Positions 1 through 54,781 of a stretch of 54,781 nt of DNA are shown in pieces. The stretch is from Candidatus Peribacteria bacterium (GTDB taxonomy: Bacteria; Patescibacteriota; Gracilibacteria; Peribacterales; Peribacteraceae): contig CALRGQ010000003.1 in assembly GCA_943357915.1 (NCBI GenBank), positions 1 through 54,781 of the forward strand, in the 5' to 3' direction. The notes under the pieces were generated by a model. It saw nothing but the letters and a program-made list of their open reading frames with translations. It had not been told where the DNA came from and did no database searches. The position numbers and the translations under genes were made by a program. Position 1 is the stretch's first letter. The number at the start of each line of letters is the position of its first letter.

Positions 1-2
1 CA

Positions 3-698
3 GATGCCGATTGTCCTACTAACCCTCACCTGGACTGCGCAGGTTACTCATGTCTTCCCGTCCCTAGTCTTGGCCTGAATAAATGTGCAACGAATCCTGA
101 TTGCGTTCCACCGCCTCTACTTCTCGAGTGTGTCGATAATGCTTGCACCGTTGTTGAGGAAGCGGGGGGAGGAGATCCCTGTGAGTTGAATTCCGAGTGC
201 GTTCCACCAGCTGATCACCTCGAGTGTGTGAATAAGGCTTGCATCATTGTTGCTGGACCGGCGGGACCGGGAGATATTCTCTGTGAGGACAATGCTGATT
301 GTGTGGGCTCCGACCATTACGAGTGTGTCAATAATGCTTGCAGCATTGTTGCGGGACCGGCGTTACCGGAAGATGTTCTGTGTAACAGGGATGTTGATTG
401 CAATCCTCTGAATCCCATACATCATGCTTGTTTTAATAATGCTTGCATCATCGTAGGGGGTGCGGGGCCTGACCTCTGTTCACAATTTTCAGACTGTCTT
501 CCTCAGAATCCTCACCTCGCATGTGTGAAAAATGCTTGCTCTCTTGTTGGTAGTTTGGGAGTCAATTCATGTGCGTATATTCCCAATGTGCGCACAGTCT
601 TTGTCACGGCAACAGTCGGCTCATGGACCAAGACTTTACGAGTACAAGTCGATATCGCCACATCGACAATTCTGAATTGGATGGAGGATCCTGAGTAG
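3..698 (+). CDS. Cys-repeat exported/surface protein, 3' part only
   Basis: The open frame runs in from the left edge, so the start and any signal peptide are outside the window. The visible part is about six repeats of roughly 33-38 residues, each with four cysteines in the order C-x5-DC, then a CV(N/D)NAC motif followed by a hydrophobic/Gly-Pro stretch. Paired cysteines imply a disulfide-bonded extracytoplasmic stalk or adhesin-like region. The last 45 residues lose the repeat and look like a beta-rich tail (NVRTVFVTATVG...ILNWMED). The repeat is also visible in the DNA as a degenerate tandem repeat. Function is unknown; similar Cys repeats occur in predicted surface proteins of several bacterial groups. 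Confidence 0.75.
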   Translation, partial: DADCPTNPHLDCAGYSCLPVPSLGLNKCATNPDCVPPPLLLECVDNACTVVEEAGGGDPCELNSECVPPADHLECVNKACIIVAGPAGPGDILCEDNADCVGSDHYECVNNACSIVAGPALPEDVLCNRDVDCNPLNPIHHACFNNACIIVGGAGPDLCSQFSDCLPQNPHLACVKNACSLVGSLGVNSCAYIPNVRTVFVTATVGSWTKTLRVQVDIATSTILNWMEDPE

Positions 699-784
699 CC
701 TGCGTTCTTTGGACGGGGAAGAACAAAACGGCCAGCGGTTGTGACTGTAAATATATCTGTACAAACAAAAAGGTTTTCTGTAAT

Positions 785-2221
785 ATGAACGATATGAGTG
801 CACTACCAGAATCGGAAACCACACCTGACGGTGCTGATGAGCAGCCAGATGTAATTCATGTTCCGGCCGAAGAAGGATTTGTGAAAAGTGGAGTAGGGAG
901 TCGCAGAAGATTCATATTTACATCAATAGCAGCTGCAATGGTTATGGCAGAGACTATGAGTGCTTATGGTCAGGAGAGTGCAAAACAAAGCAGTCTTGCC
1001 AGAATGCGACAAGAGGCAGAGGCCAGAAGGAGTGGGAAACCCACCAGTAAGGACTCGGGTATTTCTGGAGAAAAAGTAGATGCTCAGAATGTTTCTAGCT
1101 CAAAGACTGAAGCGGAGATAGTCATTCCCGAAGGTACTCATCCATTGGCTGCAGAATTAATGAAAAAAGGGTATTTGATTGTTGACCCATATCCAAAAAA
1201 TGAAGCAGAACGCGTTATTCAAGGAAAGAATATGATTACTCCAAAAGGTTATAAATGTGTGCCAGTAAAAATTAGAGCGACCGTAAATGCAATTCAAGGT
1301 TATCCAGGTCGTCCAGGTACTCATATTCTCCTTCCTTGTTTTATGGACGTTATGGATACTACGGAGGTGGCATGTGCAGTGACTGTTTACCATGGTAACA
1401 AAAAAATACCGCATAAAGCTAAAATCGTATATTCACAACCTACAAAGGATGGCCCAAGGAGTCCAATTTTGTCCCTAACAGAAATCGAAGCTAACAGCGC
1501 GATAGTAGTAGAAGCGCTACACTGGGTTAATGTCCCTGTATATACTGAATATCCTGGGATGACTCAGGATGCAATAAAAACACAACTCGGAAATTCGGCT
1601 ACCTCTATCTACGCAGCGCTTGATACTAGAAACAACAAGGTCCGATACAGCACAAAAAACAGTGGTTTTGACATTGGCAATCTAAATCGTCTCTTTAAAG
1701 AAGGAGGAGATTGCACTCAGTTAGCCGCCTATCTCAGCTCCCTCGATCCAAACCATTTAGCTATCATAGAGGGATTTGCTCAAGACGGACCTCATGCGAT
1801 GTGTATGGGGAAAGTAGGGAATGACGAAAATGCCTTATTACTGGAAGTTGACCCACGAGGAGGGAGTCAAAACTATGTTGGCCCATCAAGGAATTGGCCG
1901 AATAATTTCCTGACTGTGAATGCGGGAGGCGTGGTAACAATCTCTGATAGGGACATTCAAAGCTGGAAAGGCGGTAGTAAGGACAAAATCGGCGAAGAAG
2001 TGGAACTTAAAGGATCGCTGCGTGGAATAAATCGCGGTCTATTTTATCGTGCACGCAGCTTTGAAAAAGCCACTGCGTCCTACATGGATTTAGTGCCTCC
2101 AGCAGATGTTCAGGCTTATGCAATGGCACGTGCTCAGATGAATCATTCCAAATATTTGGATCCGAGTCAGAGAGTTGCAGGAGAATTTACTGGTCCTGTC
2201 ACACAAGCGTCTCCTAGATAG
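785..2221 (+). CDS. Tat-signal protein with transglutaminase-like (Cys-His-Asp) core
   Basis: 478 residues. After an acidic N-terminal stretch, residues about 38-60 contain SRRRFIF followed by a hydrophobic run ending in AYGQ, a good match to a twin-arginine signal. A charged linker follows, then a globular domain. Near residues 308-360 come GGDCTQLAAYL, GPHAMC and LEVDPRG, in the order and spacing of the Cys, His and Asp of transglutaminase-like/NlpC-type folds. The substrate cannot be told. It could be an exported peptidase or amidase acting on the envelope, or an inactive fold. A second in-frame ATG lies four codons downstream; I kept the first because AAGG sits just upstream. Confidence 0.65.
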   Translation: MNDMSALPESETTPDGADEQPDVIHVPAEEGFVKSGVGSRRRFIFTSIAAAMVMAETMSAYGQESAKQSSLARMRQEAEARRSGKPTSKDSGISGEKVDAQNVSSSKTEAEIVIPEGTHPLAAELMKKGYLIVDPYPKNEAERVIQGKNMITPKGYKCVPVKIRATVNAIQGYPGRPGTHILLPCFMDVMDTTEVACAVTVYHGNKKIPHKAKIVYSQPTKDGPRSPILSLTEIEANSAIVVEALHWVNVPVYTEYPGMTQDAIKTQLGNSATSIYAALDTRNNKVRYSTKNSGFDIGNLNRLFKEGGDCTQLAAYLSSLDPNHLAIIEGFAQDGPHAMCMGKVGNDENALLLEVDPRGGSQNYVGPSRNWPNNFLTVNAGGVVTISDRDIQSWKGGSKDKIGEEVELKGSLRGINRGLFYRARSFEKATASYMDLVPPADVQAYAMARAQMNHSKYLDPSQRVAGEFTGPVTQASPR

Positions 2222-2304
2222 ATAAGGTATTAAAGACGAACGGAGAAGTTACTCCCCATGGACTCTTGAGAAATCTTGGGTCTGCTGTACTCTGGAAACG
2301 CTGT

Positions 2305-3318
2305 ATGTTTTCTTTCTTTAACAAAGGCACGTCCACCGGCATCTCTCTCGGTACAAAGAACATTCAGATCGCCCAAGCGCAGCTGAAAAATGGGTCTTTG
2401 ACGTTGCAGCAACATTCCGAGCAGGGGATAGCAGTAGCACCTCCGCCTGAGCCAGTCCCTGTTCCAAAAGCACCCCCACCAGCTCCCACTGGCAAGCCTT
2501 CTGCTCCAGTAACACCACCTCCGTCTGTAAAGCCTTCTGTTCCAATAAAGCCACCGTCTTTGCAGCCGCCAACTCCAATAGTTCCTGCCAAAACAGTAGA
2601 AGAGGGGGCACGGGAAACTGACAAGATTGTAGCCGCACTAGAAGCACTCCAGAAGACTGCCTCTCTTTCACTCAAGCGCTCGGTTGTATTGCTGAATCCT
2701 GAACTGGTGTATACACAGCTCATTAGCTTTCCGGCTTCATCCAAGAGTAGCCTTCAGGCTTCTATTAATGATGCGGTCTCACGTACCATTCCTGAAGAGT
2801 TTGCAGATCTGATCGTACGCTCTAAGATTCTTGTAGACACCAAGGAACAGATACTCGTTGGCGTAGCAGCTATACGAAAAGATGTTCTTCAGACATATAA
2901 GGAAGCCACTACAAAAGCAAAAGTGACAGTTCTCACTTTTACGACGGCTCCATGTGCAATCATGGCAGCCGATCGTTCACCAAAACCAACATCATTTCTG
3001 CTTGTTACTGCATCCCTTGGTCAAAGTATCGTTACACTATTCCATCATCAGTGGCCGATCGATGAAGTTATCCTGCCCTCTGAAAACAGTGACATGAATG
3101 CCATCGCCAAAGCCGGAATGGACATGGCGAATGAGTATATCGACCAAGGCATAGTCATCGATACGATGCTGCTTGCAGGACCCTTTGAAGCCGCACCTTT
3201 GCCCAGTGCTCCTACTCTGACGCTGAAATCTATTTTCCCGAATTTTAAAGACACATCATGGTTAGCGGTATCCTGTGCAAGTGCACTTGTTCCGAGTGAT
3301 GTGATTGTGAGTTTTTAG
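2305..3318 (+). CDS. PilM-like (actin/FtsA-fold) type IV pilus assembly protein
   Basis: About 337 residues from the ATG at 2305; an in-frame TTG at 2266 is less likely. The N-terminus (FFNKGTSTGISLGTKNIQIAQ) resembles the first beta-hairpin of PilM, the cytoplasmic actin-like protein of type IV pilus machines. It is followed by a long proline-rich insert (about residues 45-95, PPPEPVPVPK-type), then by a domain with SVVLLNPELVYTQLISFP, IPEEFADL and LLVTASLGQSIVTLF, which matches the later strands of the PilM fold. No pilN or pilO is adjacent, so the pilus link rests on fold resemblance only. Confidence 0.55.
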   Translation: MFSFFNKGTSTGISLGTKNIQIAQAQLKNGSLTLQQHSEQGIAVAPPPEPVPVPKAPPPAPTGKPSAPVTPPPSVKPSVPIKPPSLQPPTPIVPAKTVEEGARETDKIVAALEALQKTASLSLKRSVVLLNPELVYTQLISFPASSKSSLQASINDAVSRTIPEEFADLIVRSKILVDTKEQILVGVAAIRKDVLQTYKEATTKAKVTVLTFTTAPCAIMAADRSPKPTSFLLVTASLGQSIVTLFHHQWPIDEVILPSENSDMNAIAKAGMDMANEYIDQGIVIDTMLLAGPFEAAPLPSAPTLTLKSIFPNFKDTSWLAVSCASALVPSDVIVSF

Positions 3319-3325
3319 ACAAGAC

Positions 3326-3424
3326 TTACAGCACCAGTAACCTCAACATCAGTGCAGGTGCAGCCGTGAACATGACGGAGAGAAGGAAAGCTTTGCCGAT
3401 GCTGGAGTACTGCTGCTTGGACAT
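3326..3424 (-). CDS. Possible 32-residue small hydrophobic protein
   Basis: A short frame beginning MSKQQYSSIGK and ending with a hydrophobic segment (ALMLRLLVL). It starts 7 nt after the stop of the upstream minus-strand frame (3432-3881), which is operon-like spacing, and it ends 7 nt from the stop of the convergent pilM-like gene. There is no homology I can recognise. It could be a small membrane peptide or a chance frame. Confidence 0.3.
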   Translation of the reverse strand: MSKQQYSSIGKAFLLSVMFTAAPALMLRLLVL

Positions 3425-3431
3425 AGGTATA

Positions 3432-3881
3432 TTAATAACGTTCAGGAAGGCATTTTGTTACACGAAAAACTGCGCAACCCAGTCCCTGCAGTGCAAATTG
3501 CAGTCGGCGAACTTCTGGAGCAGAGGAGGGGAGATAGACGTTCATGGCATAGGGCTGCGGACAACTCGTGACCAGAGCGATGACGGATTGGATCACACCT
3601 TCTCCGGCTCCCTGGAAATCCAAATCACGACAATCAAGAACCATCTTCCTGTCTCTTGCCTGTGGAGAGCGTTGTACCGGCGTCATGAAATGAGTGTACG
3701 CTCGTACACCCATGAAATCAAGGGGAAATTTGGACAATCCACCCTTACTCCCCTGGTACTTTTTACTTTTTCTACTGCTTTTGTTAGCTTTCCCTAACTT
3801 TTTCAGTGATTTTCTAAGGCATGGAGCCATCTGAAAGCCACTGTGAGGTACCCGAGGGGGGGGGAAGAAGCCATTTTGCAT
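3432..3881 (-). CDS. Hypothetical basic protein downstream of a C9 tract
   Basis: 149 residues from the first ATG, or 132 from the ATG at 3830. The first half is very basic (KKLGKANKSSRKSKKYQGSK), and the second half (MVLDCRDLDFQGAGEGVIQS...) looks like a small folded alpha/beta domain. An overlapping plus-strand frame of similar length looks less protein-like. Codons 6-8 are a run of nine C (9 G on the plus strand at about 3856-3864). A second minus-strand frame (3814-4047) passes through the same run, so a one-base slip could join them. I do not recognise the family and am unsure the gene is real. Confidence 0.4.
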   Translation of the reverse strand: MQNGFFPPPRVPHSGFQMAPCLRKSLKKLGKANKSSRKSKKYQGSKGGLSKFPLDFMGVRAYTHFMTPVQRSPQARDRKMVLDCRDLDFQGAGEGVIQSVIALVTSCPQPYAMNVYLPSSAPEVRRLQFALQGLGCAVFRVTKCLPERY

Positions 3882-4108
3882 AGGTTTTTATACTAAAAAT
3901 TGATATTCGTCGATCATGAGTTATCCACAGATATGTGCACAAAACAGTGATGCTGAAAAATACGAAAAAATTACGTATTCTCGCAAACAGATGCTGAAAA
4001 TATGAAGCGGGGGAGTCAATCTGACGTATATGTTTAATAACGCACAATGTATCTTGTACATGATTAAATACTAGCTTTAGATGAAACTCAGGCTCTAGCC
4101 GTTCATCA
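3882..4108. other. AT-rich intergenic stretch
   Basis: About 230 bp of AT-rich DNA between the uncertain basic protein and the end of the baseplate-J-like gene. A 77-residue minus-strand frame (3814-4047) crosses it but has no recognisable features. No convincing terminator or RNA gene is visible. Confidence 0.4.
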
Positions 4109-5740
4109 TTACTGCTCTTCCGTGATTGCTATGCTGCTACCAATTGTCGGCAACTGAAACGCCCACGGTGGCCAAATGTTTATCTCTACTTTATCGACTT
4201 CAGGAAGATTCTTAATGATCCGATTTGCTTCGGTCACCGTCTTCCCTGCTACATTGTCTCGAATATATTTTCCAAACTTTGCACCGTTCGGTGTTAACGG
4301 ATTAATCACATAGCGTTGGGTATATGTCAAATCAGACGTAATTTTTACCCATTTGAAATCGTCATCCCACGGGGCAATGACATTGAGGTCCATATTGTCC
4401 TTCGTGAGTGAAGAGACAACAACGGTTTTATCGGGAGGAACACGTTCTTGGACTTCATCTGTGAGTAGAGTCAACAATTCGTCTTCATCATACAAAATGA
4501 CAGTATAGTCGATACTGCCCGAAATGGGCACAGACGCGACATTTTGTCCGATAAATTGCTCAGAAAGATCAAAATCCTTATAGGTAATTTTTGTGAGCTC
4601 CTCACGCTGTAGAAGTACAAAATTTGTGCCATTCAGATTGTTAAAACCTATTCGTTCCTCCTCAACCTGCTGCTTGGCGACAGTCAGTAATTCTTGTTCC
4701 ATCCGCTGTTGAGCACCCGAATATTGAGCTGTCCCGTGAACATCTTCCTTGGTAAGTACATTGACATATGACGTACTACCACCGGTGGCAGGCTTGTCAT
4801 TACGGGCATAGATAAGTTTACGTTCCTGCTCGGTAAGACCTGGGAAATCCCATTTCACTCCAGCCGGTACGTTGCCACGGTCACCAACAACTTCTCCGTA
4901 TTGATCAATAGGATCAGCTGATGCAGTGACGCTAATTTTAGAACCAGCTTCCAAGATGAGATCATCCCGTAGCCTGAAACGCATGCCAGCCTGATTGGTA
5001 AGACGCGTCCCCTGTCTGAGCGAATATTTCTCAGCACTGTCATTGAAAACCGTAATCGCCATCGTGGCATTTTTCCCGGTGAAATTTTTACTAACTTGGT
5101 CATAGGTCAGAGTACGACTGATGTGTACCGTCAGAAGCTTCAGGGGCAGGACGCGCACACGATCCTCGGGCACCGGAAGAATTGATCCAGATGCCATAAG
5201 ATAAACGTTCGTGGTAAAGCTAGCAGACTCCTGATTCGGCCAGATGTGGATCTCTGATGATGGGAGTAGTCGGAAAAATACAAAGATGAAAACAATGATA
5301 CTGAGACTAAGAAGACCCCAGATTCTGAGCTTCGGAAGTGATAAAAGTCCCACAACCTGTAGGCGACTACGGATATCTTGGCGCCATGACACCGGGCTAA
5401 AGGAACGAATTGCTTCAGCTGCATTGGGCTGGCCCTTGAGTATCGGTCGAAGCTGTTTCAGTGTTTGTACGGCTTCCCAACCACACGTATGCGCAAGTTC
5501 ACGAGCACGATGATCTTTCACAGCGATAATCAATCGTCTATCTGCATTCAGAGCTTTGGCTTCACGGAAAAACGACGCAAGCTGTTCGATCGTAAGATCT
5601 TTCAGTCCCTCAGGGGATGAGATGAGAAGCACTGTGCCCGCGATGCGTCTGACAGAGCCAAGTAAGGAGCTTCCGGTTGGCAATTCCGGAACGATAAGCA
5701 CAGTGATAGGTATCGAAGATTTTTCGGCTTCCTCGGACAT
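4109..5740 (-). CDS. Baseplate-J-like membrane protein
   Basis: 543 residues. The N-terminal ~110 residues are a soluble alpha/beta region (ITVLIVPELPTGSSLLGSVRRIAGTVLLISSP). One transmembrane helix follows at about 142-162 (RIWGLLSLSIIVFIFVFFRLLP). The rest is a beta-rich extracytoplasmic region. Residues about 225-310 (AITVFNDSAEKYSLRQGTR, then FRLRDDLILEAGS, then GDRGNVPAGVKWDFPGL) match the pattern of baseplate J/gp47-like proteins often seen in CPR genomes. In phage and contractile systems that fold builds the baseplate; here the lone membrane-anchored copy suggests an envelope structure of unknown use. Promoter: TATACT, then 7 nt, then the ATG. Confidence 0.65.
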   Translation of the reverse strand: MSEEAEKSSIPITVLIVPELPTGSSLLGSVRRIAGTVLLISSPEGLKDLTIEQLASFFREAKALNADRRLIIAVKDHRARELAHTCGWEAVQTLKQLRPILKGQPNAAEAIRSFSPVSWRQDIRSRLQVVGLLSLPKLRIWGLLSLSIIVFIFVFFRLLPSSEIHIWPNQESASFTTNVYLMASGSILPVPEDRVRVLPLKLLTVHISRTLTYDQVSKNFTGKNATMAITVFNDSAEKYSLRQGTRLTNQAGMRFRLRDDLILEAGSKISVTASADPIDQYGEVVGDRGNVPAGVKWDFPGLTEQERKLIYARNDKPATGGSTSYVNVLTKEDVHGTAQYSGAQQRMEQELLTVAKQQVEEERIGFNNLNGTNFVLLQREELTKITYKDFDLSEQFIGQNVASVPISGSIDYTVILYDEDELLTLLTDEVQERVPPDKTVVVSSLTKDNMDLNVIAPWDDDFKWVKITSDLTYTQRYVINPLTPNGAKFGKYIRDNVAGKTVTEANRIIKNLPEVDKVEINIWPPWAFQLPTIGSSIAITEEQ

Positions 5741-5780
5741 GGCGGAAAGTATACGGGAGTACGAGATTCTGATACACCCC

Positions 5781-7004
5781 TTACTTTTCCAGCGCTTTTA
5801 GTGACTCAAATTTTTTACCAGAAATGAACTCAAGCATCGCTCCACCTCCCATACTCACGAATGTATACGCTGAGAGCGGGTAGTTATATTTCAGATGAAA
5901 ATCGATCGTATCGCCGCCACCGATGAGACTGACTGCGCCGTTTTTTGTGGCTTCAGTTACCGCCTCAGCGATGCGCTTGGTAGCGTGCGAAAAGCGGTTA
6001 TATTCATACACACCCAAAGGACCATTCCAGATAATGAGCTTTGAAGACTTGATGGCATCGATATAACGCTCAATCGTTACTTTGCCAATGTCATAGATCG
6101 CCATATCGCCGCTGACATCTTCGACCGGAAGATCCAGCTTTTCAGCTGTTTCACTCAGTTCACTGGCAACCACGACATCAGGAGGAACATGAATCTTGGC
6201 ACGATCTTCTTTCGAGCTTTCGAGCATCAGTTCCTGAGCCAAGTCTATGCCTTCTTCATCATACTTTGACGCCCCAACATCAAATCCTCGAGCCGCAATC
6301 AGCGTATTTGCGATGCAGCCTCCGACAAGAATGTGATCGCCTTTTTCCAAAAACCTTTCAATAACCGGAACCTTCGTTTCCATTTTGGCTCCAGCCACAA
6401 TAAGCGTGAGCGGACGCGCTGGGTTCTCAATTGCCATGCTCAAATGTTTGATCTCCTGCTCTAAATTAAAACCCATGAAAGATGGCAATAACTTGGCTAC
6501 ACCCACCATGCTTGCATGCACACGGTGACAATTCGTAAAAGCGTCATTCACGTAAACGTCCGCCAGTTTTGCAAGAGCCTTTGAAAATTCCGCATCATTC
6601 TTTTTTTCCTCCGGATGAAAACGCAGATTTTCTAAAAGTACGACTTCACCAGGCTTAGCTTTCGCAACTATTTTTTCAGCCTCCGGACCGATGCAATCTT
6701 TGGCAAAGTGTACGGTCGTCTTGAGAATTTTTTCGAGAATCGGTGTCAGTGGCTTCTGACTATACTTCGGATCCGGACCATCCTTCGGCCGTCCTTGATG
6801 CGCCATAATGATAAGAACAGCACCAGACTTCAGAATATGCTGCATCGTCTTTTCTATAGCCTCAACTCTTGTGATATCAGAGATAACACCGTTTTCTTCC
6901 ATCGGCAGGTCAAAGCCGGCACGTAAAAGCACACGTTTTCCCTGTAGATCTGCTTCGGAGAGAAGTCGGTACGTCATGCCATTAGTGTACGCAATTTCTG
7001 TCAC
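5781..7004 (-). CDS. pgk: Phosphoglycerate kinase
   Basis: Cytoplasmic glycolytic enzyme converting 1,3-bisphosphoglycerate and ADP to 3-phosphoglycerate and ATP. Full length at 407 residues from a GTG at 7004 that overlaps the stop of the upstream gene (GTGA). The ATG at 6977 (MTYRLLSEADLQGKRVLLRAG) is a more typical PGK start. Signatures: RVLLRAGFDLP, MAHQGRPKDG, LLENLRFHPEE, IWNGPLGVYE and the nucleotide-site loop IGGGDT. The hinge-side motif reads NDAFTNCHRVHAS where most PGKs have NDAFGTAHRAHAS, and the usual LGGAK reads VAGAK, so this is a divergent but complete PGK. It forms an operon with the AroE-like gene upstream. Confidence 0.95.
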   Translation of the reverse strand: MTEIAYTNGMTYRLLSEADLQGKRVLLRAGFDLPMEENGVISDITRVEAIEKTMQHILKSGAVLIIMAHQGRPKDGPDPKYSQKPLTPILEKILKTTVHFAKDCIGPEAEKIVAKAKPGEVVLLENLRFHPEEKKNDAEFSKALAKLADVYVNDAFTNCHRVHASMVGVAKLLPSFMGFNLEQEIKHLSMAIENPARPLTLIVAGAKMETKVPVIERFLEKGDHILVGGCIANTLIAARGFDVGASKYDEEGIDLAQELMLESSKEDRAKIHVPPDVVVASELSETAEKLDLPVEDVSGDMAIYDIGKVTIERYIDAIKSSKLIIWNGPLGVYEYNRFSHATKRIAEAVTEATKNGAVSLIGGGDTIDFHLKYNYPLSAYTFVSMGGGAMLEFISGKKFESLKALEK

Positions 7005-7354
7005 GTCATCCAGACTTTTAGGATTGCCTCCGGATCTGCTTTGTCAAGAAAGTAGCCAATGAGCACTCCCCTCTCGTTTTTGACAGTATCGATCCGTCCT
7101 GCATGCTTTGCTTCAGCTGTTAGCATATCCATCAGTTCAGCTGCTGACTCCTGCAGTGATTCATCAAGAAGGTATCCCCTTCTCTCCAGCAAAAACATTT
7201 CGGATAATCTGGTGACAAGATCGTATGAGTTTTTTGCACGATAGAAATCAAAGAATCCGTCAATCCCCTCTTTTTTCAGAAGCGCGTTCCAGATTTTTCG
7301 GGCTTGCCCTTTGCAACTTGGTCCGACCAGGCCAAAAACATTTTTATGCTCCAT
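7001..7354 (-). CDS. Orphan, degenerate shikimate-dehydrogenase N-domain-like protein
   Basis: 117 residues. By eye it aligns over its whole length with the substrate-binding domain of AroE. VFGLVGPSCKGQARKIWNALLKKEGID corresponds to the VFGNPIAHSKSPxIH start. AKHAGRIDTVKNERGVLIGYFLD corresponds to the AxxAGAVNTxxxxDGRLxGDNTD end. The Rossmann NADP domain is absent. The SxS shikimate motif and the catalytic Lys of VPFK (here SLQ) are lost, while the Asp of NTD is kept (FLD). It is therefore unlikely to be a dehydrogenase. It overlaps pgk by 4 nt and shares a symmetric divergent promoter with the gene at 7375. Its role is unknown; the fold call is an inference. Confidence 0.55.
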   Translation of the reverse strand: MEHKNVFGLVGPSCKGQARKIWNALLKKEGIDGFFDFYRAKNSYDLVTRLSEMFLLERRGYLLDESLQESAAELMDMLTAEAKHAGRIDTVKNERGVLIGYFLDKADPEAILKVWMT

Positions 7355-7359
7355 AATGC

Positions 7360-7369
7360 TACAATTCTA
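7360..7369. promoter_or_regulatory. Symmetric divergent -10 element
   Basis: TACAATTCTA reads as TACAAT on the plus strand and TAGAAT on the minus strand. Each hexamer is followed by exactly 9 nt and then the ATG of its gene (7375 on plus, 7354 on minus). This predicts one bidirectional promoter making two nearly leaderless transcripts. Confidence 0.55.
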
Positions 7370-7374
7370 CACGT

Positions 7375-8406
7375 ATGCTGATTCTCTCGATTACCGCATT
7401 TATTCTGACGTTTCTTGGATACTGCCTGTGCCTGAAACTGTTTCCCATACTAGGTTTTCTGGATTTTCCTGAGCGCTACGGCCTACAACGCCCCAGGCTC
7501 CCCTACCCTGCCGGTGTCATCGCCGTCATCGTTTTTCTAGCTGTTTTTCTGTTCACGACTCCTATCGGCATGAAAGAAGTCGGCGTCATTATCGCTATCG
7601 TACTGCTGAGTATCACGGCTTTTCTGGATGATCGAACCCCCCTCCCATCGTGGGTTCGGCTCGTCGTGCAGATCACAGTGGCATTCATCGTTTTTGCCGC
7701 TGGATCCAGAATCTATACACTCACAAGTCCGTTTGGCGGAATACTTAAGCTTGATTCACTGCTCATCGACGCCGGTCCACTTGGCATGCTTCCAGTCCTT
7801 AGTGGCATTTTTACGATCAGCTGGCTCCTGCTGACCATCAACGCACTTAATTGGTTTGATGGCATCCCAGGACAAGTGAGCGTCATATCACTGATCGGAT
7901 TTTTGATGCTGGGTTGTCTGGCACTCTTTCGAAACAGTGAGCCCGATACCGCTGAAATTGCTTTTGTTCTGGCCGCTATTGCCGCAGCTGGTATGTTCTT
8001 TGATTTTCCTCCAGGAAAAGTGCTGCTGGGCGACACTGGCTCTATGTTTTTTGGTCTGATGCTTGGACTTCTGGGTGTGTATCACGGTGGCAAAGTAGCC
8101 ACAATTTTTCTAGCACTCGGTATTCCACTTCTTGATGCGGCGTTCGTCATTCTTCGGCGTCTTGCCCGTGGCCAGTCACCTCTCAAAGGCGGACGAGATC
8201 ATCTACATCATTTATTGCTCGACAAAGGCTGGAGTCCAAAGCAAGTCATTGGACTGACTGCGGTTCTGGGCACAATGTTTGGTGTGATCGCTTTGTTTTT
8301 AAATACAGCTGAAAAAGGCATCGCATTTGTTGCTCTCACCATCATCGTTGTCATGCTGACGAGATATGCTTTGCAGCCTACCGGTCCATCACCATCGGCG
8401 CACTGA
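7375..8406 (+). CDS. MraY/WecA-type polyprenyl-phosphate glycosyl-1-phosphate transferase
   Basis: 343-residue polytopic membrane protein of glycosyltransferase family 4. It transfers a sugar-1-phosphate from a UDP-sugar to a polyprenyl phosphate on the cytoplasmic face. Visible motifs: the Asp pair in AFLDDR (85-86), NALNWFDGIPG (about 157-167), LLGDTGSMFFG, and the His-rich GRDHLHHLLL near 272-281. It lacks clear MraY-specific features, so a WecA/TagO-like role starting an envelope polysaccharide is more likely than peptidoglycan lipid I synthesis. Its last 29 nt overlap the end of the convergent M23 peptidase gene. Confidence 0.85.
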   Translation: MLILSITAFILTFLGYCLCLKLFPILGFLDFPERYGLQRPRLPYPAGVIAVIVFLAVFLFTTPIGMKEVGVIIAIVLLSITAFLDDRTPLPSWVRLVVQITVAFIVFAAGSRIYTLTSPFGGILKLDSLLIDAGPLGMLPVLSGIFTISWLLLTINALNWFDGIPGQVSVISLIGFLMLGCLALFRNSEPDTAEIAFVLAAIAAAGMFFDFPPGKVLLGDTGSMFFGLMLGLLGVYHGGKVATIFLALGIPLLDAAFVILRRLARGQSPLKGGRDHLHHLLLDKGWSPKQVIGLTAVLGTMFGVIALFLNTAEKGIAFVALTIIVVMLTRYALQPTGPSPSAH

Positions 8407-9838
8407 TGGCAGTAAATGCACCGCGAGTCGCAATAAATAGTGTCTTATTGGTACGAGCAAGAATATTGACCGTCGCGACTCCGTCCACAAAGTCCAGCGG
8501 ACCAAGTTCTGCGGGGCGGATCGTGGCATCACCAAATTCGGAAATAATATACAACCTGCCTCCAAAGGACGGATTTGTAACGAGGTCGCCGTTTCTATCA
8601 ACAGAGTGGATCGTTACTTTTTGCCATGTATGGCTGAGTTTGCCTGAGTGCTCGATCATCAAATGATCAACCTCTGCGCGAGATAGCACGGGAACCGGGT
8701 CGACAGATGCGGTTTTCACAATCTCAACTACTTGCTCTGACGGTGCGACTGACGATGCAACGGAAGAAGAAACGGATGACGCAGCAGACGAAGTAGTCTC
8801 AGCCAGAACAGTGCGACTCGAGGAACTGGAAGCAACAACGCTGATATTTGCTCGTGCCATTCTCTGACGTCCGCGCTCTGAAGCAGACAGCTTCCGTCGC
8901 TCAGAACCCGTAACATTAGCAGCGACCTTCACGGGCGTGCGCTCTGCAATCACGGGCTTCACGTAGCCTTGATACTTCTGCACAAAGAGCATGGGATTGA
9001 CTGTGTAACGGATGAGACGGTCTTGATACACCGTACTTTCAACGGCCTTTGTGTAGGACATCCCTGCGGCCGCAATTTCAGTACTGGTAAACGGCCAGTA
9101 TGGATGAAATGGCGCATCGGCAACGTCGATTTGGAAATGAAGATGATAACCGGTGGCCCCAAAGACCCGACCTGTATTTCCAACAGTACCGATGTTTTGC
9201 CCTTTATGGACAACCATGCCTTCACTCACAAGTACGGCATCCAAGTGAGCATAGGTAGAATACAACGTTGTTTTGCCACCAGGACTACTTGCGTCTGGCA
9301 CATTCGGATGACGAATCAATACATGATGTCCAAAACCATTGGTCTGCATGCTGACTTTTTCGATGACGCCATTGGCGATCGATACGACCGGAGTTCCGGC
9401 GGGCGCATCAAGATCCACTCCAGGATGGCTGTCTTGACCCCATACCGTAGAATAGGCTTGCTTAGCGAGTGAATCTTCCTTTCCGGTAATGGCTGCGATG
9501 TCATAGACGGGGAGATCGCGAAGGACATCTTTGGGAATCTGACTGAATGTATGGAGCTGCTTGCTACCGCCGTACTGTGCCCATAGGTGCTTTTCCGGAA
9601 TCTTTGCAATCGGCGGAACTGTGCCAACGAACGCAATCATTGAATCGTCCTCTGCACCCAACACTATTTTTCCAAGAGCATACCAGCCGTACTGACCGAC
9701 CATGTTACCAACGACGAATGCAACGAGTGACAATAATGCCACCATAAACGAAAGCTTTTGCCTCGCAATCGCTAGCAATTTTGGTTTACGGATTTTATAG
9801 ACAGTCCGTATCCGGAATCCGATCCGTTGTATAGTCAT
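8378..9838 (-). CDS. Membrane-anchored M23 (LytM) family metallopeptidase
   Basis: 486 residues. Basic N-terminus, then a transmembrane helix at about 29-50. The LytM domain spans about 120-240, with zinc ligands in HPGVDLD (H138, D142) and HLHF (H232-x-H234), plus a conserved His in YAHLD (H198). Members cut peptidoglycan cross-bridges outside the membrane, and all catalytic residues appear intact. Beyond it are a basic stretch, a Ser-rich linker (about 335-380) and a small beta-rich C-terminal domain of unknown type. Acts at the cell wall, in keeping with the neighbouring lipid-linked sugar transferase. Confidence 0.88.
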   Translation of the reverse strand: MTIQRIGFRIRTVYKIRKPKLLAIARQKLSFMVALLSLVAFVVGNMVGQYGWYALGKIVLGAEDDSMIAFVGTVPPIAKIPEKHLWAQYGGSKQLHTFSQIPKDVLRDLPVYDIAAITGKEDSLAKQAYSTVWGQDSHPGVDLDAPAGTPVVSIANGVIEKVSMQTNGFGHHVLIRHPNVPDASSPGGKTTLYSTYAHLDAVLVSEGMVVHKGQNIGTVGNTGRVFGATGYHLHFQIDVADAPFHPYWPFTSTEIAAAGMSYTKAVESTVYQDRLIRYTVNPMLFVQKYQGYVKPVIAERTPVKVAANVTGSERRKLSASERGRQRMARANISVVASSSSSRTVLAETTSSAASSVSSSVASSVAPSEQVVEIVKTASVDPVPVLSRAEVDHLMIEHSGKLSHTWQKVTIHSVDRNGDLVTNPSFGGRLYIISEFGDATIRPAELGPLDFVDGVATVNILARTNKTLFIATRGAFTAISAPMVMDR

Positions 9839-9912
9839 GGCTCGGGGGTAGTAAGATAGATATGAGTATTAGTTTATTAGTACCATGATATTATATTTCA
9901 TAACAATTGTCA

Positions 9913-10905
9913 ATGTTTTATAGCTGTTCAGTACTGGCAAAGAGTGAGGCGGAAACGCTGAAAAGTGGCATATCTCTCTCACAAACGATGTATCGCGATT
10001 CAGCCATCATCGTGCTGCGAGGCGAGCTGGGCGCAGGAAAAACGACATTTGTTCAAGGTTTTGCCGAAGGACTCGGCATTCATCAGCGCATCACGAGCCC
10101 GACCTATGCACTGGAACAACGCTATGGCGACAACTTGCTGTCGCATATCGATCTCTATCGTCTGACATCGAGTCAGGCATCTGATTTTTTTCGCACACTG
10201 GATCCATTCCCAGGCATCAGGGTCATCGAATGGAGTGATCGTTTGAGCGACATCGAGGCCGATATCGAGATAGATATCACTGAACAGACCGAAGGCCGAA
10301 AAATTCAGGTGCACTTCAAAGATATTCCAGTTCCTTCCGACGATGAGATAACTCAGTGGATGAAGACCGTCGGACTTCCGCTACATATTCAGAAACACGT
10401 GAAAAAAGTTGCAGAGATCTGTGCGCTGATCGCAGATGAACTTTTGCTACAAGGACGACTAGTAAGAAAAGACGCACTGCATGCTGCAGCACTCACGCAT
10501 GATCTGCTTCGTTTTGTTGATTTCGCATCACTGACTGGCGATGCGATGTACTCCCCTACCCCGGAAGAAACAGCGACATGGATTCGTCTAAAAGAAATGT
10601 ATGGCACACCACATGAAGCAGCTGTAGAAAAGTTTCTGATACAGAACGGTTTTCCAGAGATCGGACGAATGACTCGCAGTCATAGAGGCTACGATCCGAA
10701 TGCATTACCACAAACGATCGAACAATACGCACTCGCCTATGCAGACAAACGTGCACTGATAGACACCACTGTCACATTAGATCAGAGATTTGATGATTTC
10801 ATCGTCCGTTATGGCAATGGCAAAGAAAGCGACAATGCGCAGGCATGGCGAAGAGAAATGAAACGAATCGAGTCATTGCTCTTTCCGGAAGGCGTGCCTT
10901 TCTAG
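9913..10905 (+). CDS. tsaE: TsaE-HD fusion: t6A ATPase joined to an HD-domain hydrolase
   Basis: 330 residues from the ATG at 9913; an in-frame TTG sits 6 nt earlier. Residues 1-140 are TsaE, the P-loop protein that drives TsaBCD in making t6A37 of ANN-decoding tRNAs: Walker A GELGAGKTT at 37-45, then ITSPTYALEQRY, HIDLYRL and VIEWSDRL. Typical TsaE ends near residue 150. Here a second domain continues with HAAALTHD (HD pair near 196-197), SHRGYDP and YADKRALID, the arrangement of an HD metal-dependent phosphohydrolase. No frame break separates the two parts. The HD substrate is unknown. Confidence 0.85.
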   Translation: MFYSCSVLAKSEAETLKSGISLSQTMYRDSAIIVLRGELGAGKTTFVQGFAEGLGIHQRITSPTYALEQRYGDNLLSHIDLYRLTSSQASDFFRTLDPFPGIRVIEWSDRLSDIEADIEIDITEQTEGRKIQVHFKDIPVPSDDEITQWMKTVGLPLHIQKHVKKVAEICALIADELLLQGRLVRKDALHAAALTHDLLRFVDFASLTGDAMYSPTPEETATWIRLKEMYGTPHEAAVEKFLIQNGFPEIGRMTRSHRGYDPNALPQTIEQYALAYADKRALIDTTVTLDQRFDDFIVRYGNGKESDNAQAWRREMKRIESLLFPEGVPF

Positions 10906-10918
10906 AAACCCTCAGTAG

Positions 10919-10938
10919 AAGCGGTTCGCAAACCGCTT
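10919..10938. terminator. Probable bidirectional hairpin terminator
   Basis: Perfect 8-bp stem AAGCGGTT/AACCGCTT with a CGCA loop, between the convergent tsaE-HD gene and the membrane protein gene. Neither side has a long T run, so termination may be weak. Confidence 0.55.
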
Positions 10939-10942
10939 ATTA

Positions 10943-11527
10943 CTACAACGTCGGAATCAGTTCATGCCGAAGGACAGCGCCCAGATCCCACTGATTCGTT
11001 TGAAAGAACACTATGGCAACGAAAAGTAGTGTAAGACACACGACTATTGTCCACACCGAACAACGTTCTAGGCGAGTGAAAGGACGATTGAGTGCCGGAT
11101 GAGGCGTATGTAAATAGCCATGAAAGTTCAGTGCGATAGCACACATGTTTTCCAGAATTTTGATCTTCGGAAGCATTGTTCCAAGCGCCCGGAGAATGGT
11201 CAGCTCGGATCTCATCATGCCTCCAAGCGCACTCAACATGTACGTATGATTCAGGTAGATGGCAAATGTGAGTGAAAGAAGAAAGAGCGCAATATCACCG
11301 ATACTTTCAAGTGTTGCGGCATAGATAGTTTTTCTGATCGACATGCCGTGCACATCACGATATTTCACAATATCGAGCAGGACATGGGCCACAATAAGCA
11401 GTGCATAAAACCCGAGATTAAAGACCGCGGCACACAAAATCGTGCCTACCAAAAATGCAGCGTGAAATGCCGGGATTTCATCATGCTCATGCGCAAAGCC
11501 TCTGAGGGAATTGGTGATTGCAGTCAT
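10943..11527 (-). CDS. Four-helix integral membrane protein, unknown function
   Basis: 194 residues with hydrophobic segments at about 23-51, 71-92, 125-140 (weak) and 158-175. Charged or His-containing loops include HEHDE near the N-terminus and HTPHP before the last helix. I do not recognise the family. An extended -10 (TGCTATAAT) lies about 33 nt upstream of the start, so this gene, unlike many here, should have a short 5' leader. Confidence 0.7.
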   Translation of the reverse strand: MTAITNSLRGFAHEHDEIPAFHAAFLVGTILCAAVFNLGFYALLIVAHVLLDIVKYRDVHGMSIRKTIYAATLESIGDIALFLLSLTFAIYLNHTYMLSALGGMMRSELTILRALGTMLPKIKILENMCAIALNFHGYLHTPHPALNRPFTRLERCSVWTIVVCLTLLFVAIVFFQTNQWDLGAVLRHELIPTL

Positions 11528-11598
11528 GATGTGAATATTTGTTTCTCTAAACTATTATAGCACTTTCTGTTAAAATATCAAGTATTCAACTCAATCTC

Positions 11599-12294
11599 TT
11601 ACTCGGAAACGACTCTGACCGAAGGTGGTGCAAAGAGATTTTCTCTTGAAGGGACTCCATCGGATGGTTTTGCATCTTTGACGAGATACAATGCCCAAGG
11701 CGCATCATGGGACCACGCATAGACGGAGGTGACATCCGAGAATACGAGGGAACTGACAAATTCCTCCCCGGAATCCGTACTCAATATATCTTTTTTTAAG
11801 ACTTTAAAAGAGTCACGATCCACCGGAACCTTAGCCCCCCACAGATAGACATGTGATGTGTCTCGAGCGAACGGACCGACCCATTGCTGGAAAGTAGCCG
11901 TATCGGTTTCTTTAAGCGCATTGCAAGTGGTTCCTTCATATACTCCGGCAAAATAGACCGTGGAAGCGTCCCTGAAATATGATTCGTACGGCATCGACTC
12001 GCCTATGACGGTAAAGCTTGCGGGATCCGCTCCTTCCAGTGGATGTGATTGATTGCCGAATCCTTCTTCCATCGAGTAACGTCCTTCTCGGCCGCACCAA
12101 ACAAATTCTTCGTCTGCTGAGAGCATCCGGAAATGGCGGAGATTGTGCAGATATGTCTCATCATGAGGTTCTTGCACTACCAGAGTGCTATCCGTTTCCA
12201 CAGCTGGTTCCAGGGTCGGAGTCGATGCTGCGCAGCCTGATACCAAAACTACTAATAATAAGAGTGGGATCAATGATATACGGGGGATTGTCAT
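11599..12294 (-). CDS. DKNYY-family lipoprotein
   Basis: 231 residues. A signal peptide ends in the lipobox LVSGC (Cys at about 21), so the protein should be lipidated and held on the outside of the membrane. The body has repeats of the DKNYY type: ADPASFTVIGE...YFRDASTVYFAG, then TDTATFQQWVGPFARDTSHVYLWGAKVPVDRDSFKVL. The family's function is not established; it is usually found in predicted surface proteins. A Thr/Glu-rich linker separates the lipidated Cys from the repeats. Confidence 0.75.
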   Translation of the reverse strand: MTIPRISLIPLLLLVVLVSGCAASTPTLEPAVETDSTLVVQEPHDETYLHNLRHFRMLSADEEFVWCGREGRYSMEEGFGNQSHPLEGADPASFTVIGESMPYESYFRDASTVYFAGVYEGTTCNALKETDTATFQQWVGPFARDTSHVYLWGAKVPVDRDSFKVLKKDILSTDSGEEFVSSLVFSDVTSVYAWSHDAPWALYLVKDAKPSDGVPSRENLFAPPSVRVVSE

Positions 12295-12357
12295 GTGATC
12301 ATAAGCCTACCTGTTCACATCGTTTCATGCACTACTCCGATCTGGTAATGTGTTGCT

Positions 12358-13074
12358 ATGAACCGCCAAGAGCGTTGGAGACAACGATATAAAGACCGTC
12401 GCCCAGAATGGGATTCCAGCCCGATTGTGTACAGGCGGTTGATAGCACAGCACGTAAACGCCGACACACGCATTCTGGACATCGGGTGTGGCCACACAAG
12501 CTTTCTCAAAGAAGTGTATGACCGAACGCCGCACTCCTACGGAGCCGACCCGGACAGTGATGCGCTGGCAAAGAACCAGACGATCAAACACAAGTTTCAG
12601 GCAAATGCAGAGTGTCTTCCCCTCGAGGACGGGTTTTTCGATGTTGTTGTTCTTGCATGGGTTCTCGAACATCTTGAAGACCCCGAAAAGGTGTTTCGAG
12701 AGATTCACCGCATTCTCAAACCAGGTGGCATAGTGATCTTCCTCACGCCGAACACATGGAACTACAATGTGTGGATGATCCGTGCGATCCCAAATACCTT
12801 CCATGAGTTCTTCACACGACGGCTCTACGAAAGACAGGAACATGATACATTCCCCACACGGTACAAAATCAACTCCGCGAAGCAAGTGGAACGACTGCTC
12901 ACGAAGATCGGATACAAACGGGAGCAGATGATTCTCAATGGTGACCCGACCTATATCTCGTTCAACAAGCCTCTGTTCTTGTTTGCTTGCCTCTTAGAAC
13001 GCCTTCTTGATCTACCTGTGTTCAGAAACGCCAAAGTGCATTTGATAGGATCCTATCGAAAGCACGCTGAATAG
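12358..13074 (+). CDS. Class I SAM-dependent methyltransferase
   Basis: 238 residues. Motif I is ILDIGCGHTSF (about 39-49), followed by an acidic residue at the end of strand 2 (GADPDS), then LPLEDGFFDVVVLAWVLEHLEDPEKVFREIHRILKPGG (motifs II-III), as in UbiE/Methyltransf_11 enzymes. The substrate is not evident. The C-terminal third has a hydrophobic patch (PLFLFACLLERLL) that may touch the membrane, which would suit a lipid or glycan acceptor, but this is inference. It stands alone between genes on the other strand. Confidence 0.85.
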   Translation: MNRQERWRQRYKDRRPEWDSSPIVYRRLIAQHVNADTRILDIGCGHTSFLKEVYDRTPHSYGADPDSDALAKNQTIKHKFQANAECLPLEDGFFDVVVLAWVLEHLEDPEKVFREIHRILKPGGIVIFLTPNTWNYNVWMIRAIPNTFHEFFTRRLYERQEHDTFPTRYKINSAKQVERLLTKIGYKREQMILNGDPTYISFNKPLFLFACLLERLLDLPVFRNAKVHLIGSYRKHAE

Positions 13075-13116
13075 CTTCTGTACGATTCAATAACACGGGG
13101 TTGGAATAGTGATCAC

Positions 13117-14391
13117 TCATCTCAACGCTTCTTTAGCTTTTCTGACCCTCTCGCTGACCTCAACTTCAAATCCCCTATCCGATGGCTTATAGAAATTCCG
13201 TTCGCCATGAAAGCTGATCGGAAAGTAATCTGCTTTGACCTTCGCATCGGCAAAATTATGAGGATACTGATAATTTTTTCCGTACCCATGTGCCTCGCGC
13301 ATTGCCTTCACTGGAGCATTTCTAAATTGCAACGGCACCTCCAGACTTGCTGATGTTTCCACTGCTTTTTTTGCTGATTCTTTGGCGACGGTCACTGCAT
13401 TGCTCTTCGGAGCCTGAGCCAAATACACGCATGCGTGTGCCAAGAAATATTCACCCTCCGGCATACCAACCATTTCAAATGCCTGCCATGCCGAAACAAC
13501 AAACTGCAGTGCACGTGGATCCGCATTGCCGATATCTTCAGACGCAAAAATGCACATTCGTCGGAAGAGAAATCTCGGTTCTTCACCGGATGCGATCATC
13601 TTGTACATCCACAGGAGCGATGCGTCGACGTCAGAACCGCGCATGGATTTGATAAACACTGAGATCGTATCGTAGTGATCCTCGCCTTTCTTGTCATAGC
13701 GCATACTACGCTGACGTAAGAGCTTATCGGCATCTTCACGGCTGATCTTGGTTCCGATCATAAGGATCGCCATTTCGAGCAAGTTCAATGCAATTCGTGC
13801 ATCTCCATTACCGTTCTCAGCGATTTTTTTAATCGCATCCGGATGCATCTGAATTTTTCCGTCGTAACCGTCCAGACTCGCCAAAGCACGAATCAGAATT
13901 TTCTCCAGATCTTCCACGCTGTGCGGCTTCAAAAGATAAACCTGTGACCGTGAGATCAAAGCACTATTCACGGAAAAATACGGATTCTCAGTTGTTGCAC
14001 CGATCAAAATCACATTGCCGTTTTCTACCGATGGCAACAGCGCATCTTGTTGTGATTTATTGAACCGATGAATTTCATCGATGAAAAGCACCGTGCGTTG
14101 CTTTAACGATTCTTTTAGCTGCACTGCCTGCGCACACACTTCTTTAATGTCTTTCACACCACTCGTGACTGCATTCAGCTGGGTAAATTGCGCCTTCGTC
14201 GCCTCGGCAATGATTTTTGCTAGCGTTGTTTTGCCAGTTCCCGGAGGTCCCGCGAAAATCACCGATGTCAGGAGATCCTGCTCTATTGCCTTTCGTAGCG
14301 GCGTACCCTCCCCTACTACTTCAGTCTGGCCGAAGAATTCTTCTAGATTTTTGGGGCGAAGCCGGTAGGCAAGAGGGGCATTTTTGTCCAT
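13117..14391 (-). CDS. rarA: Replication-associated recombination protein A (RarA/MgsA AAA+ ATPase)
   Basis: 424 residues from the ATG at 14391 ([22 protein letters not shown]). A GTG 51 nt further up is in frame but less likely, since TATACT lies 9 nt upstream of the ATG. Walker A is GPPGTGKTT, Walker B is [20 protein letters not shown], sensor 1 is GATTENP, and the arginine region is [10 protein letters not shown]. The C-terminal part ([29 protein letters not shown]) is the RarA tetramerisation/lid region. Acts at stalled replication forks with SSB. Full length for the family. Confidence 0.93.
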
Positions 14392-14472
14392 GAGGAGGAC
14401 AGTATAACACCGCAATTCCGCACATTTATGTTGATTTGACACATTATCATTTATAATTCATTATATATTCTT

Positions 14473-15801
14473 ATGTCTTTAAACACCCAATATGGGCTCA
14501 GGAACCAGTACGAAGTAAATAGAGATGAATACGAACCACGCGGTCTCATTATTGATCTTTTAAGACAATGTACAGAAACGTGCAGACACTGTGTCGTAGG
14601 TGCTAGTCCCTCTCGCAGAGAAAGGCTTAATCTTGAACAAGTGGAAATGGCCTTGCAGGACGCAGAAAAGAACAACTTCGTTTCTGCCTCGTTTTATGGC
14701 GGAGAACCATTTACAGCAAAGGAACTTTTGTACGATGCAGTCGGATTAACATATCGCCATGGATTACAACCCCAGATCATGTCGAACGGTTTCTGGGGAA
14801 GAACGGTAGAACGTGCACATAAGACGTTTGACCAGCTTACAAAAACTCAACCTCCGAATTGTACAGTGCCTATATCTATTAATCTCAGTACAGACGAATT
14901 CCACGATAAAGTATCCCTTCAGTGTTTTGCAAACATCCTGACAGCTTGGGCGAGCAGAAATGAGAAAATCGATATCAATATAGGTATTGGGGAAATAGAT
15001 AGCGAGGGAGAATATGTAAATACTACACTTGATGAAATTCTAGACTTATTTGATAAGCAAAACGAAAGTTCCGGGCTTAAAAGCTGCTTCTATCAAGACA
15101 TGCTTTCCGATGAAATGTGTATTCGTTTCATCGATAAATTTATAATTATTCCTAGAGACGGTGAACTCCAAAATTTATTGCGCGAACTACGAGAAAACGA
15201 AATGTTGTCACCTGAATATATTGGTGCCCTTGAAGAAAATGCGAGAGACAGGGAAAATGCATTCCGGTTAATAGATCGAAATAGATGGCTGAAAATAGCT
15301 CAAAATAAAGAGGAGCGTGAGCGCAAGGTTTGCCGGATAGGCAGAATGAAAGCTGACAAGATTGTGCAGTTTCGAAGTTATTCGATCAACCTGTTTGGCG
15401 CAGGACGCGCTCTTCAAGCTGATGAAAATATGCGCCAGAAAGCAGCTTCTACAAGAGATTCCCACGACCGTGAAGCTAATATCCATGAATTCGAATCCAT
15501 ACTTATGCTTGGGAGTGACAACAGATTCTATATAGCTCCGATCCAGCTTCAGCATCAGGTCAAGCCACTTGGAGAAAATACCGGTGATTCCATACATGAA
15601 GTAATTCAAACGGTTAACTCTGACGAACCAGTCAGTAACATTATTATGAAACAGAATATTTCACGTGCGAAAATGTTAGTACTGGCCTCGGGAGACCATA
15701 CTTCCTACAATCAAATGATGAAACTTGAGGCGGAAGGCCTTATTCACGAAGCAATAGAGGTGTTTCTTATGTCTGAAGCGACCATGCGTACACTTTCATA
15801 A
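14473..15801 (+). CDS. Radical SAM protein, SPASM-like tail without cysteines
   Basis: 442 residues. The [4Fe-4S]/SAM motif is CTETCRHC (C33, C37, C40), followed by FYGGEPF (the GGE motif) and INLSTDEFHD. After the barrel, the C-terminal region (DNRFYIAPIQ...KPLGENTGDSIHEVIQ) has the shape of a SPASM/twitch tail but lacks its auxiliary-cluster cysteines. The reaction is unknown. It sits 41 nt upstream of an ABC exporter gene on the same strand, which suggests peptide maturation and export, but I find no obvious precursor peptide. It looks more AT-rich than its neighbours, a hint of transfer. Confidence 0.8.
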   Translation: MSLNTQYGLRNQYEVNRDEYEPRGLIIDLLRQCTETCRHCVVGASPSRRERLNLEQVEMALQDAEKNNFVSASFYGGEPFTAKELLYDAVGLTYRHGLQPQIMSNGFWGRTVERAHKTFDQLTKTQPPNCTVPISINLSTDEFHDKVSLQCFANILTAWASRNEKIDINIGIGEIDSEGEYVNTTLDEILDLFDKQNESSGLKSCFYQDMLSDEMCIRFIDKFIIIPRDGELQNLLRELRENEMLSPEYIGALEENARDRENAFRLIDRNRWLKIAQNKEERERKVCRIGRMKADKIVQFRSYSINLFGAGRALQADENMRQKAASTRDSHDREANIHEFESILMLGSDNRFYIAPIQLQHQVKPLGENTGDSIHEVIQTVNSDEPVSNIIMKQNISRAKMLVLASGDHTSYNQMMKLEAEGLIHEAIEVFLMSEATMRTLS

Positions 15802-15842
15802 ACAACCATATACTCAGTCCTCCTGAACTGTAAAATACCCCC

Positions 15843-17615
15843 ATGGATACAGACTCTGTCCAAGCTCCGGCATATTCATCGTTCGCGCTTCTCCGGGATC
15901 TGCGGGGGTTTCTGGGGAAAAGGCGCTTCGGATACCTCCTCACATCTGTCCTCGCGTTCAGCGGCGCTATCGTATGGCTGTATCCGCCGTATGCGATGTC
16001 GACACTCGTCAACGTACTGACGAAGTCGGCAGGAACGCCGGAGGCTTTGAGCCAGATTCAGACTATTTTCGTGCTCTGGATCTTGGCGTCTTTATGGCAC
16101 TACAGTTGTGACCAAGTTGTCGATGCCATCGGAAACCGTATCGCCGAACGCACATCCCTGGATATGCAAATGCGAACCATCTCACATCTGCTGCGTCTGG
16201 ACCTCGCATGGCATGAAAAAGAAAATGCAGGCGCAAAGCTGAAACGAATCCAGCGCGGTGTGGACGGCATAAACCGTATTTCTCGGATTTGGTTTCGTAC
16301 GGGCATTCCGGCACTGGTCAGGTTTGGCGGCATGATCCCGATTCTTGCCGCGTTTGATTCACGCGTTGGGATTGCGACAACATTTTTCCTTCTCACATAT
16401 TTTTCGTTCTCGTACTTTCTTACCAATCGTGCCGGACGGTCGGAACACGTTGTGAATACCGCTGATGAGCATTTACAGGGAATAGTCTTTGAAGGCCTCA
16501 GCAATGTCCGCAGCGTGAAAGTGCTGGGGATGCAGGAAGGCCTGCTCGGGATCATCAATAGGACAAGTGAAAAACTGTTTCGAAAAATCCTGATCCGGAT
16601 CCGACGTTTCCGTGTCCGAAATATTATTCTGAACTTGTGGGCACAGTGCTTCCGCGTCGGCATCATGCTGTACATCGCTTTTGAGGTGTATCACGGCCGG
16701 CGTGATGTTGGCTTCCTCGTGCTCTTCTTTGGATACTTTAACTACATCTGGGAATCCATCCAGCAGCTGTCTGATCTGTCGCTTGATTTCATCGTCGCGA
16801 AATACGGCATCTCCAGAATGCGCGATATTCTGCATGAAACCGTGCATATCGATGAAGATCACGGCAAAGGTGCATTCCCCTCTTCATGGGACAAGATCGA
16901 GATCCGGAATCTCTCGTTTGCCTACGAACATCAGAAAATTCTCGATTCGATCTCGTTTAGTATTCGCCGAGGTGAACGGATCGGCATCATCGGTGTGTCC
17001 GGTGCTGGAAAATCCACACTGTTTAAGTTGCTTCTGAAAGAACATGAAAACTATGAGGGAGAAATTCTAATCGGCGGAGTGCCATTACGGGACATCCGGC
17101 GTTCAGACTTTTTCAGAAAAACTTCCGTAGTTCTCCAAGATACCGAAGTCTTTAACTTTAGCCTGCTCGATAACATCACACTCGCCAATATCGATCATGC
17201 AGATGACAGTGCACTCCTGTCTCAAGCCGTGGAAACCGCACACGTACGGGATTTTATGAATCGGCTTCCAAATGGCCTAGATACGATCACAGGAGAGAAA
17301 GGCATCAAACTCTCGGGTGGCGAAAAGCAACGCGTAGGCATCGCACGAGCTGTGTTCAAAAAACCTGAGATTCTCTTTTTAGACGAAGCAACGTCGCATC
17401 TGGATCTGGAATCAGAAGCTAAGATTCAGGATTCATTGCACCGATTCTTCCAAAACGTCACCGCCGTCGTCATCGCTCATCGTTTGACGACCATTAAAGA
17501 AATGGACCGCATTCTCGTGCTGGAAGAAGGCAAGATCATCGAGTCAGGAACGTTTGATGAGCTCTACAAAAAGAAGGGCCGGTTCTTTGAGTTGTGGGAG
17601 AAGCAGAAGTTTTAA
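15843..17615 (+). CDS. ABC exporter, fused permease and ATPase (MsbA-like)
   Basis: 590 residues: a six-helix exporter membrane domain (about 30-320) and a nucleotide-binding domain with Walker A GVSGAGKST (about 384-392), signature LSGGEKQRVG (about 490-499), Walker B ILFLDEATSHLD (about 510-521) and the H-loop in IAHRLTT. As a homodimer it would export a lipid, peptide or drug. It lacks an N-terminal C39 peptidase domain, so it would not itself trim a leader peptide. TAAAAT ends 6 nt upstream of the ATG, so it may have its own leaderless promoter apart from the radical SAM gene. Confidence 0.9.
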   Translation: MDTDSVQAPAYSSFALLRDLRGFLGKRRFGYLLTSVLAFSGAIVWLYPPYAMSTLVNVLTKSAGTPEALSQIQTIFVLWILASLWHYSCDQVVDAIGNRIAERTSLDMQMRTISHLLRLDLAWHEKENAGAKLKRIQRGVDGINRISRIWFRTGIPALVRFGGMIPILAAFDSRVGIATTFFLLTYFSFSYFLTNRAGRSEHVVNTADEHLQGIVFEGLSNVRSVKVLGMQEGLLGIINRTSEKLFRKILIRIRRFRVRNIILNLWAQCFRVGIMLYIAFEVYHGRRDVGFLVLFFGYFNYIWESIQQLSDLSLDFIVAKYGISRMRDILHETVHIDEDHGKGAFPSSWDKIEIRNLSFAYEHQKILDSISFSIRRGERIGIIGVSGAGKSTLFKLLLKEHENYEGEILIGGVPLRDIRRSDFFRKTSVVLQDTEVFNFSLLDNITLANIDHADDSALLSQAVETAHVRDFMNRLPNGLDTITGEKGIKLSGGEKQRVGIARAVFKKPEILFLDEATSHLDLESEAKIQDSLHRFFQNVTAVVIAHRLTTIKEMDRILVLEEGKIIESGTFDELYKKKGRFFELWEKQKF

Positions 17616-17628
17616 ATAAACCTACGCG

Positions 17629-17697
17629 AGCGCGGTGATGCCGTACATCTCGACCGTGAGGTGGTACATAGTGAGATACGTGCAGCGAGCCATTTGT
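17629..17697 (-). CDS. Possible 22-residue small protein divergent from the toxin-antitoxin pair
   Basis: A short minus-strand frame (MARCTYLTMYHLTVEMYG...) in the 139-bp gap after the ABC gene. TATCAT lies 9 nt upstream of its ATG, like other start sites here. A plus-strand frame of 22 codons (17638-17706) overlaps it, so at most one is likely real, and both may be chance. Confidence 0.2.
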
Positions 17698-17716
17698 GCG
17701 GAATGATATATATTGC

Positions 17717-17750
17717 TATACTATTTCTAGCTTTTATCTATTCTCAGCTA
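17717..17750 (+). promoter_or_regulatory. Toxin-antitoxin promoter and possible operator
   Basis: Extended -10 TGCTATACT at 17714-17722, followed by an inverted repeat TAGCT (17728-17732) / AGCTA (17746-17750). It sits where a RelB-type antitoxin would bind to repress its own operon. The operator is inference from position and symmetry. Confidence 0.4.
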
Positions 17751-17754
17751 CTTC

Positions 17755-18063
17755 ATGATCACCCAACTGAACATCAAGCTTCCGGATGAGAAAACGAAGT
17801 TGGAAGCGGAACGGCTGGCGAAGCAACTTGGCTTCTCCCTCAGTAGCATCATGCGCGCTTTCCTCCTTCATTTTATACGCACGCGGCGCGTGACATTCTC
17901 GGTGGAAGAAGAGAACGATACGCCCGCCGGTCTCACGGGAGCCATCTTGGAGAAAGTGCTTCTGCAGGCTGGAGAGAACCCAGCCTTCGCAAAGCGGCAC
18001 GCCAAAGCGTACGATGCCATGCTGCAGGCGGAAAAAGCCGGTACACTGATGGAAGTACAATGA
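17755..18063 (+). CDS. RelB/DinJ-type ribbon-helix-helix antitoxin
   Basis: 102 residues. The N-terminus ITQLNIKLPDEKTKLEAERLAKQLGFSLSSIMRAFL has the beta-strand then two-helix pattern of RelB/DinJ antitoxins, which bind DNA as dimers and neutralise a cognate RelE toxin through the C-terminal half. The stop overlaps the toxin start (ATGA), giving translational coupling typical of type II modules. Confidence 0.8.
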   Translation: MITQLNIKLPDEKTKLEAERLAKQLGFSLSSIMRAFLLHFIRTRRVTFSVEEENDTPAGLTGAILEKVLLQAGENPAFAKRHAKAYDAMLQAEKAGTLMEVQ

Positions 18064-18302
18064 TTCGCAGCATCCTGATCGCTCCGGGGGTTCATGACAT
18101 GCTACAGCGGCATCGTCTCCTCCGGCAATTCGAAAGAGCAGTACATAAAATCAAGCGGGGAGAGAACGCTGGAGTGGATCTGAAGAAGCGGACGCCCCAT
18201 ACCCTCGGTATCTGGCAGTTCCGCATCACGCAAAAGTACCGTGCGTTTGCAAAAAGAGAGGGCGATACGCTTACCGTCTTCGTGATCGACAACCATCAAT
18301 AA
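18060..18302 (+). CDS. RelE/ParE-superfamily toxin
   Basis: 80 residues, short but in range for the family. The C-terminal half (LGIWQFRITQKYRAFAKREGDTLTVFVIDNHQ) matches the beta-sheet core of RelE-type ribosome-dependent mRNA interferases, with conserved Arg/Lys and a terminal aromatic/His position. It is coupled to the antitoxin by a 4-nt overlap. An mRNA interferase is more likely than a ParE gyrase poison given the RelB-like partner, but this is not certain. Confidence 0.8.
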   Translation: MIRSILIAPGVHDMLQRHRLLRQFERAVHKIKRGENAGVDLKKRTPHTLGIWQFRITQKYRAFAKREGDTLTVFVIDNHQ

Positions 18303-18361
18303 GGTCTGATAACTTCGGGGTGCGCGGAAAGATTCGTGGCGCTATTCGTACTGTGCCCCTA

Positions 18362-19069
18362 TCACCCGAGTGTGAAAGGACTGAAATTCGTCTCGCGGTC
18401 GTAGTAGTCCTCGTGCTCAGCGTTCTTCAGAAATCCGGTGACAGCATACGTTACGGGCGTGAACAGAATCTCAATCGCCACTTTGAAGATGTAATTAGCA
18501 ACGATAAGACTCATCGCGATCTCCCACGGGAAGACTCCAAGCGCGCAGGCGATGAGCGTGAACACAACCGTATCAAAGCCTTGGCCCACAAGCGTCGAAC
18601 CGATCGTACGCATCCAAAGGCGCTTTCCAGACATCTTCACCTTCATCTTCGCAAGCAAATAGGAGTTACTGAATTCACCAAAGAAATATGCAACGAGACT
18701 CGCCACAATAATCCCGCCTGTAGCAACTCCGCCCAGGATAGCTCCGTACGCGTCATCTCCTGCGTACTGTAACCACTGCGCTTCGCCCGGCATTTTTCCG
18801 ATAAGAAACAGACACGCGCTCATGAGTAGTGCGGATGCAAATCCAGTCCAGATCACACGTCTGCTTTTTGCGTATCCGTAGACCTCCGTGAGAATGTCAC
18901 TAAAGATGTAACTGAGAGGAAACAGAAGCGTTCCAGCATCAAAACTGAGCCTGAGCCCATAAAGAGATACTCCCCAATCGACGATCTTCGCAGACGATGC
19001 GATGTTACTGATAAGAAGGACTGCGACGAACGCAGCCATGACGAAGTCAAAATATTTATGAGGGCGCAT
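18362..19069 (-). CDS. yhhQ: Queuosine precursor transporter (YhhQ/VUT family)
   Basis: 235 residues from the ATG at 19069 (MRPHKYFDFVMAAFVAVLLISNIASSAKIVD). A longer frame upstream would overlap the next gene. Six hydrophobic segments and the family signatures FDAGTLLFPLSYIFSDILTEVYGY, VAYFFGEFSNSYLLAKMK and GSTLVGQGFDTVVFTLIA are present. The family imports preQ0/preQ1 (or queuine) for tRNA modification. A tgt gene lies about 9.9 kb away in this window, consistent with salvage rather than de novo queuosine synthesis. Confidence 0.88.
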   Translation of the reverse strand: MRPHKYFDFVMAAFVAVLLISNIASSAKIVDWGVSLYGLRLSFDAGTLLFPLSYIFSDILTEVYGYAKSRRVIWTGFASALLMSACLFLIGKMPGEAQWLQYAGDDAYGAILGGVATGGIIVASLVAYFFGEFSNSYLLAKMKVKMSGKRLWMRTIGSTLVGQGFDTVVFTLIACALGVFPWEIAMSLIVANYIFKVAIEILFTPVTYAVTGFLKNAEHEDYYDRETNFSPFTLG

Positions 19070-19085
19070 GGATGAGAAGAGAAGC

Positions 19086-19427
19086 TCAGAGATAGAACCA
19101 GAAAAACACAATAAAGAATAGCGGAGCTGTGAGAAGCCCAGGCACATATTTCTTTTCAACTCCCGCCCACACGACATGCTGCACGCCGTTTGCGAACATC
19201 AGGTAATTGAAAAATGCCATCCATGTTTCCCGCGCAGGAAATGATGGCGCAAGTAGAACAAAGAACCAGAATGCCTGGAAACAAATTTCCCAAAACAAGA
19301 AAATCCAAAATGGCATCTTCACTGCGTACCATCGCTTGTGAAATCCCATCGATAACTCTTCGATCGAATGTAAGCACTGAACCGCTAATAGTGCCTTGAA
19401 TGCCGATGCAATCAATATTAGTTCCAT
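19086..19427 (-). CDS. HXXEE-type membrane protein
   Basis: 113 residues from the ATG at 19427; a GTG is four codons upstream. Four hydrophobic segments. HSIEE (HxxEE) lies near the N-terminus and GVQHVVWA in the third segment, the paired motifs of the HXXEE family. The family has no established function; the His and Glu pairs suggest metal binding. It lies 16 nt upstream of yhhQ on the same strand and is probably co-transcribed. Confidence 0.7.
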   Translation of the reverse strand: MELILIASAFKALLAVQCLHSIEELSMGFHKRWYAVKMPFWIFLFWEICFQAFWFFVLLAPSFPARETWMAFFNYLMFANGVQHVVWAGVEKKYVPGLLTAPLFFIVFFWFYL

Positions 19428-19444
19428 AGAAATGGCCACAACAA

Positions 19445-19468
19445 GGTTTTCGATTCAAATGGTCGGGA
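19445..19468 (-). repeat. Copy of the tRNA-Pro 3' end (att-like direct repeat, distal)
   Basis: 24 bp identical to 19878-19901, which covers the last bases of tRNA-Pro, its CCA and the following 15 bp. The copies are in direct orientation with starts 433 bp apart. This resembles an attL/attR pair left by tRNA-targeted integration. Confidence 0.7.
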
Positions 19469-19475
19469 GGGTTCT

Positions 19476-19865
19476 CTATGGCATTCCACCAGCATTGCTG
19501 AAGAAATAAAAAGAAAATATCCAAAGAGCAAGTAGAAGAATTATCAGAGTAGTTTCGATCGAAATAATCATCCGCGTCTGCTTCCTGCCTGTTATATAAA
19601 AAAAGAACCCAAATAGCACAGGGTAGAAAAGATGAACGAAGGTCATCCCGAGCAAGGTATACAAATTTCCATAATTAGGAATAATTCGAAAAAGAACGAA
19701 GACTCCTAAGATGGGATATATGATTACACGAGCCGGAAAACTTATGAATGCGGGAAAATCGATAGATTCAAACACAACAAGTAACAAGAAAACAAACATT
19801 GAAAGAACACATCCCCAAATAACACCACGGGTCGTCCTACCAATCCTCTTTGGAAGATACTGCAT
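19476..19865 (-). CDS. Membrane protein carried between tRNA-Pro repeats
   Basis: 129 residues with a basic N-terminus (MQYLPKRIGRTTRG) and four hydrophobic segments at about 15-33, 41-60, 68-92 and 100-122. No family recognised. It is the only gene between the two 24-bp copies of the tRNA-Pro 3' end. The region is AT-rich compared with its surroundings, consistent with acquired DNA. No integrase is present. Confidence 0.6.
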   Translation of the reverse strand: MQYLPKRIGRTTRGVIWGCVLSMFVFLLLVVFESIDFPAFISFPARVIIYPILGVFVLFRIIPNYGNLYTLLGMTFVHLFYPVLFGFFFYITGRKQTRMIISIETTLIILLLALWIFSFYFFSNAGGMP

Positions 19866-19877
19866 AGCGTGAGAGAT

Positions 19878-19901
19878 GGTTTTCGATTCAAATGGTCGGG
19901 A
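19878..19901 (-). repeat. att-like direct repeat at the tRNA-Pro 3' end (proximal)
   Basis: The tRNA-side copy of the 24-bp repeat found at 19445-19468. It includes the 3' acceptor bases and CCA. Confidence 0.7.
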
Positions 19902-19968
19902 CGGCGGGGCTCGAACTCGCGGCCTCCTGGTCCCAAACCAGGCGCTCTACCAACTGAGCTACGTCCCG
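19893..19968 (-). tRNA. tRNA-Pro (anticodon TGG), CCA encoded
   Basis: Reads as a full cloverleaf on the minus strand: acceptor CGGGACG paired with CGTCCCG, D-arm AGCTCAGTTGGTAGAGC, anticodon stem CCTGG/CCAGG around a TTTGGGA loop (anticodon TGG), T-arm with GTTCGAGCC, discriminator A, then CCA. TACTAT lies 9 nt upstream of the mature 5' end, so the transcript would begin almost at the mature end. Confidence 0.96.
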
Positions 19969-19999
19969 AACGGAGGCATAGTACGCATAAAAAGGTAAA

Positions 20000-20029
20000 A
20001 CTACCAGAGGTAGTATCATCGCGTATACT
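20000..20029 (+). promoter_or_regulatory. Leaderless promoter with inverted repeat, upstream of GNAT gene
   Basis: TATACT at 20024-20029 is followed by 7 nt and the ATG. A perfect inverted repeat ACTACC-AGA-GGTAGT (20000-20014) covers the expected -35 position and also lies upstream of the divergent tRNA-Pro promoter. It could be an operator, but this is inference. Confidence 0.4.
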
Positions 20030-20036
20030 TACTACC

Positions 20037-20501
20037 ATGAAAACATTTGTCCCAGACTATTTCTCCGTCCCTACTGTCCTTGAAACAACGTCATTTCGCC
20101 TGCGTCCGCTCGGGATTCGCGATGTCGTCAAAGATTACGATGCAGTAATGACAAGCGTTGAGCACCTACAGAAACACATTCCACCTGAGGTCTTCCATGG
20201 GGTCTGGCCATCTCCAACAATGACAATGGACGATGATCTTGCCGATCTCGGTTGGCATCAGGTCGAATTCAAAAATCGCACATCGTTCACCTATACGGTG
20301 ATGAATCTGGCAGAAACTCAGTGCCTAGGCTGCGTGTACATCTTCCCACCACGCTTCACAGATGCAGACGCAGAAGTATTCTTATGGGTCAGGAAAAGTG
20401 AGTTTGACCGTGGACTGGACAGTATTTTGTTTGAAACTGTGAAACTATGGATGAAAAGTGCATGGCCATTCAAGAAAGTAGCGTTTCCTTTTAGGAAATA
20501 G
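20037..20501 (+). CDS. GNAT-family N-acetyltransferase
   Basis: 154 residues from the ATG at 20037. It opens with LETTSFRLRPLGIRDVVKDYDAVMTS, the first strand and helix of RimJ-like GNAT enzymes, continues with TYTVMNLAETQCLGCVYIFPP and VFLWVRKSEFDRGLDSILFETVKLWM, and ends WPFKKVAFPFRK, a common GNAT ending (WPF..V.YPGR). The usual Q/RxxGxG/A acetyl-CoA loop is not obvious in FDRGLDSIL, so the call rests on overall pattern. Substrate unknown. Confidence 0.7.
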   Translation: MKTFVPDYFSVPTVLETTSFRLRPLGIRDVVKDYDAVMTSVEHLQKHIPPEVFHGVWPSPTMTMDDDLADLGWHQVEFKNRTSFTYTVMNLAETQCLGCVYIFPPRFTDADAEVFLWVRKSEFDRGLDSILFETVKLWMKSAWPFKKVAFPFRK

Positions 20502-20649
20502 CGTAAGAAAACAGGCTTAACGTCGTACATACAACCCTACCCCTTCTCGGTGCGTCTTCCCAGAGACCGATCACTGTGCCTTCTGGATCTGAGACATAGG
20601 CATAGAAGCCCATGCCCATCATATTGATTTTTGGCTCGGAAAGGGACAA
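20491..20649 (-). pseudogene. Remnant of a VOC (glyoxalase-superfamily) gene
   Basis: A 52-codon minus-strand frame without a proper start reads EPKINMMGMGFYAYVSDPEG then TVIGLWEDA, the typical last strands of a VOC-family protein (GMGxFAxxxDPEGNxxGLWE). A TGA lies immediately upstream and no N-terminal part is found nearby. Residues after LWEDA are read-through into the end of the GNAT gene. This is a decayed or truncated gene, squeezed between two plus-strand genes. Confidence 0.65.
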
Positions 20650-20692
20650 TCAATTGTATGTATCAGTCAAAGAACGTGCGATAATGAAAACG

Positions 20693-21763
20693 ATGAGTAC
20701 TGCATTTTTTGCACGCATAATATCTACGGCATGCCTGATTCTCACGCCTGCATTCGCATCAGCACAGGTTCTGATTACTCCTCTCTCAGTAGATTCATCC
20801 GCACCCGTAGAACAGGCACTGCAAGAGAATAAAGGCTACGCGTCGACAAGTATTGAAGGCCAAGGTAGCAAGCTCAGGCTTACATATCAGGCGTCTGAAC
20901 CCGTGACGATCTACATGGTTCCACTGTCCGCCGAGGAGCACTTTGTCCCGACTGACTTTCTGATGCTGACGCTTCCAGCGACAGATGGAGGCAGCGCAGA
21001 GATTGATCTCACAGTGTCGCCTGGCTGGACGCCCAAAACAACAAAATGGCTTTTGCATTTGATGACCAAGACCGAAGATACAAACGCGGGGTTTTCAGCA
21101 GTAGAATTTCTGCCTGCCTCGACGTTCACAATTATGAATACAGCCTTCTGGCATTTCTTCAAACAAGAACCATATACGCCAAGTAGTTATCACGCACTTC
21201 GGGGCTACCGCGTACTCTCACGTGATGTAACGATGATCATCGGATTTCTTGTACTGCTTGCAAGTATTCTGACGATTATTTTCGCAAAGAAAGGCACCAA
21301 GCTCATGGCACTGGTCATCGTATTATTCACGTTTCAGGCACTTTATGGCCTTCGGTTCGGGTTTGATTTATTACGATTTTCCTCAGAACATCTGACTGGC
21401 TACGCCAACGGAATGTACGATGAAGCCGGTTCTGTCTATCAGATCGCACCTTCGCTGCGTTCACTCGTTGTTCAAGACAAAAAGAGTGAGGCAGAGACAA
21501 CGGTATTCGTCTGTCGCAGTGGCACGAATTACAAAGAGAAAATTCTGCGCTACTTTTCCTATCCTATCCGAATATCGTCTGATGCATCACTCACCGCTTC
21601 TGCAGATTACGCACTTGTGATGAATTCACGAGACTGGAACGTACAAACAGTTAGTGAGAATGGCGTAAATAAGCAGTTTTTGCAGTGCGCTGACCTGAAG
21701 CTCGAAGCAACGCAGATCGCAACGTTTCCTGATGGTTCCATTCTTTTCTCACTCGTCCGATGA
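20693..21763 (+). CDS. Signal-peptide membrane protein paired with a GT-C enzyme
   Basis: 356 residues from the ATG at 20693 (GATAAT ends 7 nt upstream); ATGs at 20684 and 20612 are in frame. A signal peptide (MSTAFFARIISTACLILTPAFASAQ) leads into a beta-sandwich-like extracytoplasmic domain. Two transmembrane helices (IIGFLVLLASILTIIFA and LMALVIVLFTFQALYGL) follow, then a C-terminal domain. The 4-nt overlap with the glycosyltransferase gene implies translational coupling, so the two likely work together in envelope glycosylation. Family not recognised. Confidence 0.7.
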   Translation: MSTAFFARIISTACLILTPAFASAQVLITPLSVDSSAPVEQALQENKGYASTSIEGQGSKLRLTYQASEPVTIYMVPLSAEEHFVPTDFLMLTLPATDGGSAEIDLTVSPGWTPKTTKWLLHLMTKTEDTNAGFSAVEFLPASTFTIMNTAFWHFFKQEPYTPSSYHALRGYRVLSRDVTMIIGFLVLLASILTIIFAKKGTKLMALVIVLFTFQALYGLRFGFDLLRFSSEHLTGYANGMYDEAGSVYQIAPSLRSLVVQDKKSEAETTVFVCRSGTNYKEKILRYFSYPIRISSDASLTASADYALVMNSRDWNVQTVSENGVNKQFLQCADLKLEATQIATFPDGSILFSLVR

Positions 21764-23139
21764 TGCAGTCTTTCCTCCCCTTCCTCCAGATATTTCTGAT
21801 ACTTCTTATTGAAGGCACGGCACTTGCACTCTTGCTACTGCCAATCTCAACGATGTCACTCGCGATTGCACTCGGTTTACCGCTGAGCGCACTCACAAAC
21901 GTACTGCTTGTATTTCTGTACACCGTTACAGGCGTTCCACTAACACTGATAAGTATCACGATGGGACATCTGGCAATTCTTGGCGCATTGATACTTTTGA
22001 TCTATCTGCGTCCGCAATTTCTGATGGATTTGGAACGACCCGTGAAAGAACCAAAGAAACGCCTGAGTACAGTTCAGAAATCGATCATCATCGCATCGCT
22101 CCTGATCATCGTCATGAACGCAGGTTACAGCTTCGTCCATGCAATTCTGCTGCCTACCGTGCAGTACGACAGTGCTACGAATTGGACCATGCGCTCAGAA
22201 ATTTCATTTGTTGATCATCACATTGCTTTTGATGCAGACGAAAGCCGTGGCATGGCAAAACCACAGTATCCGTTTCTGTTTCACGCACTCCAGATCACAG
22301 CGAATCAGGGGCAAGAACGTTGGTTGGATACAGCCGCAAATGGAATACTGTACCTGCTCAGCATCGCAACATTTGGTGCAGTGTTTCTGATGATCCGAAA
22401 ACTTCACGATAGTGTCCACTCGGTTGCAACTCTTGCGACGATCATAAGCATTCCCTTGCTTGGGTTACATCTGGCACAAGGCTACGGGGACCTGAATCTT
22501 CTACAGTATTTTTTGCTGTCACTTTGCTGCCTCGGCATGTGGATCGAAAGTACTCATGCGCGAAGACACCGCTGGCTGATGCTATCTGGGATTTTTGTTG
22601 CAGCATCCGTGTGGACCAAATCAGAAGGATCAGTCTTTGGTCTTTTGCCCTGGCTGCTCACCGTCAGTCTGATCTGCGGCAGAAACAAACAGACCTGGAA
22701 AGAGGCAATTCCGGCGATTATCGTTACCTTCGCACTCTCAGTCCCCTGGCCTATCTTCGCGTGGCTTCAGGGACTGTCACTCACGCCGCATAGCTCGGAC
22801 ACGATGCTACAACTGCATCTGGAAGGCGTGAAAGAAGCGCTGATCGGTCTTTTCGGCCGTGGATCGTTCGGCCTCACGTGGTACGCACTGATGGTTCTGG
22901 TTCCGGTTTTTCTGTATGGCGGCTGGAAGCATCACCCAGCTGTGAAACGACCGCAATTGCCACTGTTACTCTGGGGAAGCGTCATGTTTCTTGAATTTTT
23001 GTTTATTTATCTCGCAACGCCAAACGTACGGTTTCTTCTGAACGCCGAATCGTTTTATCGTCAAATGATGATTCCGGCTGCGATGCTCATACTCGCCTGT
23101 TCACTCTGCATAAAGCCAAAAGCTGAAAAACACTTGTGA
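21760..23139 (+). CDS. GT-C fold integral membrane glycosyltransferase
   Basis: 459 residues with about 11 predicted transmembrane helices. The first periplasmic loop after helix 3 carries PTVQYDSATNWTMRSEISFVDHH and ESRGMAKPQYPFLFHALQ, the layout of PMT/ArnT-like GT-C enzymes, in which an acidic residue in this loop is catalytic. These enzymes use polyprenyl-phosphate sugars to modify proteins or glycans outside the cytoplasm. It is coupled to the preceding membrane protein gene. The stop codon lies inside a tandem heptamer repeat. Confidence 0.75.
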   Translation: MMQSFLPFLQIFLILLIEGTALALLLLPISTMSLAIALGLPLSALTNVLLVFLYTVTGVPLTLISITMGHLAILGALILLIYLRPQFLMDLERPVKEPKKRLSTVQKSIIIASLLIIVMNAGYSFVHAILLPTVQYDSATNWTMRSEISFVDHHIAFDADESRGMAKPQYPFLFHALQITANQGQERWLDTAANGILYLLSIATFGAVFLMIRKLHDSVHSVATLATIISIPLLGLHLAQGYGDLNLLQYFLLSLCCLGMWIESTHARRHRWLMLSGIFVAASVWTKSEGSVFGLLPWLLTVSLICGRNKQTWKEAIPAIIVTFALSVPWPIFAWLQGLSLTPHSSDTMLQLHLEGVKEALIGLFGRGSFGLTWYALMVLVPVFLYGGWKHHPAVKRPQLPLLLWGSVMFLEFLFIYLATPNVRFLLNAESFYRQMMIPAAMLILACSLCIKPKAEKHL

Positions 23140-23163
23140 CTTGTGACTTGTGACTTGTGACTT
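23132..23163. repeat. Tandem heptamer repeat at a stop codon
   Basis: ACTTGTG repeated four times plus ACTT. The TGA stop of the GT-C gene is inside the first unit, and the convergent gene ends 9 bp beyond. Confidence 0.85.
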
Positions 23164-23171
23164 TTTATGGC

Positions 23172-23552
23172 TCACTGAAGAAAGTCATACTTTCCTCGCG
23201 GTGCAGTCCTCCGTGCGTAGTCTGCTTGCTGATACTCGTTACCGGTTTTGAGCTTATCCATCTCAGCTTTCTTGATCTGATCTTCTTTATCCCACTTCAC
23301 TTTATTCGCGCACCAATTGCCAAACCGTTGGGCGGTGAACACAAGCTTACCTTTGCTCATACACCAGTCGATGCAACGGTCCACTTCAGCAGTCATGCCC
23401 TGTACCCGTCCGTAGTAACGATGAATCGTTAGGTAAAAATGCTGTGGCTCGCATTTCTGACATTTTAAGCCAACTAGCTTGCAAGCATCTTTGGAATGCT
23501 CCGACAGCTTATCTGCCAGATCAATCTGTGTACTTGTCAGTTCTATCGGCAT
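23172..23552 (-). CDS. Hypothetical Cys/Trp-containing protein, possible DNA-binding C-domain
   Basis: 126 residues from the ATG at 23552 (MPIELTSTQIDLADKLSEHSKDACKLVGLKC), chosen because TACTAT lies 9 nt upstream and longer starts overlap recG. It has CxxC (CQKC) near residue 35. The segment CIDWCMSKGKLVFTAQRFGNWCANK resembles the C-terminal helical motif of phage replication/DnaD-like proteins (W..KG....F.NW), followed by a charged tail. The replication link is a weak inference; no other phage gene is nearby. Confidence 0.6.
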   Translation of the reverse strand: MPIELTSTQIDLADKLSEHSKDACKLVGLKCQKCEPQHFYLTIHRYYGRVQGMTAEVDRCIDWCMSKGKLVFTAQRFGNWCANKVKWDKEDQIKKAEMDKLKTGNEYQQADYARRTAPRGKYDFLQ

Positions 23553-23592
23553 GATGGTTTTATAGTAGCAAACCGGCCGTCCAGTACAAGAA

Positions 23593-25680
23593 TTAGTGCA
23601 TCTGAGTTGCGGCTGGCATGGACTCATGAGAGGTCATCCCCAACATCTTCATCGCAGCCTTTCTCGCTCTCAGCACCAGATCAACGTTTAAGAGACTGCC
23701 AAACCGGAATTCGGGAATACCGCTCTGTCGCGTTCCAAAGAGCTCGCCTGGGCCACGTAATTTCAAATCAATTTCAGCCAACATGAATCCGGAGTCATTA
23801 TTTTCCATTGCTTTCAAGCGTTCTGACCGAGCTTGTTCCGGAGTCGTTGTGAACAAGAAGCAGTAACTCTGGTCATCGCTTCGGCCGACACGACCCCGAA
23901 ACTGATGCAACTGCGAGAGGCCAAAACGTTCTGCGCCCTCGATGACAATGATCGTACTGTTCGGTACATCGATGCCAACTTCGATTACCGACGTCGACAC
24001 AAGAATATCGAACTCTCGGTCTTTAAATTTCTGCATAATCCCAGTCTTCTCATCACCGGTCATGCGGCCGTGCAACTTTGCGATGCGCCGATGGGGAAAC
24101 GATGCCTTTAGTCGTGCCTCTTCTGCTTCCACGTTTTTAACCTCTGACAAGCTTTCTTCTTTCGATTCGTCTATCAATGGACAAATAACGAAGATTTGCC
24201 GACCACTGGCAATCTGAGTATCGATAAACAGTTCGACTGTTTTGCGTCCAGAAGGAGCCACGACTTTTGTGCTGATCGGTTTGCGTTGACCCGGCTTTTC
24301 CATAAGAACAGACAGATCATGATCCCCATAGGCCGTGAGTGCGAGCGTGCGTGGAATAGGCGTTGCGGTCATCGAGAGAAAATGAGGATTCCCCTTCTCC
24401 TTGAGCCGTGCTCGCTGATTCACTCCAAAACGATGTTGTTCATCAACGATTGCTAGCTTTAAATCTTTAAACTGCACTTTGTCCTCGATCAACGCATGCG
24501 TGCCAATAACCAGATCGATAAGACCCTGCGCGAGCCGGCGACGAATATCATCAGCTTCAGCTTGAGGGACTGACCCCGTCAGAAGCGCTACAACTGGCTG
24601 CGGCATGGACTTGAGATGATCAGCCTTAATCCCCTTCTCGCTATATTTTCCACTCTGAATATAGCTGTGCATCGTGATCAGTAAGCGCGAAACAGTTGCT
24701 GCATGTTGGCGTGCAAGTACCTCAGTCGGAACCATGAGTGCACACTGGCCACGACGTGCCAAGACTCCAGCAATGACAGCGACAGCAACTAATGTTTTTC
24801 CGGAACCAACATCGCCTTCTAACAAGCGCGACATCGGCTGGTCTTTTTCCATGTCTAAGAGAATTTCATAAATCGCAGTGCGTTGTCCGACAGTCGGCGT
24901 AAAGTTCAGTGATGCAAAAAATGCTTTGATCAGCTCAGCGTCGACCGGAATCCGAATTCGGTCCTGCCTGTCGCCCTGCCACGCTTTTTTCCGTTCAAGC
25001 GCGTCCATCTGCACCGCAAACATTTCTTCAAAGGCCATACGACTTTTGGCTTCTTCCAGCCGTTCTGGCGTGGTTGGAATGTGTAATTCCTGAATCGTCG
25101 CTGAGCGGGACAGAAGTTTCTCAGCTTTGATGACGTCTTCTGGCAAAGTTTCTGGAAAGTCCGCTATGACAGTCTGCACGAGCGCAATTTTTTCACGCAA
25201 CCAACGGCTTGAAATGCTTTCGGTCTGTGCATACACCGCCACGATCCGCCCAGCATGCAGTGGCGTCGCTCGTGATCCATCTTCAAACTGCGGACTCTGG
25301 ATTTTCAATTTGTATCCAGCCTCCTGCACTTTACCGGTAAGCGTCACTGCCTGGCCTTCTTTCAGCATGCGCATAATGTGTGGCTGATTGAACCATACGA
25401 CATCCGCCGTTTCCCCCGCTTCATCAACAAACTGCCCCTGCACCAAAACTTTTTTTGATCTGGTTCGTACCAACTTTAACTTTCTGATTGTCCCCCGCAG
25501 TGTCGATTTTTCATCGAGCGGCGCATCGATCAAATTCGTTACCTGGCTCAGGTCCTCATGCGTCCGAGGCAAATACAGTAGCAAGTCCTGGACTGTCTTG
25601 ATGCCCATAGATTCAAGCGCATCGATAAACAATTGCGTGGTTTTGAGCAACGCCGGCGTGAGAGAATCACGAAGATCCAT
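23593..25680 (-). CDS. recG: ATP-dependent DNA helicase RecG
   Basis: 695 residues from the ATG at 25680 (MDLRDSLTPALLKTTQLF), supported by TACAAT 9 nt upstream; the frame opens further up without family similarity. The N-terminal wedge/OB domain carries YLPRTHEDLS. The helicase core has LLEGDVGSGKT (Walker A), VVDEQHRFG-like DEQHRFGV (motif II), MTATPIPRTLALTAYGD (motif III), STSVIEVGIDVPN and QLHQFRGRVGRSDDQSYC (motifs V-VI), then the C-terminal RecG tail GELFGTRQSGIPEFR. It reverses stalled forks and processes branched DNA. Complete. Confidence 0.95.
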   Translation of the reverse strand: MDLRDSLTPALLKTTQLFIDALESMGIKTVQDLLLYLPRTHEDLSQVTNLIDAPLDEKSTLRGTIRKLKLVRTRSKKVLVQGQFVDEAGETADVVWFNQPHIMRMLKEGQAVTLTGKVQEAGYKLKIQSPQFEDGSRATPLHAGRIVAVYAQTESISSRWLREKIALVQTVIADFPETLPEDVIKAEKLLSRSATIQELHIPTTPERLEEAKSRMAFEEMFAVQMDALERKKAWQGDRQDRIRIPVDAELIKAFFASLNFTPTVGQRTAIYEILLDMEKDQPMSRLLEGDVGSGKTLVAVAVIAGVLARRGQCALMVPTEVLARQHAATVSRLLITMHSYIQSGKYSEKGIKADHLKSMPQPVVALLTGSVPQAEADDIRRRLAQGLIDLVIGTHALIEDKVQFKDLKLAIVDEQHRFGVNQRARLKEKGNPHFLSMTATPIPRTLALTAYGDHDLSVLMEKPGQRKPISTKVVAPSGRKTVELFIDTQIASGRQIFVICPLIDESKEESLSEVKNVEAEEARLKASFPHRRIAKLHGRMTGDEKTGIMQKFKDREFDILVSTSVIEVGIDVPNSTIIVIEGAERFGLSQLHQFRGRVGRSDDQSYCFLFTTTPEQARSERLKAMENNDSGFMLAEIDLKLRGPGELFGTRQSGIPEFRFGSLLNVDLVLRARKAAMKMLGMTSHESMPAATQMH

Positions 25681-25738
25681 GAGGGTATGATTGTACACCT
25701 CATCGCTTTCCGACCCTAAAAGTGCTACTATGTCCCAT

Positions 25739-26125
25739 ATGGCCGACTTCGCACAAACAATGGCAAACGCAGGGAATCTCTCTGAAGAAGCACAAGTGAA
25801 AGCCGGTGCTCCGATGACTGGCGATATGGAGCAGGAGCATAAGGAATTCGTACAGACGATCTCACGGATGCTGGAGAGCGGAGAGATCGACATTACGAAG
25901 CCCGAGACATTTCTTAATAAACCGATCTATGAACAGTTCGAGCCTGAGTGGAAGACCAAAACAGATCTTGCACTGATCAACATCGCAACCTTGCTTGGCC
26001 ACATCTATGACTTCTACAAGTCAAAACAGACGCCTGATTCTTGCCCGCAGCTCGCAAATATGATCGAAGAGCTATGGCAGATGAAAATGCGTATAGAAGA
26101 GCATGGCGACGTGTTCAAATTTTAA
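25739..26125 (+). CDS. Conserved-looking hypothetical acidic protein
   Basis: 128 residues from the ATG at 25739. TACTAT (25726-25731) precedes it by exactly 7 nt, while ATG 25730 overlaps the -10. Soluble, mostly helical and acidic (MADFAQTMANAGNLSEEAQVK, EQEHKEFVQTISRMLESGEIDITKPETFLN). It ends with helices that could pack as a small bundle. No family recognised. Divergent from recG; its stop overlaps the stop region of the convergent miaA by 11 bp. Confidence 0.7.
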   Translation: MADFAQTMANAGNLSEEAQVKAGAPMTGDMEQEHKEFVQTISRMLESGEIDITKPETFLNKPIYEQFEPEWKTKTDLALINIATLLGHIYDFYKSKQTPDSCPQLANMIEELWQMKMRIEEHGDVFKF

Positions 26126-27098
26126 TCCAAACAATACGCGTATCACGTTTCCACCAGGTTCTGTGCCTTTTTGCGTAAGCACGGGTTTGGGACTCAATAG
26201 TCTCTGATAACGCTAGGATTGTATCTGTAGGTACACTCCCCCCTCCACCGGAACGGGGGAGGGGTCGGGGGTGGGGGCTTTCAAGCGCAACAAAGATTTC
26301 ACGATAGCCGACACTTTTCATAGCCGGATCGGAAATTTGCACGCCCTGTTTCTTGAGCTTTTCGACTTCCTGAATCCACCCACGTTCAAGCATCTGGTTT
26401 GTGCGGTTAGCGATTCGTTGATCAAGATCTTGTTTATCGACGTCCATACCAAACATCAAAAGATTGTACGGGCCTACGCTAGTTTTTTTCTGTGATGATT
26501 TGGTTTTGCCCGTCGACTCATAAATTTCCATAGCCCGTACGACATAGACTTTGTTCTGCATAGGAAATGACGCAGCGGTTTCAGGATCCAGAACAGTCAG
26601 TCGTTCATACAGTGTTTTGCCATGATCTGTCTCATATTCACGATTTAGCCGTTCTCGTATCGTAGGATCAGATGCTGCCATTGGCTGCAGACCGTCAACG
26701 AGCGCAGACACATACAACATCGATCCTCCGACAAGAACCGGAATATTCCCTCGTGCATGAATGTCCGCAATCACACGTTTCGCTTCGGACTGGTACCACG
26801 CAATCGTGCAATCGTCTGCTGGATCCAGAACATCGATCATGTGATGCGCTATCCCCTGCTGTTCCTCAGGCGTAATTTTAGCCGTTCCAATATCAAATCC
26901 CCGATAAAACTGACGTGAATCTGCATTCACAACTTCGGCTGTTTTTCCAAAGTTATTTTTGAGTTCATGTGCAAGCGAAATCGAGAAAGCTGTCTTGCCG
27001 CTGGCCGTCGGTCCAAGAATAACAATAAGTGGCTTCTGAGACTGTGAAACCATGAAATTTTCCAGAATCTGCCGTCGATGTTCAGTAGGAGTCATCAT
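26115..27098 (-). CDS. miaA: tRNA dimethylallyltransferase MiaA
   Basis: 327 residues from the ATG at 27098; another ATG follows directly and one at 27053. It adds a dimethylallyl group to N6 of A37 in tRNAs reading UNN codons. Visible: P-loop LGPTASGKTAFS, VNADSRQFYRGFDIGTAK (substrate motif), HHMIDVLDPAD, PVLVGGSMLYVSALVDG, and near the end GYREIF and TRAYAKRHRTWWKRD (the tRNA-contact QTRxYAKRQxTWFR region). Between GYREIF and QTRAYAKR an extra LESPHPRPLPRSGGGG stretch is encoded by a GC-rich palindromic repeat (see the separate entry). The insertion keeps the frame. Confidence 0.94.
   Translation of the reverse strand: MMTPTEHRRQILENFMVSQSQKPLIVILGPTASGKTAFSISLAHELKNNFGKTAEVVNADSRQFYRGFDIGTAKITPEEQQGIAHHMIDVLDPADDCTIAWYQSEAKRVIADIHARGNIPVLVGGSMLYVSALVDGLQPMAASDPTIRERLNREYETDHGKTLYERLTVLDPETAASFPMQNKVYVVRAMEIYESTGKTKSSQKKTSVGPYNLLMFGMDVDKQDLDQRIANRTNQMLERGWIQEVEKLKKQGVQISDPAMKSVGYREIFVALESPHPRPLPRSGGGGSVPTDTILALSETIESQTRAYAKRHRTWWKRDTRIVWIKI
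26236..26281. repeat. GC-rich palindromic repeat inserted in frame in miaA
   Basis: A C-rich arm (CTCCCCCCTCC) and G-rich arms (GGGGGAGGGG, GGGGGTGGGG) around ACCGGAAC. On the miaA strand it encodes SPHPRPLPRSGGGG, a peptide well known from palindromic repeats found in and between genes of many bacteria. It stands out from the surrounding base composition. Confidence 0.75.
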
Positions 27099-27205
27099 GA
27101 CAAGAATTTTTATCTTTGAACCATTGAAACACAAGTAGATAGTTTTGAACACTGCTGCGATGCATCGATTTAGGCTACAATAGTGAAGCAGATACAGGTT
27201 ACAGA

Positions 27206-27240
27206 CAAATAACTTTTCACTTTTCACTTTCAATTTTCCA
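27206..27240. repeat. Short degenerate heptamer repeat upstream of clpP
   Basis: ACTTTTC/ACTTTCA-type units in tandem in the gap between the miaA start and clpP. It resembles the other stop- or gap-associated heptamer repeats of the window. Confidence 0.5.
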
Positions 27241-27249
27241 CTTCCTCTT

Positions 27250-27909
27250 ATGCATCCGATGATTCAATCTGTTGCCCAAGGTATCTCTCGCGGGCACATC
27301 ACACCACAGAACACGCTGATTCCGACGGTCATTGAAAAGACCCAGTTCGGTGAACGAGTGTATGACATCTACTCACGACTGCTTGAGGAACGCATCGTTT
27401 TCCTTGGCACACAGATCAATGACGACGTCGCTAACTCCGTCATCGCACAGCTTCTGTTTCTTGAAAAACAGGATCCGAAGAAAGACATTATCTTCTACGT
27501 GAATTCCCCAGGCGGCCAGGTGACATCCACCATGGCGATGTATGACACGATGGAACTCATCAGCCCGGATGTCTCGACCGTCTGTCTTGGTATGGCAGCG
27601 TCCGGCGGCGCCATCATCCTCATGTCAGGTGCTAAGGGAAAACGCTTCGCACTACCACATTCAGAAATCATGATTCACCAGCCTCTCGGCGGAACAGAAG
27701 GTCAGGCTACAGATATTGCCATTCACGCAGAACACATCATTAAGACGAAAGATCTGCTCAACGAACTCATCGCAAAGCATTCCGGTCAGAAACTACCGAA
27801 AGTAAAACAGGATACGGAAAGAGATAAGTTTCTGTCAGCAGATGATGCACTGGCCTACGGCCTTATCGATGGCATCATCAACAAAAAAAGTAAAGTGCAA
27901 GCGGCATAA
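27250..27909 (+). CDS. clpP: ATP-dependent Clp protease proteolytic subunit
   Basis: 219 residues. The catalytic triad can be placed as Ser118 (GMAASGGA), His143 (IMIHQPLGG) and Asp192 (DTERDKF), with the family spacing of 25 and 49 residues. Other signatures: [34 protein letters not shown] and [12 protein letters not shown]. It forms the tetradecameric chamber that works with ClpX/ClpC unfoldases. The nucleophile motif reads AASGG rather than the common AASMG. A tandem CACTTTT-type repeat lies just upstream, and a strong terminator follows. Confidence 0.96.
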
Positions 27910-27926
27910 TCAAGCACTGAATTCAA

Positions 27927-27957
27927 AAAAAGAGAGCAGAATGCCTGCTCTCTTTTT
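27927..27957. terminator. Strong bidirectional intrinsic terminator
   Basis: 13-bp perfect stem AAAAAGAGAGCAG/CTGCTCTCTTTTT with a 5-nt loop and T/A tracts on both sides, between convergent clpP and the membrane protein gene. Confidence 0.92.
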
Positions 27958-27972
27958 CGTTATGATCGCGAT

Positions 27973-28393
27973 CTACTCTTCTTCTGCCTCGGGCGGTGTA
28001 GTATCCGGAAAAGGATTGAGAGCCAAATACAGAGCAACCATCCAAACAATCGTCGGGTATGACGCACTCATCATGTCCGGAAGCGGAAGACCTGTGATGA
28101 TAGTCTTGAGGATCAAGCCGACCGGAACGGAGCCAAGCGCGATGCCACCGGTGAGCGCGGCAACATATGAATAACGCCCAATGGCTAGTAAGCCTCCGCC
28201 AAAGATCAGAAGCGCAGGAAGTAAAAAATGCCCACACATGCCCGACACTGCTTGCCCAACCAAGTCCGTCGGTGACGTTTGCGACGAACGGTGCAAAATC
28301 ACGATATGCAGAGATACCGATCATCACCATCGCGACGCCAAGTGGCACACGAAGGACAAGATTTGAGGTGACGGAGACAGACTTCCAATTCAT
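27973..28393 (-). pseudogene. Frameshifted DoxX-like four-helix membrane protein
   Basis: Two minus-strand frames together give one protein. The first (MNWKSVSVTSNLVLRVPLGVAMVMIGISAYRDFAPFVANVTDG) and the second (LVGQAVSGMCGHFLLPALLIFGGGLLAIG...) meet near 28260-28285. Together they line up with the neighbouring gene at 28413 (FPRVAFGLILVAFGVSHYKDVAGF then IVPALMIVGGVLFAV). A single-base indel near the GGACTTGGTTGGGC stretch explains the break, either a real mutation or a sequencing/assembly error. Helix pattern is DoxX-like. A tandem paralogue pair. Confidence 0.65.
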
Positions 28394-28412
28394 ACCAATG
28401 CGAGAGAAAAAA

Positions 28413-28874
28413 TTATTTAGAAGTAGGTACGGGACACGTTCCACAGCACGACATTTTTTTCACGACCCAATACAAGACCAGAAGAAGCGACGCATTCTGG
28501 ATCATAGGCATAAAAGTACTACCAGCCGTAGACGGATCACCGACAAGCACGGCGAGTGAAGCCCAGCCAATGATGCCGGAGAGCGACGCGAGGATGCAGG
28601 TCTTGCTGACGCAACCAAGCTGCTTGACCGCAAAGAGCACTCCACCGACGATCATGAGTGCAGGAACGATATAAGCAAGTATGCCAGCGACAGATGCGAG
28701 AGCAGGAACAGGAGCTAATGCACCGCTAGAATATGCAGAAAAACCAGCAACATCTTTATAGTGGCTGACGCCAAATGCGACGAGTATCAAACCAAATGCA
28801 ACGCGAGGAAACCAGTATGCGTAACCGCACGGACAGTACTTACCGCCGATGCAGCCTGAGGAACAGCAACCCAT
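28413..28874 (-). CDS. DoxX-like membrane protein with Cys-rich ends
   Basis: 153 residues from the ATG at 28874. The N-terminus MGCCSSGCIGGKYCPCGYAYW has six cysteines in 16 residues, and the C-terminus ends KKMSCCGTCPVPTSK with three more. Four hydrophobic helices lie between. The helical core matches the frameshifted neighbour downstream, but that copy lacks the Cys clusters. With four helices both Cys-rich tails should be on the same side of the membrane, so they could form one metal or Fe-S site, or be lipidated or disulfide-linked. Family assignment is tentative. Confidence 0.65.
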   Translation of the reverse strand: MGCCSSGCIGGKYCPCGYAYWFPRVAFGLILVAFGVSHYKDVAGFSAYSSGALAPVPALASVAGILAYIVPALMIVGGVLFAVKQLGCVSKTCILASLSGIIGWASLAVLVGDPSTAGSTFMPMIQNASLLLVLYWVVKKMSCCGTCPVPTSK

Positions 28875-28931
28875 GGGAGTGTGAGGGAAATATATAAAAT
28901 ACAACGCGGATTATCTCACGGAAAAATATGA

Positions 28932-30086
28932 ATGGAATGGAAAAATGTCCCGCCGCAAGCGGATTCAGCAGTTTCACTCGTTACGAAACTCATGCAGAAT
29001 GCAGGTATGTTCACGCTTGAAAAAACGACAAAGGCCGGACGCAAAGGTTTGATCACAACTGCTCATGGGATCATTCCCACGCCTGTATTCATGCCGGTTG
29101 CGACTGCCGGCGCAATGAAAGGCATTACTTTCAGTGACCTTCAGACTCTTGGTGCCGATATGCTGCTCTGCAACACATATCATCTGCATTTGGCACCAGG
29201 CGAAGCGACAGTCAAAGACGCCGGCGGTCTGCATTCGTTCATCGGTTGGGACAAACCGATCCTCACGGATTCCGGTGGCTTCCAGGTATTTTCGCTTGAG
29301 GCCATCAGAAAGATTTCAGATGAAGGCGTAGAGTTTAGGGATCACCGTAGCGGTGATCTGCATTTCATCGGACCCAAAGAAGCAATGCAGATTCAGCATG
29401 CTCTCGGTGCCGATATCATCATGTGTTTCGATGAATGCCCAGCGTCCACAGCACCACGAACTGCCCAGATCAAAGCCGTAGAACGCACGCTGCTCTGGGC
29501 AAAAATCTGCAAAACAGAGCATCTGAAACTTTCGAAGAAGAACAAAAATCCACCTCTACTATTCGGCATCGTCCAAGGCGGTCTTGAACGTGACCTTCGT
29601 GAGAAATGCGCAAAAGAACTGATCGCAATCGGCTTTGATGGTTACGCGATCGGCGGACTTGCTGTCGGTGAATCCGAAGAAGAAATGTACACGGTGCTGG
29701 ATTGGATCTGCCCGATGCTGCCAGAAGACAAACCACGGTACCTTATGGGCGTTGGTGAGCGTCATCAGCTCGTAGCCGCCATCGCTAAAGGCATCGATAT
29801 GTTTGACTGTGTCTCTCCGATGCGTGAAGCCAGGCACGGCAACCTCTGGCTTTCCGACGGCACGAAACTAAAAATCCGCCGCGCAGACTATGCAAATGAC
29901 CACTCGCCGATTGACCCCGACTCCCCTGCCCCAACGAGTCAGAAACATACAAGAGCGTATCTCAGACATTTACTTCAAATAGGTGAACGCTATGGTGAGA
30001 CGATTGCGTGTTTGCAGAATATGGCGATGATTCTGGGGACGATTCGGAGCGTGAGGAAGGAGATTGATGAAACTGAGGAGAGGTAA
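28932..30086 (+). CDS. tgt: tRNA-guanine transglycosylase (Tgt) lacking the zinc cysteines
   Basis: 384 residues from the ATG at 28932; ATG 29007 (MFTLEKTTKAGRKGLITTAHG) is closer to the usual start. It exchanges G34 of GUN-anticodon tRNAs for preQ1. Nucleophile and base-pocket motifs are present: ILTDSGGFQVFSL (Asp113), GIVQGGLERDLR, GYAIGGLAVGE, YLMGVGERHQLV and GIDMFDCVSPMREARHG. In the C-terminal zinc motif, normally DPxCxCxxCxxYSRAYLRHL, the sequence is DPDSPAPTSQKHTRAYLRHL, so all three Cys are replaced. The YhhQ-type transporter in this window would supply the precursor base. Confidence 0.93.
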   Translation: MEWKNVPPQADSAVSLVTKLMQNAGMFTLEKTTKAGRKGLITTAHGIIPTPVFMPVATAGAMKGITFSDLQTLGADMLLCNTYHLHLAPGEATVKDAGGLHSFIGWDKPILTDSGGFQVFSLEAIRKISDEGVEFRDHRSGDLHFIGPKEAMQIQHALGADIIMCFDECPASTAPRTAQIKAVERTLLWAKICKTEHLKLSKKNKNPPLLFGIVQGGLERDLREKCAKELIAIGFDGYAIGGLAVGESEEEMYTVLDWICPMLPEDKPRYLMGVGERHQLVAAIAKGIDMFDCVSPMREARHGNLWLSDGTKLKIRRADYANDHSPIDPDSPAPTSQKHTRAYLRHLLQIGERYGETIACLQNMAMILGTIRSVRKEIDETEER

Positions 30087-30118
30087 GGTAGGTAAGGTAG
30101 GTAAGGTGGGTAAGGTGG
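30083..30118. repeat. Tandem 9-mer repeat at a stop codon
   Basis: GTAAGGTAG twice then GTAAGGTGG twice. The TAA stop of tgt is inside the first unit; the repeat fills most of the gap to the convergent transporter gene. Confidence 0.85.
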
Positions 30119-30142
30119 GTACGTTGTGAAAAATCACACTCA

Positions 30143-30901
30143 CTACTGCACAAAATAATCAAACAGCAGTTTCACAACCGAGCATGCGATGACGGCGATC
30201 AGAAGGATTTTCACGTACCGGTTACCGCCTTTCACGGCATACCGCGCGCCAAACCAACCACCGATCGCGAAGCCAATGCTGAGTGCAACCGCATAGGGAA
30301 TATTGACGTATCCGTGCGACATAAAAATAATCGAGGATGCGATGGACGTGAGTGTACCGACGACTCTGCCCATGGCGGCTCCTTGCAACAGCGTGTAACC
30401 AAAACCAGCAAAAACGATCGTGATCACTGTCCCAAATGTGAATCCGAAGAAGCCAGCATACAAACCGGACAGGAGTGTCGCGAGAGCGAGAAGCACGATA
30501 TGTCGTTGACGATCCGGGTGTTCGGTCATTCCCCAGTTCTTTTTCATGAAGATGAAAACTGCCATCGAAAGAATAACGAGTGCGAGTAAGAGCCGGAGCG
30601 TCTGGTCACTCACCGCCACGATGAGGAGTGCGCCGATCGTGCTACCAACGGCTCCTGCTACTCCAAGAAAAAGTCCACGACGTATCAGAGCATCCGTCAG
30701 CACTTTTTGCTGACGGTAACGAAGCGCGCTAAAAAGCTCCAGAACAGCCGCAGCCGGACGTGATGTCCCGATGGCTGCGTGTGGCGATAGCCCAAAGAAA
30801 AGAAGCACCGGCAAACTCACAAGCCCAGCTGAGCCAACGGCAGAACCAAAAAAACCACCGATGAATCCTGCAACAACTAAGGCGAAATACTGAAATATCA
30901 T
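30143..30901 (-). CDS. TauE/SafE (TSUP) family membrane transporter
   Basis: 252 residues from the ATG at 30901; a TTG six codons upstream also opens the frame. TATGCT ends 6 nt upstream of the ATG. About eight helices in two repeated halves. Each half starts with the family's Gly-rich motif: GFIGGFFGSAVGSAGLVSLPVLL near the start and LLSGLYAGFFGFTFGTVITIV in the middle. Members carry sulfite, sulfoacetate or other organosulfur anions; the substrate here cannot be told. Confidence 0.85.
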   Translation of the reverse strand: MIFQYFALVVAGFIGGFFGSAVGSAGLVSLPVLLFFGLSPHAAIGTSRPAAAVLELFSALRYRQQKVLTDALIRRGLFLGVAGAVGSTIGALLIVAVSDQTLRLLLALVILSMAVFIFMKKNWGMTEHPDRQRHIVLLALATLLSGLYAGFFGFTFGTVITIVFAGFGYTLLQGAAMGRVVGTLTSIASSIIFMSHGYVNIPYAVALSIGFAIGGWFGARYAVKGGNRYVKILLIAVIACSVVKLLFDYFVQ

Positions 30902-30935
30902 GTACCAAGCATAGCTCAAATTTTTTGTAAGCCTC

Positions 30936-31442
30936 TTATAATTCTTTTTTCATTTCGCCAATTATAAAGTTGGGGGCCGATTCTAGAGGCTTCTCGATGC
31001 CCGTGTATGAAAACCCTAATTTTTCATAAAACTTTGTCGAAGCTTCATTTGTTGTATTGCTCCAAAAAGTGACTGTTTGAAGACCTTTACTCTTCAGCCA
31101 TGCCAAGGCTGTCTCGATGATTTGTCTACCACTGCCTTTTTGACGATGGTTAGGGGCAATCCACAAACCACCAATGCCTCCTATTTTCTTACGTTGGTCT
31201 CGTACAAAAACAAAGAGCATTCCCACCACCACAGAATTGATCGTCGCAAAAAGAATGTCCTGATGTTCAGATTCCACTGCTTTCTGAAAATCTTGTTGCC
31301 ACTGGTCATCATCTTTTTGTATGACATCCTGATATCGTTCTCCGAATGACTCAGGAGAATCCTGTAAGGCTTGTAATCGAATCTCTTTCAAGGTTTTCCA
31401 TTCGCTTGGTCTCGCCGGTCTTATTTCAAGAATAGTTTCCAT
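30936..31442 (-). CDS. GNAT-family N-acetyltransferase
   Basis: 168 residues. Starts EIRPARPSEWKTLKEIRLQALQDSPESFGERY, a common GNAT opening. Motif A is LWIAPNHRQKGSGRQIIETALAWLKSKG with the acetyl-CoA loop RQKGSG. Motif B is VTFWSNTTNEASTKFYEKLGFSYTG. Complete and typical in length. Substrate unknown. It sits 34 nt upstream of the TSUP transporter gene and 5 nt downstream of a small membrane protein gene, so the three may form a unit. Confidence 0.9.
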   Translation of the reverse strand: METILEIRPARPSEWKTLKEIRLQALQDSPESFGERYQDVIQKDDDQWQQDFQKAVESEHQDILFATINSVVVGMLFVFVRDQRKKIGGIGGLWIAPNHRQKGSGRQIIETALAWLKSKGLQTVTFWSNTTNEASTKFYEKLGFSYTGIEKPLESAPNFIIGEMKKEL

Positions 31443-31447
31443 GCAGA

Positions 31448-31711
31448 CTATGTTTTATTCTGGCTAATCCACCACCGTTTGATGGCAGGCAATGACAATG
31501 TCGAAAGCACGTAGCCAATGGTCGGAATTATCGCACTGAGAAACGACTGCTCTGAGTTGATCGATACCAGAAACGCAGCAGCAATAACGTACGTAACCGC
31601 AGCAATCATCATGCGTCGAAAGGTACTGATCTCCCATGCCTTCTCAGCCTCCACGCGCGCATTACGTTGCTCGATCGTCACCAGCCGTGCTTCCAAAGGA
31701 TGTTCGTCCAT
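31448..31711 (-). CDS. Small two-helix membrane protein
   Basis: 87 residues from the ATG at 31711 (MDEHPLEARLVTIEQRNARVEAEKAWEIS), preceded by TATCAT and 6 nt. A charged N-terminal helix likely forms a short coiled coil, then two hydrophobic helices (MMIAAVTYVIAAAFLVSI and AIIPTIGYVLSTLSL) and a basic end. This layout resembles small conserved hypothetical proteins I associate with CPR genomes. Function unknown. Confidence 0.65.
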   Translation of the reverse strand: MDEHPLEARLVTIEQRNARVEAEKAWEISTFRRMMIAAVTYVIAAAFLVSINSEQSFLSAIIPTIGYVLSTLSLPAIKRWWISQNKT

Positions 31712-31787
31712 ACACAAATGATACAACAAAAAATCACTTTTCACTTCTTATCCCGCGAAGCTCCCTCAGAAGCGAAGTGGGGTTCAC

Positions 31788-32105
31788 TTACTTCCCTACT
31801 CCCATAATCTCAATCTCCGTGAAATTCTGCCTGTGACCTCGGATGATCTTATTGTAACGCTTACGGCGCTTGAACTTACGAACGACAATCTTCTCGCCTC
31901 GGCCGTGGGACAAAATCTTAGCTGTGACGGTCATACCAGCAACATAAGGCTTACCGACTGTTGCAGACGTTCCGTCTTCAGAAACAAGCAAAACTTTCTC
32001 AAAGGTCACAGTATCGCCTTCCTTGCCTTCTAAAGTAGGAACGCGCAATTTCATGCCCTTTTCGGCCTTTTCCTGAAACCCTGCGATGTCGACGATTGCG
32101 AACAT
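31788..32105 (-). CDS. rplU: Large ribosomal subunit protein bL21
   Basis: 105 residues from the ATG at 32105 (MFAIVDIAGFQEKAEKGMKLRVP). Signatures of bL21: FAIVDIAGFQ, EGDTVTFEKVLLV, VGKPYVAGMTVTAKILSHGRGEKIVVRKFKRRKRYNKIIRGHRQNFTEI. It binds 23S rRNA. The usual partner rpmA (bL27) is not next to it here. Confidence 0.95.
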   Translation of the reverse strand: MFAIVDIAGFQEKAEKGMKLRVPTLEGKEGDTVTFEKVLLVSEDGTSATVGKPYVAGMTVTAKILSHGRGEKIVVRKFKRRKRYNKIIRGHRQNFTEIEIMGVGK

Positions 32106-32168
32106 AAAGCTGAGAGAGTTTACATACACGTTAACCTAAGCGCAATACCGCATTTTGACCTACTAGCT

Positions 32169-32450
32169 TTAACGGTATCTACCCGGCGCTGGGATTTTAC
32201 GTTTTTCATGCGAAAGGTGCTCTGGTCCACGTGAATGCGTCCTCCATGCTTTAGTAATCACTGCATTCACAAGTCCCTGAAAGTCCGAGCGCTCATGCGA
32301 GACAGTTGTTCTAATGCGAGAAGCGGAAGAGGGTTGCAATGCCTCAGGCGTGTGCGATGCCTCAGGAGTCCTAGCGGGAATGGCGGGAGTAACGTCTGCT
32401 CTGAAGCAAAAAATATTCTCAAGTGTTGATGGCATAGGCATACGATCCAT
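32169..32450 (-). CDS. Hypothetical protein, uncertain
   Basis: 93 residues, Pro/Ala/Thr-rich in the first half and basic in the second (TKAWRTHSRGPEHLSHEKRKIPAPGRYR). Upstream, TTGACG on the minus strand could be a -35. No family recognised, and a plus-strand frame overlaps it. The alternative is that the 480-bp stretch between rplU and tRNA-Val holds no gene. Confidence 0.3.
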   Translation of the reverse strand: MDRMPMPSTLENIFCFRADVTPAIPARTPEASHTPEALQPSSASRIRTTVSHERSDFQGLVNAVITKAWRTHSRGPEHLSHEKRKIPAPGRYR

Positions 32451-32549
32451 TGTCTTGATGCATTACGTCAAGAAAATGTAGCTGTATTCGCTAGGAGAGG
32501 CTTCTCTATGCGGAAAGAATGGCTACATGAACGACATGTGAAAACACGT

Positions 32550-32557
32550 GCTACAAT
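32550..32557 (+). promoter_or_regulatory. tRNA-Val promoter (-10)
   Basis: GCTACAAT with an upstream TG (TGCTACAAT) 26 nt before the mature tRNA. The same TGCTACAAT box is found before the genes at 7375 and 46453. Confidence 0.5.
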
Positions 32558-32583
32558 AACATCGTATTCACATCATCGTATTA

Positions 32584-32660
32584 GGGCGCCTAGCTCAGTT
32601 GGTTAGAGCATCTCGTTTACACCGAGAGGGTCGAGGGTTCGAATCCCCCGGCGCCCACCA
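32584..32660 (+). tRNA. tRNA-Val (anticodon TAC), CCA encoded
   Basis: Acceptor GGGCGCC pairs with GGCGCCC. D-arm AGCTCAGTTGGTTAGAGC, anticodon stem CTCGT/ACCGAG region with loop TTTACAC (anticodon TAC), T-arm GAGGGTTCGAATCCCCC, discriminator A and encoded CCA. Confidence 0.96.
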
Positions 32661-32670
32661 TTCATGTAGT

Positions 32671-33189
32671 ATGCAAACTATGTATAAATTAATCTTCTGT
32701 CTTACAGCTTGTGCTGTACTATTTGGTTGCCAAAGTACAGTAGTGGATAAGAACCAACTTTCTGATCAGAATTCGATGAAGGGTTGTGACAATCAATATA
32801 ACTCTCTCTGCGAAAAGTTGTTGATAAATGTCGATGGTTTTGATTATTTGACTGATCCATCACAATATTCAGCTGATGATTTACACACCTACATAACGTA
32901 CTGCTCCACATCAGCTATTCCCGTTTTAGATACATGTACTAAGGTGTGTGCAATGTCGAATGATCTGAGTGTTGAACGAAGGAAGGTGCATGAAATTACT
33001 TCATGTGATTCTAGCCATATCGCAAAAGAGAGTGGAGAATCTTGGTGCAAGAGAATGAGGAATGAAAAAAATTGGATATTGTCGGATAACAGCCAGCATC
33101 CAGAATCTGCGGGTATGGCAATGTTATTGAGTGTCTTAGAGCGGGAAATTTCGCTTCAATGTGGCGACTCAGGAGCTGAATCGAAATAG
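32671..33189 (+). CDS. Cysteine-containing lipoprotein, unknown function
   Basis: 172 residues from the ATG at 32671; another ATG follows three codons later. Signal peptide MQTMYKLIFCLTACAVLFGC with lipobox VLFGC. The mature part has about nine further cysteines (CDNQYNSLCEKLL, TYCSTSAIPVLDTCTKVCAM, SCDSS, WCKRM, LQCGD), which suggests a disulfide-rich surface protein. It starts 10 nt after tRNA-Val and may be co-transcribed with it. It is AT-rich. Family not recognised. Confidence 0.7.
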   Translation: MQTMYKLIFCLTACAVLFGCQSTVVDKNQLSDQNSMKGCDNQYNSLCEKLLINVDGFDYLTDPSQYSADDLHTYITYCSTSAIPVLDTCTKVCAMSNDLSVERRKVHEITSCDSSHIAKESGESWCKRMRNEKNWILSDNSQHPESAGMAMLLSVLEREISLQCGDSGAESK

Positions 33190-33240
33190 TTGAACATGCT
33201 AACCGAGATCTGACCTCAAGATCCCTGACCTCTCCCTCGA

Positions 33241-33294
33241 AACCCCACCCTCATCCCAAACCCAAACACATAGTAACCTAGTGGCAAGCACGCA
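33241..33294 (+). repeat. Intergenic repeat copy 1
   Basis: 54 bp starting AACCCCACCCTCAT and ending CTAGTGGCAAGCACGCA. It is closely similar to 34193-34246, and its first ~35 bp match 35651-35685. Lies 58 bp upstream of the gene at 33353. Confidence 0.8.
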
Positions 33295-33352
33295 CCACTT
33301 TTCGCTTTCTGCGCGGTGTTTCGCGAGGATGACCATCTGATACAATACAAAT

Positions 33353-34144
33353 ATGAGAACTATTCACCGCATTGCAATACTCACCCCACTGATTATCCTA
33401 ACAATAATTTTGGGTTTTCTCCTTGACCAGAAACTAGGAGGTGACTCACCACAACCTAAGGAAAACGTCGAAACTACATCTCTCTACAAGACTTCTTCTG
33501 TATCATCTTCGGTAGAAAGCTTATATGATCCGATGAAGGATCCCGAAAATGAAGAATCTCCCTTCTATCAAGCTGCAGAAAAGGAAAGCAAGCTAAATGT
33601 ACTAAAAGCAAAAGCTATCGCTGAAGCATTTACGTTTAATGGTGTGCCAAAAGAATACGAAGAATTTTGCCCAATAAATGGAGGTTTTTGTTTTTCCTAT
33701 CCCCCCTCATGGGGGAAGCCTTCATGGTCACTCTATAAAGAGTGTATAGGCAGAGATGACTTAATTGGATTCACTGGGAAGTTCGCAACGAAGGAAGATA
33801 ATTATTTTTTTGGTGCTTCTGCATTCACGTATGCAAATCAGGAATGCCAAACAAATGGTAGGGGCATAGGTCAGTTAGATGGACTACCACAGATGAGTCC
33901 TGAAACAGCAGATGCATTAATCAAAACTAATTTCGGCGAATCAGTAGCACTATGGTATGGAGATGAGGTCGGATGGCAAACGCATGACTATGACATGATT
34001 TTTGCTGCGCCTACCTCACACCCACTCGTGAAACGAATCGCTTTTATCGGACCTGAATCAAGTTCTCCGACTTTAACGAAAGAAGAAATCGAAGAGTTCC
34101 TCAATGTAATATATTCATACAAAACGATGCCAATCCAAAAATAA
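33353..34144 (+). CDS. Membrane-anchored surface protein, PsbP/Mog1-like C-domain
   Basis: 263 residues. An N-terminal anchor helix (IAILTPLIILTIILGFLLDQ) is followed by VETTSLYK, a Ser-rich stretch and YDPMKDPENEES. This whole N-terminal module is shared with the next gene (34344). The C-terminal domain begins CPINGGFCFSYPPSWGKPSW, which resembles the start of PsbP/Mog1-like folds (FSYPxxW), and contains several Cys. Extracytoplasmic by topology. TACAAT lies 6 nt before the ATG. Confidence 0.65.
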   Translation: MRTIHRIAILTPLIILTIILGFLLDQKLGGDSPQPKENVETTSLYKTSSVSSSVESLYDPMKDPENEESPFYQAAEKESKLNVLKAKAIAEAFTFNGVPKEYEEFCPINGGFCFSYPPSWGKPSWSLYKECIGRDDLIGFTGKFATKEDNYFFGASAFTYANQECQTNGRGIGQLDGLPQMSPETADALIKTNFGESVALWYGDEVGWQTHDYDMIFAAPTSHPLVKRIAFIGPESSSPTLTKEEIEEFLNVIYSYKTMPIQK

Positions 34145-34192
34145 TCGTGGGCAGATCAATGTAGCGGAGTGTCATACTAATTCCTCCCCCTA

Positions 34193-34246
34193 AACCCCAC
34201 CCTCATTTTAAACCAAAACAAAAAGTAGCCTAGTGGCAAGCACGCA
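34193..34246 (+). repeat. Intergenic repeat copy 2
   Basis: Second copy of the 54-bp element, 97 bp upstream of the gene at 34344. A separate imperfect hairpin (GTTACGATTCT / AGAATCGAGTAAC, 34273-34304) follows before the start codon. Confidence 0.8.
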
Positions 34247-34343
34247 GCATTCGGCTCTTGGTCGTTACTGCAGTTACGATTCTATTCATCAAGAATCGAG
34301 TAACGATGAGTTTTTATTAAAACAAATCTGATACTATACAAAT

Positions 34344-35588
34344 ATGCAAAGAATCCGTCCCATAATAGTAATCACTATACTCATCATCCTGACGATATTG
34401 TTGGGTTTTTTGCTCATCGGTCAACTTCTAAGGAAGCCACCACAGGCTGAACAACATGTCGAAACAACATCTCTGTACAAGGTTTCTGCGTCTTCTTCCA
34501 TTTCTGCCACCTCTTCGTCTTCATATTCTAGCTCGGAAATAAGCCAGTATAATCCCGCAAAGGATCCCGACAATGGCGAATCTTCACATGCAGTCTTCCC
34601 AGTCGAGCTGAAGAGATTTAAGGAGGAACCTAATCCAGGGATTTCCCAAGACACTTCTTTATACTTTAAAAGTGACTTGAGTAACATTCACAAGGGTTCA
34701 AGATCTGAAATAGGGAAAATCATTGATACCTATACGCTATCTTTCGATGACAGAATACATGAACTCGATTTCTCGCAGATGCAATTGTTCAATGGCATGC
34801 ATGCACGCATCTACGAATTCAACACTGGTATTTCTGGGATTTGGGCTATTGAATTGCGAGATAGCAATAATCAAAGGTTTCTTGATCTTTCAAATATCAA
34901 TCATTATGCTTTTTCGAAGGATAAGAAACTGCTTGCTGCCTATGGTAAATTTTCTGATACAGCTGGAGGTACTCACTGGCAAACGAAGATTATCGACCTA
35001 CAAAACAGGAGCGTCGTGATTCTTCCATATATCCGAGATTGTACAGGGGGAGACCTACAATGGAGCGAAAATAAACTAATAAGTTCCTCGTTTGTAGACG
35101 AATCGAAGGGATGGGAAGAGGGCGTTTCTGGTGTTGCTACTATGTGCGCATGGGAAAATGATGGAACACTCATTAATTCTTTTGTCTTACATGGAGCAGC
35201 AGTTGGTGGGGATACATCGCCACCAACGAATCCCTATGGATTTCTGCCAGTCGTCCCACATGGGTTTTATGTTATGACACGCAATCTTGAGGATACTGTT
35301 ATGGATGCAATTAACGTCGGTAAATGCGATTTCGTCGTGATTGATCTCGATAATCCCAACAGAACTATTACGATGACATTTGATGCTCTTGTACTGAAAG
35401 ATACCCCCACAAAAAGAGGTATGGCTCACTATCATTGTGGCTTTAATCATAGTAGAGAAAAATTTGAAATTAATCTCGATTCGTTCACATTTGAGCATCC
35501 TACCTTCTCTTTTAGGAATATGATGTACGAGGGCTACGGCAAAAACAGAAGTCTCTACCGTTACAGCAATTGGCACACCGTACAGTAA
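34344..35588 (+). CDS. Membrane-anchored surface protein, propeller-like C-domain
   Basis: 414 residues. The N-terminal module repeats that of the gene at 33353: anchor helix (ILIILTILLGFLLIGQLL), VETTSLYK, Ser-rich linker, YNPAKDPDNGES. The C-terminal region is different: beta-rich with GIWAIELRDSNNQ, HYAFSKDKKLLAAYGKF and KIIDLQNRSVVILPY, reminiscent of TolB/WD-type propeller blades. Function unknown. TACTAT lies 6 nt before the ATG, so a leaderless mRNA is likely. Confidence 0.65.
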   Translation: MQRIRPIIVITILIILTILLGFLLIGQLLRKPPQAEQHVETTSLYKVSASSSISATSSSSYSSSEISQYNPAKDPDNGESSHAVFPVELKRFKEEPNPGISQDTSLYFKSDLSNIHKGSRSEIGKIIDTYTLSFDDRIHELDFSQMQLFNGMHARIYEFNTGISGIWAIELRDSNNQRFLDLSNINHYAFSKDKKLLAAYGKFSDTAGGTHWQTKIIDLQNRSVVILPYIRDCTGGDLQWSENKLISSSFVDESKGWEEGVSGVATMCAWENDGTLINSFVLHGAAVGGDTSPPTNPYGFLPVVPHGFYVMTRNLEDTVMDAINVGKCDFVVIDLDNPNRTITMTFDALVLKDTPTKRGMAHYHCGFNHSREKFEINLDSFTFEHPTFSFRNMMYEGYGKNRSLYRYSNWHTVQ

Positions 35589-35650
35589 ATGAGTTAGTGG
35601 CTTAGCTAATGATTGAATCATCTGGTCTGCCAGTTTTTACTATTCTCCGA

Positions 35651-35699
35651 AACCCCACCCTCATTCCAAACCCAAAGAAATAGTAATCTTGCACTGGGC
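35651..35699 (+). repeat. Intergenic repeat copy 3 (partial)
   Basis: First ~35 bp match copies 1 and 2 (AACCCCACCCTCATTCCAAA region, then AATAGTAA), after which it diverges. Lies 37 bp upstream of the gene at 35737. Confidence 0.7.
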
Positions 35700-35736
35700 A
35701 GACCATTTGCCAGAGGAAAAATGTTAGGATGCGGGC

Positions 35737-36867
35737 ATGCGGTTTCAAAAACTTCTTTTTCTCCTCTGCGTAGCTCTCGCTGCTTGCTCAACTTCTCTCG
35801 TAGAGGTTCCCGTGCCGGTCGTTGAACCAAAACCGCTACTCGTAAACAGGAGTGTTGAAAAACCGACCGAACAACCCCAGCGTATTGCCTCTATGCCGCT
35901 TGTCATCATCGGTGAGGGTGGCACCTCTGGCTTTCTTTTCCAGTACGCAGCGGAGACATACCTCAAAGAAAATGGTGGAGTGAGCTATACGGTGCATGAC
36001 GGTGATGAGTTCATGAAAGCGATGCAGAATTTTGTGAAGGAGCACGGCGCAATTTCGCATTTTGTGTACATCGGCCATGGCAACGAGGTGGGTCTGTATG
36101 TCAATCAGGCGCCGCACGTAAACGGCGCGCTGTACGTAAATGACCCGGCACTCAATAGCCAGTTTCGTGCAGCCTCTATTTACGATCTCCTACCCGACAT
36201 TTTTGCACCAGGGGGCACGGCCCTTTTCTACGGTTGCAATGTCGCACGCGAGTACGAAGGCCAAGATTCCTTCGCCGAACAATTTGCGAACCATTTTCAC
36301 GTTCAAGTGACAGCACCAATTGGGCCTACCGAATTTTCTTTTGAGCAGGAAGGCAAGCGCTTTCTTACTGCTCCGGCGAAAGGCATTACGCAACCGCTCT
36401 ACATGGTGCCGACCGTTGCCGAAAAAGGATTCATTACCATCGAGCCGTCGCCAGCGATCAGTGCGGGGTATGACGATGTTTTTATATCTTCAGAAGCAGG
36501 AGATGCGATCGCGGAACTGACAAAGCGCGGTCTTGCTCTAAGTCCCGACCGTCGCTTCCGACCGTACCAAGCGATTACCTACGGCGATGCCCGCGCCTTC
36601 TGCCGCATCCTGAATCCAGAAGCACCCTGTACAGTAGAAAACTTCGAAGAGGGTGAACGCCTAAGAAACACGGCGGCACTTAAGATGCTGTTGGATGCAG
36701 CCGGCTTTCCGCTCAAAAGAACGAGTATTCCCTACCAAGTGCAGATCTCCTTCGCGACTCGGCACAACCTCCTTACGCGCGATTTCATCCACAGGCGATG
36801 GTATACCCGAGCAGAAATGGCCATGCTGACTTCTGCCATCCTCACATTCAAAGAAGGCAAAGAATAA
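35737..36867 (+). CDS. Lipoprotein with DUF4347/caspase-like domain and SLH repeats
   Basis: 376 residues. Signal peptide with lipobox ALAAC (Cys 17), then a Pro-rich linker. The central domain (about 50-215) has ISHFVYIGHGNEVGLYV and TALFYGCNVAREYEGQDSFAEQFA, matching the His-Gly and Cys positions of clan CD (DUF4347/caspase-like) peptidases. From about 240 there is an S-layer-homology repeat (YDDVFISSEAGDAIAELTKRGL, then RRFRPYQAITYGDARAF) and a second partial one ending WYTRAEMAML. Both lipid and SLH anchoring imply a position between membrane and S-layer. TAGGAT lies 6 nt before the ATG. Confidence 0.72.
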   Translation: MRFQKLLFLLCVALAACSTSLVEVPVPVVEPKPLLVNRSVEKPTEQPQRIASMPLVIIGEGGTSGFLFQYAAETYLKENGGVSYTVHDGDEFMKAMQNFVKEHGAISHFVYIGHGNEVGLYVNQAPHVNGALYVNDPALNSQFRAASIYDLLPDIFAPGGTALFYGCNVAREYEGQDSFAEQFANHFHVQVTAPIGPTEFSFEQEGKRFLTAPAKGITQPLYMVPTVAEKGFITIEPSPAISAGYDDVFISSEAGDAIAELTKRGLALSPDRRFRPYQAITYGDARAFCRILNPEAPCTVENFEEGERLRNTAALKMLLDAAGFPLKRTSIPYQVQISFATRHNLLTRDFIHRRWYTRAEMAMLTSAILTFKEGKE

Positions 36868-36904
36868 AGAAGTAACTTTGCTCTAAGAATGTATCATGCC
36901 GTTT

Positions 36905-37174
36905 ATGCTGAACAACCCATTTGCCCCAAAAGCATCTTTGCCCTACCATTTCAGCGTTATGTCACCCCTTCTCAACATCATCGAAGCCGTTCTCGGCTCA
37001 CTCTTGGCTCTTCTGATCCTCTTGCAACACCGTTCATCTGGCCTCTCAGCTACGTTTGGCGGTAGCGGAACTGCGTATGTGCAGCGCCGTGGAGCGGAGA
37101 AAGTGCTCTTCAAACTCACGATCTGGATCTCGGTTGCCTTCTTCGGCATCGCTATCCTCATGATGTACATCTAA
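36905..37174 (+). CDS. secG: Preprotein translocase subunit SecG
   Basis: 89 residues from the ATG at 36905 (TATCAT precedes it by 7 nt). Family similarity begins at the ATG at 36959 (MSPLLNIIEAVLGSLLALLILLQ), so 71 residues is the alternative. Two transmembrane helices flank the SecG loop LLQHRSSGLSATFGGSGTAYVQRRGAEKVLFKLT. It is part of SecYEG and aids SecA-driven export. Confidence 0.9.
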   Translation: MLNNPFAPKASLPYHFSVMSPLLNIIEAVLGSLLALLILLQHRSSGLSATFGGSGTAYVQRRGAEKVLFKLTIWISVAFFGIAILMMYI

Positions 37175-37224
37175 AGTAAGCACGAGCAACCAAGTCCGCT
37201 ATAGTGTCTTTCGCAATCAAACGT

Positions 37225-39468
37225 ATGCGGTCGGTTTTCCGTCTGATGTCGGCCATGTCACGCCTAGAACGCATCGCTCTTGCAGTTCTGACAGTTGTGC
37301 TCGGACTGAGCCTATTGATGCTACTGAGAATCTTTTACGTTGAAAATACGCGTGATGTACCGGTAGCCGGAGGCACATATATAGAAGGAACAGTCGGCGA
37401 GATTCTTCCGCTGAATCCATGGTTCGTCACCGGCAATGACATTAATCGTGACATCGTATCTCTCGTATTCTCCGGACTCATGAAGTACGACCCACGTACG
37501 AAAAAAGTCATTGATGATCTTGCGACCGTCACCATCAGCGATGATAACCGGATTTACACGGCTACCCTCAAGCCCGGGCTTGTCTGGCATGACAACGAAA
37601 AAGAACGTCCACATCCCGTCACATCTGATGACATCATTTTCACCTTCAAGATGATTCAGGAGAAAGGCTTCCCAAACCCGATCCTTCAGCAGAATTTCCG
37701 TGGCGTGGAAATAGAGAAGATTGATGACAAGACCGTGCGTTTTCGGTTGAGTAAACCGTACTCTTTTTTCAGTAGCAATCTCACGCTTGGCCTGGTGCCT
37801 GCGGCTTCATTTGCCGATATGCCAGCAAACAAGCTGCATCAGGCGCTTGATTTCGCTTTTCATCCCATTGGAGCTGGCCCGTATAGTTTTGTCAGTCTTT
37901 TGCAGACGGATCTTTCCACTGAAGTAACACTCAAGCGGTTTCCTCGTCCTGGAATTTCTGAAGAAAAAATTGATCGTATCGTCTTTCGGGTCTTTAGCGA
38001 ATACCGAACATTGCTGACCGATATCATCAATATGAATGGTGTCCGTATAGTCCCGAGAAACGAGGATGGCCAGCCGATTTTACCGAGAAGATTTACCCCG
38101 ATCCCCTATACGCTGCCACAATACGTCGGAATCTTTTTCAATCTTGACCGTAATATTCCAGCCGACCGAAATGTACGGCTGGGCCTGCAATTAGCGGTGA
38201 ATAAACAAAAAATCGCCGAAGCGCTCCATGAGACAGAAGTCATTGATACGCCACTTCTGGAAATCAATCTGAACGACTGGCAATACAAGTTTGATGCGAC
38301 AGCAGCTCAAGGCGCATTTTTTGAGTCAGCCTGGAATGTGCCGGAGAAGGTGCGTCTGCAAAGGCTACTGGAACAACGCGAAACCAACGCAGTTGGCCCG
38401 CTTTCTCAGGTCCAACGAACAGCTCTTCTTGGAACCGGAGCTATGTTGACGCTCACCGGCTCATCCAAAGACATGAAATTTCCGGCAAAAGTGAATGGAT
38501 TTTTGGTCGAAACGGGCTCACGTGTCGAAAACGGCACATCTCTGACACTGTCCGGAACATGGCTCGTCAAACTCCCTGCTGGTAATGGTGGCAGCGGCAC
38601 ACTAAAAACAGGCATCAATATCCTGAAAATGACCGATGCAAAGAATGACATTATCGATTCAGCATACCTGGAACGCCTCACCACTGCCCCTGCTTTCCAA
38701 AAAGCGGTCACTGAACAACATCTCGTGGACCAATTCATTCAAAGCAAGCAGCTTGCAGATAATGATGCCCGACGCATCAGCGTTGGAGATCTGTATATCG
38801 ATGGCGGATATCTACGACGAAAAACACCGACTGATCCTCCTCATACTCGCATCAATGCTCGGGGTACCGAGATGTCACTCACGCTACTAACGTCCTCAAA
38901 GCCGGATTCATATCCACTGATTGCGCAGATGATCAAAAAAGCATGGGAGGCTGTCGGTGCGAAAGTCACTCTTGATATTGTCGCCGATAAAAAGGAATTC
39001 CAAGACAAACTTACACGTCGCGAGTACGACGTCGTACTTTTTGGGCAATCGCTCTTTGATAACCTTGATAGTTACCCATACTGGCACTCAAGCCAGATCC
39101 AAGAGAAATCAGATCCCACAAAACTACGGATCGACGCTTTTAATCTCTCACAATATGCGTCATTCGAGGCAGATCAATTATTGGCTCGTATCCGTGAAAC
39201 CAGTGACCCCCGAACACGCGTCAAAGCACTGAAAGAGCTCAATGATCTCTGGAAGAAAGACATCCCCGCTGCTGTCCTCTACTCCCCTCTTTCTATCTTT
39301 GGTCATGATGATTCCGTACAAGGCATTGTGTTATCGCATCTTTCGCTCCATGCAGATAGATTCGCGTATCTGAACGAATGGTATGTCACGACCGAGAAAC
39401 AATTCAATGAAGGAAAACGCTGGCTCTCGTTCCCTTCATGGCTCTTTGGATTGATCCGCAAAATCTAG
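37225..39468 (+). CDS. ABC peptide-binding protein (SBP_bac_5 family), membrane anchored
   Basis: 747 residues from the ATG at 37225; GTG at 37204 overlaps a -10-like TATAGT. An N-terminal transmembrane helix (IALAVLTVVLGLSLLMLLRIF) rather than a lipobox anchors it. The body matches family 5 solute-binding proteins: GGTYIEGTVGEILPLNPWF, YTATLKPGLVWHDNEK, PVTSDDIIFTFKMIQ and, late, YPLIAQMIKKAWEAVGAKVTLDIV. About 150 residues in the middle (ALLGTGAMLTLTG...) form an extra beta-rich insert. No permease genes are adjacent, so the partner transporter is elsewhere or absent. Confidence 0.88.
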   Translation: MRSVFRLMSAMSRLERIALAVLTVVLGLSLLMLLRIFYVENTRDVPVAGGTYIEGTVGEILPLNPWFVTGNDINRDIVSLVFSGLMKYDPRTKKVIDDLATVTISDDNRIYTATLKPGLVWHDNEKERPHPVTSDDIIFTFKMIQEKGFPNPILQQNFRGVEIEKIDDKTVRFRLSKPYSFFSSNLTLGLVPAASFADMPANKLHQALDFAFHPIGAGPYSFVSLLQTDLSTEVTLKRFPRPGISEEKIDRIVFRVFSEYRTLLTDIINMNGVRIVPRNEDGQPILPRRFTPIPYTLPQYVGIFFNLDRNIPADRNVRLGLQLAVNKQKIAEALHETEVIDTPLLEINLNDWQYKFDATAAQGAFFESAWNVPEKVRLQRLLEQRETNAVGPLSQVQRTALLGTGAMLTLTGSSKDMKFPAKVNGFLVETGSRVENGTSLTLSGTWLVKLPAGNGGSGTLKTGINILKMTDAKNDIIDSAYLERLTTAPAFQKAVTEQHLVDQFIQSKQLADNDARRISVGDLYIDGGYLRRKTPTDPPHTRINARGTEMSLTLLTSSKPDSYPLIAQMIKKAWEAVGAKVTLDIVADKKEFQDKLTRREYDVVLFGQSLFDNLDSYPYWHSSQIQEKSDPTKLRIDAFNLSQYASFEADQLLARIRETSDPRTRVKALKELNDLWKKDIPAAVLYSPLSIFGHDDSVQGIVLSHLSLHADRFAYLNEWYVTTEKQFNEGKRWLSFPSWLFGLIRKI

Positions 39469-39562
39469 AGAAAATGCTTGAAGACAGAGGCAAAACTCGC
39501 TCCGTAAATTCTCCCTTGTGCAGAGATACATATTTCTCTATGATCTTTCGGCTTACATCAGC

Positions 39563-40012
39563 ATGGAAGTACTCCTCCTCACCGATATCAGCGGCGTTGG
39601 CAAAATGAATGACTTGATCGTCGTGAAGGCTGGCTTTGCGCTGAATCATCTCCTTCCTGAGCGTAAAGCGATCGTCGTGACTCCTAATGTCCGGAAGCGT
39701 TACGCGCAGCAGATAAAGCATCGCGCACTGGAGCGTGAACGTGACCGAGAGATGCAAGCTTCTCTTTCAAATGCACTCTCTGGAAAAGTTGTTCACGTGA
39801 TTGCAAAGGCTTCCAAGGCCGGCAAACTGTATGCCGCCATTTCTGAAGATCAGATTTCCGCAGCGCTGAAACAAGAATATGCCATTACGATTCCAGCGAC
39901 CGCCATCGGTATCAATGATCACATCAAGAAAATCGGCAACCACACGATCACGATTACTGTTGGGGTGCAGTCCGTACCAGTCAGCATCGAAGTAAAGGCC
40001 GACGAAGCGTAG
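39563..40012 (+). CDS. rplI: Large ribosomal subunit protein bL9
   Basis: 149 residues from the ATG at 39563 (MEVLLLTDISGVGKMNDLIVVKAGFALNHLLPERKA), the classic bL9 N-domain, followed by the long linker helix and the C-domain (KLYAAISEDQISAALKQEYAITIPATAI). It binds 23S rRNA near L1. Several CPR groups lack bL9, so its presence helps place the organism. Confidence 0.95.
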   Translation: MEVLLLTDISGVGKMNDLIVVKAGFALNHLLPERKAIVVTPNVRKRYAQQIKHRALERERDREMQASLSNALSGKVVHVIAKASKAGKLYAAISEDQISAALKQEYAITIPATAIGINDHIKKIGNHTITITVGVQSVPVSIEVKADEA

Positions 40013-40055
40013 TCGTCTGGCACTGAATCCAGAAGCTTGTTACTCTCTATTTGTT

Positions 40056-40754
40056 ATGTCGGAATTTGGTGGACCAGAATCGTTTACACCTGGCGAAGGC
40101 AGTACCTCCGCCTCCGAAGGCGTGTCCGAGAGCGCAAAAGCTCGTTTTGCTCAGGCGCAACAACAAATAAAGCAAATCATCAAAGAAGAAAAAAAGTCGC
40201 GCAAGCGTGATGACCGAGTAGCCGCGACTATTCGCCAGTTTTTGGATGATGACCGCTTTGCCCATCTCTTTCAGCTGATTTCGAGACTAGCTGCCATGGA
40301 CTGTCCATCGATCTTTATTTTGGGCGTCCTGTCACTCATTCATCAAGGATCACTGGAAACCGTGGAAGAATTTATTACCGAAAACAAGATGTTGCTGGAG
40401 GCTCCCGACATGACATCACTCGTCGTGGCCGGAAAGAATAAGCTCTCGCCAGAGATTCAGGAAAAAATACTATTCTGGACAGCACGGCTGGAACTCGTGA
40501 TGAGTGTCGATACGGCAAAAATTCTCAGCCGCCTCATGGTGGATGAAGGCAATATCGATGGTGCGGTTCTGCAACTGACGACATTCGTCTTGGTCGACTT
40601 CTTCCGCGATATGGGAACACCTATTCCCTACGAAGAGCTGCAGCCACTCACGATCAAAATTCTTCAAGACATTCTGGAGCCACACATGGACATGATGGCG
40701 AAACACTTTGAGGCTGTGCGGGCTGAAAAGAACCCGTCTGCAAAGGACGAATAA
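40056..40754 (+). CDS. Hypothetical helical protein
   Basis: 232 residues. Low-complexity N-terminus (GGPESFTPGEGSTSASEG), then a charged coiled-coil-like segment (KARFAQAQQQIKQIIKEEKKSRKRDD), then an all-helical globular part (FAHLFQLISRLAAMDCPSIFILGVLSLIHQGSLETVEEF). No membrane helix is clear. Family not recognised. It lies 43 nt downstream of rplI and ends 5 bp from the end of convergent lepA. Confidence 0.7.
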   Translation: MSEFGGPESFTPGEGSTSASEGVSESAKARFAQAQQQIKQIIKEEKKSRKRDDRVAATIRQFLDDDRFAHLFQLISRLAAMDCPSIFILGVLSLIHQGSLETVEEFITENKMLLEAPDMTSLVVAGKNKLSPEIQEKILFWTARLELVMSVDTAKILSRLMVDEGNIDGAVLQLTTFVLVDFFRDMGTPIPYEELQPLTIKILQDILEPHMDMMAKHFEAVRAEKNPSAKDE

Positions 40755-40759
40755 AGTAT

Positions 40760-42586
40760 TTATCGTTTGAGGACGGCCAAAAACGCATCCTGACTCAGAG
40801 TCACTTTCCCCATTTGCTTCATCCGCTTTTTGCCCTTCTTTTGCTTATCCAGAAGCTTATTTTTACGCGTCACGTCGCCGCCGTACAGGTATCCGGTCAC
40901 GTCTTTTCGCAGTGCTGCAATGTCCTCACGCGCAATAATTTTGCCGCCGATAGCCGCTTGAATCGAAATCTGGAACTGAGCCTTTGGGATGACTTCTTTG
41001 AGCTGCTTGCAAATTTTCTCACCGACATCACGAGCTTCTGAACGATGAATAATGACGGACAGAGCATCGGCAGGTTCGCCTAAAAGCAAAATATTCATCT
41101 TCACCAAATCATCAGAACGGTAGCCTAGATGCTCGTAACTCAGTGATGCGTAACCGGATGACGATGACTTTAGCTTGTCAAAAAAGTCCAGAACGATACT
41201 CGCGAGCGGAACCTCAAAATGCATGAGTGCACGGTCATCATCGATGTACTCAAGACTCAGGTAAATGCCGCGCCTATCCTGGACCAGCTGCATGGCTGGG
41301 CCAACGTCTTGTCTGCGACACACAATTTCAAGCCTGACCCACGGTTCCCTGACTTCCTCGATGTATGTTGGATCCGGAAGTTCAGCAGGATTACTAATGA
41401 GCGCGATCGTCGGATCATCAATCTTCAGTAAACTCGCACGAACAACAGATGTCGGCCGAGCAGCCTTGAGGCTTACTTCATACAACACGCTCGGAGCGGT
41501 GATCACCAGGTCACAGTCATATTCGCGCTCCAGACGTTCCTGAATGATATCCATATGTAAAAGCCCAAGAAAGCCACATCGGAAACCATTCCCAAGTGCC
41601 GTATTATGTTCATAACTGATATCGATGGCAGCATCATTCATCGACAGTTTTTCCAGTGAATCACGCAGTTTCGGATACTCGTCTGCCTGCGAAGGATATA
41701 AACCGGCAAACACCATCGGCTGGACTTTCTTGTACCCCGGTAATTGCTCAGCAGTGATAGAAGAAGCAATAGTATCACCGACGCGCGCCTCGGCGACGTT
41801 CTTGAGGCCGGTCACGATGTAACCAATTTGGCCAGCCACAAGCGAAGAATCTGAGATATATTTGGGTGAAAAATAGCCAACATCTTGCACCTCAAAATCC
41901 ACTTTAGAACCAAGTAACCGAACCTTCATCCCCTTCTTGAATTCACCATCGATGACTCTGACATACGATACCGCACCACGGTAATCGTCCATCACGGCAT
42001 CAAAGATAAGTGCGCGGCTATCATTGCGCGAGCCATCGATCGTGGGAGCTGGAATCCGGTCAATAACAGCTTGCATGACAGCATCCACGCCGGTTCCCTC
42101 TTTCGCAGAAATCTTCAGAATGTCTTCTTTGGCGCAGCCAAGCATTTTAACGACTTCATTACTGACGCGCTCCGGATCAGCGGCCGGTAGATCAATTTTA
42201 TTGAGAACCGGAATGATGACCAAATTGTGCTCCATGGCCATATACAGCACCGCGAGAGTCTGTGCCTGAATACCCTGAGATGCGTCTACAAGCAAAATAG
42301 CGCCCTCACAGGCTGCTAGTGAGCGTGAAACTTCATAACGAAAATCAGTGTGACCAGGTGTATCGATGAGATTCAGTTCCGTTCCCTTGAAGTTCATCCG
42401 AACCGGCGTGAGCTTGATCGTAATACCACGTTCGCGCTCCAGATCCATAGAATCCAGCAACTGCGCTTTCATCTCACGCATCTGTAGCGTCCCCGTCATC
42501 TCGATCATACGGTCACTCAAAGTAGACTTACCGTGATCAATATGCGCGATAATGCAGAAGTTTCGCCTTTCCATGAGCCCGGACAT
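40760..42586 (-). CDS. lepA: Elongation factor 4 (LepA)
   Basis: 608 residues; the ATG at 42574 (MERRNFCIIAHIDHGKSTLSDRM) is an alternative start. GTPase motifs AHIDHGKST (G1), DTPGHTDF (G3) and NKIDLP (G4) are present. The LepA-specific C-terminal domain is intact: GGDVTRKNKLLDKQKKGKKRMKQMGKVTLSQDAFLAVLK. It acts on the ribosome, likely at initiation or in back-translocation. Full length. Confidence 0.97.
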   Translation of the reverse strand: MSGLMERRNFCIIAHIDHGKSTLSDRMIEMTGTLQMREMKAQLLDSMDLERERGITIKLTPVRMNFKGTELNLIDTPGHTDFRYEVSRSLAACEGAILLVDASQGIQAQTLAVLYMAMEHNLVIIPVLNKIDLPAADPERVSNEVVKMLGCAKEDILKISAKEGTGVDAVMQAVIDRIPAPTIDGSRNDSRALIFDAVMDDYRGAVSYVRVIDGEFKKGMKVRLLGSKVDFEVQDVGYFSPKYISDSSLVAGQIGYIVTGLKNVAEARVGDTIASSITAEQLPGYKKVQPMVFAGLYPSQADEYPKLRDSLEKLSMNDAAIDISYEHNTALGNGFRCGFLGLLHMDIIQERLEREYDCDLVITAPSVLYEVSLKAARPTSVVRASLLKIDDPTIALISNPAELPDPTYIEEVREPWVRLEIVCRRQDVGPAMQLVQDRRGIYLSLEYIDDDRALMHFEVPLASIVLDFFDKLKSSSSGYASLSYEHLGYRSDDLVKMNILLLGEPADALSVIIHRSEARDVGEKICKQLKEVIPKAQFQISIQAAIGGKIIAREDIAALRKDVTGYLYGGDVTRKNKLLDKQKKGKKRMKQMGKVTLSQDAFLAVLKR

Positions 42587-42649
42587 GCTAAAGACAAGTA
42601 ATGGAAAAGACCAGCCTCATACGGCCAGCAAAACAAAAATATTATGTAG

Positions 42650-43564
42650 CTACGGAATGATATTTTGAGGAATCCCCTCTGCCATATCCTCTATAAACGT
42701 CGACAAAAATGGATTCTCATTATTACTTAAAACAGCTTTAGGAAGATTCTGCTGCATGAGTTGTAAGAATTGTGACTCTGTAGAAGCTCTAGCTGTCTTT
42801 GACATAAGAACTCTAATGATTGCTCCGGGATCACTTCCTATCTCCTTAAGTATCACTGCAATCTTTTCAGCATCTTGCGGAATGTCTAAACTATACTTTA
42901 CACCTTTGTATAATAAATCGTGGTCAACGACTGCAAAATGCTTTGCATGAAATGCAGACTCCTTTAAAAAATTCTCAACAGCAGCTCCAACTGCCTCTGC
43001 TTGCGTTGCACCTTCAGCGGCAACCTCAGCTCCTCCCGCTACCCCTGTTTCTGCTGCTCCTACAGGTCCAAAGCCTGCTTTACCAAAGAGAAGAGCAAGA
43101 TAGTCCCAGTAATACCAAACCGCTACACCGCCAGCAATGGCAGCGAGAGCAAAGAGAATTTTCCACTTGTGATTTTTTGCCGTTTCCCAACCTTCCTTCA
43201 CCATGTTTGACGCCTTCGTCAGAAGCGACTTTTTTTCTGGGTTTTGCTCGATAGCAGTCATGCGCTCCGTCTTGCGAAGTATTTCTTCTTCCTCTTGAGA
43301 AAGAAGATCTTGTAACTTATTGAGCTGTTCTAACACCTGAGCACTAAGATCATCAAGACTCTGCAACTCTGCACTGGGCATAGACTGAAGAAGAAAGGAA
43401 GCAATCCTTTCTGAAAGAGCTTTTCGAGCCTCGATCGTTGCAATACCTGCAGCAATCACCTCTTTTTCTTTCACTTTAAATTCAGGCAATTGTCTCATAA
43501 CATCATACATGGCACGTGGCGTCATTATGGCTTCCTGCCTATGTTGTTCTGGAGGTGTGATCAT
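42650..43564 (-). CDS. Single-pass membrane protein with coiled coil
   Basis: 304 residues. Cytoplasmic helical N-half with a coiled-coil stretch (LDDLSAQVLEQLNKLQDLLSQEEEEILRKTERM), a transmembrane helix at about 138-156 (ILFALAAIAGGVAVWYYWDYLALLF), an Ala/Gly-rich hinge (GAAETGVAGGAEVAAEGA), and a C-terminal helical domain. Its start overlaps the stop of the upstream gene (ATGA). Family not recognised. Confidence 0.7.
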   Translation of the reverse strand: MITPPEQHRQEAIMTPRAMYDVMRQLPEFKVKEKEVIAAGIATIEARKALSERIASFLLQSMPSAELQSLDDLSAQVLEQLNKLQDLLSQEEEEILRKTERMTAIEQNPEKKSLLTKASNMVKEGWETAKNHKWKILFALAAIAGGVAVWYYWDYLALLFGKAGFGPVGAAETGVAGGAEVAAEGATQAEAVGAAVENFLKESAFHAKHFAVVDHDLLYKGVKYSLDIPQDAEKIAVILKEIGSDPGAIIRVLMSKTARASTESQFLQLMQQNLPKAVLSNNENPFLSTFIEDMAEGIPQNIIP

Positions 43565-43971
43565 GCAGTGAGAGGCGCAAAAAAGAGGGCGCGTGCTGTA
43601 GCGTACGCATGGACTTGTTCCATATCTTTCGATGTCGGTACAGACAACAAAATGTTCTTGATAATAAGGCCAAGGACATCTGGTCCAAGGGCGTACAGAA
43701 TCTCGCGAACATCATGTTCAGAGACAGATGATAAATCTATAGATGTAACTTTTTCTACCACATCGTTAAGAGAGAGACCTTTTCCTGCTAGTACTGCAAT
43801 ACTTTGTAGATCAGGACTAGAGACTCTCAGCTGCCAGAGGCGAACACTCATCTTCTCTCTTGAGTCTATATACTCCATCGCTACCTCCTCTGTCTTCCAT
43901 GCGCTACGAATAGGCGCAGCCAAAGCTTCAAACTGTCTCAGTTCATCGGACGTTAACCGTAAAGTCTGCAT
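43561..43971 (-). CDS. Hypothetical soluble helical protein, operon partner of the 42650 gene
   Basis: 136 residues from the ATG at 43971 (MQTLRLTSDELRQFEALAAPIRSAW), chosen because TAGAAT precedes it by 8 nt; ATGs at 43995 and 43989 are also in frame. It appears all-helical: LSLNDVVEKVTSIDLSSVSEHDVREILYALGPDVLGLIIKNIL. Coupled to the downstream membrane protein gene by a 4-nt overlap, so the two probably form a complex. Function unknown. Confidence 0.65.
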   Translation of the reverse strand: MQTLRLTSDELRQFEALAAPIRSAWKTEEVAMEYIDSREKMSVRLWQLRVSSPDLQSIAVLAGKGLSLNDVVEKVTSIDLSSVSEHDVREILYALGPDVLGLIIKNILLSVPTSKDMEQVHAYATARALFFAPLTA

Positions 43972-44002
43972 ACACAGGCATTCTATCATATTCATGATGA
44001 AA

Positions 44003-44956
44003 CTAGCAAAATCCCTGCAATGCTTGTTTCAATGCATTTTCTCCCACAGAAACCTTGTCTCGGAAAAGTTGTACGCTGTCTTGAGAATGATTGACGGCCG
44101 CCTGTAAGGCCTGAAGTTTATCTCCCTCACCCTGTGGAACAATCTCAACCGGAACCCCCATCGCAAGTGCTGCAAGCGCTCCATGATAACGCTCGGAAAT
44201 GACCTCAGAAGCAGCTGAGACCTCATGAAGGAACTGAGAAACGGACACTAATGGGACAATCTCTGCTTTGTCACCAGCAAGCAAACGAAACCGCTCCCCT
44301 ACTCTGCGCTCAGCTTGGCTCGGTTGCATAAGGAGTATCCGCACGTCAGTGAAATTTTCCTCAAGCTTCTCGCCCACCTTCTCGAGGAACGCAGGATTCG
44401 AGTTGGTGCGAGGAATAATCACGAGCCTTTTTCCGATGGGATTTCGCGGATGTGATCCAAAAAAAGCAAAGGCAGGATCGGATGTCAGAACTGCAGGTTT
44501 GGTGAGGCCGAATAACTGCAGACGTGCCAAAGACTCGGCATCCCGCACAGACACAAATGCTGCCTCTTGGTACGTTTTTTTCGCAAGCTTTAGGCCTAAA
44601 GCAGTCTTCCATGGCCCAGCTCCCTGAAACGCCAGTATCACCGGAACACGGTACCAAGCTGCCAACGCAGCATACGAACGCCAGATGACACATGCCCACA
44701 CTGATTCAATATCAGTAAACAAAGATCCACCGCCAAACACGAGTGCATCAGCGTGACGAATGGCCTTAACTGTTCGGAGCCATGGAGCAAATAATGACCG
44801 AATTCCCAGCGGTAAACGTGGCACCTCATGTGCAGTCTCAGGCCGTGCTGAAACAACAGTCCAACTGATCTCTGGAAACGCTGACAAAAAATATTCTCTC
44901 AGAGCTTCATCACCTATATTGCCGACGCCGTAGTTACCAACAAGAACGCACTTCAT
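44003..44956 (-). CDS. csaB: Polysaccharide pyruvyl transferase, CsaB-like
   Basis: 317 residues. Two GT-B-like halves: N-terminal VLVGNYGVGNIGDEALREYF and ALVFGGGSLFTDIESVWACVIW, and C-terminal LVIIPRTNS and ISERYHGALAALAMGVPVEIV with the conserved His of the family. CsaB adds pyruvate ketals to cell-wall polysaccharide, the ligand for SLH domains. The SLH-bearing lipoprotein at 35737 in the same window makes that role plausible here. Promoter: TATGAT, 8 nt, ATG. Confidence 0.85.
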   Translation of the reverse strand: MKCVLVGNYGVGNIGDEALREYFLSAFPEISWTVVSARPETAHEVPRLPLGIRSLFAPWLRTVKAIRHADALVFGGGSLFTDIESVWACVIWRSYAALAAWYRVPVILAFQGAGPWKTALGLKLAKKTYQEAAFVSVRDAESLARLQLFGLTKPAVLTSDPAFAFFGSHPRNPIGKRLVIIPRTNSNPAFLEKVGEKLEENFTDVRILLMQPSQAERRVGERFRLLAGDKAEIVPLVSVSQFLHEVSAASEVISERYHGALAALAMGVPVEIVPQGEGDKLQALQAAVNHSQDSVQLFRDKVSVGENALKQALQGFC

Positions 44957-44995
44957 AGAAGCGCATCATAGAGAAGCAGATCGATTGATTCCACC

Positions 44996-45457
44996 TTAGG
45001 CCTTCGTCTCCTCTTCTTTTATAACCTCTGCTACTGGAGCTTCCTCAACAACTGCAACATCGGCAATTGGAGCAGGTGCGATGGCATTGGCAAATTCATC
45101 AGCATTCGTAAATCTCTCAGAAAGACGAGCACTCTTGCCTGTGCGTCCGCGCAAAAAGTTCAGCTTCGCACGACGGACTCTGGCGACTTTCTTGACCTCG
45201 ATTTTTTCAATATTAGGTGAGTGCAACGGAAATACGCGTTCGACTCCAATACCGGAAGCAATTTTACGAACCGTGAAACTACAATCCGTAGGACTATGAC
45301 CGCGGTGAACACCGATGACAAGCCCCTCGAAGATCTGCACACGCTCTTTATCACCTTCCTGCACCTTGGTGTGCACGCGAACGGTGTAACCAGGCTGAAC
45401 GTCCGGCCGGTTCAGCACCATCTTGTCTGCCTGTTGTTTGAGAGTGATTCCAGTCAT
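44996..45457 (-). CDS. rplS: Large ribosomal subunit protein bL19
   Basis: 153 residues from the ATG at 45457; a GTG eight codons up is in frame. bL19 signatures: [98 protein letters not shown]-terminal Ala/Glu/Val-rich extension of about 40 residues ([16 protein letters not shown]) goes beyond the usual end near residue 115. It sits at the 30S-50S interface. Confidence 0.95.
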
Positions 45458-45523
45458 GAGCTGGGAGAGTGTAAAGGACACGAATAAGGCTGTAAAGAGA
45501 AATCACGATGAGTCACAAGTCTT

Positions 45524-45577
45524 AAGTCATAAGTCAAAAATATCGTACTTATGACTTTACACTTATGACTTATGACT
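45524..45577. repeat. Inverted and tandem AGTCATA repeats between genes
   Basis: AAGTCATAAGT (45524-45534) pairs perfectly with ACTTATGACTT (45547-45557), and further ACTTATGACTTATGACT units follow, running up to the stop of the regulator gene. It could act as a terminator-like hairpin for that gene; no clear U run. Confidence 0.7.
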
Positions 45578-46163
45578 ACTTTCTCGCCTCCTCCATCTCT
45601 TTCTCGATATGGCTCAGCGCAACCACATGCCGTGGATCATCAACAATTTCTAAGATAAAACGGTCACGCAGGCTTAAGCGATATAAGAAGTCGGCCTTTG
45701 AAAACAACGAGTACTTCACATTACGCATCGTCGGATCCTGTCCAAGCACAACCTCGATGACCTCTTTCTTCACATCCCCTACCACCAGCAAGTCAACTTT
45801 ACTGTGCGTTCCGACGAAACTGCCGGCGAGTTCTAGAAACTGCAGTCCGGGAAGACCTTTCAGAGATACGACCGTAGCGTTTTCGCCGCCTTTCACATCT
45901 TTACTGAACATAGCGCGCAGCTCAGGATAAAAGATGAAGTCTGTGTCTGTCTTGTAAAACTTCTTCCGATTGCGATGCCGAGCCTTCACAAGTCCGATAC
46001 GCCGAAGGTTTTCAAGTTCACGGCGAATAGAGTTGATCTGCTCACCCAGTAAGCGTGTCAGCTGCCGGATGAAGTACTCCTCCTCAGGATGAAGAAGGAA
46101 GACAGAGAGCAATTTGACTCTAGTCTGAGAACTGAACATTGCTTTCAAAGCGTCGTGAACCAT
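45576..46163 (-). CDS. Winged-helix regulator with nucleotidyltransferase-like domain
   Basis: 195 residues from the ATG at 46163 (MVHDALKAMFSSQTRVKLLSVFLLHPEEEYFIRQLTRLLGEQINSIRRELENLRRIGLVK). The first ~85 residues are an ArsR/MarR-type winged helix. The second half (FVGTHSKVDLLVVGDVKKEVIEVVLGQ...VKYSLFSKADFLYRLSLRDRFILEIVDDPR) resembles the MNT-type nucleotidyltransferase fold fused to such helices, but without an obvious GSxxxGxxxxxSDxD active site. Probably a DNA-binding regulator; the target is unknown. Confidence 0.7.
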   Translation of the reverse strand: MVHDALKAMFSSQTRVKLLSVFLLHPEEEYFIRQLTRLLGEQINSIRRELENLRRIGLVKARHRNRKKFYKTDTDFIFYPELRAMFSKDVKGGENATVVSLKGLPGLQFLELAGSFVGTHSKVDLLVVGDVKKEVIEVVLGQDPTMRNVKYSLFSKADFLYRLSLRDRFILEIVDDPRHVVALSHIEKEMEEARK

Positions 46164-46439
46164 AAAGTCGCAAGTAGATAAGGAGATTCTGATCACAAAT
46201 GTTACTCAATAGGCATATCAAGAGCAAGAAAATTGATCAGTTGATGTGTTCAAGAGAGTTATTCTATTTTATTGGCTCAAGTAAGCCATTAAATACAAAT
46301 TTTTCTGTTCATATATTTGATTCTTGTATACAAAATTTATTCATCAATCTTCCAAGATTACGGTCTAATCACCTTCAGGATTAGCTTGTCTCATGAAAAG
46401 CTTACTGAACAATGATTGAGAGAAAACTGCTTTTGTGCT

Positions 46440-46445
46440 ACAATA
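46440..46445 (+). promoter_or_regulatory. Leaderless promoter of the VirB6-like gene
   Basis: TGTGCTACAAT followed by 7 nt and the ATG at 46453. The 256 bp upstream (46197-46452) are AT-rich, with a 61-codon frame I regard as chance. Confidence 0.55.
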
Positions 46446-46452
46446 AGTAGAA

Positions 46453-48279
46453 ATGTTCACACACAAATCCAACATCCTGAAAGCAACTCTCTATGCTCTC
46501 ATTTTGGCAGTGATCGTCCAATCAGAAATCTTAGTGATTCCTACAGTGTATGCAGCTGGTGATGTGGGAGCTGGTGTTCAGGGAGCACTCGGTGCAGATT
46601 TGGTCAGTCTGACGGGGTACATGGCGTACATAAACACCTTCATGCACATCATGCTGTTTATTATCCTGCAATTTTTGGGTTACCTGCTACAGGCTGACTT
46701 CTTCAATAATCCAATCATGATGGGATCCCTGAATAGCATCTGGGTGCTATCTCGAGACATCATGAACATCATTTTTGCGCTCATGCTCATTGGTGTCTCG
46801 TTCTACGTTATTATTACGGGAAAGACTGATAAGGCCAAAGAGAAAATCGTCAACTTCGTCGTTGCTGTCATTCTCGTCAATTTCTCGTGGTTCTTTCCAC
46901 GGGTTATTATGGACATCGCAAACATACTAACGGCTACGGTATATACGATTCCAAATATTCTCGGTCAAGGATTTACGTGCAAAACCCTTGATGAAAACGG
47001 ACCGGTTGATTGCCGCGTCGTGACCAATGCTATTATTTTCCCAAGTCCAGAGAAAATGACAGAATTTTGCCCCGTACGTGTCATTGAAGGGCCAGGGATA
47101 TGGTGCACGTGTGTGGATGGTATCGAATGTCATAAGACCGACACGTATGCAAATGCACAGAACACCATGGCGCCAGCGCATGCCATGATCAACGGTCTCG
47201 CCGTCAGTTTTGCCCGCATTACGGTGCTGGCCACAATCCCGACCTCGACAATTGGCAGGGGTGGCGCCCCGCCACTGAACGATACCCAAGCAGCCATGGT
47301 ATCGCTTGAAATAGCAATGAGCGTCATGCTTGCATTCGCTATTCAGCTTGCTGTGATACTGCCACTGCTCGGCCTTGCAGTAGGACTCTTTATCCGCATC
47401 GTCATCCTCTGGGTCACGACGGCGTTCATGCCGTTCTCGTTCCTTGGGTACGTCATCAACGGCAAACTGGGAACCAACATCTTTGAATTTGAAACCGACA
47501 TCTGGAAAGAGTTCCTCAATGCTGCCTTCTTACCAGTGACGATAGCAATCCCCTTCGTCATCGGCTTTATTATGCTCTCGGCTGTTGCCACCGTTCCAGC
47601 TCCGCCAGGCTTGTCTGAATCACTCACGATAGGCGTGCCGATTCTTTCAGGCGTGAAGACCTGGTGGCAGCTCCTTTGGACGATGGCCGCCGTCGGCATC
47701 ATCTGGACCGGTGCATTTGCGGCTCTCAGTAAGAGCAAGATCATCGGAAAATTCACGGACAAGATCAAAGGCGTCGGTGAATCTGTCTTTGGCTCTATTG
47801 CGAAGATCCCACTGCTTGTACCACTACCGTTGCCTTTTGCACGTAATGTGGGAGGCTTGGCCAACTTACCGAGAAATCTTAGCGGTGCTATGACAACCAT
47901 AACCTCAGGTAGGAGTGATCTGACGCCAGGGCAAGCATTCAGGCAAAGTGTTGGAATAGGAGGAAACGGAGGAGAAAATGATCCGGTGAGACTCGCTGAG
48001 ACTCTCAGAAATGATCGGGATAACGCGCAGAAAATAGTCGATGCTGTGCGTGCAGTAGAAGGCGCTGTCGGAGCAGATCGGCAGGGAAAGATGGACGAAC
48101 TAAAAACAGCTTTCGGCCACAGTGAAATGAGCAATATTGAAGCCCTGACACTCCTTAATCAGACAATGGAACACTCCAAACCCGGTTCGCTGCTGGCGGA
48201 CCCGGCACTGAAAGCCATCGTAGACAACAATATAGCGATAGAACGTCCTGCCACTCCTCCAGCCACACCCGCACCATAA
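46453..48279 (+). CDS. VirB6/TrbL-like polytopic membrane protein
   Basis: 608 residues. A possible signal helix at the start, then about seven further helices up to residue 430, with a Cys-rich extracytoplasmic loop (CKTLDENGPVDCR, CPVRVIEGPGIWCTCVDGIEC). The cytoplasmic C-terminus is polar and about 150 residues long, ending Pro/Ala-rich. The pattern resembles the VirB6/TrbL inner-membrane channel of type IV secretion systems as found in CPR genomes; no VirB4 or VirD4 is nearby. It could be part of a DNA- or protein-export channel, or an unrelated transporter. Confidence 0.55.
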   Translation: MFTHKSNILKATLYALILAVIVQSEILVIPTVYAAGDVGAGVQGALGADLVSLTGYMAYINTFMHIMLFIILQFLGYLLQADFFNNPIMMGSLNSIWVLSRDIMNIIFALMLIGVSFYVIITGKTDKAKEKIVNFVVAVILVNFSWFFPRVIMDIANILTATVYTIPNILGQGFTCKTLDENGPVDCRVVTNAIIFPSPEKMTEFCPVRVIEGPGIWCTCVDGIECHKTDTYANAQNTMAPAHAMINGLAVSFARITVLATIPTSTIGRGGAPPLNDTQAAMVSLEIAMSVMLAFAIQLAVILPLLGLAVGLFIRIVILWVTTAFMPFSFLGYVINGKLGTNIFEFETDIWKEFLNAAFLPVTIAIPFVIGFIMLSAVATVPAPPGLSESLTIGVPILSGVKTWWQLLWTMAAVGIIWTGAFAALSKSKIIGKFTDKIKGVGESVFGSIAKIPLLVPLPLPFARNVGGLANLPRNLSGAMTTITSGRSDLTPGQAFRQSVGIGGNGGENDPVRLAETLRNDRDNAQKIVDAVRAVEGAVGADRQGKMDELKTAFGHSEMSNIEALTLLNQTMEHSKPGSLLADPALKAIVDNNIAIERPATPPATPAP

Positions 48280-48288
48280 CCAAGCCTC

Positions 48289-49434
48289 ATGTTCGAAAAC
48301 CCTGACATCAACGGTTTCGTAGAAAACACAGACTCAAGTGAGTCTGCGCACTGGGAAGAAATAAAAAAAATGGACATGAACGGTCATCCACAAGAACGTG
48401 ACTTTCTTGCAAACTCAGCAAAAGCGACAGGTATGCTGGACCGAATGGTGGCCATGGCAAAAATGCCAATCATCAGTTCTCCCGTACTCTCAAAACTCGA
48501 AAAAGGAGTCATGGGTCTCCGAAATGAGGCTATAGATATTCGTACTAGAATGACGAACGATAAAATTTCCCAGTCCTGGAATATCCAACCGGGTCAAACT
48601 GTCAATGATGTGATGAACTCCGAGGTTGATGCCGTACTGAGCACACTTGGCCCACTCGAAAAAGCGCTCCGCCCAAATTTTAAGCAAGTTTTGAAGACTC
48701 TTTCTATGGATCCCTTTCGTGACCAGGGGACAATTCTTGCTGAAATCCAGGAAAGTCGGACATTCCTCGATACAGTACAGAAAACAGCAAACGAGTCACC
48801 CGCTACCTTGCAGTTGGGCATCCTTGCGAAACGCTTGAGTAGTGCGCTGGACCATAAGACAGTTGCCAACCCTATTATCGCTCGGGGTGTGGCTCATAAA
48901 AACTGGTACGATGAGATATTTGCAGAAAAGAGAATAGATATGCAACCACTGTTGAGCATGGGTGGCCTGCTCGGCGCCCTGGTCGCCACGCTCGGAATTG
49001 GACAAGCAGTTTTTAGTGAAAATCACGACATCAGTCCTGCGACTGTTGGATGGGGATTTTTCGCCCACTTTTGCATCGATCCGGATTTCTATATGAAAGA
49101 TTCCGGCAATCGTGCCCTGGAGTATTTCGCTTCGCTCGATAACGACGGTATCGATGATCTTGCAGGCAAAGGCTTCACGGGTCCCGAGGGCAAAAAAGCC
49201 TTTGAAGAGCTTCAGAGATATCAAAAAAATACGAAAAGTACGAAGATTCTGGAACAACTCCAGCAACCTAACCCAACCGTTCAGCTGGCGGATCTCACAG
49301 GAGGAAAACAAACACCACTGTATAAAATCCTGTCAGCAATGTCAGCAGTAGACGAGATGAAAGCACTGAAAATTTTTGGCAAAGAAATGACGAAGTATGA
49401 GCAGGAATTTATATGCTGGAGACTCGAAAGTTAA
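48289..49434 (+). CDS. Hypothetical protein following the VirB6-like gene
   Basis: 381 residues, starting 9 nt after the previous stop, so likely one operon. Mostly soluble and helical, with one hydrophobic segment at about 220-242 (LLSMGGLLGALVATLGIGQAVF) that could be a membrane helix. It begins FENPDINGFVENTDSSESAHWEEIKKMDMNGHPQERDF. Family not recognised; by position it may be a partner of the membrane protein. Confidence 0.65.
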   Translation: MFENPDINGFVENTDSSESAHWEEIKKMDMNGHPQERDFLANSAKATGMLDRMVAMAKMPIISSPVLSKLEKGVMGLRNEAIDIRTRMTNDKISQSWNIQPGQTVNDVMNSEVDAVLSTLGPLEKALRPNFKQVLKTLSMDPFRDQGTILAEIQESRTFLDTVQKTANESPATLQLGILAKRLSSALDHKTVANPIIARGVAHKNWYDEIFAEKRIDMQPLLSMGGLLGALVATLGIGQAVFSENHDISPATVGWGFFAHFCIDPDFYMKDSGNRALEYFASLDNDGIDDLAGKGFTGPEGKKAFEELQRYQKNTKSTKILEQLQQPNPTVQLADLTGGKQTPLYKILSAMSAVDEMKALKIFGKEMTKYEQEFICWRLES

Positions 49435-49439
49435 TCGTA

Positions 49440-51680
49440 CTATTCCACGCGCGTAAATTCCTTCGTAAAGGCCTCGAGGACATCTTCAACTTCGATGGCA
49501 ATACTTGTCGTCACGCGCATACCACACTCCATCCCCTCTTTTGCTTCTTTGATATCTTTTTCCACATGCTTGAGTGACGTAATGCGTCCGGTACCGACAA
49601 CCTCACCTGCGCGAAGAAGTCTAAACGGCGTGCGCTTGAGGATGCCATCACGGACCATACCACCGACAATTTGTTCAGAACCTTTCGTGAAGAACACACC
49701 CCGGACTTCCAGATGGCCGATCACCTTCTCTTCTTCCACCGGAATAATCAGGCCTTTCAGCAGCAGCTCTAAGTCTTCCAGAAGTTTGTAGATAATATCG
49801 TAGTGTTTGATTTTTACACCCTCGCGCTCAGCCGTTCGAGCAACTGCAGCAGAAGAATCAACATTGAATCCAACGACGATCGCTTCACCGGCAGACGCCA
49901 TCATGACGTCACTTTCTGACACGTCACCTATTGCGGCATGAATGACTTTGGGATGTACTACGTCAGTTGTGAGTTTACTGATAGCTTGTTGTAAAGACTC
50001 AAGCGAACCATGTGCGTCAGCTTTCAAAATAACTTTCAGTTCCTTCAGTTTTCCTTCCGAAAGACGAGTGACTAAGTCTGCAAAACCACGTTTCACGATC
50101 TGGCCTTGCTTCTCAATAAATGCAGTAAGATACGCCTTCAGTTCTTTTTCGGTCGCAAAGACTTGCAGGATATCTCCAACATTTGGAAGTGTGCCGAGAC
50201 CAGAGATGACGGCAGGGCATGAAGGTCCTGCATGATCTATCCGCGTACCAGCGAAGTCAGAAAGCGCTTTCACTTTGCCGGACGACCCTCCGCATCCGAT
50301 GACCGCACCAACAGAGAGCGTTCCGGTATTCACGATCACAGTCGCGAGCGGACCACGGGATTTGTCCAGATGGCTTTCAATCACCGTTGCGATGGCTGGA
50401 CGATGGGGATTTGCTTTCAGTTCCTCAAGCTCAGCCATGAGCAGAATATGTTCAAGCAGCTCCGGGATACCCTGTTTTGTGAGTGCTGACACAGGAATCA
50501 TTGGTACCGTTCCACCCCAGTCCTCTGCCTGCACACTGTGACCTGCAAGTTCACCTTTCACGCGTTCCAGGTCAGCATTCGGCCGGTCTATTTTATTGAT
50601 GGCAACGAGCATTGGTACCTCAGCATCTTTCACGTGGTCGATCGCTTCGATGGTCGTGGGCTTTACGCCTTCTTCTGCTGAAACAACCAAGATAGCAATA
50701 TCCGTAAGCTGAGCTCCACGAGCTCGCATGGCGGTAAAAGCTTCATGACCCGGCGTATCAATAAACGTAATTGGCTTTCCCTGATGCACGATCTGATACG
50801 CACCAATGTGCTGCGTTATACCACCGGCCTCACCAGCGACGACATTCGCGCTACGAATCGCATCCAAGATTGCGGTCTTGCCGTGGTCAACATGACCCAT
50901 AACGGTCACGATCGGCGGACGAGAAATAAGCGTGGCGGGATCATCTTCTTTCGTGAGCACCGCGAGGTCATTCTGCAAAAGCGCCTCAACAGACACTGAA
51001 CCCTGTTCTCGTTCCACGGAAACACCAAGTTCCATGGCGACAAGCGCTGCCGTATCAAAATCGATCTGCTGATTAATAGACGCCAACACGCCGTTTTTCA
51101 TGAGCGCTGAAATAATCTTCGGCACTTGCACACCGGCTTTTTCGGCAAACTCCTTCACCGAGATCTGCCCCGGAATCATCACCGGACCGGTCTTCTGTTT
51201 AATTTGTTGTTGATGAACGGAACGATCTTGCCGCTCCATGTTCTGAAAAATCTTAGCCTCGGCCTTGCGCTGTTCGAGTTCTTCTTTTGTCAGTGTCTTT
51301 GGCTTATCTTTCGCCAGCGCAACTTTTTGCCGATCTATTGCCTCCTTGGAGACGTTATCCAGCGAGAGCTTTCGAAGCACATTTAAGTTCTCTGGTTTTG
51401 CCGCAGACTTTTTTTCCTCCTCTGCCGCGGGTGCAACTTGCTCAGGTGCCGGTTCATCCGTTTCTTTCTCTGGAGGGATCTGGCCGGTTCGCATTGCCTC
51501 CACTTCTTCCCAATTCACGGCGATATTTCGTTTAGAAGCGACGAAACGAATGATGCCCATGGCTAGATTATCTGGTACTTCACGGTCAGCAGGTTTAATA
51601 CCAAAATCAACATTCAGAAGCTCCTTACGAAGTTCCTGCCCGGGTAAGCCTAAGATTTTCGCGACTTGGACGAGACGCAT
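49440..51680 (-). CDS. infB: Translation initiation factor IF-2
   Basis: 746 residues. Short N-terminal IF-2N domains: MRLVQVAKILGLPGQELRKELLN and a second, ISVKEFAEKAGVQVPKIISALMKNGV, separated by a charged Glu/Lys linker. GTPase motifs GHVDHGKT (G1), GGITQHIG (G2), DTPGHEAF (G3) and NKID (G4), then domains II-IV (GLGTLPNVGDIL, LKADAHGSLESLQQAI, GMECGMRVT). It delivers fMet-tRNA to the 30S subunit. Complete. The DHH gene next to it fits the common infB-nrnA neighbourhood. Confidence 0.97.
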   Translation of the reverse strand: MRLVQVAKILGLPGQELRKELLNVDFGIKPADREVPDNLAMGIIRFVASKRNIAVNWEEVEAMRTGQIPPEKETDEPAPEQVAPAAEEEKKSAAKPENLNVLRKLSLDNVSKEAIDRQKVALAKDKPKTLTKEELEQRKAEAKIFQNMERQDRSVHQQQIKQKTGPVMIPGQISVKEFAEKAGVQVPKIISALMKNGVLASINQQIDFDTAALVAMELGVSVEREQGSVSVEALLQNDLAVLTKEDDPATLISRPPIVTVMGHVDHGKTAILDAIRSANVVAGEAGGITQHIGAYQIVHQGKPITFIDTPGHEAFTAMRARGAQLTDIAILVVSAEEGVKPTTIEAIDHVKDAEVPMLVAINKIDRPNADLERVKGELAGHSVQAEDWGGTVPMIPVSALTKQGIPELLEHILLMAELEELKANPHRPAIATVIESHLDKSRGPLATVIVNTGTLSVGAVIGCGGSSGKVKALSDFAGTRIDHAGPSCPAVISGLGTLPNVGDILQVFATEKELKAYLTAFIEKQGQIVKRGFADLVTRLSEGKLKELKVILKADAHGSLESLQQAISKLTTDVVHPKVIHAAIGDVSESDVMMASAGEAIVVGFNVDSSAAVARTAEREGVKIKHYDIIYKLLEDLELLLKGLIIPVEEEKVIGHLEVRGVFFTKGSEQIVGGMVRDGILKRTPFRLLRAGEVVGTGRITSLKHVEKDIKEAKEGMECGMRVTTSIAIEVEDVLEAFTKEFTRVE

Positions 51681-51751
51681 GAGTTACGGAAATAGCCGTT
51701 AGTCACAGCGTAACACAGGAAAACGTCAAATACTACGCTTCACTCCCCCAT

Positions 51752-51835
51752 CCGCAGGCAGGACGTCGCGTCCAAAAGATTCCGCAGGCAGCACGTCGCG
51801 TCCAAAGGATTCCGCAGGCAGGACGTCGCGTCCTG
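51752..51835. repeat. Three tandem 30-bp repeats, each with a hairpin
   Basis: Unit TCCGCAGGCAGGACGTCGCG plus TCCAAAAGAT, period exactly 30. Copy 3 carries the perfect stem GCAGGACG-TCG-CGTCCTGC; copy 2 has a G-to-C change. It lies just past the stop of the DHH gene in the gap upstream of infB. Confidence 0.9.
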
Positions 51836-51840
51836 CTCGC

Positions 51841-53178
51841 TCACGATCCAAGCTTCGAGACAATATCTGTATCTGAATTTTTCTGAACTACCTGATTGGA
51901 TCCAAGTTTGTCGACAATATCGATATCCGGAGTAGTCTTTTTCTTGGCTTCCGGAAGCGGTTTTTGGACTTCTCTTGGAATTTCTCGCGCTTCAATGATT
52001 GGCGCTGACTGCACGTCATCACGTTGCCGACGCATTTCTTCCGTAAGCATTTTTACACACTCAATGACTTTAAGCTGAAAGTTTCCGTATTGTTTTATTT
52101 TAAATCCGGAAGCACGTGCATGGCCTCCCCCACCAAAAAGCCGACCGGCAGCTTTATTGACGTCGATCGCCGTCGTTGAACGCAAACTGGCCTTGAATCC
52201 CCCATCCTCGATTTCGGTGAACAGCGCATGCACATCGGCATCCGGAATCGTCGAAATAAGTTCATCCAAAATTCCGGCTGACTCTTTGGACGTCGCGCCC
52301 ATTTCCGTCAGGTCTTCTCGGCTAATGCTCGACCATACGATTTTGGACTCAGGATCAAACTGAATCTGATTGAGCGCCCGACCCCAGATCTTGAGTGTTG
52401 AGAGCGGCTTGGTCTTATAGATGTGCTGAATGATCTCCTGTTGCCTGGCTCCGAGATCAAGTAAATTCGCTGCTACTTCCAGTGACCTCGGCGTCGTATT
52501 CGGGTTCTGGAAGCTACGTGTATCGGTGATAAGCCCAGTGAGGAGCAGTGTCGCAATATCCGGCGTGATCAAATCTTTCCATGTCGGATGTGACAAGAAC
52601 CAAGCAAACAATACTTCTGTTGCACTGGCACAAGTCGGATCAATCAGCTGCAACTGTCCAAAGCGCGTATTACTGATGTGATGATCAACATTCAAAATCG
52701 GCGTGGACTGAAAGAGATCAATGTTATCCGTATAAAGAGAACCGAGCAGAGAAAGCTCGGCACTATCAACAACAACAATCAGATCATATCCGCTACCGCT
52801 ATCCAACGTTGTAAGATGTTTAGCTTGAATCCGCCCCTTCTTCGGGACCACGATAATATTCACCTTATTGTCTTCGACGGTGTACCGAAGCTTGTCGATC
52901 TCGACGCCCTCGGAGCAGTCTAAGGTAATGACAAATTCCTGTTCACTAGCAACATCAGTATCCAGATGCTCAAAGTTTGGCAAAAACTTCAGTGACTCCG
53001 GAAGCGTATCCGGGCAGATCACCGTACAGTCTTTCCCGATCGCTCTGAAGAGCGAGTAGCAAGCAAGCGCACTACTAAGGCCATCCGGATCAACATTTGC
53101 ATGTGGGATGATCAGCAAACGATTGGCCTGTTCAAGGGCTTTGGTTGCGGCCTGTAATTCTTGGGGGCTGAAGGGCAT
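51841..53178 (-). CDS. DHH-family phosphoesterase (NrnA-like) with C-terminal extension
   Basis: 445 residues from the ATG at 53178 (MPFSPQELQAATKALEQANRLLIIPHANVDPDGLSSALACY), preceded by GATACA and 7 nt. DHH motifs: HANVDPDG (I), LDCSEG and VVDSAE (II), NVDHHISNT (III). The DHHA1 domain ends GRLFGGGGHARASGFKI. NrnA enzymes degrade short oligoribonucleotides and dephosphorylate pAp. Beyond the DHHA1 domain an extra ~75 residues end in two copies of D-I/T-DIVxKLGS. It sits next to infB, as in many bacteria. Confidence 0.9.
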   Translation of the reverse strand: MPFSPQELQAATKALEQANRLLIIPHANVDPDGLSSALACYSLFRAIGKDCTVICPDTLPESLKFLPNFEHLDTDVASEQEFVITLDCSEGVEIDKLRYTVEDNKVNIIVVPKKGRIQAKHLTTLDSGSGYDLIVVVDSAELSLLGSLYTDNIDLFQSTPILNVDHHISNTRFGQLQLIDPTCASATEVLFAWFLSHPTWKDLITPDIATLLLTGLITDTRSFQNPNTTPRSLEVAANLLDLGARQQEIIQHIYKTKPLSTLKIWGRALNQIQFDPESKIVWSSISREDLTEMGATSKESAGILDELISTIPDADVHALFTEIEDGGFKASLRSTTAIDVNKAAGRLFGGGGHARASGFKIKQYGNFQLKVIECVKMLTEEMRRQRDDVQSAPIIEAREIPREVQKPLPEAKKKTTPDIDIVDKLGSNQVVQKNSDTDIVSKLGS

Positions 53179-53184
53179 GTACAA

Positions 53185-53349
53185 ATGTATCGTAGTATTA
53201 TCTCATATTATTATTAGAATATCAAGTGTATATAGTGTCAAGTAACACGAAGAAGGTTGGAATCATATGCCGAAGGGTTGAATAAATCCAGTAAAACAAC
53301 CCTACAAACAATATTGATTCTAAATTTAATACGATCTGAGCCCGTCGCT
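53185..53349. other. AT-rich gap with a stem-loop
   Basis: 165 bp without a gene. AGGGTTG and CAACCCT (about 53274-53303) can pair over a 16-nt loop. It lies downstream of the DUF4173-type gene on the minus strand and could help termination; no T run is visible. Confidence 0.35.
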
Positions 53350-54537
53350 CTACTCAATGTCAGACTCCCTTAGTAACTCTTTCGCCCTGAGACGAGAGAG
53401 ATTCAATGATTGCCATGAATCCGTTCTAACCTGCTCCCAGTAAAATTCCCCCACATACCAAGGGAAGGAATCAGAGGACAAACTACTGAGGTACTCAGTG
53501 TCTAATTTCTCAGGCGTATCCGCAAAGTGCTCGACATTCTTGCGTGCGATAAAAGCATCGGGGTTGAGTAGATTCATACACACGAGAAATGCGATCACAG
53601 ACAGAAAGATCCGATGAGCGAATGTGTTCTCTCTCCTATCGACAAAGATTTTGTAGAGGAGAATCAAAAAGATAATGCTGAGGAAAATAATGAACGCGTG
53701 GCTGTAGAGCCTTAGCGTCGTGAAGCCATAGGCGTCTTCGTAGAGTGAGAGCCGCATGAACGCAGATGCCATAATGACAAAGATCTGAAAAGCCAGAGCA
53801 CCACTGAAGTACTTGAAAACTGCAGAATGATGCAGGCTTTCTTTTTTTATGACGCACTCTTCGGTCTTCCACAAAATCAGAAATGAGAACACCGCGACGG
53901 CGATCAGTTCAAAAAAACCTTTTCGAGCATACTCCGCATAAGTAATGCCTTGGGACATAATGTGTTCTTCCCCACCAAAGAGATAGACGAGCTGAATCAG
54001 GATGAAAAACAGGAACAAGAGGTTAATCGCACCGAGAAAGATGGATACTTCAAGCGTACCGAGGGAAAGCAGTTTCTTCGAAACAGGGGCTTCTGCAGAG
54101 TTCACAGTAGTCGCGATGTACGAGAGCCCGCCAAGTAACGCACAAGTAAAGACAATGAGCCGAATGACGCGAGCCAATGTGTCTGCAGAAATTTGGAACG
54201 TGAAAAGATCCGTCAGGTATTTCTGGAATAACAGGTCTGCTGATGAGAAAAGAAGACCAAAAATGATGAGGGCTGGTATAGCCATGAACACCCCTTTCAG
54301 AACTCGTGATACCGTTTCCGAATGCTTGTGAACTCCCCGGAGTGACCCGATATCCGAGAATGACCGAGCGAGCGACGGGAAAAACTTTAGAGGCAGAACT
54401 ATCACGCTAGCATATCCGACCAAAACATAGTTTCTGAGCCTTCGGCCGGTCAATACATCACCAAGAAGCAGCAAGAGGAAGAAAGATGCAAGCACGTTGA
54501 GCACGGTGAGCAGGACACTCGCACGCACGAACACCAT
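53350..54537 (-). CDS. DUF4173-type polytopic membrane protein, 5' end cut by an IS
   Basis: 395 residues from the first available ATG (54537). About ten hydrophobic segments, and the family-typical QGITYAEYARKGFFELIAVAVFSFLIL. The open frame continues upstream of that ATG through another hydrophobic stretch (TLLLLAGGFSVI and ELLWILIPLIFFSW) to about 54634. There it meets the right end of an IS200/IS605-type element whose TAG closes the frame. The true N-terminus is therefore probably lost or displaced. Function of the family is unknown. Likely a pseudogene, unless the downstream ATG is used. Confidence 0.7.
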   Translation of the reverse strand: MVFVRASVLLTVLNVLASFFLLLLLGDVLTGRRLRNYVLVGYASVIVLPLKFFPSLARSFSDIGSLRGVHKHSETVSRVLKGVFMAIPALIIFGLLFSSADLLFQKYLTDLFTFQISADTLARVIRLIVFTCALLGGLSYIATTVNSAEAPVSKKLLSLGTLEVSIFLGAINLLFLFFILIQLVYLFGGEEHIMSQGITYAEYARKGFFELIAVAVFSFLILWKTEECVIKKESLHHSAVFKYFSGALAFQIFVIMASAFMRLSLYEDAYGFTTLRLYSHAFIIFLSIIFLILLYKIFVDRRENTFAHRIFLSVIAFLVCMNLLNPDAFIARKNVEHFADTPEKLDTEYLSSLSSDSFPWYVGEFYWEQVRTDSWQSLNLSRLRAKELLRESDIE

Positions 54538-54634
54538 CCAGCTGAAGAAGATCAGTGGGATGAGTATCCACAGTAGCTCAGAATCGTAATGTTTCTTCTT
54601 TATGACGCTAAACCCTCCGGCTAACAGCAGAAGA

Positions 54635-54781
54635 GTGAACTAGCCACGGGCTAAAGCCGCGTGGCTTCCCCTCCACCCTCCATCTCGCTGCACTCATCCT
54701 CGATATCTTTCTTTCCTTGTTGTTCAACATAGTTCTTGATCGTTTCGTGGTTGATCTCTCCTACCGTTGCCACAAAGTAGC
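54635..54781 (-). mobile_element. IS200/IS605-family element, right end (partial)
   Basis: The plus-strand sequence from 54643 to 54665 forms a stem GCCACG/CGTGGC with an inner GGC-TTTA-GCC, followed on the element's strand by TAGTTCAC. This is the typical right-end hairpin of IS200/IS605 elements. The transposase C-terminus lies beside it. The rest of the element is beyond the window. Confidence 0.85.
54651..54779 (-). CDS. tnpA: IS200-type transposase TnpA (Y1), C-terminal fragment
   Basis: 42 residues read in from the right edge: YFVATVGEINHETIKNYVEQQGKK and an acidic tail. YFVxTVG followed by an amphipathic helix ending EQQ is the hallmark C-terminus of Y1 HUH transposases, whose catalytic Tyr lies further upstream, outside the window. 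The stop codon falls inside the right-end hairpin. A partial gene, apparently in frame as far as seen. Confidence 0.85.
   Translation of the reverse strand, partial: YFVATVGEINHETIKNYVEQQGKKDIEDECSEMEGGGEATRL

Follow-up and report, generated by a model that had tools for sequence, protein, structure and literature searches.

Replacement of all four zinc ligands in a Peribacteria tRNA-guanine transglycosylase suggests a zinc-independent variant of the enzyme

The analyzed window, a stretch of 54,781 nucleotides from a contig (CALRGQ010000003.1, assembly GCA_943357915.1) of a Candidatus Peribacteria (CPR/Patescibacteria) metagenome-assembled genome, carries on its plus strand an open reading frame of 384 codons (28932..30086) encoding a tRNA-guanine(34) transglycosylase (Tgt) without zinc ligands. 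Profile searches gave 440.5 bits against TIGR00430 (curated cut-off 306.75) and 429 bits against PF01702 (cut-off 26.3) and, on this profile evidence, the product is a bona fide Tgt, of which the source genome (G000, 1.39 Mb, 97% complete) encodes a single copy. A MiaA-type tRNA dimethylallyltransferase (PF01715) is encoded close to tgt, on the minus strand at 26115-27233. A queuosine-precursor transporter of the YhhQ/QPTR type lies on the minus strand at 18362..19177 (PF02592, 161.7 bits versus a cut-off of 27.2). The annotated tgt start at 28932 probably lies too far upstream, with translation beginning at M21 (28992) or M26 (29007) instead, because the N-terminal extension of the nearest relative (L032, 79% identical) contains an in-frame stop. 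As the first 24 residues of the called protein also have a pLDDT below 50 in an AlphaFold2 model, this stop places the first 20-25 residues probably outside the true enzyme; an ATG at 28992 or 29007 agrees better with both the relatives and the model.

Alignment with the E. coli enzyme revealed that the motif DPECDCYTC reads DPDSPAPTS in the window protein. The ligands Cys302, Cys304 and Cys307 (E. coli numbering) correspond to S331 (29922..29924, plus strand), A333 (29928..29930, plus strand) and S336 (29937..29939, plus strand), which bears out the loss of three zinc cysteines reported in the first-pass annotation. That annotation nevertheless understated the change, as it overlooked the fourth ligand, His333, which is replaced by Q362 (30015..30017, plus strand). 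With His to Gln added to the three cysteine exchanges, the loss of the site is complete: the CxCx2C motif and accompanying His of zinc-type bacterial Tgts such as those of E. coli and Z. mobilis are absent, with Ser, Ala, Ser and Gln standing in place of Cys, Cys, Cys and His. The zinc domain is considered one of two hallmarks of the Tgt family (PMC6165067). PMC9508795 lists Tgt among the enzymes whose activity requires zinc and, citing Chong et al. 1995, describes this requirement for the E. coli Tgt. Searches of the open-licence literature returned no report of a zinc-less Tgt.

Apart from the metal site, the protein shares with the zinc-type bacterial Tgts (E. coli, Z. mobilis; TIGR00430) the sequence family, the fold, the catalytic pair of aspartates and the preQ1-type pocket. 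The general acid/base D113 (29268..29270, plus strand; Z. mobilis D102) and the nucleophile D289 (29796..29798, plus strand; Z. mobilis D280), both assigned from the E. coli alignment, occupy invariant alignment columns. The base pocket GGLAVGE (residues 241-247; 29652..29672, plus strand) is identical in all Peribacteria sequences, which accordingly all show the pocket Val of GGL[AS]VGE found in bacterial preQ1-inserting Tgts. This Val is the preQ1-type residue (PMC3660597, PMC11570991), and Gly occupies the same position in the eukaryotic catalytic enzyme (PMC3660597). Queuine specificity was rejected on account of the preQ1-type pocket; among the Chlamydiota Tgts, moreover, zinc is retained by the queuine-type enzymes. 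The changed specificity that the first-pass annotation had offered as one explanation of the missing cysteines found no support, likewise because of the pocket. The eukaryotic QTRT1/QTRT2 subunits and archaeal TgtA belong to the same superfamily and have the same barrel fold as the Peribacteria enzyme; in contrast to it, QTRT1 and QTRT2 have retained their zinc site (PMC6165067, PMC4425180).

The replacement extends to the entire clade. None of the 48 distinct Peribacteria Tgts has the zinc site, the four ligand positions reading SSSQ in 33, SASQ in eight, SSGQ in six and SVSQ in one, so that the position of A333 holds Ser in 39, Ala in eight and Val in one, and that of S336 Ser in 42 and Gly in six. 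The check proposed in the first-pass annotation, namely whether close relatives keep the cysteines, thus came out in favor of a genuine loss, and a sequencing error as the source of the missing ligands was ruled out by the agreement of all 48. The positions of S331 and Q362 are invariant in 48 of 48 sequences, although these share an average pairwise identity of 65%, and in the Peribacteria set with duplicates retained, few columns of the protein vary as little as these two. Residues merely freed from zinc binding should drift, and the fact that these do not is our main reason for assigning them structural work. Peribacteria tgt is under purifying selection, with dN of 0.14-0.21 and dS above 2.3 or saturated. 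The open frame, this excess of dS over dN and the intact active site rule out a pseudogene.

Structure modelling, likewise suggested in the first-pass annotation, was performed with AlphaFold2 on a 65-sequence alignment and yielded a model with a mean pLDDT of 90.8, reaching 96-98 across residues 321-380 including the former zinc site. Superposition on Z. mobilis TGT gave TM values of 0.88/0.91 and an rmsd of 1.6-1.9 Å over about 354 columns. The confident model is consistent with a canonical Tgt fold in which the C-terminal subdomain is kept. On the question of the metal it is weak evidence, since AlphaFold2 often builds metal sites in their bound shape irrespective of any metal-binding capacity. 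Most dimer-interface positions of the zinc-type bacterial enzymes (E. coli, Z. mobilis) also appear to be kept in the Peribacteria Tgts. With an offset of 16 from Z. mobilis to Peribacteria numbering, the equivalents of Z. mobilis Y330 and E339 are kept in 48 of 48 sequences and that of H333 in 47 of 48, while that of W326, where E. coli has Tyr, is mostly His (41 of 48).

Given the clade-wide disappearance of all four ligands and the conservation of the residues that replaced them, the zinc-independent variant raised in the first-pass annotation is well supported, and we consider it likely that the protein is a functional Tgt inserting preQ1 in place of G34 in GUN tRNAs, with its C-terminal subdomain held together without a metal. 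A partner protein taking over the role of zinc, which had been raised alongside it, is neither supported nor contradicted by the evidence. In the proposed enzyme, G34 would be exchanged for preQ1 in tRNAs with GUN anticodons, while the Cys-Cys-Cys-His tetrad would have given way to Ser-(Ser/Ala)-(Ser/Gly)-Gln, presumably in a single swap that preceded the Peribacteria radiation and was retained since. The Ser/Ser/Ser/Gln replacement would most probably create a polar core that connects the loop with the long C-terminal helix through hydrogen bonds, by which the subdomain would stay together in the putative absence of metal. In view of the zinc need of the E. coli Tgt, such a metal-free site would call for compensating changes, none of which was pinpointed. 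As a strictly conserved, clade-wide alternative, the Peribacteria site makes the role of the metal testable by a four-residue swap between two natural enzymes, and it marks the zinc motif as a poor criterion for judging whether a Tgt is functional.

Alternatively, the enzyme could still bind a metal through new ligands near the former site, such as C360, H339 and H346. His is found at the H339 position in 41 of 48 Peribacteria Tgts, Cys at the C360 position in 48 of 64 sequences (duplicates not removed), and H346 is nearly invariant. However, about a quarter of the sequences have Gln, Ala or Ser in place of C360, and several have Tyr, Leu or Met in place of H339, with no covariation that would preserve the pair. 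C360 and H339 were the nearest residues to emerge when the alignment was inspected for the substitute set of Cys or His that the first-pass annotation had named as evidence against a zinc-independent site, and they are not conserved together in the clade. H346 corresponds to a His that is conserved in zinc-type Tgts as well (E. coli H317), and the invariant Ser and Gln would be poor zinc ligands. We therefore regard a relocated metal site as very unlikely and retain the zinc-independent variant as the preferred reading.

The first-pass annotation had further concluded from the YhhQ-type transporter that the queuosine pathway is in use, a statement that holds only in part. In addition to the transporter, the source genome encodes QueA (G000:C22), but QueG and QueH were not detected, either there or elsewhere among 70 Peribacteraceae genomes. 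Clear QueF is present in 10 of the 70, whereas the single QueF match in G000 stays below the cut-off. A complete pathway, in which QueA and either QueG or QueH follow Tgt, was therefore not found in the source genome. A relative, G018, contains the four substrate tRNAs (GTC, GTT, GTG and GTA), and tblastn searches with E. coli queries returned no credible queC, queD, queE or queF match for de novo preQ0 synthesis in this genome. The surroundings of tgt and yhhQ yielded no riboswitch. In the likely route, a precursor would be imported and inserted by Tgt, after which QueA would convert it to epoxyqueuosine; the final step would be either missing or carried out by some other enzyme. In several genomes a YhhQ/QPTR gene adjoins a clear QueF gene (G024:C14, G026:C47, G049:C15 and G031:C67) and two copies of YhhQ are present in many Peribacteraceae genomes, an arrangement suggestive of a pair for preQ0 salvage alongside a second transporter.

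Of 74 Peribacteraceae genomes, 64 carry tgt, whereas in sets of 70 genomes queA was detected in only 22 and QueG and QueH in none. As queA is rare and the final enzymes were not detected, the pathway of this family may end at preQ1 or epoxyqueuosine. The same imbalance could also mean that the Tgt has lost or changed its activity, inserting another base, acting on another RNA or being encoded by a decaying gene. This reading appears unlikely to us, as neither the catalytic residues nor the preQ1 pocket vary, dN stays far below dS, and the source genome encodes QueA together with a precursor transporter. Moreover, the presence of tgt without the later pathway genes is a known situation, and use of preQ1 has been shown in Bartonella (PMC11570991).

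A further explanation would be that the whole genome adapted to low zinc and that the Tgt site disappeared in this course, an idea to which the recurrence of the loss among small-genome lineages would lend some weight. We examined the Peribacteraceae relative G018, which encodes a zinc-less Tgt (L181), in 60 stretches covering 1.2 of 1.24 Mb. The Cys/His sites of the ribosomal proteins L36, S14 and L31 and the second zinc site of the RNA polymerase beta-prime subunit are all kept in this genome; tblastn detected neither of the ribosomal proteins L33 and L32. As the zinc sites checked in G018 are kept and only that of Tgt is lost among them, the change does not reflect a general zinc-sparing state, and we judge such an adaptation to be highly improbable.

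The distribution of the site was then surveyed among 287 distinct Tgts from Peribacteria, the same class, the wider phylum, one Chlamydiota order and other bacteria. Zinc sites were missing in 17 of 83 other Tgts of the class, in 13 of 86 from the wider phylum (Patescibacteria), a sample with some members of the class among them, and in 14 of 30 of the Chlamydiota order, while no loss was seen among 40 Tgts of other bacteria, a set picked by similarity to the window protein and not a random bacterial sample. Alignment of the shortest loops is uncertain, and single letters in the most divergent sequences, such as L326, L344, L350 and L372, are unreliable; for some of these, separate readings disagree. 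In trees built without the zinc-site columns, at least 14 changes of zinc-site state were needed, both in a 135-row tree and in a 90-row mixture-model tree, and strongly supported branches alone forced seven and nine changes, respectively; such counts are by themselves blind to gain versus loss, and loss is the natural interpretation given that E. coli, other bacteria and eukaryotes have the site in common (PMC6165067). A single origin, with all zinc-less Tgts in one clade, was rejected in the 90-row tree (AU p = 0.0091). We give an even chance to the broader proposition that bacterial Tgt underwent at least nine conversions, on strongly supported branches, from a zinc-stabilized to a metal-free form, with hydrogen-bonding residues replacing the ligands in a stereotyped manner. 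If this were true, the zinc of Tgt would be an ancestral, swappable scaffold and not a requirement. The repeated loss, together with a clade-wide loss in which the catalytic residues are kept, makes the zinc of Tgt appear replaceable.

A parallel was found in Chlamydiota, where Tgts with a preQ1 pocket (L072, L202-L215) are also zinc-less and have their third and fourth ligands replaced by Ser and Gln, as in Peribacteria. In contrast to the Peribacteria enzymes, their first ligand is replaced by Leu or Thr and their loop is one residue shorter. In a 42-row tree, the Peribacteria Tgts form one clade (support 100/99), and the zinc-less Chlamydiota Tgts group with Lentisphaerota, also with support 100/99. 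A constrained grouping of Peribacteria with Chlamydiota was not rejected in this tree (AU p = 0.156), nor in the 90-row tree, where the constrained tree even scored higher (AU p = 0.569). Independent loss in the two groups, i.e. convergence, is favored by the careful 42-row tree; as their joint grouping is not rejected, the shared Ser-Gln pair may be due either to convergence or to a transferred gene. Within the Chlamydiota order of G305 (L202-L231), all of the inspected Tgts with a preQ1 pocket lack the zinc ligands, while all of the inspected ones of the queuine type (GG-SxGK) keep them.
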